From Lachnospiraceae bacterium (GTDB lineage: Bacteria; Bacillota; Clostridia; Lachnospirales; Lachnospiraceae), in assembly GCA_021200475.1 (NCBI GenBank), contig JAJQGP010000059.1, positions 1-33,434 of the forward strand: a stretch of DNA of 33,434 bases, written 5' to 3'. Of this stretch, positions 1-33,434 are shown one piece after another. Position numbers and translations under genes: made by a program. The notes under the pieces were generated by a model. It was not told the DNA's origin, searched no databases, and saw only the letters and a program-made list of their open reading frames with translations. Within the stretch, counting starts at the first letter, position 1; each line of letters opens with the position of its first letter.

Positions 1-45
1 GGGCATTCTTTCCTTGCTTCCATGAAGGAGCGGTATGGAAAATAA
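1..45 (+). CDS. C-terminal tail of an upstream ORF, possibly the antitoxin partner of the next gene (partial)
   Basis: The frame beginning at base 1 is open and reads GHSFLASMKERYGK before TAA at 43-45. It overlaps the start codon of the next gene at 35, and the sequence AAGGAG at 25-30 lies inside it. A short overlap of this kind is usual where an antitoxin gene precedes a ParE/RelE-type toxin gene. Only 14 codons are visible, so the family cannot be named. The antitoxin role is inferred from position alone. Confidence 0.3.
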   Translation, partial: GHSFLASMKERYGK

Positions 46-346
46 TAAATATGCTTTGAACATCTATCCACGGGCACAGGCAGACTTGGAGGATATCTTC
101 CAATACATCTCAGAAGAACTCTGCAATCCAAGTGCCGCTGTTGCGTACCATGTGTTTCGCCATACATTTACTTGCTGGTTGTGCGAGAATGCGTCGAAAG
201 GTTCTCCTATAGAGACGGTCAAGTATATCCAGTCTATTTTAGGGCACGCTGATGCAAGTGTGACGCTGAATATTTATGCGGCATGCCGTGAAAAAAAGCG
301 TACGGAAAACCATGAACTGCTGAAAAGGATTGCAGAGGCAGATTAG
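35..346 (+). pseudogene. Chimeric remnant: ParE/RelE-type toxin N-terminus fused to tyrosine recombinase C-terminus
   Basis: This 103-aa ORF joins two unrelated families. Residues 1 to about 36 look like the start of a ParE/RelE-type toxin (YALNIYPRAQADLEDIFQYI, followed by NPSAA). From about residue 38 it is the catalytic end of a phage-type integrase: H39 and R42 of the HxxRH motif, LGHAD with H71, and the nucleophile-position Tyr81 in NIYA. The recombinase lacks its DNA-binding domain and its first catalytic Arg, and the toxin lacks its active-site half, so neither should work. AAGGAG at 25-30 gives a plausible start. The simplest explanation is a deletion that joined a toxin gene to an integrase gene, leaving the scar of a lost mobile element. 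Confidence 0.75.
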
Positions 347-350
347 AGTG

Positions 351-380
351 AAACGCTCCGGGGAAACCAGGGCGTTTTTT
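351..380 (+). terminator. Rho-independent terminator after the chimeric remnant
   Basis: AAACGCTCCGG (351-361) pairs with CCAGGGCGTTT (367-377) around a GGAAA loop. The stem is 11 bp with one mismatch, and a T run extends to 380. Confidence 0.85.
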
Positions 381-707
381 CACGGCCGGTTTTCAAAAAA
401 GGGTAAAAAAAGGGGATGAATTTGCAAATGTTACACACTGCCCGTGCGAAACCCTGTAAAATCCGGGCGTTCACAAAAAACACACAAATTTGCCACATAT
501 CAGCCACATTTCTAACACAAAACGGTCAAACCGGAAATTTATACTACCCTCAGCATCAAGAAAAGCCATGCACGATGCTACAGAACCGATCCGGCATCTG
601 CGGCTGGCTGCATTGATCTTTGATATATGTTCCGCGAGGGTGCGGCTGAACAGGTGCCTCTCGGTCGGGACATGGTATTTATACATTAGGAAAGCGAGGG
701 GTTACTT
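381..707. other. Intergenic region upstream of htrA, no gene recognised
   Basis: The stretch is AT-rich up to about 540 and then holds short imperfect inverted repeats, for example GATGC (573-577) with GCATC (593-597). No convincing sigma-A promoter with correct spacing was found for htrA; TATACT at 540-545 lacks a good -35 box. Short ORFs here have no ribosome binding site and no recognisable product. Confidence 0.5.
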
Positions 708-2048
708 ATGAAGAACAGGAACGTTATTTCACTTGCTTTGGCAGGAGTTTTGACGGTAGGCGCAGTCGCAGGACTGACCGGATTTACATCGAAGGAGACG
801 GCGGTCGCGACATCTTTTTCCTCAGAGTCGGATACGGAAACGAGTACGACGACTCTGCTGACAACGGTATCGGATGACAGTGTGACGGAAGAGAGCTCAT
901 CCAGTGACAGCTCTTCCGGGACATTGACAGTCGCGGAGGTGGCGGCGAAGGCGCTGCCGTCGGTGGTGACGATCACCAATACTTCCGTGACGGAGCTTGA
1001 AAACTATTACGGCGGTTATTACGGATATTTCTATGGATATGGCTACGATAGTGGAGAAACCACCACATATGAGAGCGTCAGTGTCGGTTCCGGCATCATC
1101 ATTGGAGAGAATGACACAGAGCTTTTGATTTTGACGAACTACCACGTGGTAGAGGATGCGACGGAGCTTTCCGTAGGATTTATTGATGAGTCGGCCGCGG
1201 AGGCAGTGATCAAGGGAACGGACGCATCGATTGATATCGCGGTGGTTGCGGTGCAGCTGGATGATATCTCAAGTGATACGATGTCGGAAATTTCCATTGC
1301 GGAGATCGGTGATTCAGATAGCCTGCAGCTTGGTGAGCAGGTGGTGGCGATCGGCAATGCGCTTGGGTATGGCCAGTCAGTAACGACGGGTATTGTCAGT
1401 GCGCTGAACCGTACGATTGAGCTTGATTCGTATACCGCGGAGATGATCCAGACAGATGCGGCAATCAACGCCGGCAATAGCGGCGGTCCGTTGCTTGATA
1501 TGAATGGCCGTGTGATCGGTATCAATTCTGCAAAGGCTTCCGATACAGGTGTGGAAGGTATGGGTTACGCGATTCCGATCTCGGATGTGACCTCGATCAT
1601 TGAGGATCTGATGAACAAGAAGACGAGAACGGAGACGGTCAGCGAGGAAGACAGCGCTTATATAGGAATTACCGGACAGGAAGTATCATCTGAGATGTCC
1701 AGCGTGTATGGGATTCCGGAAGGCATCTATATCACTGAGGTGGCAGAGGACAGCCCGGCATCGGCGGCTGGTTTGCAGGCAGGATATATCATCACGAAGT
1801 TTGACAGTACGAGCGTAAGCTCCATGACGGATTTGAAAAATCTGCTTGCTTACTATGCGGGAGGCGAGACCGTTGAAATTGTGGTAAGCTATCAGTCGAA
1901 TGGCACCTATATTGAGGAAACGGTTGAGCTGACACTGGGTTATCTGTCTGACTATCAGACGGAAAGTACGGATGATTCGACTGATACAGATGATTCCGGA
2001 GATTCGGAGCGATCCGGAGGCAGGGGCGGTGCATCCGGAAATAATTAA
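708..2048 (+). CDS. htrA: HtrA/DegP-type serine protease with one PDZ domain
   Basis: This is a 446-aa envelope protease of the trypsin-like HtrA family, which degrades misfolded proteins outside the membrane. The N-terminus (MKNRNV then a hydrophobic stretch to about residue 25) is a signal peptide or membrane anchor. A long Ser/Thr/Asp-rich linker runs to about residue 70. The catalytic triad is visible as His146 (TNYHVV), Asp176 (SIDIAVV) and Ser258 (GNSGGP). A PDZ domain occupies about residues 318-405, and the tail is Asp/Ser/Gly-rich. An unusual Tyr/Gly-rich stretch at residues 99-116 lies in a protease-domain surface loop. GAGGGG about 10 bases before ATG supports the start. The next gene is gdhA, 327 bp downstream with its own promoter. 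The family is certain; the substrates are unknown. Confidence 0.95.
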   Translation: MKNRNVISLALAGVLTVGAVAGLTGFTSKETAVATSFSSESDTETSTTTLLTTVSDDSVTEESSSSDSSSGTLTVAEVAAKALPSVVTITNTSVTELENYYGGYYGYFYGYGYDSGETTTYESVSVGSGIIIGENDTELLILTNYHVVEDATELSVGFIDESAAEAVIKGTDASIDIAVVAVQLDDISSDTMSEISIAEIGDSDSLQLGEQVVAIGNALGYGQSVTTGIVSALNRTIELDSYTAEMIQTDAAINAGNSGGPLLDMNGRVIGINSAKASDTGVEGMGYAIPISDVTSIIEDLMNKKTRTETVSEEDSAYIGITGQEVSSEMSSVYGIPEGIYITEVAEDSPASAAGLQAGYIITKFDSTSVSSMTDLKNLLAYYAGGETVEIVVSYQSNGTYIEETVELTLGYLSDYQTESTDDSTDTDDSGDSERSGGRGGASGNN

Positions 2049-2118
2049 ACCGGATGGCTTCTGATAGAAAAAATTGTGAAAAAAGCCTGAGAAACCGTAA
2101 TTTTTGATGGAAAACCAA

Positions 2119-2147
2119 TTGCAAAAGGAAACACAAGCGTGTATAAT
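2119..2147 (+). promoter_or_regulatory. Sigma-A promoter of gdhA
   Basis: TTGCAA (2119-2124), 17-bp spacer, TATAAT (2142-2147). Transcription should begin near 2154, which gives a leader of about 220 nt before gdhA. Confidence 0.85.
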
Positions 2148-2153
2148 AAATCC

Positions 2154-3713
<1,560 letters not shown>

Positions 3714-3805
3714 TCGGATTTTGCGAAAGCATTCGGGCAGCATGCACTGCAGGTGGCAGTTGTTCCGGAAGGGCAAATTCTTATTCAATAATCATGTGTA
3801 ATATT

Positions 3806-3898
3806 TATGCGTGGGATTTATTGCGGTGTGATCCGTATGACCTCCTTTCTGTGTTTCCACGCATAGATCTGGGCAGGCGGAGACGTCTGCCCGTTTTT
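3806..3898 (+). ncRNA. Candidate 3'-UTR small RNA with anti-Shine-Dalgarno loop
   Basis: TATGCGTGG (3806-3814) pairs perfectly with CCACGCATA (3857-3865), enclosing a 42-nt loop. The loop contains ACCTCCTTTCT (3840-3850), identical to the 3' end of 16S rRNA, preceded by TGCGGTGTGATC, which resembles the TGCGGCTGGATC of the same rRNA end. A strong terminator follows directly. C-rich loops of this type are how several Gram-positive small RNAs block ribosome binding sites. No convincing promoter lies directly upstream, so if real it may be processed from the gdhA transcript. This is an inference from structure only. Confidence 0.3.
3871..3898 (+). terminator. Rho-independent terminator of gdhA
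   Basis: GGGCAGGCG (3871-3879), loop GAGA, CGTCTGCCC (3884-3892), then a T run from 3894. Confidence 0.9.
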
Positions 3899-3909
3899 AT
3901 CAAAGAAAA

Positions 3910-3936
3910 TTAGCACTCACCACTTGACTTGGCTAA
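3910..3936 (+). promoter_or_regulatory. CIRCE-like HrcA operator upstream of clpB
   Basis: The left half TTAGCACTC (3910-3918) is a perfect CIRCE half-site. After exactly 9 bases comes CTTGGCTAA (3928-3936), which keeps only the outer GCTAA of the consensus GAGTGCTAA. It overlaps the -35 box of the clpB promoter, where HrcA would block transcription. The right half is degenerate, so binding may be weak. No double CtsR heptad repeat was found. Confidence 0.65.
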
Positions 3937-3952
3937 CAATTGGTGTTATAGT
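3924..3952 (+). promoter_or_regulatory. Sigma-A promoter of clpB
   Basis: TTGACT (3924-3929), 17-bp spacer, TATAGT (3947-3952). The -35 box lies inside the CIRCE-like operator. Confidence 0.85.
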
Positions 3953-4067
3953 TCCTGTGAAGTAAAAAATATCTGTTATTTCATCGTATTCGCGCACGGC
4001 CATGGATAAAAAAAGGATCTCGTGACTGTGTGGGAATACGGCCACCATATAGATGAGGAGGGAGCTT

Positions 4068-6671
4068 ATGAATATCAGTAAATTTACGCAGAAGTCGATG
4101 CAGGCGGTCAATGATCTGGAGAAGGTCGCCTATGAGTTTGGCAATCAGGAGATTGAGGAGGAGCATCTGCTGTATACGCTCCTGCATCAGGAGGACAGCC
4201 TGATCGGCAAGCTGATCGAGAAGATGGAGATCCAGAGAGAGTATTTTGAGGATCGGCTGGAGCAGGCACTGAACGCGCGGGTGAAGGTATCCGGCGGGAA
4301 TCCGTATATTGGCCAGTATCTGAATAAGGCGCTGGTGAGTGCGGAGGATGTGGCGAAGCAGATGGGCGATGAATATGTGTCGGTGGAGCATCTGTTTCTG
4401 TCGATTCTGAATAACCAGAGCCCTTCGATGAAGCAGTTTTTCAGGGAATTTGGCATTACGAAGGAGCGGTTTTTGCAGGCGCTCTCGACGGTGCGCGGTA
4501 ACCAGCGTGTGACCTCGGATACGCCGGAGGATACCTATGATACGCTGAATAAATATGGGCAGGATCTGGTCGCGCGGGCCAGGGAGCAGAAGCTGGACCC
4601 GGTGATCGGCCGGGACGCGGAGATCCGCAATGTGATCCGCATCCTGTCACGCAAGACGAAGAATAACCCGGTGCTGATCGGTGAGCCGGGCGTCGGCAAG
4701 ACGGCGGCGGTCGAGGGGCTGGCGCAGCGGATTGTGCGCGGTGATGTGCCGGAGGGACTGAAGGATAAAAAGATTTTTTCCCTGGATATGGGCGCGCTGG
4801 TTGCGGGCGCGAAGTACCGCGGCGAGTTTGAAGAGCGTCTGAAGGCCGTGCTTGAGGAGGTACGCAAGAGTGAAGGGGAGATCATCCTTTTCATTGATGA
4901 GCTGCACCTGATTGTCGGCGCGGGCAAGACGGACGGTGCGATGGACGCCGGGAATATGTTAAAGCCAATGCTGGCGCGCGGCGAGCTGCATTGCATCGGC
5001 GCGACGACGCTCGACGAGTATCGGAAATATATTGAAAAGGATGCGGCGCTGGAGCGGCGGTTCCAGCCGGTGATGGTGGATGAGCCGTCGGTAGAGGATA
5101 CGATTTCCATTCTGCGTGGGCTGAAGGATCGCTATGAGGTGTACCACGGCGTGAAGATTACGGACAGTGCGCTGGTGGCAGCGGCGACGCTTTCGCACCG
5201 CTATATCTCCGACCGGTTTTTGCCGGATAAGGCGATTGACCTCGTGGATGAGGCCTGTGCGCTGATCAAGACGGAGCTGGATTCTCTGCCGACGGAGCTG
5301 GATGAGCAGCAGCGGCGGATTATGCAGATGGAGATTGAGGAGGCTGCGCTGAAAAAGGAGACCGATAAGGCGAGTCACGAGCGTCTGGAGGTACTGCAGC
5401 GGGAGCTGGCGGAGCTGCGCGATGATTTTAACGCGCAGAAGGCGCAGTGGGACAATGAGAAAAAGGCCGTCGAGAATCTCTCCACACTGCGGGAGCAGAT
5501 TGAGGCCATGAACAAGGAAATTGAGCTGGCGCAGCGCAATTATGACCTGGAAAAGGCGGCCAAGCTGCAGTATGGCGAGCTGCCAAAGCTCCAGCAGCAG
5601 CTGGCAATCGAGGAGGAGATCGTGCAGAAGCGCGATATGTCGCTGGTGCATGAGAGTGTGACTGAGGAAGAGATTTCCCGGATTATCTCCCGCTGGACGG
5701 GCATCCCGGTGGCGAAGCTGACGCAGGGCGAGCGCGAGAAGATTCTGGCGCTGGACGACGAGCTGCACAAACGGGTCGTTGGCCAGGACGACGGTGTTGA
5801 GAAGGTGACTGAGGCAATCCTGCGGTCGAAAGCCGGTATCAAAGACCCGTCCAAGCCGATCGGTTCGTTCCTGTTCCTGGGACCGACGGGCGTCGGCAAG
5901 ACAGAGCTGGCGAAGGCGCTGGCGCAGAACCTGTTCGACGATGAGCAAAATATGGTTCGTATCGACATGAGTGAATATATGGAGAAGCATTCTGTCTCCC
6001 GTCTGATCGGAGCGCCTCCCGGATATGTGGGCTATGAGGAAGGCGGTCAGCTGACGGAGGCGGTGCGCCGCAAGCCGTACTCGGTCGTGCTGTTTGATGA
6101 GGTGGAAAAGGCCCACCCGGACGTGTTCAATGTGCTTTTGCAGGTGTTGGACGACGGGCGTATCACTGACTCGCAGGGGCGCACGGTGGACTTTAAAAAT
6201 ACGATCCTGATTATGACCTCCAACATCGGCTCGCAGTATCTGCTCGAAGGCATCGAGCCGGACGGCAGCATCCGCCAGGATTGCCAGGACCGTGTCATGG
6301 AACAGCTGCGCGCAAGCTTCCGGCCGGAATTTCTGAACCGCCTTGACGAGATTATTATGTTTAAGCCGCTGACGAAGGACAACATCGGCGCGATCATTGA
6401 CCTGCTGGTGGACGATCTGAACCGGCGCCTGGCGGATCAGGATATCCGCATCGAGCTTGCACCGGACGCAAAGGCGTGGATCATTGAGGGCGGATATGAC
6501 CCGATCTACGGCGCCCGCCCGCTGAAGCGGTTCCTGCAAAAGAACGTCGAAACCCTGGCCGCGCGGCTGATTCTCTCCGGAAAGGTCGGCATGGACGACA
6601 CAATTGTGTTTACCACGGAGAACGGGAAGCTGACGGCGGATGTGCGCAGAGTGGTTGAAACGGTAGGGTGA
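4068..6671 (+). CDS. clpB: ClpB disaggregase (Hsp100 AAA+ chaperone)
   Basis: This is an 867-aa protein, full length for ClpB. It pulls proteins out of aggregates together with DnaK. An N-terminal Clp repeat domain covers about residues 1-145. The first AAA+ module has Walker A GEPGVGKT (205-212), and the second has GPTGVGKT (605-612). Between them, about 400-530, is a Glu/Gln/Lys-rich coiled-coil M domain, which distinguishes ClpB from ClpA and ClpC. The start at 4068 is chosen because GAGGAGGGA (4055-4063) lies correctly before it; an in-frame ATG at 4053 would overlap that site. It is controlled by the promoter and CIRCE-like operator at 3910-3952, as expected for a heat-shock gene. A palindromic repeat follows its stop codon. 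Confidence 0.97.
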
Positions 6672-6697
6672 GGGAAGGTCTGTAAGAAGGCTATCAC

Positions 6698-6747
6698 AGG
6701 CCACACCGGCAGAGACGGAACACGGCAATCTGGTCAGGGTGTGGCCT
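6698..6747. repeat. Palindromic intergenic repeat, copy A
   Basis: Arms AGGCCACACC (6698-6707) and GGTGTGGCCT (6738-6747) are perfectly inverted. The inner segment CTGGTCAGGGTGTG is shared with the copy at 24278-24334, and TGGTCAGGGTGTG also with the copy at 10271-10332. The outer GTTAC/GTAAC ends of those copies are changed here. Confidence 0.7.
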
Positions 6748-6774
6748 TGCAATGAAATGCAAGGGAGAACAAAA

Positions 6775-6951
6775 ATGGAACTGCCAAACGATCCGATGAT
6801 TTTATTAAGTTATGTGAATACCCAGCTCCGGGACAACTACGCGTCCTTAGACGACCTCTGTGCGGGACTTGGAGTGACGCAGGAAACGATTGCGGAAAAG
6901 CTGGCCGCAGTCGATTATACGTACGATGCGGCAAGAAATGCGTTTGTATAA
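6775..6951 (+). CDS. DUF4250 small protein
   Basis: This 58-aa protein starts MELPNDPMILLSYVNTQLRD and matches, from memory, the DUF4250 family of small proteins common in Clostridia (a conserved PxDPxxLLSxVNxxLRD start). The function of the family is unknown. The middle segment DDLCAGLGVTQETIAEKL reads like a short helix-turn-helix-like unit, but this is only a suggestion. AAGGGAG 9 bases before ATG at 6775 fixes the start; an in-frame earlier TTG would begin inside the repeat element. It is followed directly by a very strong terminator and preceded by clpB and repeat copy A. Confidence 0.8.
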   Translation: MELPNDPMILLSYVNTQLRDNYASLDDLCAGLGVTQETIAEKLAAVDYTYDAARNAFV

Positions 6952-6973
6952 AAAAGCAGAGAATAAAAAGGTT

Positions 6974-7024
6974 GCGATTCACCCCTCGCCGGATAATTCC
7001 CGGCGAGGGGTGAATTCGCTTTTA
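6974..7024 (+). terminator. Strong rho-independent terminator after the DUF4250 gene
   Basis: A stem of about 18 bp with one bulge runs from GCGATTCACCCCTCGCCGG (6974-6992) to its complement ending at 7019, with loop ATAATTC and a TTTTA tail. Confidence 0.9.
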
Positions 7025-7084
7025 TGCGCAGGGCCGGGCAACGAGTTTTGCGGTTAAAGCCGCCTCCCGCTCGATTGCAAAGCC

Positions 7085-7113
7085 TTGACAGAGCCTGTTA
7101 GCTGAATTATAAT
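7085..7113 (+). promoter_or_regulatory. Consensus sigma-A promoter of the DUF234 ATPase
   Basis: TTGACA (7085-7090), 17-bp spacer, TATAAT (7108-7113): a perfect consensus promoter about 70 bp before the chosen start at 7184. Confidence 0.9.
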
Positions 7114-7183
7114 AAAAAACAGAATCGTAATAAACATAATCGTGATTTACTTTTTAAAAATATATTTGGGTGAGGTGAAGCCT

Positions 7184-8581
7184 GTGGAACGATTTTATTG
7201 CCGCAAAGAAGAGCTTAGAAAAATGAATACCCGTTATGAAAATGGCGACTTTGAATGCATGATTATTTACGGCAGACGGAGAGTCGGAAAAACAGCCCTG
7301 ATTAATGAGTTTTGTAAGGATAAGCCGACGATCTTTTTTTCAGCTTTGAATACTACGGCGCAGGAAAATCTGGAAAGCCTGTCAAAGGCTATTATGAACT
7401 ATGAAAGGCCGGATTCACTATTCCCTCCTGTGTATCGGGATTATGATGCCGCTCTTGATGAGATCACTGCGTTGTCCAAAGAAAACCGGATGGTTTTCGT
7501 GATTGATGAGTATCCTTATCTTGCAAAGGCAAAGCCGGCCATTTCCGCGATGCTTCAGCATGTGATTGACCACAAATGGCAGAATTCCAGGCTTTGTCTG
7601 ATCCTTTGCGGCTCTTCTATGAGTTTTATGGAAAATCAGGTGCTTGGACAGGAAAGTCCTTTGTATGGGAGACGTACAGCGCAATTTAAAATAGAACCAC
7701 TGGACTATAAAGATACGGCGGTCTTTCATCCGGAACGCTCTTTTGCAGAGAATACCCTGATCTATGGCATCACGGGAGGTATTCCTCATTATATTAATAA
7801 ACTGAACGTGAAGACGGATCTGGATGAGGCTTTGCTGACAAATTTATTTGACCGATCTGGCTATCTTTATGAAGAACCAGCGAATTTATTGAAGCAGGAG
7901 CTTCGGGAGCCGGCGATTTACAATGCGATCATTCGCGCGATAGCGGAAGGAGCGTCTCGTTTAAATGAGATTGCGACAAAGGTCGGAGAAAACAGCGGAG
8001 CCTGCACCAGTTATCTGAAAACATTAATTGATTTGGGGATTGTAAAAAAGGAAACGCCGATTACTGAAAAACCAGGGAAAAAGACGATTTATCTTTTGGC
8101 GGACAGCTTTTTCCGTTTCTGGTATCGATTTGTTCCGGCAAACAGCAGCGCGATTGATTCCGGCAGAATTCGAAGAACTTATCAGAGAGCAGTAAAGGAG
8201 CAGCTTTCTGATTTCATGGGACTTATATTTGAGCGGATGTGCCGGGACTATCTGCTTTATTACGCGGAGGATCATCCGATTGATCTGAATGAGATCGGAC
8301 AGTGGTGGGGAACCGATATGAGAAAGAAAAAGCAGGTGCAGATTGATATTGTGGGAACTTCGACAGATGGGAAGGAATATCTGATCGGTTCGTGCAAATA
8401 TAAAAATGAAGCGATTGGGATGGATGAACTGGAATTGCTCCGGGAATATGCCTCCGTATTTGGGAAAGGCACGAGGTATCATTATTATATTTTCTCCCGG
8501 AGCGGGTTTACAGAAGGTTTGCGAAAGGCGGCAGAGAATGGAGAGGTGGAGCTTGTCACGCTGGAGGAGATGTATCAATAG
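7184..8581 (+). CDS. AAA ATPase with C-terminal DUF234 (PD-(D/E)XK-like) domain
   Basis: This 465-aa protein belongs to the ATPase_2 plus DUF234 group, widespread in Clostridia and archaea and of unknown physiological role. Walker A is GRRRVGKTAL near the N-terminus, Walker B is VFVIDEYPYL, and the sensor strand is LILCGSSMSF. A winged-helix segment (SRLNEIATKVGENSGACTSY) precedes the C-terminal domain. The C-terminal domain has a nuclease-fold-like pattern: IDIV, then IGSCKYKN. The usual GxCK motif carries Ser where relatives often have Glu, so nuclease activity is doubtful. GTG at 7184 is chosen because GAGGTG lies 6 bases before it and the family starts just before the FYCRKEEL-type motif; GTG at 7142 is in frame but lacks a ribosome binding site. 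It stands alone, convergent with the next gene. Confidence 0.85.
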   Translation: MERFYCRKEELRKMNTRYENGDFECMIIYGRRRVGKTALINEFCKDKPTIFFSALNTTAQENLESLSKAIMNYERPDSLFPPVYRDYDAALDEITALSKENRMVFVIDEYPYLAKAKPAISAMLQHVIDHKWQNSRLCLILCGSSMSFMENQVLGQESPLYGRRTAQFKIEPLDYKDTAVFHPERSFAENTLIYGITGGIPHYINKLNVKTDLDEALLTNLFDRSGYLYEEPANLLKQELREPAIYNAIIRAIAEGASRLNEIATKVGENSGACTSYLKTLIDLGIVKKETPITEKPGKKTIYLLADSFFRFWYRFVPANSSAIDSGRIRRTYQRAVKEQLSDFMGLIFERMCRDYLLYYAEDHPIDLNEIGQWWGTDMRKKKQVQIDIVGTSTDGKEYLIGSCKYKNEAIGMDELELLREYASVFGKGTRYHYYIFSRSGFTEGLRKAAENGEVELVTLEEMYQ

Positions 8582-8705
8582 TTTTATTATAGCCGTTCAA
8601 AACCGAAGCGTAGATCGGTGGCCTGGTTAGTGTGCCATTTTATTCCCGCGAAGTAACGAGCCAGGAAGCCGGAGGCATGAGAAATTTGTCGGTCTTGCTG
8701 ACTTC

Positions 8706-10145
8706 TTATGACATAGCCTGCATGGATATTTCGACCACCTCGTTGTTTGTCCCGACCCGCATGGCCGGTCCCCAGACTCCCGCGCCCGAGGTGACGATGC
8801 TGGTCATATTTTCGATGCAGAGCTTTCCGCGCGAATTTTTCCAGCCAATGCGGGTGATGAGACTGGCCGGGAACAGCTGTCCATCGTGCGTGTGGCCGGA
8901 GAGCACCAGATCTGCGCCTGCCGCAGCCAGTTCGGGAAGCTCGGATGGCTGGTGGTCGATCACGATGTGAGGCTTCTCCGGGTCGAGACCGGCGGTAAGC
9001 TCGGCAGGCGTTTTCCGCCCGGTGACCGGTTTACCGGACGCGCTGCGGCAGAAATTCGAATCGCCTGGCTGTGGATAAGCGAACGATTCTTCCTGTGTAT
9101 GGGCAGAAGAGGGAATGCGTGACTTGCTCTGCCTCTGTCTGATACGGCGGACAGAGGCTTTTCCTGATTTCTGGCAGGAAGCGTCCAGCCGTCCGGTGAG
9201 ATAGAAGGCGTTGTCGATCAGCAGCGTTTCATCTTCCAGAATTCGGATGCCGGAGGCTTCCAGAAATTGATTCATCTGCGGACTGCCGAATACTTTTGTC
9301 TCTTTGGAATGAAAGGTAAATCCCGCAAAAATTAATTCTTCTACATCATGATTTCCCCAGCAGGCAAAGGAGCCGTACGTACTTTTTAGTGATGCCAGAA
9401 TGCGGGCGCATTCTTCCGGCTGCCCTATGGCGGCGAATTCGTTGTCAAACAGATCGCCTGCGAACACAATCAGATCTGGTTCCATTTCGCGGATGATATC
9501 CGCGATTTTTTTGATTTGAGGCAGACCAACGCTGTAGCCGAGGTGAAGATCTGCGACGAGAGCGATTTTTAAATTGGCGTTGCTTCGTATTTTACTGGTG
9601 CAAACAGTATCTGCTTCAGGCTTCTGTGCAGATATGGTTTCTGTATGTTCGCTTTTAGAGATAGAGAGCTCACAGCTTTTAGGAATCTTTACGGAACAGG
9701 TCACTTTTTTCACCTGGCGGGCGTGCAGGATCCCATATATGGAAAGAAATACAGTCGCCGCGAATACGACAGCGTCACCGATTACCGTCGCTGTGCGCGA
9801 AACGGTGTCTGCTGATTTACTGCTCCATGCGGCCAGTGAAAACGGTTGGTGCGTGCCAAGACACAATAGTATCCGGATGATGTCGGAGAGCAGAAGAAAC
9901 AGAGCTAGGTAGAGCAGGATGCCAAGCCAGTAATTGCTGATCTGTTTCGCGGTGCGCTTGAGGCGTCCGTGCGTGAAAGCGCCTAAAAGAGGACTCACTG
10001 TGACCAGGGCAAACGGTATGAGAAATAAGATCGAAGTCCACGTGCTGCCCAGCGGTCCGCCGATGGCGGAGAACCAGGACAGGATCCGGATGGCGAGGTA
10101 CAGATGAAGCAGAAGATAAAATGGAGATAATAAAACAGCACCCAT
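8706..10145 (-). CDS. Membrane-anchored calcineurin-type metallophosphoesterase
   Basis: This 479-aa protein has about four N-terminal membrane helices (roughly residues 1-140) and then a metallophosphoesterase domain related to YkuE/YaeI. The metal-binding motifs appear in order: ALVADLHLG, VFAGDLFDNE, CWGNHD, and SGHTHDGQ. The substrate is unknown; relatives act on lipids or phosphodiesters at the membrane. Between the LTGRLDAS segment and the histidine motifs there is an unusual insert of about 60 residues, rich in Arg, Ser, Gln and Pro. The start at 10145 is chosen because AAAGGA precedes it at the right distance; an in-frame ATG 16 codons upstream has none. It converges with the ATPase upstream and diverges from recQ. 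Confidence 0.85.
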   Translation of the reverse strand: MGAVLLSPFYLLLHLYLAIRILSWFSAIGGPLGSTWTSILFLIPFALVTVSPLLGAFTHGRLKRTAKQISNYWLGILLYLALFLLLSDIIRILLCLGTHQPFSLAAWSSKSADTVSRTATVIGDAVVFAATVFLSIYGILHARQVKKVTCSVKIPKSCELSISKSEHTETISAQKPEADTVCTSKIRSNANLKIALVADLHLGYSVGLPQIKKIADIIREMEPDLIVFAGDLFDNEFAAIGQPEECARILASLKSTYGSFACWGNHDVEELIFAGFTFHSKETKVFGSPQMNQFLEASGIRILEDETLLIDNAFYLTGRLDASCQKSGKASVRRIRQRQSKSRIPSSAHTQEESFAYPQPGDSNFCRSASGKPVTGRKTPAELTAGLDPEKPHIVIDHQPSELPELAAAGADLVLSGHTHDGQLFPASLITRIGWKNSRGKLCIENMTSIVTSGAGVWGPAMRVGTNNEVVEISMQAMS

Positions 10146-10214
10146 AGAATCCTTTCTGGCGCCAGGATGACGCCGTGCTGCAAATTCATACATGACGATA
10201 AATGAAACTGTATA

Positions 10215-10223
10215 ATTGTAGCA
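10215..10223 (-). promoter_or_regulatory. Possible extended -10 promoter of the metallophosphoesterase
   Basis: On the minus strand TGTGC is followed directly by TACAAT (10220 to 10215), an extended -10 element with TG one base before it. The -35 region (TTCACA with a 19-bp spacer) is poor. It would give a leader of about 60 nt. Confidence 0.4.
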
Positions 10224-10270
10224 CAGTTTGCGGAGATTGTGTGAAAAAATTAGACATACGAACAGAGCCT

Positions 10271-10332
10271 GTTACTGGTTATACCTGTAGGGGCAAAAAT
10301 AAGGGAAATTTGGTCAGGGTGTGACCTGTAAC
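10271..10332. repeat. Palindromic intergenic repeat, copy B
   Basis: It runs from GTTACTGGTTATACC to GGTGTGACCTGTAAC, with ends that are inverted repeats of each other. The right half CTGGTCAGGGTGTGACC-type core (here TTGGTCAGGGTGTGACC) is nearly identical to the copy at 24278-24334. It lies between divergent genes. Confidence 0.75.
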
Positions 10333-10339
10333 TAGAGTC

Positions 10340-10368
10340 TTGCGTCTTCCGCACAAATGAGTTAAGAT
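10340..10368 (+). promoter_or_regulatory. Promoter of recQ
   Basis: TTGCGT (10340-10345), 17-bp spacer, TAAGAT (10363-10368). It lies just downstream of repeat copy B and about 58 bp before the recQ start. Confidence 0.6.
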
Positions 10369-10425
10369 GGAGCATGATTATTATGCAAAATCAATGGACG
10401 TTACGGGGAAGAGAAAATATAAAAT

Positions 10426-12420
10426 ATGGACAAGTATAGCGTATTAAAAGAGACCTTCGGCTATACCTCCTTCCGTGAAGGCCAGGAGGAGCTGGTGGAT
10501 GCGATTGTCTCTGGGCGGGATGTGCTGGGAATTATGCCTACTGGCGCGGGCAAATCGCTCTGTTTCCAGATTCCGGCGTTGCTGCTCCCAGGCATCACGA
10601 TTGTGGTGTCGCCCCTGATTTCGCTTATGAAGGATCAGGTGGCGTCGCTGAACGCGGCGGGGGTGCATGCGGCGTTTATTAACAGCTCTCTCACGGAAAA
10701 TCAGTGCAGGAAGGCGCTGGAATTTGCCAGAGAGGGCCGGTATAAAATTATTTACGTGGCTCCGGAGCGGCTGATGACGGAGACTTTTTTGTCCCTGGCG
10801 GGGGCAGTGGAGATTTCGATGGTGGCGGTGGATGAGGCACACTGTATCTCGCAGTGGGGGCAGGATTTCCGACCAGGTTATCTGAAAATCGTGGATTTCG
10901 TAGATGCGCTGCCGACCCGGCCGGTGCTCAGTGCCTTTACGGCCACGGCCACAAGGACGGTGAAAGAAGACATTCAGTGTATTCTGGGTCTGGAACAGCC
11001 CCTTGTCACGGTTACGGGTTATGACCGGAAAAATCTGTATTTTTCCGTGGAGAAGCCAAAGGATAAGAAGCAGGAGCTGCTGAAATACCTGATGGGCAAT
11101 AAGGGAAAGAGCGGGATTATTTACTGCAATACCAGAAAGACCGTGGAGGAGCTTCACGGGGAGCTGGTGGAAAGCGGTTATCCGGCAACCCGTTATCATG
11201 CGGGGCTTTCTGACCTGGAGCGGAAGCAGAACCAGGAGGATTTTATTTACGACCGGAGTCCGATCATGGTGGCGACGAATGCGTTTGGAATGGGCATTGA
11301 TAAGTCGAACGTGCGGTATGTGCTTCATTATAATATGCCCAAGGATGTGGAAAGCTATTATCAGGAAGCGGGGCGCGCCGGGCGGGACGGTGAACCGGCG
11401 GAATGCATTCTCTATTACGCGGCGAAGGACGTAAAAATCAATGAGTTTCTGATTCAGCAGCAGGAAAATCCGGAGCTGGAGCGGGAGGAGCTGGAGCTTT
11501 TGCGCGAGCGGAACTACGAGCGGCTGCGGAAAATGACATTCTATTGTTTCACGAACGAGTGCCTGCGGGACTACATATTGCGCTATTTTGGCGAGTATGG
11601 CAGCAATTATTGCGGAAACTGTAAAAACTGCCTCACGGAATTTCAGGATGTGGATGTCACGGAGGAGGCAACCGTGCTTCTCGAACTGGTACGCTCCAGC
11701 CGTGAACGTTATGGGATTCAGGCAATCACGGACGCGGTTCATGGAACCGTGAACGATAGGGTGCGGCGGTTTGGGCTGGACCGGAATCCCGGATTTGGAA
11801 AGCTGAAAGAGCGGACAGTTGTGAGGATCCGGCAGATATTGAATGATCTGCTCGTGAAGGACTATCTGTCTCTTACACCGGGAGACTATCCGGTTTTGAA
11901 GCTTACGGACCAGGGCAGACGGTTTCTGGCTTTGACCAGGGAGCAGGACGAGGCGAGTCTGGCCATGGCAGGGCGGAGCGCAGTGGAGCAAAAAGGGATA
12001 TCCTTGACCGAGCGAAATTTAGCGGAGCATAACGAGATGGCTATGACAGGCCGAATTTTGGCGGAGCAAACAGGGAACGATGCAGATGGGAGCCGGATTG
12101 TACTAAAGCTTCCGAAGGAAAGAGAAAAGGAACCGAAGAAGGATCAGCCGGAGAAAAGAAAGGAAGCAGCGGAGGTAAAATATCCGCAGCTGTTTGAACT
12201 GCTGCGGCAAAAACGATATCAGATGGCGCAGGAAGCACATGTCCCGCCGTATATTATTTTTTCGGATAAAACGCTCAGGGAGATGAGTACCTGTCTGCCG
12301 CAGACAGAAAAGGAAATGCTTTCCATCAATGGCGTGGGCACCCGCAAGTATGAACAATATGGGAAGGAATTCGCGGGCGTGATTCGGGAGTATATGCGGG
12401 ACAATCAGATTAGCAAGTGA
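10426..12420 (+). CDS. recQ: ATP-dependent DNA helicase RecQ
   Basis: This is a 664-aa 3'-to-5' DNA helicase used in recombination repair and restart of stalled forks. Walker A is PTGAGKS with Lys43, and the DEAH box is at 136-139 in VDEAHCISQWG. The second RecA-like domain ends with QEAGRAGRDGEP. The zinc site follows, with Cys residues in CFTNEC and YCGNCKNC, then the RQC winged helix. An HRDC domain closes the protein (about 588-660). Between RQC and HRDC lies a charged, low-complexity spacer of about 85 residues in which a pattern like GRSAVEQKG / GRILAEQTG recurs. The ribosome binding site is weak (a GGGGAAGAG-type stretch is rather far upstream), so the start is fixed mainly by homology. 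No clear terminator follows. Confidence 0.96.
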   Translation: MDKYSVLKETFGYTSFREGQEELVDAIVSGRDVLGIMPTGAGKSLCFQIPALLLPGITIVVSPLISLMKDQVASLNAAGVHAAFINSSLTENQCRKALEFAREGRYKIIYVAPERLMTETFLSLAGAVEISMVAVDEAHCISQWGQDFRPGYLKIVDFVDALPTRPVLSAFTATATRTVKEDIQCILGLEQPLVTVTGYDRKNLYFSVEKPKDKKQELLKYLMGNKGKSGIIYCNTRKTVEELHGELVESGYPATRYHAGLSDLERKQNQEDFIYDRSPIMVATNAFGMGIDKSNVRYVLHYNMPKDVESYYQEAGRAGRDGEPAECILYYAAKDVKINEFLIQQQENPELEREELELLRERNYERLRKMTFYCFTNECLRDYILRYFGEYGSNYCGNCKNCLTEFQDVDVTEEATVLLELVRSSRERYGIQAITDAVHGTVNDRVRRFGLDRNPGFGKLKERTVVRIRQILNDLLVKDYLSLTPGDYPVLKLTDQGRRFLALTREQDEASLAMAGRSAVEQKGISLTERNLAEHNEMAMTGRILAEQTGNDADGSRIVLKLPKEREKEPKKDQPEKRKEAAEVKYPQLFELLRQKRYQMAQEAHVPPYIIFSDKTLREMSTCLPQTEKEMLSINGVGTRKYEQYGKEFAGVIREYMRDNQISK

Positions 12421-12456
12421 AAATTACCCAGGAAATTACCCGAGAAATTACCGGGA
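12421..12456 (+). repeat. Three tandem 12-bp repeats directly after recQ
   Basis: AAATTACCCAGG, AAATTACCCGAG and AAATTACCGGGA follow one another without gaps, starting right after the recQ stop codon. Confidence 0.7.
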
Positions 12457-12633
12457 TTGCTGTGATTGCGCAGGAAAATGATATTGCACAAAGATTAAGC
12501 AAATGATGCTGTAAAAAACAGGTAATGATTCGTAACTCTGTTTCGTACCTTCATAGTTACAAGACAGATAGTGATTTATGAAAATGGCAGTTTTAAATGA
12601 GAAAGAATGAGCGAAAAGAAAGACAGGGAGATT

Positions 12634-13773
12634 ATGAAAATTCAGGAGATAGCGATTGGAACGATCCGTATACCGCTGGTGACGCCGTTTCGGACGGCGC
12701 TTCGGACGGTAGACAGTATCAGTGATCTGATTGTAAAAATAACGGCGGACGACGGCAGTGTCGGTTTCGGCGAGGCGCCGCCTACCGCGGTGATTACCGG
12801 AGATACGAAGGAGTCGATCGAGGCAGCGATCCGCGGCTATCTGGCCCCGGCGGTTGTGGGGATGGAGCTTCAGAATCTGGATGAAATGATGCGGAGAATG
12901 GAGAAAGCGATTGCTAAAAATACTTCCGCGAAGGCGGCAATGGATATTGCGCTGTATGATCTGTATGCAAAGATGCTGGGAAAGCCATTGTACCGGGTGC
13001 TGGCAGAGGGGAGTTCAAATGACGCCAGTACTCAAAACGCTTCCTGCACTGGCGCGGAGCTGGAGACGGACATTACGATCAGCGTGGATGAGACGGAAAA
13101 AATGGTGAGCGACAGTTTGCGGGCAGTGGCGGATGGCTTTGGTATTCTGAAGGTAAAGGTCGGCAAAGGCGGCGAGAAGGATGTAGAGCGTGTGCGCGCG
13201 ATCCGGCGGGCGGTTGGGCCGGATGTTATTTTACGGGTCGATGCGAACCAGGGCTGGACGAAGGAGGAAGCGATCGCGACCATCCGGGCGATGGAGGACG
13301 CGGGGCTGGGCATTGAACTGGTGGAACAGCCGGTTTCCTACCATGATTTCCATGGGCTGCAGAGCGTGACGAAGGCTGTGGATACGCCGATTCTGGCCGA
13401 TGAGAGTGTGTTTTCCTATGAGGATGCCCAGCGGATTATCGAGGAACACGCGGCGGATCTGATCAATATTAAGCTGATGAAAACCGGCGGCATCCACCAG
13501 ACGCGGCGGATCTGTGATCTGGCGGATCAGTATCAGGTAAAGTGCATGGTCGGCTGTATGCTGGAAAGCAAGGTTTCCGTGAGCGCGGGCGTGCACCTGG
13601 CGGCGGCAAGAAGCTGTATCACGATGGCAGACCTGGACGGTCCGTCGCTGTGCGCAGAAGACCCGTACGAGGGCGGGCCGGTTTACCGCGGACCGAAGAT
13701 TTTCCTGAATGAAGAGAGCGGGATCGGGATTACACGGGTGCCGGTGGAATTTGCGTGTGTGGCGCGGGCATAG
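12634..13773 (+). CDS. ykfB: L-Ala-D/L-Glu epimerase (enolase superfamily)
   Basis: This 379-aa enolase-superfamily enzyme of the muconate-lactonizing group would turn L-Ala-D-Glu, released from peptidoglycan peptides, into L-Ala-L-Glu. The catalytic Lys pair LKVKVGKG, metal ligands in RVDANQGW, ELVEQPV and ILADESVF, and the second Lys in NIKLMKTGG are all present. A short Ser/Asn/Thr-rich insert follows the capping domain (AEGSSNDASTQNASC). The start at 12634 (MKIQEIAIG) is preferred because AGGGAG lies just before it and the family begins this way; ATG at 12607 would add nine charged residues. The downstream gene encodes a YkfC-like murein-peptide hydrolase, as in the ykf operon of Bacillus, which supports this substrate. 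Specificity could still be another dipeptide. Confidence 0.88.
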   Translation: MKIQEIAIGTIRIPLVTPFRTALRTVDSISDLIVKITADDGSVGFGEAPPTAVITGDTKESIEAAIRGYLAPAVVGMELQNLDEMMRRMEKAIAKNTSAKAAMDIALYDLYAKMLGKPLYRVLAEGSSNDASTQNASCTGAELETDITISVDETEKMVSDSLRAVADGFGILKVKVGKGGEKDVERVRAIRRAVGPDVILRVDANQGWTKEEAIATIRAMEDAGLGIELVEQPVSYHDFHGLQSVTKAVDTPILADESVFSYEDAQRIIEEHAADLINIKLMKTGGIHQTRRICDLADQYQVKCMVGCMLESKVSVSAGVHLAAARSCITMADLDGPSLCAEDPYEGGPVYRGPKIFLNEESGIGITRVPVEFACVARA

Positions 13774-13940
13774 TAAGGAAGAACGCACGAAACCTTGTAT
13801 TTGTGGTATCAAAATAGCGTGTATGTGAAGAAACATTGATCTTGAGCAAAGATAGGGGCAGGCGGGACAACAGTAAGAAAAACGGCGCAGTCGAAACGGT
13901 ACCAGGCGAAGATAGTTATTTTGCTGAGAGGACAGATTTT

Positions 13941-15977
13941 ATGGAAAGTAATTTAAGAATTGTAACGGATGAGAATTGTTTCCTGCGGGGCAAACCGGGG
14001 ATGGAAGCCGCGGAGCAGGCGGACGGAGCCAATCCCTGTCTGCCGGACGAAAATGACAGCGGGATTGAGGATGAGATTTTTTCCGGCTGGGCGGTTCGGG
14101 TGTTTCCGGAGACGGAGGAAAACGGATGGATCAGAGCCGAAACGCATTATGGATATTCCGGTTATGTCGCGGTGACGCAGCTGGCGCCGATCAGCAGGGA
14201 AGAGATGATTCGCAGACAGGATCGGATGCGGTTTTTCCGGATTGGCGTCCCGGCTGCGGATCTGCTTGACCGGCCGAAGGTGCAGGGACTGCCGCTGGAG
14301 CGGCTGCTGAAAAACGCGATTGTGGAAAAACTGGCGAACGCCGGGAGTGCGGATGGCTGGTGTCTGGTTCGGACGGCGGCGGGACGCGTTGGGTATGTAC
14401 ATGAAAACTATCTGCGGGAGCGCAAGGATGATGATGCGTATTTGCTATGGCTGGAAGGCGATGGCTCCATGCAGGGGACGGATGGCCTGGAAGTAGCGGC
14501 TTCGGAAGGGATTACTTTGAAGAACTTATCTGCTGAAGCGGCTGTTGAAGAAACGGGAAATGGAGCCGGGACAGATTTCTTTCGGGAGCGCTTTCTTTCG
14601 AACATTCCGGAGGAGGCGTCTTTTCGCGCGCATGTCGTAAACAGTGCCCGCGCATATCTGGGGGTACAGTACCGCTGGGGCGGAAAGTCTTCTTTGGGAC
14701 TGGATTGTTCCGGGCTTGTTTTCATGAGCTACTTGGAGAATGGCGTCCTGATCTACCGTGACGCGAAGATCGTGGAAGGATATCCGGTGAAGGAAATTTC
14801 GCGTGATCAGCTGAAACCGGGAGATCTGATCTTTTTCCCGGGGCACGTGGCAATGTATCTGGGAGAGGATCGCTATATCCATTCGACCGCGTACAAGGCG
14901 ACGCCGTATGTTACGATCAACAGCCTGAATCCTGCGGATGAGGACTATCGGGAGGATCTGGCGCATGGAATTACGGCTTGCGGGAGTGTGTTTGCGGGAT
15001 GTACAGACGCGGGGACGAAGAAGAAAAAATCGGCGGGCACAGATGGAGTGAATTGCGATGCTATCGCAGAAAAAACTGGATTAGTGGACAAAACTCCTCT
15101 CGGAGAACAGAACGGGGTAGAGGAAAATAATTTCTCTGAGAGGAATACAGAGAATGGTGAAAGCAGGCGCATGGAAGCATATTGGGAAAATCTGTGCCGC
15201 CGCCTGGAGGCACTGCCGGGCAATGTCAGTGTGGTTTACAAAAATCTGTCTGATGGCGAGACGTTTACCTATCGTCCCGAAGAGCCGCATATTGCGGCAA
15301 GTGTGATAAAAATGTTTCTGATGGCCGCTGTTTTTCAGGGCTTTAAGGATGGGGATTTTGCCCCGGAGGATCGAATTGTGGTTCGGCGTGAGGATTGTGT
15401 GCCATCCTGTGGAGTGCTGACATATTTACAGGAGGAACCGGCGGTTCGCATCCGGGATCTGGTTGAGCTGATGATCATTGTCAGCGATAATACAGCGGCA
15501 AACATTTTGTTTGATCTGGTGGGAGAGGAACGGCTGGCTCATTTCCTCCGGGAAACACTCGGGCTGGAGAAAACGGTTTTTGGCAGGAAAATGTTTGATG
15601 CCGGGCGTGCGGCGCAGGGAATTGAAAATTATGTGACGGCGGCGGACGCGGCATGGTTTCTGGAGGCGGTTTACAGAGGGGAGCTGATTTCGCCGGAGGC
15701 CTCCGCCGAGATGTATCAGATCCTTACGCACCAGAGACTGAATGGGAAAATTCCTTTTTATCTGCATACGCTACCGGATTCGCCGGTGATCGCGCACAAG
15801 ACCGGTGAGGATGACGGCACGACCCATGATGTGGCGGTGATTGAATCGCGGGACTCTTACGAGAAGCGGCAGAATGGAAGCGACGCATTTATTCTGTGTT
15901 TCCTCGGCAATGAGACGGACGTTCCGAAGTATGAGCGGCTGATAGCGGAGACGGCGCGGGATTTGTACATGATGTAA
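13941..15977 (+). CDS. YkfC-like SH3b-NlpC/P60 endopeptidase fused to a serine beta-lactamase-like domain
   Basis: This 678-aa fusion begins with two SH3b-type domains (about 1-165). An NlpC/P60 cysteine peptidase domain follows (about 235-345) with Cys256 in LDCSGL, His302 in PGHVAMY and His314 in YIHS. The order and the 12-residue His-His spacing match YkfC gamma-D-Glu-L-diamino-acid endopeptidases. A polar linker (about 346-400) leads to a class A beta-lactamase-like domain (PF13354 type) with Ser454-x-x-Lys457, SDN at 515-517 and KTG at 620-622. I see no clear Glu166-type ExxLN motif, so good beta-lactamase activity is unlikely. No signal peptide is visible, which points to cytoplasmic peptide recycling. 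The start at 13941 has GAGAGGA before it; a TTG at 13836 is a weaker option. It probably shares a transcript with the epimerase. Confidence 0.85.
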   Translation: MESNLRIVTDENCFLRGKPGMEAAEQADGANPCLPDENDSGIEDEIFSGWAVRVFPETEENGWIRAETHYGYSGYVAVTQLAPISREEMIRRQDRMRFFRIGVPAADLLDRPKVQGLPLERLLKNAIVEKLANAGSADGWCLVRTAAGRVGYVHENYLRERKDDDAYLLWLEGDGSMQGTDGLEVAASEGITLKNLSAEAAVEETGNGAGTDFFRERFLSNIPEEASFRAHVVNSARAYLGVQYRWGGKSSLGLDCSGLVFMSYLENGVLIYRDAKIVEGYPVKEISRDQLKPGDLIFFPGHVAMYLGEDRYIHSTAYKATPYVTINSLNPADEDYREDLAHGITACGSVFAGCTDAGTKKKKSAGTDGVNCDAIAEKTGLVDKTPLGEQNGVEENNFSERNTENGESRRMEAYWENLCRRLEALPGNVSVVYKNLSDGETFTYRPEEPHIAASVIKMFLMAAVFQGFKDGDFAPEDRIVVRREDCVPSCGVLTYLQEEPAVRIRDLVELMIIVSDNTAANILFDLVGEERLAHFLRETLGLEKTVFGRKMFDAGRAAQGIENYVTAADAAWFLEAVYRGELISPEASAEMYQILTHQRLNGKIPFYLHTLPDSPVIAHKTGEDDGTTHDVAVIESRDSYEKRQNGSDAFILCFLGNETDVPKYERLIAETARDLYMM

Positions 15978-15989
15978 AGGTGTTTTGCT

Positions 15990-16010
15990 GTTACTGGTCA
16001 GACCCGCACC
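15990..16010. repeat. Half-copy D of the palindromic repeat family
   Basis: GTTACTGGTCAGACC shares its first eleven bases with the left arm of copy C and also resembles the MITE end GTAACAGTTCAGAAC. No matching right arm was found. Confidence 0.5.
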
Positions 16011-16038
16011 ACGCACTTGCTGCGGGGGGGGGCGAAGT

Positions 16039-16076
16039 GAAAACATAGTGTTTTCGACTTGTTTGCCAAGAAACAA
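16039..16076. repeat. Two adjacent small inverted repeats
   Basis: GAAAACA (16039-16045) / TGTTTTC (16049-16055), then TTGTTT (16059-16064) / AAACAA (16071-16076). Neither has a T tail on the plus strand. They lie in the gap before the DUF4143 ATPase. Confidence 0.45.
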
Positions 16077-16159
16077 ATAGGGCTGGAGTATGGCATGCAC
16101 TCCGTTGAATTACTGTGTGTGAATTGAGACAGATAGATTAGACGAAAAAGAAAAAAACG

Positions 16160-16190
16160 AAAGATAGTTTAATGTAAATGAACTATCTTT
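16160..16190. promoter_or_regulatory. Perfect inverted repeat overlapping a possible promoter
   Basis: AAAGATAGTT (16160-16169) and AACTATCTTT (16181-16190) form a perfect 10-bp inverted repeat with an 11-nt centre. The right arm overlaps the -35 box of the possible promoter at 16188-16216, so it could be an operator. On the minus strand the hairpin is followed by a T run and could act as a terminator, but no minus-strand gene needs one. Confidence 0.45.
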
Positions 16191-16216
16191 ACAAAATGGA
16201 TGGGAAGTGGTAGGAT
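16188..16216 (+). promoter_or_regulatory. Possible promoter of the DUF4143 ATPase
   Basis: TTTACA (16188-16193), 17-bp spacer, TAGGAT (16211-16216). The -10 box is poor. Confidence 0.4.
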
Positions 16217-16322
16217 AATAGACGAAAAATTGATTTCCGGGTACGGGAGGCGCTACCTGAAATAGAAACAGCCTGCTTTTATAGCGACAGAAGTGCAGCG
16301 GAAAAGCAAGGGGGACAGGAAA

Positions 16323-17597
16323 ATGATCAAAAGGGAATATTATCTTTCGCGGATCCAGAATTTTTATCATTTGGATCTTATAAAGGTGATTACGGGGATT
16401 CGCAGATGCGGAAAGTCGGTTCTGCTGGCGCAGATTATGGAAGAATTGCGGGAGCAGGGGATTTCGGAAGAACAGATTCTGTATTTGAATTTTGAGGATT
16501 ATGATTATTCTTTTATCCGTTCGGGCAAAGATCTGCACGAATATGTAAAAGGGAAGATTGTTACAGAGAAAAAATATTACCTGTTTTTTGATGAAATACA
16601 GACAGTACCGGAATTTGAGCGCGTAGTGAATTCGATTCGAATGAAATTTGATACGAGTATTTTTATAACCGGGTCGAATGGAAAACTGCTGTCCGGGGAG
16701 CTGGCGACTTACCTCTCCGGCAGAACCGTGAGCTTTCGTATGTATCCTTTTTCTTTCTCCGAGGTCTGTGAAATCAGAGCACTGGATCGGGAATCTGTCA
16801 CGGATGAGGTTTTACTGGATTATATGAACTGGGGCGGGATGCCGCAGCGTTTTCAGATGGAGAACGAAGAACAGACCAAGACATTTTTGCGAGACCTGTT
16901 TGATACGATTGTTCTGCGTGATATTGTGCAGCGCAGTGGGATTAAGGATATTGATTTATTTAACCGGCTGGTCGAATATCTTGTATGTAATCCATCACAG
17001 ACTTTCTCTGTCCAGGCGGTGACAGATTTTTTTCTCAGTGAAAATCGAAAGGTATCAAGAGAGACGATTTATAATTACCTGGAATACATTACTTCATCCA
17101 TGATCATGGAGCGTGCCAGCCGTTATGATATTCGCGGCAAGCGGATTCTGACGAAAATGGATAAGTTTTATCTGACAGATATGGGACTTGGGAGAATTCG
17201 TAATTCCGGAGCGTCGCCCAAACGCGAAGCGTTTTCAAAATGCGGCGCGATCTGCCGCCGAGGGAACCGAGGGGGCGTTTCCACCTTTAAGCTGGAAATG
17301 GGTGCTATGCTGGAAAATGTGATTTACAATGAACTTTTGGTGCGCGGATACGATGTCTATGCGGGAAAGACCAGAAAGGGTGAGATTGATTTTGTTGCTG
17401 TGCAGGGGCAGCAGAAGGAATATTATCAGGTAGCCTATTATCTTTATGATCAAAAGGTGATTGACCGGGAATTTCAGGCGTTTCGTGAGATCCCCGATAA
17501 TTATCCTAAGTATGTCATTTCTTTCGACAAAATGGATTTTTCGAGGGATGGGATCATTCATAAAAATGCGATTTGCTTTCTGCTGGAATCAAAGTAA
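16323..17597 (+). CDS. AAA_14/DUF4143 ATPase with in-frame insertion
   Basis: This 424-aa protein has an AAA_14 ATPase domain (Walker A TGIRRCGKSVLL, Walker B YYLFFDEIQTV, sensor IFITGSNGKLL) followed by a DUF4143 domain with a nuclease-fold-like C-terminus (KGEIDFVAV). The family is common in anaerobes and its role is unknown. AAGGGGGAC before ATG at 16323 sets the start; an earlier in-frame start has no such site. Residues 296-321 (17208-17285) form a Gly/Arg/Cys-rich segment that interrupts the conserved DUF4143 stretch between MGLGRIRNS and FKLEMGAMLEN. The segment is coded by palindromic DNA and looks inserted. The frame is kept, so a protein may still be made. It is unrelated in detail to the ATPase at 7184-8581 although the layout is similar. 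Confidence 0.85.
   Translation: MIKREYYLSRIQNFYHLDLIKVITGIRRCGKSVLLAQIMEELREQGISEEQILYLNFEDYDYSFIRSGKDLHEYVKGKIVTEKKYYLFFDEIQTVPEFERVVNSIRMKFDTSIFITGSNGKLLSGELATYLSGRTVSFRMYPFSFSEVCEIRALDRESVTDEVLLDYMNWGGMPQRFQMENEEQTKTFLRDLFDTIVLRDIVQRSGIKDIDLFNRLVEYLVCNPSQTFSVQAVTDFFLSENRKVSRETIYNYLEYITSSMIMERASRYDIRGKRILTKMDKFYLTDMGLGRIRNSGASPKREAFSKCGAICRRGNRGGVSTFKLEMGAMLENVIYNELLVRGYDVYAGKTRKGEIDFVAVQGQQKEYYQVAYYLYDQKVIDREFQAFREIPDNYPKYVISFDKMDFSRDGIIHKNAICFLLESK
17208..17285 (+). repeat. 78-bp palindrome-rich insertion inside the DUF4143 ATPase
   Basis: Exactly 26 codons long. It contains the hairpins AAACGC (17220-17225) GAA GCGTTT (17229-17234) and GCGGC (17242-17246) / GCCGC (17254-17258). Its ends GGAGCGTCGCCC and GGGGGCGTTTCC are roughly inverted (8 of 12). 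Base composition is much more GC-rich than the surrounding gene. Confidence 0.55.
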
Positions 17598-17626
17598 CTG
17601 TGAAGCGGCAATCATCAAATTCGTCC

Positions 17627-17655
17627 TTGACAAAACAGCGGGAAATAGCTATACT
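17627..17655 (+). promoter_or_regulatory. Sigma-A promoter of the tyrS T-box operon
   Basis: TTGACA (17627-17632), 17-bp spacer, TATACT (17650-17655). Transcription should start near 17662. Confidence 0.9.
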
Positions 17656-17661
17656 TTCTCA

Positions 17662-18100
17662 AAAGCGAGGAAGGGAACAAGTAAAGAGCAGCGGAAGGTA
17701 CAGAAAGTTACCGGCAGGGGTAGCGTATATGGCTTCTGAAGCAGGAGAGAAGACTCTTGTTTTCGGATGTTGCGGTGAGACCCGATGATGAGAGGTGCAC
17801 GCGGAAGCTGTTTTTGAATACATCCCGGAGCTCCGCACCAAACGGAATTTGTACGATTGACTGGTTCTGAAAAGCAGAGCGCACGATAACTATAAAGGTG
17901 TTGGACAGTTATCCGGATTCTTAGTAGGCTGCGGCGGAGTGACATCCGTTATTTGTTGTCAGAGTATAGAGGGATGATGGATTTTCCTGTACTCAGTGAG
18001 GCGGACAGTGTGAGCTGTCTGTGAAATAAGGTGGTAACACGGGACTTACAGCTCTCGTCCTTATAAGATTGATTATAGGGATGGGGCTTTTCTTTTTGCC
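17662..18100 (+). promoter_or_regulatory. Tyrosine T-box leader of tyrS
   Basis: This leader senses uncharged tRNA-Tyr. The T-box sequence AAGGTGGTAACACGGG spans 18028-18043; its TGGT (18032-18035) matches the acceptor of a tRNA with discriminator A. In stem I, AGTA on the 5' side and GAA just before the specifier fit the specifier-loop S-turn. The specifier codon is TAC (17819-17821), which reads Tyr and agrees with the downstream gene. ATAAGG (18026-18031) can pair with CCTTAT (18059-18064) in the antiterminator, which competes with the terminator at 18049-18098. Confidence 0.92.
18049..18098 (+). terminator. Conditional terminator of the tyrS T-box
   Basis: AGCTCTCGTCC followed by TTATAA pairs with TTATAG and GGGATGGGGCT, then CTTTTCTTTTT. 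It shares CCTTAT with the antiterminator. Confidence 0.8.
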
Positions 18101-18253
18101 TTTTCCCTAAATCCGGACTATTCGGAACCAAAATCCAGCCATGTAGCGTACAAAGTTGAAGTTATTCATATGTTCCTGAAAAATCCGGAATGAAAAAAGC
18201 AGTAACTGATCGGAATGGTTACGAAAATGCAGAACGAAAGAGAGGAAAAACCA

Positions 18254-19483
18254 ATGCAGATTTATGACGAACTGGTGGCAAGAGGCCTGATCGCGCAGGT
18301 GACGGATGAGGATAAGATCCGCGACCTGGTAAACAATGGAAAGGCGACGTTTTACATCGGGTTTGACCCGACGGCGGACAGTCTGCATGTCGGTCATTTT
18401 ATGGCGCTGTGCCTGATGAAGCGGCTGCAGATGGCGGGAAATAAGCCGATTGCACTGATCGGAGGAGGAACCGCCATGATCGGGGATCCGTCCGGGAGAA
18501 CAGATATGCGCCAGATGATGACGCCGGAGACGATTCGGCACAACGGAGACTGTTTCAAGGTGCAGATGAGCCGTTTTATTGACTTTTCGGATGACAAGGC
18601 GCTGATGGTGAACAATGCAGACTGGCTGATGAAACTGAATTATGTGGAGCTGCTGCGCGAAGTGGGCGCGCATTTTTCCGTGAACCGGATGCTGACCGCA
18701 GAGTGCTATAAGCAGCGCATGGAGCGGGGCTTAAGCTTCCTGGAATTTAACTACATGATTATGCAGAGCTATGACTTCTATATGCTTTTCCAGAAGTATG
18801 GCTGCAATATGCAGTTCGGCGGTGACGACCAGTGGAGCAATATGCTGGGCGGTACGGAGCTGATCCGCCGCAAGCTGGGCAAGGACGCATACGCGATGAC
18901 GATTACGCTTCTTCTGAACTCCGAAGGAAAGAAGATGGGCAAGACGCAGAGCGGTGCGGTGTGGCTGGATCCGAACAAAACCTCTCCGTTTGATTTTTAC
19001 CAGTACTGGAGAAATGTGGCGGACGCAGACGTACTGAAATGCCTGCGGATGCTGACCTTCCTGCCGCTGGAGCAGATCAACGAGATGGACAAATGGGAAG
19101 GCAGCCAGCTCAACACGGCGAAAGAAATTCTGGCGTACGAGCTGACGGCTCTGGTTCACGGCGAAGAGGAAGCGAAGAAGGCGCAGGAAGGTGCGCGTGC
19201 GCTGTTTGCCGGGGGCGGAAATGCTGCAGATATGCCGACCGCTGAGATTACGGAAGCGGACCTGGATGAAAATGGCGCGATTGAACTGATTTCTCTGCTC
19301 TTAAAAGCCGGGCTGGTACCGTCCCGCTCCGAAGGACGCCGCGCGATCGAGCAGGGCGGCGTGACGGTGGACGGCGAGAAGGTGACAGATGTCAAAGCCG
19401 TGGTGGCCGGAGAAAAGCTTGCGGATGGCCTGGTGCTGAAGCGCGGGAAGAAAAACTTCCGGAAGGTGCTGTTGAAAAAATAA
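18254..19483 (+). CDS. tyrS: Tyrosyl-tRNA synthetase
   Basis: This 409-aa class I synthetase charges tRNA-Tyr. The HIGH motif is HVGH (45-48), the KMSKS motif is KMGKT (227-231), and the C-terminus carries an S4 RNA-binding domain ([21 protein letters not shown]). The start at 18254 (MQIYDEL) is preceded by GAGAGGA; an in-frame ATG 13 codons earlier lacks a ribosome binding site. Expression is controlled by the T-box leader with a UAC specifier. No clear terminator separates it from the deacetylase gene that starts 76 bp downstream, so the two may be transcribed together. Confidence 0.98.
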
Positions 19484-19559
19484 TACCGTATAACCCGCAC
19501 CTGTATTTTTCTGTGAATTGCTTCATATAGTAAATAGACGGAAAACAGGGCGGGACAGG

Positions 19560-20357
19560 ATGAAAAAGATTTTTCCGATGATTGTTTTTTCCTGCATGAC
19601 AGCGGTTGTTTTGCTGATTTGTATATACAGGAGTCTGCCGCGGGAGGATGTGGCGGAGAAAGCTCCCGAAGTCGCGGATGCAACAATGGCAGTGGACGCG
19701 ACGCCAGAGACGGACACGACAGTGGAGATAGACGCGATGTCAGAAACAGAAGCAGTGCAGGGAAAAGAAGTAGCGGGGGAAACAGAAGCGACCCAGGACG
19801 AAACCAGGCGCGTAGCGCTGACGTTTGACGACGGCCCGCACCCGGTCTATACGGTAAAATTACTGGATGGTCTGGCGGAGCGCGATGTGCAGGCGACGTT
19901 TTTTGTGATCGGTGAAAATATTCCGGGCAATGAGGAGATCATTGCCCGGATGGATCAGGAGGGGCACCTGATCGGGAATCATACTTATGACCATGTGAAA
20001 ATCACGGATTTGAGCGTGGAGGATGCCTGTGAGCAGGTGGAGAAGACCAGCGCTCTGGTAAAAGAAATTACCGGAAAGGATACGGAATATGTACGTCCGC
20101 CGTTCGGCTCGTGGCGGAAAGATCTGGAGTGCTCTTTTGAGATGATTCCGGTGCTTTGGGATGTGGATCCGCTGGACTGGACGACGTGTAATGTGAGTGA
20201 TGTTGTGCGGCGGGTACTCGAAGCAGTTGAGCCGGACGACATTATTTTATTGCATGATTATTATGAATCCTCAGTGGATGCGGCGCTTTTGATTGTGGAC
20301 GCGCTGACGGAGCAAGGGTATGTGTTTGTGACGGTGGATGAACTGATTTTGGAGTGA
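19560..20357 (+). CDS. Membrane-anchored polysaccharide (peptidoglycan-type) deacetylase
   Basis: This 265-aa protein has one N-terminal membrane helix (about 5-23), an acidic Thr/Glu-rich spacer to about residue 80, and a NodB-type carbohydrate esterase 4 domain outside the cell. All key motifs are present: ALTFDDGPHP with Asp90 and Asp91, the metal-binding HTYDH (His141, His145), RPPFGSW, DPLDW and LLHDYY. Family members remove acetyl groups from GlcNAc or MurNAc in peptidoglycan, often giving lysozyme resistance; the exact substrate is not visible. GGGACAGG directly before ATG at 19560 supports the start. It follows tyrS closely. Confidence 0.9.
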   Translation: MKKIFPMIVFSCMTAVVLLICIYRSLPREDVAEKAPEVADATMAVDATPETDTTVEIDAMSETEAVQGKEVAGETEATQDETRRVALTFDDGPHPVYTVKLLDGLAERDVQATFFVIGENIPGNEEIIARMDQEGHLIGNHTYDHVKITDLSVEDACEQVEKTSALVKEITGKDTEYVRPPFGSWRKDLECSFEMIPVLWDVDPLDWTTCNVSDVVRRVLEAVEPDDIILLHDYYESSVDAALLIVDALTEQGYVFVTVDELILE

Positions 20358-20388
20358 GTTATGGAAGTAACAATATATATTTTGGAGA

Positions 20389-20417
20389 TTGACGGATAAT
20401 TATAATGTAATTATAAT
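20389..20417 (+). promoter_or_regulatory. Promoter and possible operator of brnTA
   Basis: TTGACG (20389-20394), 17-bp spacer, TATAAT (20412-20417). Two copies of ATTATAAT lie 11 bp apart (around 20399 and 20410), a likely site for the BrnA DNA-binding antitoxin. The promoter now reads into the inserted element. Confidence 0.8.
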
Positions 20418-20429
20418 ATAGGTGTGAAA

Positions 20430-20901
20430 ATGATAAAATTCGAGTAACAGTTCAGAACAGCATCGAAATGAAAAGACAGACTGTGCAGGTTTACCTGCTA
20501 AAGGCTGTATTTTCATTTCGGGATGGGCGGAACGCCCATCAAGCCACAGACATATGACGCGTTAGCGGCATATAGCCTGCATCGCAGGCGGTCTGCGGCC
20601 TGCTGTTCTGAATAGTTACAAATTCGAATGGGATGAAAACAAAAACCAGATTAATATAAAAAAACATGGAATATCCTTTGAAAATGCGCAGGAAATTTTT
20701 TATGATGACGCGGCGATTTTGTTCGATGATCCAGAGCATTCCAAAGATGAGGAACGCTTCCTGATTATTGGGAATGATGAAAGGGAGAAGACTTGTATCG
20801 TCAGTCATTGTTATCGGAAAGAAGATGTGATACGGATTATTTCTGCAAGAAAAGCAACTGCAAAAGAGAAACAGATATATTTAAAATGGAATGCGAGGTA
20901 G
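20430..20901 (+). pseudogene. brnT: brnT toxin gene interrupted by a MITE
   Basis: The gene starts ATG ATA AAA TTC GAG (MIKFE) at 20430 and hits TAA at once because an element entered after codon 5. The rest resumes at 20620 as KFEWDENKNQINIKKHGISF and runs to TAG at 20899-20901. Removing the element and one 8-bp duplication restores MIKFEWDENKNQ, the typical BrnT start. BrnT is a ribonuclease toxin of the RelE-like fold. The downstream part has no ATG, GTG or TTG in frame between the last stop at 20563 and the conserved region, so the full toxin is not made. The antitoxin gene brnA after it is intact. Confidence 0.9.
20444..20619. mobile_element. 176-bp MITE with 17-bp terminal inverted repeats and 8-bp target duplication
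   Basis: The left end GTAACAGTTCAGAACAG (20444-20460) and the right end CTGTTCTGAATAGTTAC (20603-20619) are inverted repeats matching 15 of 17. AAATTCGA flanks the element on both sides (20436-20443 and 20620-20627). The interior has no ORF and contains hairpins CGAAATGAAAA (20464) / TTTTCATTTCG (20510), GCAGG/CCTGC (20485/20494), GATGGGCG/CGCCCATC (20522/20533) and GCCTGC/GCAGGC (20575/20584). GTAA ends and an 8-bp duplication fit mobilisation by an IS66-like transposase, but this is inferred. Confidence 0.9.
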
Positions 20902-20905
20902 TCAT

Positions 20906-21121
20906 ATGAAAGACGAATATGATATTGAAAAATTAAATCCACGGAAGAATCCTTACTCGAATCGTCTAAAACGGCAGATTACGATTAATATAGACGAAAG
21001 TACGATAAAATATTTTAAAGGACAGTCAGAAACATCCGGTATCCCCTATCAGACACTGATTAATCTGTACCTTTCGGATTGTGCGGCGAATGGCCGGAAG
21101 CTGAAGCTTTCATGGGAATAG
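20906..21121 (+). CDS. brnA: BrnA-type CopG-like antitoxin
   Basis: This 71-aa protein, MKDEYDIEKLNPRKNPYSNR onward, has the PRKNPY...LKRQITINID ribbon, the helix stretch ESTIKYFKGQSETSGIPYQT and the closing LINLYLSDC typical of BrnA antitoxins of the ribbon-helix-helix type. BrnA binds BrnT and represses its own promoter. GAGGTAG precedes the ATG at 20906; an in-frame ATG five codons earlier would overlap the brnT stop. Its partner toxin is disrupted, so it is now an orphan that may still act as a repressor. rarA begins 30 bp after its stop. Confidence 0.88.
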   Translation: MKDEYDIEKLNPRKNPYSNRLKRQITINIDESTIKYFKGQSETSGIPYQTLINLYLSDCAANGRKLKLSWE

Positions 21122-21151
21122 AGACTGAATTGAAGTGGAAAGAAGAAAGTA

Positions 21152-22465
21152 ATGGATTTATTTGAATACGCAAGAACAAAAACAATGCAGGAGGACGCTC
21201 CGCTGGCGTCGCGGATTCGTCCGCGGACGCTGGACGAGATCGTCGGTCAGCAGCATATTATAGGGAAGGACAAGATGCTGTACCGCGCGATCCGGGCGGA
21301 CAAGCTGAGCTCCCTGATTCTTTACGGGCCGCCGGGGACGGGAAAGACGACGATTGCGAAGGTGATTGCCAACACGACACAGGCGGAGTTTACGCAAATC
21401 AATGCGACGGTGGCCGGAAAAAAGGACATGGAAGAGGTCGTGAAGAAGGCGAAGGATTACCTTGGTATGTACGGGAAACGGACGATTCTCTTTGTGGATG
21501 AGATTCACCGGTTTAACAAGGGACAGCAGGATTATCTGCTTCCGTTTGTAGAGGACGGGACGCTGATTCTGATTGGTGCGACGACGGAGAATCCTTATTT
21601 TGAGGTCAACGGCGCGCTCCTTTCCCGCTCAGTGATTTTTGAGCTGAAGCCGCTGGAAAAGGAAGACATCCGCGCCCTGATTCACCGTGCGGTTTATGAT
21701 GAAGAGCGCGGCATGGGGGCGTACAATGCCGAGATTGACGCGGATGCGGAGGAATTCCTGGCGGATATCGCAGATGGGGATGCCCGGCGGGCGCTCAATG
21801 CGGTGGAGCTGGGGGTTCTCACGACCTCGCCCGGGGCGGACGGGAAAATACACATTACGCTGGAGGTTGCTTCGGAGTGCATTCAGAAGCGCGTGGTTCG
21901 CTATGATAAGGATGGGGATGCGCATTATGACGTCATCTCTGCCTTTATTAAAAGCATGCGGGGCTCTGATCCGGACGCGGCGGTTTATTATCTGGCGCGG
22001 ATGCTGTATGCGGGTGAGAGCGTGACATTTATCGCGAGGCGGATTATGATCTGCGCGTCCGAGGATGTCGGGAACGCCGACCCGCAGGCCTTGCAGGTGG
22101 CGGTGGCCGCTTCCCAGGCGGTAGAGCGGGTCGGGATGCCGGAGGCACAGCTGATTCTGGCACAGGCGGCGATTTACATTGCCTGTGCGCCCAAGAGCAA
22201 TTCTGCGACGAACGCCATCTTTGGCGCATTGGAAGCGGTAAAACAGACGCCGGCGGCTGTCCCGCCGCATTTGCAGGATTCGCATTACAAGGGTGCGGCA
22301 AAGCTTGGGCACGGAGTCGGGTATGAATATGCGCATGACTGTCCGAAGCATTTTTCAAGGCAGCAGTACCTGCCGGATTCCCTCAAAGACCGGAAATTTT
22401 ATGAGCCGTCCGAGAACGGGTATGAGAAAACGATTCAGGAATACCTGAGATGGGTTCGCGAGTAG
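21152..22465 (+). CDS. rarA: Replication-associated recombination protein RarA (MgsA)
   Basis: This 437-aa AAA+ ATPase acts at stalled replication forks. It starts MDLFEYARTKTMQEDAPLAS, which is typical for the family. Walker A is GPPGTGKT (59-66), Walker B is ILFVDEIHRF with Asp116-Glu117, and the sensor is LIGATTENP. The C-terminal half contains the tetramerisation region with YLARMLYAGE, RRIMICASEDVGNADP and the closing YLPDSL. AGAAAG just before ATG is a moderate ribosome binding site. The gene sits 30 bp after brnA and may be read from the brnTA promoter through the inserted element. A bidirectional terminator ends it. Confidence 0.95.
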   Translation: MDLFEYARTKTMQEDAPLASRIRPRTLDEIVGQQHIIGKDKMLYRAIRADKLSSLILYGPPGTGKTTIAKVIANTTQAEFTQINATVAGKKDMEEVVKKAKDYLGMYGKRTILFVDEIHRFNKGQQDYLLPFVEDGTLILIGATTENPYFEVNGALLSRSVIFELKPLEKEDIRALIHRAVYDEERGMGAYNAEIDADAEEFLADIADGDARRALNAVELGVLTTSPGADGKIHITLEVASECIQKRVVRYDKDGDAHYDVISAFIKSMRGSDPDAAVYYLARMLYAGESVTFIARRIMICASEDVGNADPQALQVAVAASQAVERVGMPEAQLILAQAAIYIACAPKSNSATNAIFGALEAVKQTPAAVPPHLQDSHYKGAAKLGHGVGYEYAHDCPKHFSRQQYLPDSLKDRKFYEPSENGYEKTIQEYLRWVRE

Positions 22466-22493
22466 AGAAGTCTGAATCGTATCTGAAAATAAA

Positions 22494-22534
22494 AAGCACT
22501 GGATACACTCAATGATAAGTGATCTCCAGTGCTT
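22494..22534. terminator. Bidirectional terminator between rarA and the transporter gene
   Basis: AAGCACTGGA (22494-22503) pairs with TCCAGTGCTT (22525-22534). An A run lies before the stem and CTTCTTTG after it, so it can work in both directions between the convergent genes. Confidence 0.8.
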
Positions 22535-22614
22535 CTTTGATTATCAGAGCAACGCAAGGGGTTCTTATGGCGAAAGCCGCCCCGGCCCGTGCGGGCACGG
22601 CCGCGTAAAAACGT

Positions 22615-23295
22615 TTATTCGCTTTGACAGACCTTCTGATGTTTTTTCCATGTACAGACGCAAAGGACTGCGAACAGTGCGGCCGCGCATCCGGCAACGG
22701 CCCAGGAAATCCACCCGGCCGTCAGAAGACAGACGCCGTCCTTCATGGTGGTAAATCCGAAGACTGCGAAGATCACGAACGCCAGCTTATCCAGAAAACC
22801 GGCCGGCATTTTGCTCTCGATCAGGTGACCGACCAGCATACCGATCAGATCCGCGGCAAACAGGCCGATGGAACAGGCCAGCCAGACCAGGATGGCATTG
22901 TTTACTCCCTCGTTTGCAGCGAAGGTGATAGCGGTCAGCTGTGTCTTATCGCCCAGCTCTGCGATAAAAAAGGTGCCGAAGACCGTCAGGATGGGTGGAA
23001 ACTTTGATTCTTTGACCTGTTCTTCTTCGCCGTCTTCGACCTTGCATAAGGTGGTCCATGCAAAATAGAAGAAAGCGAGGGCAGCGATGATTTTGATCAG
23101 CCAGGTCGGAATAAAACGGCTGATCAGAGCGCCTAATCCCACCGCGATTGCATTTAATGCCAGAATTGAGGCTCCGGAGCCAATGATGATGTCCCGGAGC
23201 TTATACCGGGAGGTCATGGCGATCATCAGAAGCTGTGACTTATCGCCCATTTCGGCGATAAACATGGTAAAAAGAACTTGCAGAAACAGCAGCAT
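22615..23295 (-). CDS. Gdt1/TMEM165 family (UPF0016) transporter, probable Mn2+ exporter
   Basis: This is a 226-aa membrane protein with about six helices in two repeated halves. Each half carries the family signature: EMGDKSQ (Glu15, Asp18) and ELGDKTQ (Glu113, Asp116). Bacterial members such as MneA export manganese. An acidic loop (KVEDGEEEQVKESK) links the halves, and the C-terminus is a further hydrophobic segment. AAAAGGAGG before ATG at 23295 sets the start; an upstream in-frame ATG has no such site. A yybP-ykoY riboswitch directly upstream strongly supports a manganese role. It converges with rarA. Confidence 0.92.
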   Translation of the reverse strand: MLLFLQVLFTMFIAEMGDKSQLLMIAMTSRYKLRDIIIGSGASILALNAIAVGLGALISRFIPTWLIKIIAALAFFYFAWTTLCKVEDGEEEQVKESKFPPILTVFGTFFIAELGDKTQLTAITFAANEGVNNAILVWLACSIGLFAADLIGMLVGHLIESKMPAGFLDKLAFVIFAVFGFTTMKDGVCLLTAGWISWAVAGCAAALFAVLCVCTWKKHQKVCQSE

Positions 23296-23360
23296 AATGC
23301 TCCTCCTTTTGTGTTGCGCTGCCCATGGATAATTATGCGGTGAAAGAGTTTTACGCACGC

Positions 23361-23389
23361 AAAAGGGCAGCGAATTTGCTCAGCTGCCC
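23361..23389 (-). terminator. Second terminator in the riboswitch leader
   Basis: On the minus strand GGGCAGC (23389-23383) pairs with GCTGCCC (23371-23365), followed by TTTT. It lies between the riboswitch terminator and the gene. Confidence 0.65.
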
Positions 23390-23390
23390 A

Positions 23391-23432
23391 TAAAAACTCA
23401 TGTATGGCAGCCACACAGTACCATACATGAGT
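23391..23432 (-). terminator. Riboswitch-controlled terminator
   Basis: On the minus strand ACTCATGTATGG (23432-23421) pairs perfectly with CCATACATGAGT (23407-23396), followed by TTTTTA. Its 5' arm contains the 3' strand of the riboswitch P1 helix, so the two folds exclude each other. Confidence 0.9.
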
Positions 23433-23528
23433 CTCGTTATTTCATACAAGCCAGATTCTTCTCATCCTGTCAGAATCAGTATGTTGACTTGCAACACGCT
23501 CCAAAGGGTGCCAACTACTCCCTCATGT
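23425..23528 (-). promoter_or_regulatory. yybP-ykoY manganese riboswitch
   Basis: Read on the minus strand, the conserved elements appear in order: GGGAGTAG, TCAACATACTGA, ATCTGGC, and ACGAGACTC. P1 is formed by ACATGAG (23528-23522) and CTCATGT (23431-23425). Mn2+ binding stabilises P1, which removes the 5' arm of the terminator and turns the exporter on. This class is known to control Mn2+ homeostasis genes, and the downstream gene fits. Confidence 0.93.
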
Positions 23529-23534
23529 CGCTTT

Positions 23535-23563
23535 AAAATAGCATGATTTTGTGAAAAAAGCAA
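23535..23563 (-). promoter_or_regulatory. Promoter of the riboswitch-transporter unit
   Basis: Minus strand: TTGCTT (23563-23558), 17-bp spacer, TATTTT (23540-23535), placed just before the aptamer. Confidence 0.65.
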
Positions 23564-23612
23564 TCCCCAAATTGAGAAAAAGTGATAGGCCACAAAAAAG
23601 GTTCCTGTCGGA

Positions 23613-24098
23613 TCATTCCCGTGTCAGATCACAGAACACCGCATGACATGCCTTTTCATAATCGCCGGGGGTGAGCGTAAGCTGCAGTCCGATTTTCCCG
23701 CCGCTGACAGCGATTTTTTCATAGAGGAGTGCGGATTCATCCATAAAAACCGGATAATCCTTTTTCATACCGATCGCGGTGCAGCCGCCGCGGATATAGC
23801 CGGTGACATTCTGGATGTCTTTTACATGGATCATTGCGAGAGATTTACAGCCTGCGGTTCTGGCCGCTTTTTTGAGATCAAGCTCTGCGTCAATCGGGAT
23901 CGCGAATACAAAATACGTGCGTTCGGGACTGACCGTGACGAGCGTTTTGAAGACGATCTCGTGTGGGAGATGAAGCAGATCGGCGGTATGCTGACCGTCA
24001 ATGAATTCGTCGCATTCGTAGGTCTGGAATGTATATGGGATTTTCATGCGGTCAAGGATCCGCATGGCATTCGTTTTTATTTCTTTTTGCTTTGCCAT
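23613..24098 (-). CDS. ybaK: YbaK/EbsC-type Cys-tRNA deacylase
   Basis: This 161-aa protein of the YbaK/ProRS-editing family removes cysteine wrongly attached to tRNA-Pro. Its sequence has the family pattern: ECDEFIDG...TADLL, the catalytic Lys51 in EIVFKTLV, the FVFAIPIDAELDLKKAA strand-helix unit, and YIRGGCTAIGMKKDYPVFMD. AAAGGA eight bases before ATG at 24098 fixes the start; a longer in-frame version would begin inside repeat DNA. It points away from the next plus-strand gene and towards the promoter of the riboswitch unit. No clear terminator follows on the minus strand. Confidence 0.93.
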   Translation of the reverse strand: MAKQKEIKTNAMRILDRMKIPYTFQTYECDEFIDGQHTADLLHLPHEIVFKTLVTVSPERTYFVFAIPIDAELDLKKAARTAGCKSLAMIHVKDIQNVTGYIRGGCTAIGMKKDYPVFMDESALLYEKIAVSGGKIGLQLTLTPGDYEKACHAVFCDLTRE

Positions 24099-24116
24099 TT
24101 TTGTCGTCCTTTCGAT

Positions 24117-24140
24117 GTAGCCAGGGGTGTGACCGGTAAC
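24117..24140. repeat. Half-copy E of the palindromic repeat family
   Basis: GGGTGTGACCGGTAAC here matches the right arm of copies B and C except for one base. No left arm lies at the usual distance. Confidence 0.55.
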
Positions 24141-24277
24141 GCGAGAGGTCCTGTGCGCTATGAAAACAGAACGCATAGGCTGGCTTTCGGAATCGCTGCG
24201 GTCAGTGAAAGTATACCGCAGCGAATTGGATTTGTACAGGAGGATTTGCACAAAGCATGGTTTATGAGCGGAGATCG

Positions 24278-24334
24278 GTTACTGGTCACACCTGTAGTGG
24301 CTAAGGTAAATCTGGTCAGGGTGTGACCTGTAAC
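24278..24334. repeat. Palindromic intergenic repeat, copy C (best copy)
   Basis: It begins GTTACTGGTCACACC and ends GGTGTGACCTGTAAC, two 15-base arms that are inverted with one mismatch. The core CTGGTCAGGGTGTG is shared with copy A and, but for its first base, with copy B. Length 57 bp. Confidence 0.8.
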
Positions 24335-24393
24335 AGATCGGTACGCTGGAAGGTTCTGGTGCATATGATAAGAAAAAGTGGAAAGTGGCGTAT

Positions 24394-24960
24394 ATGGGCT
24401 ATATTAATAATAGAAGAAACTCCTGCAAAAAACAGCAGGAAAAGCAACTTTTGACGAACAGAGAGCCGTTCCTGTGTGCGGAAGAAATTGAGGGGAGGGA
24501 TCCGAAAGGAGAGAAAGCGGGGTTCCCATCCGTGATACCGCTGGATTTCTCCCATCCAGCGGATGAGCTGCAGGCGGAGCGGGATTTTCGGATACTGCAG
24601 TCGATGTATCCGAATCTTGCAAAGGAACTGCTGCCGTTCATCGAGGAGGAGTGCGACCGGATGGAGTACGAAGGGAGTGCCATGTTTGATGAGTATCCGG
24701 ATTTTACAACCGTATATGCACTGCAGAAGAAAATCGCGGAGGCAGCACGGAAGCATATGGCGTCAGACAGAGCAGATGAGTCGGCCAGTCGGCTGGATGC
24801 TTCTATGGAAGACGTGACAGCAGTTCCGGCAGAGAATAAGACTGCGGCTGCGCCGGCGGGGGAAACAACTGTGCCGCTTGAAGATCTGATCCGGGTAATG
24901 GTGCTGCAGGAGATGCACCGCAGACGCGGCCGCTACCGCTTTTGCCGGGATAAATGCTGA
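24394..24960 (+). CDS. Hypothetical protein (acidic, Lachnospiraceae-type)
   Basis: This 188-aa protein has no function I can name. The middle part is the most distinctive: a segment ERDFRILQSMYPNLAKELLP followed by EEECDRMEYEGSAMFDEYPD. From memory, similar segments recur in uncharacterised Lachnospiraceae proteins. A low-complexity Ala/Glu/Thr stretch follows (about 130-165), then a basic end, MHRRRGRYRFCRDKC. No signal peptide or membrane helix is visible. The start is uncertain: ATG at 24394 is used, but GTG at 24385 is in frame and the ribosome binding site is weak for both. It lies between repeat copies C and F. Confidence 0.65.
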   Translation: MGYINNRRNSCKKQQEKQLLTNREPFLCAEEIEGRDPKGEKAGFPSVIPLDFSHPADELQAERDFRILQSMYPNLAKELLPFIEEECDRMEYEGSAMFDEYPDFTTVYALQKKIAEAARKHMASDRADESASRLDASMEDVTAVPAENKTAAAPAGETTVPLEDLIRVMVLQEMHRRRGRYRFCRDKC

Positions 24961-24984
24961 GGTGGTCGGGTTGTGACCGGTAAC
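24961..24984. repeat. Half-copy F of the palindromic repeat family
   Basis: GGTCGGGTTGTGACCGGTAAC resembles the right arm of copies B, C and E, and lies directly after the stop codon of the hypothetical gene. No left arm was found. Confidence 0.5.
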
Positions 24985-24994
24985 CAAAAAAGAC

Positions 24995-25023
24995 TTGTTC
25001 AATTCGTCTCCGGATAGTATACT
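24995..25023 (+). promoter_or_regulatory. Promoter of the large extracellular protein gene
   Basis: TTGTTC (24995-25000), 17-bp spacer, TATACT (25018-25023). It lies 77 bp before the start codon. Confidence 0.75.
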
Positions 25024-25099
25024 AATAAAGAAGAAAAGAGTAACGCCGGATAACTGGGGAGGTACGGACCAGCGCCGGGAAAAAACAGGAGAATGATTT

Positions 25100-27580
25100 A
25101 TGCACAATATACTGAAGACGGTACGAAACCTGGTTATTCATGTTCTGGTTCTGCTGTTCGTATTTGTCGTGGCGGTGTATGTTTTTGCGCGGGTATTGAA
25201 CCAGGCGACACCAAATACGTCAGAGGCGATGGACAGCGCGACCTTTCCGCTGGTTTATATGCAGGACGATGGGGTCAGCTATAACTGTCTGCATGGATAT
25301 GCCCGCGAGATGGATGTGAACTATATCCGTGATACCGTGACAATCCTTGACGCGAGCCATGAACTCGATATTCTGATTGATCCGTTTGAATCGAATGTAG
25401 AAAGCCTTTCTTATGAGGTTCTGACGCTGGATGGGAGCGAGTCGCTGGAGAATACGAGTGTTCTGAATCTGACGGAGAATGATGATGGATGTCTGGAAGC
25501 AACCCTGACGATTCAGAATCAGATGCTGCTGAATCAGGAATATATTCTTAAAATTCAGGTTTCCGCCGGAGGAAGGGAGATTTATTTTTACACCCGGCTG
25601 CTTCTGGAGGATGGACTGCATCTGGATGAATATCTTGATTTTGTAACCGGGTTTTACACAAAATGCGTCAATAAGACCGATCAGGCTTCCCTGGGCGTCG
25701 TGGTGGAGCCGGACGATACGACGGGCACAAGCCAGACACTTGCCTCAATGGATATTCATGACACGGTTGACCAGCTGATGTGGGGGTCTCTCAATCCGCA
25801 GATTGCCTACAAGCCAACGCCGAGCCTGGTGGATATCAATGGCACGACGGCTTCGTTCGTGTTGAACTACCGGATATCCGCTGTAGATGACGAGGGCGTG
25901 ACGATTACGTATAATGTCCGCGAGTTTTACCGCCTGCGCTACACGGATACGCGCGTGTACCTGCTGGATTTTACGAGAACGACCGACCAGATTTTAAATA
26001 CGGACAGCACGGTTCTGGAATCCGGCGGCATTAACCTTGGCATCACGGACAGCGATGTGGAGTACGCGTTTGATGATGACAAAACGGTTGTGGCGTTTGT
26101 GCAGGAAAATGAGCTGTGGACGTATGTAATCAATGGCGGGAAGATGACGCGTGTGTTTGGCTTCCCGGAAGAGGACGACATGGATTACCGTGATTTTTAC
26201 GATCAGAATAACATCAAAATTCTGCGCGTGGATGGGAGCGGGGATGTCTGGTACGTTGTCTCCGGTTATATGAACCGGGGAGATCACGAGGGGGAAAACG
26301 GGATCGCGATTTATCATTACGAAGCTTCCTCTTCGACTTCGGAGGAGCTGCTGTTTGTGCGCACGATGGAGTCTTACGACAGTTTGAAGCTGGATATAGA
26401 CAATCTTGCGTATCTTACGGATGATGGCCAGGACTGCTATATTTTACTGGAAAATATTGTTTATCAGATTGATATGGCAACAGGGGAGTATGAGAGCATC
26501 ATTACCAATGTGAATACCGGCTGCTACGCCAGCTCAGAATCCAACCGGTATTTCAGCTGGCTTTCCGAGGGCGAGCGTTATGATTCTCAGACCCTCTGTA
26601 CGATTGACCTCGAGACTGGCGAAACCTGGGAGGTTTCCTGCAGCGACAGTGAGCGTATCCGCCCAGTCTGCTATATGGAAGAAAATCTGGTCTACGGGAT
26701 TGCCATGCTTTCGGATATTGACAGCTCCAGCGAAGGCTCCGAGGTATTCCCCATGTATATGCTTGTCATCACGAGCGGCAGTGGGGAGACGATAAAAAAA
26801 TATACGCCGGGCGGTTCTTATGTGACGGAAGTGACACAGTCAAACAGCCTGCTGACCCTCACTCGTGTAACAATTGAGGATGGAGAATATGTGGAAACGA
26901 CCTCGGATACGATTGTCAGCACAGATACGGAGGACCGTGTAGACTATGGCATTGCGACGCAGACCGATGATGTCAGACAGACGGAGATTCTGCTGCGCGT
27001 CGGAACTACGATCACAGATACGACCCCGCAGGTGGTGAATGGGAAATTTGCCTCAGAGAGCGGCGGTGTGACGGTAGAGATCTCGCCTAACATGGAAAAG
27101 GAAAAGCTTTATTACGTGTATGCGGGCGGCAGCCTCGACAGTGCATGGCCGACTGCGGTGGAGGCGATTCTCCGCGCGGACGACATGGTCGGTGTGGTGA
27201 TCAATGATGCCAAAGAATACGTCTGGGAGCGCGGAAACCAGCAGGACGAGGCCGCCATCAGTCTGGACAATATTCCGGACATCATTAAGACCGGTATTAT
27301 GGATATTGATGTGCTGGAAGCCAGCCTGCAAAAAGACGTAGTAGACCTGACGGGCTGTACGCTCGACCAGGTGCTCTATTTTGTCAGCGAAGGCAAAGCG
27401 GTCATAGCGGCTACCGAGACCGGCAGTGTGATCATCACCGGTTATGATGATTACGGGAACCTCATTTTGCTCAATCCGGGCGAGGAGGAGACCTATTACT
27501 ATGGGCCAAACGACAGCCTGGCATTGTTTGAAGCAGCCGGGAACCGGTTCATCTCTTACCTGAATACCGATCTGGAATGA
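25100..27580 (+). CDS. Large membrane-anchored extracellular protein, unknown function
   Basis: This 826-aa protein has a short basic start, one membrane helix (about 12-32) and an otherwise extracellular body. The central part (about 300-600) is built of repeated beta-strand units of the type VVAFVQENELWTYVINGGK and QDCYILLENIVYQIDMATG, suggesting a beta-propeller-like fold. The last 70 residues (LDQVLYFVSEGKAVIAA, then VIITGYDDYGNLILLNP) resemble the C-terminal half of a C39-like cysteine peptidase domain, but the usual His before the GYD segment is replaced by Val-Ile, so it should be inactive. AGGAG before the ATG supports the start. It has its own promoter and a strong terminator. The function is unknown; fold assignments are inferences from the sequence pattern. 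Confidence 0.8.
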   Translation: MHNILKTVRNLVIHVLVLLFVFVVAVYVFARVLNQATPNTSEAMDSATFPLVYMQDDGVSYNCLHGYAREMDVNYIRDTVTILDASHELDILIDPFESNVESLSYEVLTLDGSESLENTSVLNLTENDDGCLEATLTIQNQMLLNQEYILKIQVSAGGREIYFYTRLLLEDGLHLDEYLDFVTGFYTKCVNKTDQASLGVVVEPDDTTGTSQTLASMDIHDTVDQLMWGSLNPQIAYKPTPSLVDINGTTASFVLNYRISAVDDEGVTITYNVREFYRLRYTDTRVYLLDFTRTTDQILNTDSTVLESGGINLGITDSDVEYAFDDDKTVVAFVQENELWTYVINGGKMTRVFGFPEEDDMDYRDFYDQNNIKILRVDGSGDVWYVVSGYMNRGDHEGENGIAIYHYEASSSTSEELLFVRTMESYDSLKLDIDNLAYLTDDGQDCYILLENIVYQIDMATGEYESIITNVNTGCYASSESNRYFSWLSEGERYDSQTLCTIDLETGETWEVSCSDSERIRPVCYMEENLVYGIAMLSDIDSSSEGSEVFPMYMLVITSGSGETIKKYTPGGSYVTEVTQSNSLLTLTRVTIEDGEYVETTSDTIVSTDTEDRVDYGIATQTDDVRQTEILLRVGTTITDTTPQVVNGKFASESGGVTVEISPNMEKEKLYYVYAGGSLDSAWPTAVEAILRADDMVGVVINDAKEYVWERGNQQDEAAISLDNIPDIIKTGIMDIDVLEASLQKDVVDLTGCTLDQVLYFVSEGKAVIAATETGSVIITGYDDYGNLILLNPGEEETYYYGPNDSLALFEAAGNRFISYLNTDLE

Positions 27581-27618
27581 GGTGTGCGGTTCGGAAGCTT
27601 AAGACATGAGATACTTTG

Positions 27619-27666
27619 TAAAACAGCAGTCAAACCCCCGTGCGGGATTGGCTGCTGTTTTTTGAT
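27619..27666 (+). terminator. Rho-independent terminator
   Basis: AAACAGCAGTCAA (27620-27632) pairs with TTGGCTGCTGTTT (27648-27660) with a G-T pair, continued by CCC/GGG, then a T run. Confidence 0.9.
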
Positions 27667-28398
27667 CATCCCCCTTTTGTCGCTCGAATCATTATATGTG
27701 CAGAGCCGGATAAGGATGTGGCCGCCCGGGAAAGAAAAATGACATGTAATTGCCAAAATTATCAGAAAACAAATGAAAAGGTCAGATAACAAAAACGTCA
27801 CAAATTGTCATGTGACGCGAAAAACGAAAAAAATGTAAGTAAACCTGCACAAAATCTGTGGCGGGAAGTAGGGCAATAATCGAAGAAATCCAAAAGTTAT
27901 CCCAAATTTATTCACACGTCAGTGGATAAAAAAACGCGCCAAAATGGACTTATACACTAAGTTATCCACATTATCCACATTTTGGGTGGGGAAATAAGTT
28001 GGTTTACATATTTTTTTTCGAGAACGTTCGTTTTGTGGATTCTGATAAAACGAAAAATTCCGTCGGACTTTGTCGAAAAAAGGTTGACAGATGAGAAGTC
28101 AGTATTCCAATGACAAAATCAGAAAATTCAGAACTTTCTGTAAAGAAAAGGGAAGAAGGTTTTCCATGTACGGTCATCCTGAGGGCGGAAGGGAACACGC
28201 GGCGCAAGGCGGGGATGCGGGTATTATGGAGGGATGCGGCCGGGCGGGAATGGAAGGTCAGCGGTAATATTATGGAAAAGTTGAAGGAAAGAAAATAAGA
28301 GATATGCTACTTTTATTTTACAGGATTGTGTGTTAGAATCAAAACGGAAACATTGGGACAGGCATTTTCTTGCAGACAGGAAAAGGAGAAGTAAGATT
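27667..28398. other. Long AT-rich non-coding region
   Basis: About 730 bp without a convincing gene. It holds the DnaA-box cluster at 27897-28042, an AT-rich run (TTTACATATTTTTTTT, ending near 28018) and repeated GTCATGTGAC/GACATGT-like words at 27740-27820. A possible 62-codon frame at 28110-28298 lacks a ribosome binding site and was not accepted. Confidence 0.7.
27897..28042. other. Cluster of seven DnaA-box-like sites
   Basis: Two perfect boxes TTATCCACA stand end to end at 27962-27970 and 27971-27979. Near matches are TTATCCCAA (27897-27905), TTATTCACA (27908-27916), TTATCCACT on the minus strand (27921-27929), TTATACACT (27950-27958) and GAATCCACA on the minus strand (28034-28042). An AT-rich stretch lies between the last two. 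This arrangement is origin-like or DnaA-titrating. dnaA is not in the window. Confidence 0.65.
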
Positions 28399-30381
28399 AT
28401 GAAAAGGAGAAACTTATGCAAAAAGGCAGCGGTTCTGGCTATGGTGCTGGGATTCGCCATGGCGGCAGCGCCTGCCGCGGGTGCGGCGGATGATACGGCT
28501 GCCGCAGCGGCGACGTCCACCACACTGCTGGAAGCTTCGCAGGCTCTGGATGCAGCACAGACGACGATGGAAGCGGCTTCAGCGGCTCTTGCGGAAGCGA
28601 AGGAAACGATGGAGGCGTCCAGTATCACGCTGACAAGTACCGCAAGCGCGGTAACAGAGGCGGAAGAGGCCTTGATCGAGGCGGCAAGCAAGCTGGCGAC
28701 ATCCACTGGCACGACGGCTCTGGAGACGGCGACTGTGGCGCTTACGGAGGCAGCAGCGAATCTGTCGACGGCAAAGGCAGACCTCTCAAGCTCAGAGGCA
28801 GCGGTGACGACCTGGAGCGCGGCACTGACTACGGCGAAAGCCTCTCTGAGTCAGGCGGAAGCGGCGCAGGAAGCGGCGCAGGAGGAATATGACGCGGCGA
28901 ATGTCTCAGAGGAGGCGATCGAGGCGGCGAAGGCTGCTGTGGCTGCAGCGCAGACGGCGTACGATGAGGCGGATGCGGCAAATACGACGGCGGCAGCGGC
29001 ATATGAGAAGGCACATGCGGAAGCACAGGATGCGAAGAATGCATACATTTCCGCAAATGATGCTTATCAGGGAGCAATCACGGAGAATGATAAAGCAGCT
29101 GCAGCTCTTCTGAAAGCGGAAGAGACCCTGACAGCAGCTGAAGAGGCTAAGGAGAAGCTGAGTGAGACAGATGCCGGCTACGCAGCCGCGGCAGCAGCAG
29201 TGGAAGCGGCGCAGGCGGAATATGACGAGGCGGTCACAGCGGCTGCGGCGGCTGAGACGGCGAAGGAGGAAGCGTATAACTATGCAGTTTCTGTTGCGGC
29301 TGTAGCGGAGCAGGCGGTGAAAGAATCAGACGCTGCGGAAGAGACGGCAAACCAGGCGAAGGAGACTCTGGCGGAAACGAAGGTGCTTCTGGACTCCGCG
29401 GAGGAGACTTATAACACACTGGTGGCTCTTGCGGCGGCGCTCGAAGATGCGACGACTCAGGTGACAGCTGCGGAGACAGCAGTGAGCAACGCGACCACAC
29501 TGTACAATGCGGCGACCGCATCGCTGCAGGTGGCACAGACCGATTATAATACTGCTGTGACCGCCTACAATACGGCCATTTCTGCTTACGCAGCTGCTTA
29601 TAATGCGGCGACGGCGGAGGATCTCTCCGAGGCTGACCAGGCGAATGCGTCTACGGTGAGCGCGGCCCAGACTGCGCTGACAGAAGCGTATGACGCGTAT
29701 AATGAAGCGATAGAAGCATATAATACAGCTGTGGCGGCTCTTGAGGAAGCAGAAGACGCGTATGATGCCGCAGAGAAGGCTCTGGAGGAGGCACAGGCCG
29801 TTTATGATGAGATCAATGCGGACAGCATGGATACGGAAAATGGCCTTGGCCTTGGTGGCGACGGGATCTGGTATTACTATAAGAACGGCAAAATCGATAC
29901 CTCCTTCAGTGGAATTGCGAAGTATAATGGGAATTATTTCTTTGTGGCGAACGGTGTGCTCTGCAGCGACGCAAACGGACTGAATCTCTACAATGGAACC
30001 TGGTATTTCCTGACATTCGGGCGGGTTCAGACAGAGTGGACTGGTCCGGCACTGTATGACGGAGAGTGGTTCTATATCGTCGACGGTATTCTGGATACGA
30101 CAAAGACCGGTCTTGTGGTCGAATACGATGGAGCTACCTTCCTTGCCTCGGCGGGGCATCTTCTTACCAGCTATAATGGACTGTGGCTGAATGATACGAG
30201 CATTGGCGGCGACGGCAAATGGTATTTCCTTGCCTCCGGACAGGTGCAGGAAGTCTCTCAGGTGGTCCTGTATGACGGCGCGTTCTTTGTGGTAGAAAAA
30301 GGTGTCCTGAATACGAGCTATAATGGAACGATTGTATATGATAATGCTACGTTTAAAGTTGTGAACGGACAGTTATACTGA
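28399..30381 (+). CDS. Secreted Ala-rich coiled-coil protein with C-terminal wall-binding-type repeats
   Basis: This 660-aa surface protein begins with a clear signal peptide (MKRRNLCKKA, a hydrophobic core, and APAAGAA before the likely cleavage site). Residues about 30-460 are a long helical, Ala/Glu/Thr-rich region with units such as AAAAYEKAHAEAQDAKNAY, expected to form an extended coiled coil. The last 180 residues contain about eight Tyr/Trp/Gly-rich repeats (GIWYYYKNGKIDTSFSG, GTWYFLTFGRVQTEWTG, GEWFYIVDGILDTTKTG), of the choline-binding or cell-wall-binding repeat type. It probably forms a stalk held to the wall. AAAGGAG before ATG at 28399 supports this start over an upstream in-frame one. 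The long Ala-rich run is strongly biased to GCG/GCA codons. Ligand and role are unknown. Confidence 0.85.
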   Translation: MKRRNLCKKAAVLAMVLGFAMAAAPAAGAADDTAAAAATSTTLLEASQALDAAQTTMEAASAALAEAKETMEASSITLTSTASAVTEAEEALIEAASKLATSTGTTALETATVALTEAAANLSTAKADLSSSEAAVTTWSAALTTAKASLSQAEAAQEAAQEEYDAANVSEEAIEAAKAAVAAAQTAYDEADAANTTAAAAYEKAHAEAQDAKNAYISANDAYQGAITENDKAAAALLKAEETLTAAEEAKEKLSETDAGYAAAAAAVEAAQAEYDEAVTAAAAAETAKEEAYNYAVSVAAVAEQAVKESDAAEETANQAKETLAETKVLLDSAEETYNTLVALAAALEDATTQVTAAETAVSNATTLYNAATASLQVAQTDYNTAVTAYNTAISAYAAAYNAATAEDLSEADQANASTVSAAQTALTEAYDAYNEAIEAYNTAVAALEEAEDAYDAAEKALEEAQAVYDEINADSMDTENGLGLGGDGIWYYYKNGKIDTSFSGIAKYNGNYFFVANGVLCSDANGLNLYNGTWYFLTFGRVQTEWTGPALYDGEWFYIVDGILDTTKTGLVVEYDGATFLASAGHLLTSYNGLWLNDTSIGGDGKWYFLASGQVQEVSQVVLYDGAFFVVEKGVLNTSYNGTIVYDNATFKVVNGQLY

Positions 30382-30413
30382 TGGATGGGGCAGATCGTCT
30401 GGTGTGAATGCAC

Positions 30414-30436
30414 AGAAAACGATGTGACCGTTTTCT
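30414..30436 (+). terminator. Small hairpin before the main terminator
   Basis: AGAAAACG (30414-30421) pairs with CGTTTTCT (30429-30436), followed by TT only. It may be an auxiliary terminator. Confidence 0.5.
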
Positions 30437-30452
30437 TTCCGATCCGACATGT

Positions 30453-30492
30453 GGCCTGTGGGTACCCTGACCAATACTCACAGGCCTTTTTT
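30453..30492 (+). terminator. Rho-independent terminator of the surface protein gene
   Basis: GGCCTGTG (30453-30460) pairs with CACAGGCC (30479-30486), then TTTTTT. The loop contains ACCCTGACCA, the reverse complement of TGGTCAGGGT found in repeat copies A, B and C. Confidence 0.85.
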
Positions 30493-30529
30493 GCGGGCGT
30501 TTTCCTGTTTTTATAACCCCCGGTGGGGC

Positions 30530-30558
30530 TTGTGTCAGATTTCAAATTGATATATACT
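30530..30558 (+). promoter_or_regulatory. Promoter of the methyltransferase gene
   Basis: TTGTGT (30530-30535), 17-bp spacer, TATACT (30553-30558). Confidence 0.7.
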
Positions 30559-30593
30559 GTTGCCCAGATTATAACAGGAACAGGAGCAATGCT

Positions 30594-31370
30594 ATGAATG
30601 CGACAGCGCGAAAAGAGAATCCGTCCATGCTTTGGGAGATAGAAGAATACTGGACAAAGCGTGCGAAAAGCTATTCTGAGGAAGTGCGCTTCGAAATGGA
30701 GCATGAAAACGAGCGCCGCTGGATGGAAGTGCTGCGACGGTATTTAAAAGGAATTCCGGGGAAGCGGGTGTTAGACATAGGAACAGGTCCGGGTTTTTTC
30801 GCGATTGGCCTGACAAAGCGCGGATATCAGGTAACCGCGGTCGACTATACCTGGAAAATGCTGGAAGAAGCGAAGAAAAACGCGGGAGCTCTCGCGGATA
30901 AGATTGGCTTTTGGCAGATGGATGCCCAGAATCTGGACTTTGAGGACGCAAGCTTTGACGCAATCGTTACCAGAAATCTGACATGGAATCTGGAACGTCC
31001 GGGAGACGCTTACCGGGAATGACACCGGGTTTTGAAAAAGGGCGGAGTGCTGCTGAACTTTGACGCGGGATGGTACAACTACCTTTTTGATGACGCGAAG
31101 GCCATTTCCTTCGAAGAGGATCGGAAGCGTGTGAAAGACGCTCAGTTAAAGGATTTTGAAGCCTACTCAGAGAGCGATAAGATGGAAGATATTTCCCGCA
31201 GGCTCATTTTAAGCCGCTGCAAACGGCCGGAGACGGATATTGAGCTGCTTCGCCGTGCCGGATTCCGGCTGATCTACACAGATGAGGAAATCGGAGAAAA
31301 AGTCTGGGACGAGACTGAAAAAATGAATTATGGCTCCAGGCCGATGTTTATGCTGCGGGGAGTAAAGTGA
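30594..31370 (+). pseudogene. Class I SAM-dependent methyltransferase interrupted by one TGA codon
   Basis: The gene starts at 30594 with AGGAG upstream and encodes a Rossmann-fold methyltransferase: the SAM-binding motif VLDIGTGPGFFAIGL, then VTAVDYTWKMLEEAK and FWQMDAQNLDFEDASFDAIVTRNLTWN. After AYRE there is a TGA at 31020-31022, but the same frame continues as HRVLKKGGVLLNFDAGWY and on to a normal end at 31370. In related enzymes this place commonly reads YREWHRVLKPGG, so the TGA stands for TGG (Trp). The intact version would be 258 aa. TGA is a normal stop codon elsewhere in the window. It is therefore a recent nonsense mutation, a sequencing error or, less likely, a read-through site. 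Substrate unknown. Confidence 0.88.
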
Positions 31371-31371
31371 G

Positions 31372-31596
31372 AGGCATGCGCCTCCGATATGCATGGTTAT
31401 CGAAAACAGTGCTTTCCGTGCGCGATCAGAGGCTCGAACCCTGGACATGGACGAAAAAAGCCGCGAAATGGAGGGATTCGCACATCGCATGTCATCAAGC
31501 CCGCAAGGGATTGATGACGCAGGCCGAGCATTGCGAAGCAATTTTTCATGCGAGGCTCACCTGCAGCGTGGTGTAATCAAAGATGTAATCAAAGAT
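31372..31596. repeat. Hairpin-rich non-coding block, possibly an inserted repeat
   Basis: It begins with GAGGC ATGC GCCTC (31372-31385). A hairpin with a GCAA tetraloop, TCATCAAGCCC / GGGATTGATGA, spans about 31490-31515, and ATTGC GAA GCAAT lies near 31529-31541. On the minus strand two short tRNA T-arm-like words occur (GGGTTCGAG and GCGAATCCC) without any tRNA body. Two exact tandem copies of GTAATCAAAGAT close it (31573-31584, 31585-31596). No real gene was recognised inside. Confidence 0.5.
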
Positions 31597-31601
31597 GCAG
31601 G

Positions 31602-31645
31602 AAAGGCCAGACGGGAAACTGTCTGGCCTTTGGCATTTTTGTTTT
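31602..31645 (+). terminator. Rho-independent terminator
   Basis: AAAGGCCAGAC (31602-31612) pairs perfectly with GTCTGGCCTTT (31621-31631). GGCATTTTTG and a second T-rich run follow. Confidence 0.85.
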
Positions 31646-31674
31646 CTTTTTTAGCGAAGCTTCAACTCCCCCTC

Positions 31675-31713
31675 TTGCTTTTATCGATGAAGAAGTATAT
31701 ACTTTGTATATAC
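31675..31713 (+). promoter_or_regulatory. Promoter and operator of mazEF
   Basis: TTGCTT (31675-31680), 17-bp spacer, TATACT (31698-31703). Two copies of the self-complementary word GTATATAC (31695-31702 and 31706-31713) with a TTT centre cover the -10 box, a likely autoregulatory site for the MazE/MazF complex. Confidence 0.75.
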
Positions 31714-31797
31714 GAAACGCTTGATGATCACAGTTGTGAAGAGAAAACGGTACAGAACGATCTGTTTTTTTCTGACGTGGAAAGGAGAAGGAAGCAT

Positions 31798-32040
31798 ATG
31801 GTAGCACAGGTAAAAGCATGGGGGAACAGCCAGGGAATCCGTCTGTCGAAAGAATTACTGGATTCGCTGGGGATTCGCTTAAATGAATATCTCGATGTCA
31901 AAGTGGTAAATGGAGAAATCGTACTGTCTAAGACATTCCGACATAAGACTCTGGAAGAGCGGGCGGCTGAATTTGGCGGTAAAATTGGCCCTTACGAGGA
32001 AATGTCATGGGGAGAGCCGACCGGAAGGGAGATGTGGTGA
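31798..32040 (+). CDS. mazE: MazE-type AbrB-fold antitoxin
   Basis: This 80-aa protein starts MVAQVKAWGNSQGIRLSKEL, the swapped-hairpin AbrB/MazE DNA-binding domain, with an acidic Trp-containing tail (PYEEMSWGEPTGREMW) that would bind and block the toxin. GGAGAAGGA before the ATG at 31798 sets the start. The frame stays open far upstream, but that part runs through a terminator and promoter and is not translated sensibly. It overlaps no other gene; mazF begins 4 bases after its stop. It is probably autoregulated through the palindrome at 31695-31713. Confidence 0.88.
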   Translation: MVAQVKAWGNSQGIRLSKELLDSLGIRLNEYLDVKVVNGEIVLSKTFRHKTLEERAAEFGGKIGPYEEMSWGEPTGREMW

Positions 32041-32043
32041 TAT

Positions 32044-32385
32044 ATGTTTACAATTTCGCAGGGAGACATTTTAAAAGTCGAAAAGCTCTCTTTTCCTGTT
32101 CTTGTTGCCAGTAAAGATTTTTTTAACCGTTCGGAACAGATCATTGCCTGCCCAATTCAAGAACGGGCCATAGATGATCCGCTTCATATTCCTGTTGCCT
32201 GGAACGATACGGAAGGGATTGTCCTGTGTGAACAGCTAAAATTGTTAGATCTGCGAATTCGTGGTTATAAGAAGATTGGGGAGCTGAAAATAGAGAGAAT
32301 CATGGACATTACAGATGCTATTCAGAGTATTTTTGACTATTATCCTTATACTGGGCAGGGTACCCCAAAAAGGAATATAGGTTGA
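32044..32385 (+). CDS. mazF: MazF/PemK-type toxin endoribonuclease
   Basis: This 113-aa protein has the PemK/MazF start MFTISQGDILKVEKLSFPVLV followed by the conserved strand IIACPIQERAIDDPLHIPV and the core GIVLCEQLKLLDLRIRGYKKIG, in which related toxins carry the motif xxxQxRxxD; here it reads LCEQLKLLDLR. MazF enzymes cut mRNA at short sequence motifs. The gene is translationally coupled to mazE, with a 3-bp gap. The C-terminal tail (TPKRNIG) is short. It appears complete and probably functional. No clear terminator follows. Confidence 0.82.
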   Translation: MFTISQGDILKVEKLSFPVLVASKDFFNRSEQIIACPIQERAIDDPLHIPVAWNDTEGIVLCEQLKLLDLRIRGYKKIGELKIERIMDITDAIQSIFDYYPYTGQGTPKRNIG

Positions 32386-32445
32386 ACTGCATTTTAGTTT
32401 GTGTTATAGTTTGAGCGTGATAATAGAAGGTATAAAGCTACGGGT

Positions 32446-32973
32446 GTGGAGGTGCAACTATATTCAGGATACGAGACAAGAACAGAGTCTCCCAGGGTTG
32501 CAAGAGAGGATTTACGTTATTGGTATGATGGCTACCATACTCTTTCATCAAAACGTATTTACAATCCTCGTTCTGTAGTTGAAGCTTTGGACCGAAATTC
32601 TATTCAGAGCTACTGGACGAGAACGGGGCCCTATTCCGAGATATCTACGTATATAGTAAATGACATGGATGATGTAAAGAAAGATGTAGCTCTTATGGTG
32701 GCTGGAGAAGCGGTGAAGGTCAGCGTAGAGGAGTTTGCGGCAACATCGATGAATTTGAACACACGCAATGAAATTCTGTCAGCGATGGTAGTATATGGTT
32801 TCCTGGATTATGAGGAAGGAAAAGTGCGTATCCCGAACAAAGAACTGATGGATGAATTGGAAAAGACAATTCGAGAGCGGGAAGGACTTGGTTATATCCA
32901 CAGGCTCGCAATTGAGTCTGAACGTATGCTGCGAGCGACATTACAGTGCGATACAAATACTGCGGAAGCATAG
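32446..32973 (+). pseudogene. Internal fragment of an AAA-ATPase-like (DUF1703/PD-(D/E)XK) protein
   Basis: This 175-aa reading frame carries the middle part of a large family common in gut anaerobes: LRYWYDGYHTLSSKRIYNPRS, then YWTRTGPYSEI, EFAATSMNLNTRNEILSAMV and LGYIHRLAIESERMLRATL. The N-terminal ATPase with Walker motifs is missing, and so is the C-terminal nuclease-like domain that normally follows the last motif. Both ends are therefore truncated. A GTG start at 32446 with GGTGTGGAG before it is possible but unlikely to give a functional protein. It lies between two toxin-antitoxin operons, a common place for gene debris. Confidence 0.8.
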
Positions 32974-32977
32974 AAAA

Positions 32978-33020
32978 ATCGTACGATGCTATTGACTAAA
33001 TCGTCCGATTCTGCTATGCT
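32978..33020 (+). promoter_or_regulatory. Promoter and paired operators of the Phd/PIN operon
   Basis: TTGACT (32992-32997), 17-bp spacer, TATGCT (33015-33020). The perfect palindrome ATCGTACGAT (32978-32987) and the near-copy ATCGTCCGAT (33000-33009) are spaced 22 bp apart, two helix turns, on either side of the -35 box. Confidence 0.8.
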
Positions 33021-33053
33021 GATATTAGAAATAAACAGGAAGGAGGCTTTCAT

Positions 33054-33269
33054 ATGTCTATCACTGCTACAGAACTGAAATCAAACCTTAGCAGGTATTT
33101 GCTTTTGGCTGCGACAGAAGATGTGTTTATTACTCGTAACGGGAAAACAATCGCAAAGCTGACATCACCGTATCAGAATAAGCTTGATATTGTAGACTCC
33201 CTTTATGGCAGCATTCCGTCGGATATTACCCTGGAGGAAGCTCGTGAAGAAAGGCTGGACAAAATATGA
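33054..33269 (+). CDS. Phd/YefM-family antitoxin
   Basis: This 71-aa protein starts MSITATELKSNLSRYLLLAA and continues VFITRNGKTIAKLTSPYQ, the Phd/YefM DNA-binding fold. Its acidic C-terminus (DITLEEAREERLDKI) would wrap the partner toxin. AAGGAGG before the ATG gives a strong start. Its stop codon overlaps the start of the PIN gene as ATGA, so the two are translationally coupled. The paired palindromes at 32978-33009 are the likely sites for its autoregulation. Confidence 0.9.
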   Translation: MSITATELKSNLSRYLLLAATEDVFITRNGKTIAKLTSPYQNKLDIVDSLYGSIPSDITLEEAREERLDKI

Positions 33270-33434
33270 AAGTGTTACTTGATACCTGCGTCATCATTGA
33301 TTTCCTGCAACGCCGGGAGCCATTCGATCAGGAAGCTGTGCGCATTATGAGACTGGCAGCGACAAATCAGATTTCAGGCTTCATTACAGCAAAATCGGCG
33401 ACAGATATCTACTATCTCAGCCACAGAGCTACGC
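33266..33434 (+). CDS. PIN-domain toxin (VapC-like), cut by the window edge
   Basis: The first 56 residues are visible: MKVLLDTCVIIDFLQRREPF with the first acidic residue of the PIN active site (Asp6 in LLDTCVI), then QEAVRIMRLAATNQISGFI. PIN toxins are metal-dependent ribonucleases, often cutting tRNA. The start overlaps the antitoxin stop (ATGA). The rest, including the other acidic residues, lies beyond the window. Confidence 0.85.
   Translation, partial: MKVLLDTCVIIDFLQRREPFDQEAVRIMRLAATNQISGFITAKSATDIYYLSHRAT

What the first reader, a model, noticed from the sequence alone, without database searches (positions are those of the whole stretch)
20430..20901. MITE inserted after codon 5 of brnT, with a reconstructable pre-insertion gene
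The 176-bp element has 17-bp inverted ends (15 of 17 matching) and AAATTCGA on both sides. Removing it restores a normal BrnT start MIKFEWDEN. The toxin is lost and the antitoxin kept, the expected safe direction for decay of a toxin-antitoxin operon. The element is almost entirely hairpins.
Basis: seen in the sequence. Interest (0 to 1): 0.7.

Follow-up and report, generated by a model that had tools for sequence, protein, structure and literature searches.

The report
Hairpin mini-transposon broke brnT toxin gene
A 176-base transposon fragment, one of many copies in this gut bacterium's genus, jumped into the start of a toxin gene and broke it while leaving the matching antitoxin gene whole; the event is well supported and fairly ordinary, though the enzyme that moves the element was not found.

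Summary
A 176-bp element (20444-20619) with 17-bp inverted ends (15/17) lies between two copies of AAATTCGA, inside codon 5 of brnT, and gives an in-frame stop. Two close relatives carry the natural gene with one AAATTCGA and no element. The end motif occurs 247 times in the genome, its control 3 times. Of 34 complete exact-ended copies in three genomes, 17 have exact 8-bp flanking duplications; 0 of 1122 mismatched controls do. Ends and duplication length resemble published ISBst12-type IS66 ends, but no transposase with these ends was found, and six genomes rich in the element show no IS66 transposase. At this locus, among 20 fetched loci, nine keep brnT-brnA remnants: two intact, four with a broken toxin and readable antitoxin, three with both damaged, none the reverse. 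The element is one form of a modular hairpin family (38-328 bp). Longer forms carry a separate ~50-nt hairpin module that also sits outside the family; how it spreads is unknown and is the more novel lead.

The parts
20444..20619 (+). 176-bp MITE-like element
   Evidence: identical to four other copies in G000 and G018
20444..20462 (+). left inverted end, 19 bp
   Evidence: pairs with 20601-20619
20601..20619 (-). right inverted end, 19 bp
20436..20443 (.). left copy of the 8-bp target duplication AAATTCGA
   Evidence: single copy in G018 and G019
20620..20627 (.). right copy of the 8-bp target duplication AAATTCGA
20464..20520 (+). hairpin arm A of the element
20522..20540 (+). hairpin arm B of the element
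20543..20599 (+). branched hairpin arm C of the element
20430..20443 (+). 5' piece of brnT, start codon to the insertion
20628..20901 (+). 3' piece of brnT; its first in-frame ATG/GTG/TTG start is at 20719 and leaves 60 aa, PF04365 profile positions 32-77 of 77
20906..21121 (+). brnA antitoxin gene, 71 aa, intact; PF14384
20389..20417 (+). promoter-like site before brnT (11 of 12), left upstream of the element
   Evidence: consensus match only, and the number of such sites in the region is not above the shuffles (5 against mean 2.7, sd 1.8)
22486..22493 (.). empty target (AAAATAAA) of a second copy that G018 carries just after rarA and the window lacks

Best explanation
A non-autonomous, hairpin-rich mini-transposon of a family confined, as far as searched, to one Lachnospiraceae genus jumped into codon 5 of brnT. 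A transposase acting in trans on its 17-19 bp ends made a staggered cut that left an 8-bp duplication. The element brings a stop codon, so BrnT ends after five residues; brnA keeps its own start and probably stays on the same transcript behind a 176-nt hairpin leader. The insertion came after the split from the G018 lineage. It was tolerated because losing the toxin while keeping the antitoxin is harmless. Shown: the element, its duplication, the other copies, the natural empty sites, the stop. Inferred: the type of transposase (ISBst12-like, IS66 family), expression of brnA, and the absence of selection.
For: Exact 8-bp duplication here and in 17 of 34 complete exact-ended copies, 0 of 1122 controls. 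Natural empty site in G018 and G019 with intact 95-aa BrnT. Reciprocal case: G018 has a copy after rarA flanked by AAAATAAA, and the window has one AAAATAAA there and no copy. The brnT copy is identical to four others and 14 copies of this form average 98% column identity, so movement is recent. End motif 247 times against 3. Published ISBst12-group ends GTAACTGCTCAGCA with an 8-bp repeat (ISDge4, PMC12898284, passages seen) resemble GTAAC..TTCAGAA here. At this locus no relative has a broken antitoxin with a whole toxin (0 of 9).
Against: No element with these ends and a transposase was found. PF03050 is absent from six genomes with many ends (G000, G011, G018-G021). 10 of 34 complete copies have fewer than 7 of 8 flanking bases alike. 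Canonical IS66 ends are given as GTAAGCG (PMC11946415, passages), which these are not. Expression of brnA was not tested.
Confidence: 0.86

Rival explanations
1. The element is moved by a transposase family other than IS66 that also leaves 8-bp duplications (such as ISL3, IS256 or IS1595; these names are recalled, except that an ISL3 partner for an 8-bp-duplicating MITE was seen in PMC11448079).
For: No IS66 transposase in the genomes richest in the element. A 187-nt Microcystis MITE with 8-nt repeats was assigned to ISL3 by its shared ends (passages).
Against: The end motif resembles published ISBst12-group ends. ISL3 ends in the Microcystis case start GGCTCTTCG, unlike these. Other transposase families were not searched here.
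Confidence: 0.25
2. The hairpin element was kept because it regulates brnA, as a leader that stabilises or terminates the transcript, so the insertion is an adaptation and not simple decay.
For: Strong fold; it lies between the likely promoter and brnA; copies of the form keep pairing, with three pairs changed on both sides.
Against: The pairing test is weak: 10 of 500 shuffles reach 3 such pairs. Identical copies sit in unrelated places. Other relatives lost brnT without this element. No expression data.
Confidence: 0.1
3. The two AAATTCGA copies and the element are an assembly join of two repeat-bearing stretches.
For: The genome is a draft of 180 contigs and several contigs begin inside copies of the element.
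Against: Gene order deacetylase-brnT-brnA-rarA is the same on both sides in G018 and G019, and the 8-bp duplication would not arise from a wrong join.
Confidence: 0.03

Closest known systems
MITEs in bacteria, for example the 187-nt Microcystis MITE (PMC11448079, passages seen)
   Same: Short, no transposase gene, inverted ends, 8-nt direct repeats, stem-loop fold, many near-identical copies, breaks genes in some strains and is absent in others.
   Different: There a full ISL3 element shares the ends. Here no partner was found, and the interior is a set of exchangeable hairpin arms.
ISBst12 group of the IS66 family, ISDge4 (PMC12898284, passages seen)
   Same: Ends GTAACTGCTCAGCA / GTGACTACTCAGCA against GTAAC..TTCAGAA; 8-bp direct repeat.
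   Different: ISDge4 has a 449-aa transposase. The element here has none, and the 30 IS66 loci fetched from the genus do not carry these ends.
BrnT/BrnA type II toxin-antitoxin pair (Pfam PF04365, PF14384)
   Same: Toxin gene followed by antitoxin gene; both families matched over their cut-offs.
   Different: In the window the toxin gene is interrupted and the antitoxin stands alone.
REP elements and their tyrosine transposases (PMC3733652, passages seen), for the ~50-nt hairpin module
   Same: Short palindromic repeat in many places, also without an obvious transposase in some genomes.
   Different: No Y1_Tnp match in the window's genome. The module has its own constant sequence and often sits at the tip of other hairpins.

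Membership tests
MITE (miniature inverted-repeat transposable element) | Short, no transposase gene | tested here: met
   176 bp; longest ORF wholly inside it found is 30 aa
MITE (miniature inverted-repeat transposable element) | Terminal inverted repeats shared by many copies | tested here: met
   247 end matches against 3 control; 34 complete exact-ended copies in three genomes
MITE (miniature inverted-repeat transposable element) | Target duplication of fixed length | tested here: met
   8 bp exact in 17 of 34, no other length from 4 to 11 exact in any; 0 of 1122 controls
MITE (miniature inverted-repeat transposable element) | Full-length partner with the same ends | tested here: inconclusive
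   none found in draft genomes; contigs break inside copies, so a multi-copy partner could be missing
IS66 family, ISBst12 group | Ends GTAA... of the ISBst12 kind | tested here: met
   GTAAC..TTCAGAA against published GTAACTGCTCAGCA, compared by eye
IS66 family, ISBst12 group | 8-bp direct repeat | tested here: met
   published for IS66
IS66 family, ISBst12 group | IS66 transposase gene between these ends | tested here: not met
   PF03050 0 in G000; 21 of 47 genus genomes match PF03050, and 0 of 30 fetched loci have paired ends of this kind. So it is not filed as a member; it works like one.
BrnT/BrnA toxin-antitoxin | Toxin of PF04365 next to antitoxin of PF14384 | tested here: met
   window pieces; whole BrnT of G018 and G019, 77 of 77 profile positions
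BrnT/BrnA toxin-antitoxin | Toxin is an active ribonuclease neutralised by the antitoxin | not testable with these tools
   no assay

The most novel reading that the evidence does not exclude
The genus hosts a separate mobile hairpin module of about 50 nt that inserts into the tips of other hairpins, including three different arms of this MITE family and unrelated inverted repeats, so that repeats grow by nesting; recombination between modules then trims the MITEs to short forms. The mover is unknown and not of the Y1 type in this genome.
Probability: 0.3. Interest if true: 0.7.

Novelty: new member of a known kind. Interest (0 to 1): 0.42.

Why it matters
It gives a clean, dated example of a toxin-antitoxin locus decaying toxin first, with natural before and after states in close relatives. 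It also uncovers a large, recently active MITE family with no visible transposase, built from exchangeable hairpin arms; the shared hairpin module raises a testable question about how hairpins insert into hairpins.

Tried and rejected
Looked for an autonomous partner: PF03050 in the genome (0) and genus (21 of 47 genomes); ends in the 30 fetched IS66 loci, no pair (single hits at 4 mismatches in L084, L085, L108); exact ends in G000, G010, G014, G018, where two distant pairs in G018 (about 4.7 and 6.9 kb) were read by eye as ordinary genes between separate elements, not scanned against a family library; phages and plasmids, no match; viral contigs, 0 for a 19-mer and 11 single ends for a looser pattern, none paired, taken as chance without an estimate. 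Other transposase families were not searched.

Rfam gave nothing above gathering scores. A stop-free-frame test for whether other copies lie in genes was useless, with no control. Y1_Tnp as mover of the hairpin module: 0 in the genome.

Papers: searched; no paper on this family was seen in the listings, and most papers of subscription journals are not held.

Full report
Observation. The element spans 20444-20619 (176 bp). Its ends match at 15 of 17 and it is flanked on both sides by AAATTCGA. It sits after the second base of codon 5 of brnT and yields a stop as the sixth codon. After it, the frame of brnT offers its first ATG, GTG or TTG start at 20719, leaving 60 aa that cover PF04365 positions 32-77 of 77. 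brnA (20906-21121) is whole.

Empty site. In the related genomes G018 and G019 the same gene order (deacetylase, brnT, brnA, rarA) holds with one AAATTCGA and no element, and BrnT is an intact 95-aa protein matching all 77 positions of PF04365. Conversely, G018 carries a copy just after rarA between two AAAATAAA, and the window has one AAAATAAA there (22486-22493) and no copy; in G019 the sequence after rarA differs and says nothing. So the two insertions happened after these lineages split.

Copies. A BLAST search of the genome gave 56 matches. The 17-base end with up to 3 mismatches occurs 247 times against 3 for the reversed control. With up to 2 mismatches, 18 of 47 genomes of the genus have 10 or more matches and the controls have at most 2 each. 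An 18-base end occurs in 0 of 395 genomes of other genera in an even sample of the family, and in 1 of the 2 genus members in that sample. Among all pairs of exact ends within 500 bp in G000, G014 and G018 (34 pairs; G010 had none), 17 have an exact 8-bp duplication, 24 have 7 or 8 of 8, 10 have fewer; no other length from 4 to 11 was exact in any; 0 of 1122 mismatched pairs were exact. The brnT copy equals four others, one in G000 and three in G018. One G000 and one G018 copy share the duplication AAATGAGG and may be one old insertion; their flanks were not compared.

Structure. The element folds into a closed stem with three arms. On 14 copies (10 distinct), 99.2% of cells pair, against 31-43% when slid; three pairs change on both sides, a number that 10 of 500 shuffles also reach. 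So the fold is real, but selection on it is only weakly supported.

Modular interior. Paired copies run from 38 to 328 bp (the 38-bp and 328-bp ones lack a clear duplication). Longer forms carry a hairpin module at the tips of arms A, B or C. In G000 the module's pattern occurs 29 times, control 0; by my reading 21 of 29 lie in this MITE family and 8 elsewhere. It occurs in 31 of 47 genomes of the genus, including some with hardly any MITE ends, such as G002 with 14 modules and 2 ends. Of 64 distinct contexts in the fetched loci, a script put 30 in the three arms and 34 elsewhere, at least 5 of which I read as MITE-derived; several of the rest lie between inverted flanks. The brnT copy has no such module.

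Mover. The ends and the 8-bp repeat resemble the ISBst12 group of IS66 (ISDge4; passages), more than canonical IS66 GTAAGCG (passages). But PF03050 is absent from G000, G011 and G018-G021, all rich in ends; G014 has one weak fragment, G007 one and G009 two matches. No fetched IS66 locus carries paired ends of this kind. Several contigs of G000 begin inside copies, so a multi-copy partner could be missing from the draft. I hold IS66 as the most likely type, not as shown.

Decay of the pair. One search matched 45 of 47 genus genomes, and the 20 best loci, one per genome, were examined. Nine hold brnT-brnA remnants: G018 and G019 intact; G000, G011, G014 and G017 with a broken or missing toxin and a readable antitoxin (G011 lies at a contig edge; the G017 antitoxin is 67 aa with a GTG start); G009, G020 and G021 with no toxin match and a partial antitoxin. 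None has a whole toxin with a broken antitoxin. The other matching genomes, including some with partial matches elsewhere, were not examined. The named records L121 and L122 look like G020 and G021 and are not counted again.

Host. The nearest named records by RarA are uncultured Lachnospiraceae genomes (99% over the best segment).

Noticed in passing
L008 1414-1690, L019 1318-1645, L204, L212, L216, L219, L224 and others: A ~50-nt hairpin module with constant ends and changing, still paired stems sits at tips of MITE arms and of unrelated inverted repeats; 29 pattern matches in G000, 31 of 47 genus genomes.
   Followed up: partly
L034 1501-1615: A copy of the family lies between two genes that I read by eye as groES and groEL, inside a likely operon; its right end is decayed.
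   Followed up: no
L041 near 1501; L060 near 1501: Single ends of about 20 bp without a partner end, apparently remnants.
   Followed up: no
window 22500-22620: A hairpin after rarA is followed by a GC-rich palindromic stretch; a similar stretch follows rarA in L121. Possibly another repeat family.
   Followed up: no
L284 300-380: In G018 an end of the family lies directly before an open frame whose first ATG falls within the element-derived sequence.
   Followed up: no
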